Part shown: one piece after another, positions 1-5,379 of the stretch | Position numbering within the stretch: position 1 is the first letter of the stretch | Layout: every line of letters starts with the position of its first letter | Position numbers and translations under genes: made by a program | NCBI GenBank assembly: GCA_043820025.1 | Contig: JBDRED010000004.1 | Location: 1-5,379, forward strand | DNA: 5,379 bases | From: JBDRED01 sp043820025 [NCBI: Elusimicrobiota bacterium] | GTDB taxonomy: Bacteria > RUG730 > JBDRED01 | Direction: 5' to 3' | The notes under the pieces: model-generated | Told to the model about the DNA's origin: nothing | The model's input: the letters and a program-made list of their open reading frames with translations, nothing else | The model's database searches: none

Positions 1-4
1 TTTA

Positions 5-3000
5 ATGAAAGCGCTGCTCGCAAAGATCGGTATTGGCGGAGCAGCTGCAGGCGGAACAGCGGCAATGATTGCAACCACATTTGTGCTTGGGCTTCCTGTG
101 GCTGTTTTATTTATGGCGCTATTATCATGGTCAAACAGAAACAAGCAGAAGAAATTAAGGAAGATAAAGGATAGAAGAGAAACAATAGTAATACAGGATA
201 TTAAAGAGCTTGATGAGCTGGGCTTAATGTTTGATGAGGAAGGCGAATTTGCTCTGACAGAAAATCTTGATGACCTTGAGAATATTTCTGAAGATGATAT
301 AAAAAATCAGACAGAAAGGCTTGAGAGGTTAAGACAGTTCCTCAACATTTTAATCAGCCCTGATGTAACGATAGATTCCCTGTCATTGCGAGAAGCCGAA
401 GGCGACGAAGCAATCTCCGTAAAATATTCTAACGGAAAAAATAGAGAAAATATTACGGTAGGAGTATTCTTGGATAATGCCAAAAAAGTTGTAAAAGATT
501 GGAGAAAGGCGCGTAGTGAATACGTATCTGAAAATGCGTACTCAAAACTTAAAATAAGCGCAAGAAATAACTTTAGATATCAGGCAGAAGAAGTAGTAGT
601 ACCAGCAGAAGAAGCCGGAGAAGTAGCCGGAGAAGAAGCCGGAGTGGAAGACAGAGACTCAGACTCAAGCTCAAGTAGTGAATTAGATAGTAGTCTGGAA
701 ATAGATGCTGAAGGAAAAATGGTTTTTGATTATTTAAGCGACGAATCCGAAGAGCCGCAGGTGCAGGCAAGTCTGCCACAAGCGGCGCAAGACGGGTGGT
801 ACAATGTTCTAGAAAATGAAAGGCCTGTTGTTATGAATTTTATTAGGTTCTGCCCTGCAATGGCAAAGAGTCTATTGCCAGCCGCCAATGTTAGGGAGTT
901 ACAATTTTTTGAGCCATTAAATAAGGGCAGGGGCCAAAGGCTTTTGGATATGCTGGTTAGCGCAAATAATGATTTTAATGAGAGAATGGAAACTAATCCT
1001 GTGCCTGCCGGCGAAAGCGACGCGTTATTACGTCATATGTTATACCACGCAATATGGAATTATTTTGGCAGTAATAGAGATGAGAGTGCATTAAATACAT
1101 CCAAAGCAGATAAATTTTTAAATATTCTTGCAGTAGATATTTTTAGAAAGGTCAGCCCTGCAAACCTGGAAAGGCTCATTGATCCTGACACAGGCGAGAT
1201 AAAAGAAGGCTATGCGCAAGCTGTCGCAGGCCTAATGGTTAGAATTTATGAAAATGAAAATAACAGTAACTTTGGAGATGGACTCACAGGCTATGTCAAT
1301 AATAAGCGCATAAAAGGCCATTATGACCAAGTTTTAACAGATCTTTTAACAAACAAAAACAAAGAACGTGGCGAAGATGCGCTAGATGTTGTTGGTATCC
1401 TATATGACGCGGTTCTTGAAGGACATGCTGACGATACATTTGGAGTTGCCCGCGATAAGAGGGCTGATGTTCTAAGGGTCACAAAAGAAGAAATACGATC
1501 ATACATGGTTCATGGCATGGCTGTGGAATATGACAATGAAACAAGAATAGTAAAATCAGCGCTCGATGACTTAAGCGAAAATGGCGTTTTACATAAAATA
1601 GTAGATCAAGAAACGCTTGCAGGCAAGCTGGATGCAGTCCGCGCAAAGAGCTTTGAGCTTGCGAAACAGGCAAAGCCTGAGGAAAAATTTAGATGGACGA
1701 TTATAGGAGGACGAATAGCAAATCTTTGGAAAAAGGGAAAAGCCTCAAAAATTTTAGCTGTAATATTATTTATTATTTATGGCATTACGTTCATTGGCCC
1801 GGTAATTGATATCGTATTCCCGGGAATATTAAGAGGCTTAGTAAAGTGGTCTTATTTTAAGATGGAAAAGAGGCTGGGACAACCGCCTGCTCATGCGGAA
1901 GTATATACAAACGAAAGTAGTCCGCAGATTGCGCACTCAGTAGACGCTATGATAGACGGGGCTTATAAAAATACATTATATTTAAAGTATAAAAACTGGC
2001 TCGCTAAAAAGAAGGAAACATGGGACGGCAAGTGGCTGGGTATAGGCACATATCTAAGATACTTAATGATGATATTTTTGCCAATACTTGCTGTATGGAA
2101 CTTCCGCGCGCTCTTGGCCCGCGATATTATGAAGGATAAATACAAAGAAACAGGCAAGGCGTTTGACCGAATAAACGAGGAGCTTTCAACATTTGTAGCT
2201 GTAACGCAGGATGATATTAATAACGCGGAAGAAAGGCCGCTCTACCTCATACAGGCTGATAAGGCCGGCGCTCAGCCTGAGATAGTATCAATGCTGTGGG
2301 TAATGCAGAACGCTATGCTTGATAAGGAATTCTTGTTTTCAAGAACAGGCAAGGCATACTCAACAGGCCTTGATGTATCATGGCACAGAAAACAATACTT
2401 AATGAACCGGCTCGCAATGATGAGAAAGGAAGAAACCTTAGAATATAAAAATGATGCAGGCAAAGTAGTTAATGGTCGTAATATTCCTGATGATCTTCCG
2501 TCTACGCGTATGGAGCGTATGCGTAAAGAGCTTATGGTTATGTCAGTTCTCCAGCGCAGTGGTAATAATCAGAATTTAGGAAATAATAAGATGGGGTATT
2601 TTGCTGTGCGCGGAATGCAGGGAATGGCAGATCCGTTATTTTATGGCACAGAGGATCCATACTTTCTTCCTATGTGGGAATATGCTGTCCGCGAAGGCAT
2701 TCAAAACCTGCCCGGACAGTTAGATATAAAGGTAACAGGCGCTGACCTTGCGGTAATTATGGGTATGGACCAAGAACTTGCATTTCGAGCGCTTAATGTT
2801 TGGTACAGCGATTTTGATGGCGCATATTATAAGGTAACTCTTGATAGATTTGCGCCGTTTATTGATAATATTGCCGCAAATAACGACAGGCAAAACGCGC
2901 TTATCGCGGCAATGCAGAGAACAGTGGACCCGCAGATGGATGAGCATATTAAGAGCGGCAAGGTAAAAGCTCCTGCGCATGTAAAGACAAACTGGGCAGG

Positions 3001-4957
3001 CGTTGTTATAGGGTTTGCTGTTGTTATGGCATTGGTGATAGGTATAATAGCGTTAGAAGCTGCGCTATTCTCAACAGGAATGGTGTATGTTCCAATACCA
3101 ATGTTAGCGTATGTATTTACAGCGCTCATAGGGTTTGCAGGCGCGATCCGTTTTGCTCGGTTCCTGGGCATTAATAAGCCGAGGAGCGACTATAGGTATA
3201 AATCAGGCGAGAAAGGAACATTAAGGCATTTTGTGATATCGCGTATGAAACAATATGGAGACCCGATTCCGCTTATGGGTTCATCAAGCGGTATACTTTC
3301 ATTGTATATGAAGCATATAGGCTGGCTCATAAATCCAAGGTTCTGGGGATATAGAAATTACTTGAACATGTTTAGAAAGATTGTGACGCCTCTTAATATA
3401 GCCAGGGCAGGCCTGTTTATTGGTATGCTGGCCGGAGTTGCGGCTGTTATTGTATTTAGTCCGTATATTACCGCATTCTTTGCAGGCCTTTTAGCTGCAG
3501 CGCCGTTCTATTTTGTTCCCGGCGGATTCCTAAGCGCATTTGGAGTAGCTCTCATTACGATCATAGTCCCTGCAATAATAGGTTTTGCGGCAAAGACTTT
3601 ACATCGCGCTGTTGAGCTTGGCGGGCCAAGAGCATTCTTTAAACATGAAATAACATTTGACGCGCTTGCAAAGACAGCAATGAAAATAGTTCTAGGCGCT
3701 ATTTTATTAGTTGTATTAGCGCTTGCTATGTCTGTATCAGCGCTAGCGCCTGCGCTGTCATTTATCAGCCCTGCAATATTTGTTGTTGTTTCAGCAATTG
3801 CAATGTATCAGGTAATGAGCGTTACAAGCAAGTCGCTATGGACTGACAGAAAACTGACAGAATCTGAGCGCGAGCAAAAGCTCTTTAAAGAAGAACAGGC
3901 GAATTATTGGAAGCGCGTATTTGGCGCGGCATTAGCGTATAATGTTATATTAGCCGTAGTTTTAGGTTCGCACGCTATAATGTTCATTGGCGCAAACCCG
4001 ATAGTGCTTGGCATTATGATAATATTATTCCTTTTAAACGCTTTTCTCTCAATATTCAGCTTCCAGTCAATATTTACATACTTAAACATGAAACAAAAGA
4101 TGGCTACGCAGTTTGACCTGGGCAATCTGCCTGCAAAAGCAAACCCGATTAAAAGGTTTATACATTTTATAAATCCATTGATAAAACAAATCTTTAAGAT
4201 TTATCGCGCAATATTCTGGCTGGGCGTTGTTCCATGGGCGTTCTTATCATTTGCTACTTCGAGCCTGTTCCTCATTCCTTGGACTGTCCCTGCTCTGGTA
4301 ATTCCTGTAATAGGCACAATAAGCGCGTTCTGGCCTGTGCTTGCTATTGTAGGCGCTGTAATGATTGCATACCTGGTAAACGGGTTCTTAATGAGAAAGA
4401 TGTATGCATGGCTGGTCCGAAAGGCCGCGGGAAATGATATGGCGGCTGAGAGCCTTATGAGGGATAAGGAGAGCCCTGTAAAGACGCTTGCTGATGTAGA
4501 GAAAGCGTTTAGAGAAAAAGGCATGGAGATATATGCTGAAAGCGGCCATATTATAAGGGTCTTAACATTAATAAGAAACGAAGGGTATATTACAGATGAG
4601 GAGTTTGATGATTTTAAAGATATTTTAGAAAATCCTGTTGAGCGGGCCGGTGAGTTTAAAAGATATGATACAAACAGAAAATCATACACACGTCTTTTTG
4701 GCAGGGAAGCATTATCTACGCAAAAAGGGCTAATGTTCCTGGAAACAGCTGTTTTCAATAAGTACTATCTATCTGTTGAGGAGTATTTTAACAGCATTAT
4801 TCAGGGAGGCCATCTGCATCTGGTAACAACTGAAATGGTGCAAAAGAGTTTTGAGGAGTTTTTCTGGTTTGACGATACGGAAATACATGATTTCACAATG
4901 GAATTACACATATACCCCACAGGTTCTGTAGCAAGACCTGTTTTTTTTAACTGGTGA
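5..4957 (+). CDS. Very large polytopic membrane protein of unknown family (possibly 5'-partial)
   Basis: I do not recognise this 1650-residue protein. Seen directly: one membrane segment (about 20-42) followed by a strongly basic stretch (43-58), which by the positive-inside rule puts the next part in the cytoplasm. A soluble, helix-rich part follows (about 60-580), interrupted by an acidic/Ser linker (194-236). Then come membrane segments at about 583-606 and 684-704 and a soluble part (706-996) containing an aromatic/Gly-rich stretch (863-906, with DPLFYGTEDPYFLPMW). A membrane block spans about 999-1022, 1028-1048, 1135-1152, 1154-1172, 1176-1196, 1228-1248, 1250-1270, 1305-1328, 1331-1358, 1403-1424, 1426-1442 and 1443-1461. 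Charged loops at 1049-1130, 1271-1304 and 1359-1402 are probably cytoplasmic, so one or two segment calls must be wrong or re-entrant. The tail 1462-1650 is soluble. No catalytic motif, Walker site or glycosyltransferase DxD/QxxRW pattern was convincing. A role in the cell envelope is inference from topology only. The frame is open upstream of the ATG (TTA codon at 2-4) and no ribosome binding site can be judged. The last 13 codons contain a terminator, so the C-terminus is suspect. Confidence 0.85.
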   Translation: MKALLAKIGIGGAAAGGTAAMIATTFVLGLPVAVLFMALLSWSNRNKQKKLRKIKDRRETIVIQDIKELDELGLMFDEEGEFALTENLDDLENISEDDIKNQTERLERLRQFLNILISPDVTIDSLSLREAEGDEAISVKYSNGKNRENITVGVFLDNAKKVVKDWRKARSEYVSENAYSKLKISARNNFRYQAEEVVVPAEEAGEVAGEEAGVEDRDSDSSSSSELDSSLEIDAEGKMVFDYLSDESEEPQVQASLPQAAQDGWYNVLENERPVVMNFIRFCPAMAKSLLPAANVRELQFFEPLNKGRGQRLLDMLVSANNDFNERMETNPVPAGESDALLRHMLYHAIWNYFGSNRDESALNTSKADKFLNILAVDIFRKVSPANLERLIDPDTGEIKEGYAQAVAGLMVRIYENENNSNFGDGLTGYVNNKRIKGHYDQVLTDLLTNKNKERGEDALDVVGILYDAVLEGHADDTFGVARDKRADVLRVTKEEIRSYMVHGMAVEYDNETRIVKSALDDLSENGVLHKIVDQETLAGKLDAVRAKSFELAKQAKPEEKFRWTIIGGRIANLWKKGKASKILAVILFIIYGITFIGPVIDIVFPGILRGLVKWSYFKMEKRLGQPPAHAEVYTNESSPQIAHSVDAMIDGAYKNTLYLKYKNWLAKKKETWDGKWLGIGTYLRYLMMIFLPILAVWNFRALLARDIMKDKYKETGKAFDRINEELSTFVAVTQDDINNAEERPLYLIQADKAGAQPEIVSMLWVMQNAMLDKEFLFSRTGKAYSTGLDVSWHRKQYLMNRLAMMRKEETLEYKNDAGKVVNGRNIPDDLPSTRMERMRKELMVMSVLQRSGNNQNLGNNKMGYFAVRGMQGMADPLFYGTEDPYFLPMWEYAVREGIQNLPGQLDIKVTGADLAVIMGMDQELAFRALNVWYSDFDGAYYKVTLDRFAPFIDNIAANNDRQNALIAAMQRTVDPQMDEHIKSGKVKAPAHVKTNWAGVVIGFAVVMALVIGIIALEAALFSTGMVYVPIPMLAYVFTALIGFAGAIRFARFLGINKPRSDYRYKSGEKGTLRHFVISRMKQYGDPIPLMGSSSGILSLYMKHIGWLINPRFWGYRNYLNMFRKIVTPLNIARAGLFIGMLAGVAAVIVFSPYITAFFAGLLAAAPFYFVPGGFLSAFGVALITIIVPAIIGFAAKTLHRAVELGGPRAFFKHEITFDALAKTAMKIVLGAILLVVLALAMSVSALAPALSFISPAIFVVVSAIAMYQVMSVTSKSLWTDRKLTESEREQKLFKEEQANYWKRVFGAALAYNVILAVVLGSHAIMFIGANPIVLGIMIILFLLNAFLSIFSFQSIFTYLNMKQKMATQFDLGNLPAKANPIKRFIHFINPLIKQIFKIYRAIFWLGVVPWAFLSFATSSLFLIPWTVPALVIPVIGTISAFWPVLAIVGAVMIAYLVNGFLMRKMYAWLVRKAAGNDMAAESLMRDKESPVKTLADVEKAFREKGMEIYAESGHIIRVLTLIRNEGYITDEEFDDFKDILENPVERAGEFKRYDTNRKSYTRLFGREALSTQKGLMFLETAVFNKYYLSVEEYFNSIIQGGHLHLVTTEMVQKSFEEFFWFDDTEIHDFTMELHIYPTGSVARPVFFNW
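381..417. repeat. Palindromic dispersed repeat (TGTCATTGCGAG...GAAGCAATCTC type) inserted in frame
   Basis: The sequence begins TGTCATTGCGAG and ends GAAGCAATCTC. Outer arms ATTGC (385-389) and GCAAT (410-414) are complementary, and an inner hairpin GCC-GAA-GGC lies at 395-403. From general knowledge, this signature (GTCATTGCGAG ... GAAGCAATC) recurs in many copies in a range of unrelated bacterial genomes, normally between genes. Here it lies inside the large gene and is read as residues 126-138 (LSLREAEGDEAIS) without breaking the frame, much as Rickettsia palindromic elements do inside genes. Only one copy is visible in this window, so the identification rests on recognition of the consensus, not on a second copy here. 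Confidence 0.7.
608..643 (+). repeat. Three tandem 12-bp units within the large gene (EEAG/EVAG/EEAG)
   Basis: Three consecutive units, GAAGAAGCCGGA, GAAGTAGCCGGA and GAAGAAGCCGGA, differ at one base and keep the reading frame. They encode residues 202-213 and open a low-complexity linker (about 194-236) that continues with an Asp/Ser run (RDSDSSSSSELDSS, 217-230). The DNA-level identity suggests replication slippage. The linker probably separates two folded parts of the N-terminal soluble region, and the repeat number could vary between strains. Confidence 0.8.
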
Positions 4958-5379
4958 AACAAAAAAAAGCTCAATGCTATTTGTCTAAACCATAAAAAAA
5001 GACCCTTCATCGCATCTTTTATGGTTAAGAACTCTTCCAGTATAAAAAGCCTCTCGCCATTGGTTGCAAACTTGCATGCCAGGCTTACGGCATCTTTAAA
5101 ATTATAACCATCTAAGGGTACGGGCATAAGTAGCCAGGTAATCGGAACTTTTGTCTCTTCCAGCTTGTCTTGAAGAGACAGGGCATATTTATTTCGAAAT
5201 ACGCCGTTCCTGGCAGCCTCTTTATCGACGGCAGGGAAATAACTAACGAAGAGACGTGTATTTGAAGATGGTTTCCTCGCTGTCAGGCTTGGAAGGCCTC
5301 TTCGAGCTATATAACAGGATGAAATCGTACGAAACCAAGCGTTAACACCGCGTAAAAGACTCCCGAACCAGCCCAATCG
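4801..5379 (-). CDS. Partial minus-strand gene, open at the right edge and probably 3'-truncated; possible surface-carbohydrate biosynthesis protein
   Basis: The frame is open to the window edge; a TTG at 5376 is the first possible start, but the real start probably lies outside. Numbering from that TTG, residues 1-138 look like a real protein: a basic, aromatic start (WFGSLLRGVNAWFRT), then FVSYFPAVD (43-51), NKYALSLQDKLEE (62-74), WLLMPVPLDGYNFKDA (81-96) and FILEEFLTIKDAMKGLFLWFRQ (111-132). The pattern reminds me of the middle region of TIGR04326-type surface carbohydrate biosynthesis proteins, but this is from memory and weak; a transposase fragment was also considered. From about residue 139 (position 4962) down to the stop at 4801 the frame is simply antisense to the large plus-strand gene and has no protein-like character, so the true coding part probably ends near the A-run at 4961-4968. 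The gene appears to have lost its 3' part. It is convergent with the large gene. Confidence 0.45.
   Translation of the reverse strand, partial: RLGWFGSLLRGVNAWFRTISSCYIARRGLPSLTARKPSSNTRLFVSYFPAVDKEAARNGVFRNKYALSLQDKLEETKVPITWLLMPVPLDGYNFKDAVSLACKFATNGERLFILEEFLTIKDAMKGLFLWFRQIALSFFLFHQLKKTGLATEPVGYMCNSIVKSCISVSSNQKNSSKLFCTISVVTRCRWPP
4919..4948 (+). terminator. Intrinsic (Rho-independent) terminator overlapping the end of the large ORF
   Basis: The arms ACAGGT (4919-4924) and ACCTGT (4936-4941) pair perfectly, can be extended by a T-G wobble towards an 11-nt loop region, and are followed by an uninterrupted run of eight T (4941-4948). This is the usual layout for termination of plus-strand transcription. 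It lies before the in-frame TGA (4955-4957), so RNA polymerase would be expected to stop before the annotated stop codon is transcribed. The minus strand has no T-run after the hairpin, so the element is not an obvious terminator for the opposing frame. Confidence 0.65.
4984..5030. repeat. Near-perfect inverted repeat, 14-nt arms, 19-nt spacer
   Basis: The left arm TCTAAACCATAAAA (4984-4997) and right arm TTTTATGGTTAAGA (5017-5030) pair at 13 of 14 positions, with one A-A mismatch; ten of these pairs are consecutive. Two further pairs (GA 5001-5002 with TC 5015-5016) can form if three A are bulged out. The structure is AT-rich, is not followed by a T-run that would make it a typical terminator on either strand, and lies within the minus-strand frame (residues around TIKDAMKGLFLWF). 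Its position, 16-70 bases from the suspected junction, is notable; its function is unknown. Confidence 0.5.

What the first reader, a model, noticed from the sequence alone, without database searches (positions are those of the whole stretch)
381..417. Palindromic mobile-type repeat translated in frame within a large membrane protein
A copy of the TGTCATTGCGAG...GAAGCAATCTC repeat lies inside the coding region, has complementary arms and a small inner hairpin, and is read as LSLREAEGDEAIS (residues 126-138). Repeats of this kind are normally intergenic. An in-frame copy, comparable to the Rickettsia palindromic elements, would mean that a selfish or structural DNA element has added a short peptide to a host protein in this lineage.
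Basis: partly seen in the sequence, partly recalled or inferred. Interest (0 to 1): 0.6.

Follow-up and report, generated by a model that had tools for sequence, protein, structure and literature searches.

The report
Palindromic repeat read inside a gene
A 36-37 base palindromic repeat of a widespread, probably mobile kind sits inside a large protein gene and is translated as about twelve amino acids; the same kind of repeat is found in frame inside ordinary enzymes of uncultivated Omnitrophota bacteria, although for this one gene a version without the repeat could not be found.

Summary
Bases 381-417 hold a TGTC-tagged palindrome read in frame as residues 126-138 of a 1650-codon ORF. Its 33-base core occurs exactly in 18 stretches of other genomes; the arm pattern occurs in 150 of 384 Omnitrophota genomes, the reversed pattern in none. 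The closest described kind is the CGTC/TGTC-tagged REP superfamily, which includes Rickettsia RPE-4 and RPE-6.

The in-frame reading is credible. In three Omnitrophota genomes 43 of 132 surveyed copies lie deep inside ORFs, among them ValRS, LeuRS and MnmE; single copies there have core lengths divisible by three more often than intergenic ones (24 of 33 against 14 of 41, P = 0.0012), and two ValRS relatives carry other copies at the same linker. In the window, 382-417 is 36 bp, with codons unusual for the gene.

Not shown: an empty site for this protein. No convincing relative was found, its genome is not held, and its 3' end runs into an inverted gene fragment. Verdict: new member of a known kind; the Omnitrophota pattern is the interesting part.

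The parts
381..417 (+). TGTC-tagged palindromic repeat (REP-like); probable inserted unit 382-417 = 36 bp, the length of 12 codons
   Evidence: unit edges inferred from base conservation beside copies in G001 and G002
381..384 (+). TGTC tag (variant of the CGTC tag)
   Evidence: sequence; tag variant described in PMC3733652 section 6, passage seen
385..389 (+). outer arm ATTGC, pairs with GCAAT at 410-414
395..403 (+). inner hairpin GCC-GAA-GGC
410..414 (+). outer arm GCAAT
383..415 (+). 33-base core found exactly in 18 stretches of other genomes; read as SLREAEGDEAI
5..4957 (+). host ORF, 1650 aa from the first ATG (frame open at the window's start); no family match above a curated cut-off
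4801..5379 (-). fragment related to TIGR04326 surface carbohydrate proteins; homology stops near 4887, so it overlaps the host ORF's last ~23 codons

Best explanation
This is a copy of a non-autonomous, dispersed palindromic element of the CGTC/TGTC-tagged REP type that became part of the reading frame of a large protein of unknown family. The unit GTCATTGCGAG...GAAGCAATCTC (382-417) is 36 bp, so it keeps the frame, and five of the six frames of its core have no stop. It can therefore be carried by a gene as a short cassette where the protein tolerates it, most likely at a loop or turn. Shown: the element's identity, its wide distribution, its in-frame position, its atypical codons, and in-frame copies in genes of other bacteria (Omnitrophota). 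Inferred: that it was inserted here rather than present from the start, that it moves with help from a transposase acting in trans or through a single-stranded hairpin, and that its effect on the protein is near neutral.
For: Exact 33-base core in 18 stretches of other genomes; 2 of the 3 Omnitrophota ones lie in frames of 1606 and 1075 aa. 197 copies in three Omnitrophota genomes, 0 with the reversed pattern; 150 of 384 Omnitrophota genomes carry it, control 0 in all 384 rows. Nearly the same arms, with CGTC tag and CCA tail, in a repeat pair of Novosphingobium aromaticivorans, a species the 2013 paper names as a CGTC-2 host. 43 of 132 surveyed copies lie at least 90 bp from either end of ORFs of 200 aa or more; single copies there have core length divisible by 3 in 24 of 33 against 14 of 41 intergenic (Fisher P = 0.0012); 0 of 43 use the frame with the built-in stop. 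ValRS, LeuRS, PheRS-beta, MnmE and an SMC protein are among the hosts. Of 30 ValRS loci, G002's own and two others hold different copies at one linker. Window element codons lie at the 0.37th percentile of the gene's own 12-codon windows.
Against: No empty site for this gene: no convincing relative found, host genome not held. In PdxA (L077) the repeat peptide mostly replaces a loop (11 residues where 24 of 29 relatives have 7), so clean insertion is not the whole story; LeuRS likewise gains only about 8 residues net over the solved homologue. A low-confidence single-sequence model puts residues 126-138 in two strands and the turn of a beta hairpin, which an original segment could also form. 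No transposase is linked to the repeat. At least three of the 32 deep ORFs (L050:2958, L096:2943, L109:2661) may be false N-terminal extensions (my reading).
Confidence: 0.78

Rival explanations
1. The ORF is not an intact, expressed gene: it is a decaying or wrongly joined stretch, and the repeat in it is merely carried along, so no functional protein has gained a peptide.
For: No convincing relatives of the 1650-aa protein; the ORF's last ~23 codons run antisense through a TIGR04326-like gene fragment whose homology stops near 4887, so there is a rearrangement or assembly junction at the 3' end.
Against: An uninterrupted 1650-codon frame with biased codon usage (Arg AGA+AGG 64%, Ile ATA 50%) is not what decay gives; the junction lies about 4.5 kb from the repeat.
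Confidence: 0.12
2. The repeat was kept because it does something in the gene: as mRNA hairpin, DNA structure, or a selected hydrophilic peptide that extends a beta hairpin.
For: The model (mean pLDDT 52; about 63-70 over the peptide) places it at the tip of two strands; REPs are proposed to act as RNA elements (PMC3733652).
Against: The RNA fold is no better than shuffles; the repeat kind occurs in unrelated proteins in five different frames, which argues against a common peptide function.
Confidence: 0.07
3. Chance or convergence: a native coding segment that happens to match the repeat.
For: Only the lack of an empty-site comparison.
Against: 33 of 33 bases match copies in unrelated genomes; codons atypical for the gene.
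Confidence: 0.02

Closest known systems
CGTC/TGTC-tagged REPs (Di Nocera, De Gregorio and Rocco 2013, PMC3733652; seen: section 0 part 1, section 15, section 17 part 1 of 2, outline, and passages)
   Same: TGTC is a listed variant of the CGTC tag; A-T pairs open the stem; pairs in opposite orientation; intragenic in-frame copies; no linked transposase; a repeat with nearly the same arms stands in Novosphingobium aromaticivorans, a named host.
   Different: Published stems are 8-9 bp with 4-5 base loops; here 5 bp plus an inner 3 bp stem. Omnitrophota are not named in its main text. Its Figure 2 consensus sequences are not held, so family-level identity was not checked.
Rickettsia palindromic elements (RPEs; Ogata et al. 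2000 and 2002, known here only as cited in PMC10969869, passages seen)
   Same: Palindromes translated in frame inside unrelated genes. The identical 33-base core is in a Rickettsia endosymbiont (L017), there overlapping only a 63-aa frame.
   Different: The reviewed RPEs are about 150 bp; this unit is 36-37 bp. Absence of the segment from orthologues could not be tested here.
GTAG REPs with RAYT transposases (REPtrons)
   Same: Short dispersed palindromes, often paired in opposite orientation.
   Different: Tag is TGTC, and none of the 7 Y1 transposase-like loci (found in 4 of 5 Omnitrophota genomes searched) has the repeat within its ~1.5 kb flanks.

Membership tests
CGTC-tagged REP superfamily | Unpaired CGTC (or TGTC/CCTC) tag at one end | tested here: met
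   TGTC at 381-384; variant listed
CGTC-tagged REP superfamily | Stem opening with complementary A-T residues | tested here: met
   ATTGC/GCAAT
CGTC-tagged REP superfamily | Stem 8-9 bp, loop 4-5 bases | tested here: not met
   5 bp outer stem, internal mismatches, 3 bp inner stem; therefore not filed in any of the four published families, only described as of this type
CGTC-tagged REP superfamily | Three-base tail, mostly CCA | tested here: inconclusive
   Window bases after GCAAT are CTCCG; both N. aromaticivorans copies end CCA
CGTC-tagged REP superfamily | Many copies in the host genome | not testable with these tools
   Host genome not held; many copies in some Omnitrophota genomes
CGTC-tagged REP superfamily | No transposase gene flanked by the repeat | tested here: met
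   0 of 7 Y1_Tnp loci flanked, tested in other genomes only
Rickettsia palindromic element-like in-frame insertion | Palindrome translated in frame within a larger ORF | tested here: met
   Frame shown; translation itself not observed
Rickettsia palindromic element-like in-frame insertion | Absent from orthologues of the same gene | tested here: inconclusive
   No orthologue of the window protein found; in other genes, clear for ValRS and partial for PdxA
Rickettsia palindromic element proper | Member of a named RPE family in Rickettsia | not tested
   Host unknown; RPE consensus sequences not held
RAYT-mobilised REPtron | GTAG tag and a RAYT gene flanked by the repeat | tested here: not met
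   TGTC tag

The most novel reading that the evidence does not exclude
Many Omnitrophota live with palindromes that keep spreading into protein-coding genes as frame-keeping cassettes of about twelve codons, repeatedly filling the same tolerant linkers (such as one in valyl-tRNA synthetase) with different repeats, so that selfish DNA is a steady source of new protein segments there; the window gene is one case.
Probability: 0.4. Interest if true: 0.65.

Novelty: new member of a known kind. Interest (0 to 1): 0.42.

Why it matters
Protein-coding palindromes were called a unique feature of Rickettsia (title of Ogata et al. 2002, seen in a reference list) and later found in a few other species (PMC3733652). 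Seeing such a repeat in frame in core enzymes of an uncultivated phylum, with a length bias that fits frame-keeping, gives many natural insertion sites with relatives for testing how selfish DNA enters proteins and what they tolerate. It also warns annotators that peptides such as IASSPSAPRND or VIARSEATKQS are repeat-coded, not conserved motifs.

Tried and rejected
Homologue search for the window protein: genome contigs, viral contigs, 4 genomes, 384 Omnitrophota, 294 Elusimicrobiota, 293 in a class draw, 47 of one order (the Omnitrophota draws overlap), PDB sequences, plasmids, phages. Two weak hits were not accepted, and neither covers residues 126-138. L019 (residues 1080-1176, 26% identical, one TAG inside) lies on the strand opposite to all four listed ORFs. 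L110 (960-1084, 26%, one TGA inside) overlaps the start of a 471-aa frame that I take, from recall, for an amino-acid permease, in a hydrophobic stretch; it did not appear in the pooled tblastn but does with L110 alone. A distant membrane-protein relation is not excluded.

Pfam DUF2852 is below its cut-off (18.9 against 22.5 bits). Rfam: nothing up to E 1 (65). A repeat-flanked RAYT: not found. Naming the host from the TIGR04326-like fragment (best 45%, G016) was rejected because of the junction near 4887. Codon usage put the ORF nearest to one Omnitrophota genome among eight small groups, which is weak. The structure model is too poor to decide. The RepRanger paper (PMC12306157, passages seen) has no 'omnitroph', 'in-frame' or 'intragenic' in its main text. 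A literature search for the repeat's letters gave 124 papers; the 25 listed have no visible bearing.

Full report
What is there. Bases 381-417 are TGTCATTGCGAGAAGCCGAAGGCGACGAAGCAATCTC on the + strand. They lie in a frame open from the window start to 4957; from the first ATG at base 5 the ORF has 1650 codons, and LSLREAEGDEAIS starts at residue 126. The outer arms ATTGC and GCAAT pair over 5 bp and an inner GCC-GAA-GGC stem over 3 bp; the predicted RNA fold is not better than dinucleotide shuffles (z 0.00).

More than chance. The 33-base core 383-415 matches exactly in 18 stretches of the genome collection: 3 Omnitrophota, 1 Elusimicrobia, 11 alphaproteobacterial other than Rickettsia (five of them from Sphingomonas montanisoli), one Rickettsia endosymbiont, one deltaproteobacterium, one Rhodothermales. 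The arm pattern TCATTGCGAG-N6-24-CGAAGCAATC occurs 41, 103 and 53 times in three Omnitrophota genomes, and the reversed pattern never. In a draw of 384 Omnitrophota genomes 150 have it, with zero control matches in all 384 rows; 61 have ten or more copies, 12 have fifty or more, and the largest number is 243 in G379 (recount). The distribution is very patchy, as expected of something that spreads.

What kind of thing. The inner part of the copies varies in length and sequence but keeps somewhat more internal complementarity than shuffled letters: 83 distinct inner parts among 132 copies, mean longest inner stem 3.2 bp against 2.4. Copies often stand in pairs; 34 of the 132 have a mate within 40 bp. 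A pair with CGTC tags, CCA tails and nearly the same arms (one base differs in one copy) stands between two genes of Novosphingobium aromaticivorans plasmid pNL2. This fits the CGTC-tagged REPs of Di Nocera et al. 2013 (PMC3733652; I saw section 0 part 1, sections 15 and 17 part 1, and passages): tag CGTC or TGTC, A-T opening the stem, intragenic units, no dedicated transposase, N. aromaticivorans among the hosts, and R. conorii RPE-4 and RPE-6 in the same superfamily. The published stem length of 8-9 bp is not met by the window copy, so I do not assign it to one of the four published families.

Does it really lie in genes. I fetched 60 stretches around copies from three Omnitrophota genomes, holding 132 of their 197 copies (40 of 41 in G001, 44 of 53 in G003, 48 of 103 in G002). 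By a simple ORF rule 58 are inside, 20 at the edge of and 54 outside ORFs of 100 aa or more. Under a stricter rule (at least 90 bp from either end, ORF of 200 aa or more) 43 copies in 32 ORFs are deep inside, 35 otherwise overlap ORFs, 54 are intergenic, although ORFs of 100 aa or more cover 91% of the sequence: copies are depleted in genes, but a third are still there. Among single copies the core length is a multiple of three in 24 of 33 deep copies and 14 of 41 intergenic ones (Fisher P = 0.0012). The test pools genomes and treats copies as independent, and the ORF rule itself drops genes broken by frameshift; either way the bias needs copies that entered a reading frame. None of the 43 deep copies uses the one frame with a built-in stop. 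At least three of the 32 deep ORFs (L050:2958, L096:2943, L109:2661) may be false N-terminal extensions. In G001 and G002 the conserved unit has one G before and TC after the core, so a 33-base core makes a 36-bp unit, as in the window (382-417); G003 has other edges.

Which genes. I scanned 29 proteins of the 47 intragenic ORFs, namely 28 of the 32 deep ones and one shorter. By my reading 13 have recognised domains or solved-structure homology on both sides of the repeat peptide or spanning it: ValRS, LeuRS, PheRS-beta, PdxA, MnmE, an SMC hinge, a MurD-like ligase, an MbnB-DUF2063 protein, a VWA-TPR protein, an aldolase-SDR fusion in two genomes, an AddB-like protein and a HAD hydrolase; an E2 acyltransferase and a DegT aminotransferase probably belong too. 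The other 14 have domains on one side only, at the edge, or none. ValRS aligns with the solved enzyme 1gax on both sides of a gap of 33 residues against 6. LeuRS and PheRS-beta are less clean: the peptides fall in variable linkers, with a net gain of about 8 and 17 residues.

Empty sites. Against 29 ValRS loci of relatives, the repeat columns hold 24 residues in the query and 8 or fewer in six relatives whose frame spans the site (L161, L163, L165, L172, L175, L184); L176, L182 and L185 give no information there. Two others (L158, L164) carry their own, different copies at the same place, and L160 carries what reads as another TGTC-tagged palindrome. Most of the rest have other filler of intermediate length, so the linker is variable anyway; it has been filled repeatedly by different repeats. 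In PdxA the result goes partly against simple insertion: the query has 11 residues where 24 of 29 relatives have 7 (the others 6, 6, 8, 10 and 13), so the repeat replaced native codons or was followed by a deletion.

The window gene itself. Its element codons are among the least typical 12-codon windows of the gene (0.37th percentile); its GC content is not unusual. A single-sequence model of residues 41-262 (mean pLDDT 52, too low to rely on) puts the peptide in the facing halves of two strands and their turn, at about 63-70: insertion at a hairpin turn and an original hairpin cannot be told apart. No convincing relative was found; two weak hits do not reach residues 126-138. The genome is not held.

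The 3' end. On the - strand 4801-5379 is a fragment related to TIGR04326 surface carbohydrate proteins (66.6 bits, below the cut-off of 250), 45% and 43% identical to two Omnitrophota genes whose frames (680 and 662 aa) are far longer, the similarity stopping near base 4887. The last ~23 codons of the large ORF run antisense through it. A rearrangement or a misjoined contig ends the large gene here, so the fragment cannot be used to name the host.

Mechanism. Shown: a dispersed element with a nearly stop-free sequence and, in a common form, a frame-keeping length. Inferred: it moves non-autonomously, perhaps as a hairpin handled by a transposase in trans; none was found beside it (0 of 7 Y1 transposase-like loci). 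Insertions that break a gene are lost and those that keep the frame at tolerant linkers stay, which would explain the length bias.

Novelty. In-frame REPs and RPEs are in print. I found no paper that joins Omnitrophota with such repeats (one search listed 14 papers, none of them on this by title, one search was swamped by CRISPR papers with 15 of 3,683 listed, 60 and 74 gave 0). The window copy is a new member of a known kind; the in-frame load in Omnitrophota is the part worth following.

Noticed in passing
window 4801-5379 (-) and ~4887: Fragment of a TIGR04326-like gene overlaps antisense the last ~23 codons of the large ORF; homology stops near 4887, so a rearrangement or assembly junction ends both genes.
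   Followed up: partly
L099/L156, L158, L164, L160 (valyl-tRNA synthetase): The same linker of ValRS holds different palindromic repeats in different Omnitrophota genomes and filler of varying length in others: a recurrent insertion site.
   Followed up: partly
L077:12718-13800 (PdxA): Repeat peptide VIARSEATKQS stands where most relatives have a shorter loop; net gain about 4 residues, not 11.
   Followed up: yes
L084:2028-4109 and L102:1-1687: An aldolase-SDR fusion protein carries repeats in its inter-domain linker in two different Omnitrophota genomes.
   Followed up: no
G379: 243 copies of the arm pattern in a 1.8 Mb Omnitrophota genome, the highest load seen; 234 of the 384 genomes have none.
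   Followed up: no
L070-L089 (G003 stretches): In this genome the repeat has different conserved edges (GTG up to the core, TTTT after it), unlike G001 and G002.
   Followed up: no
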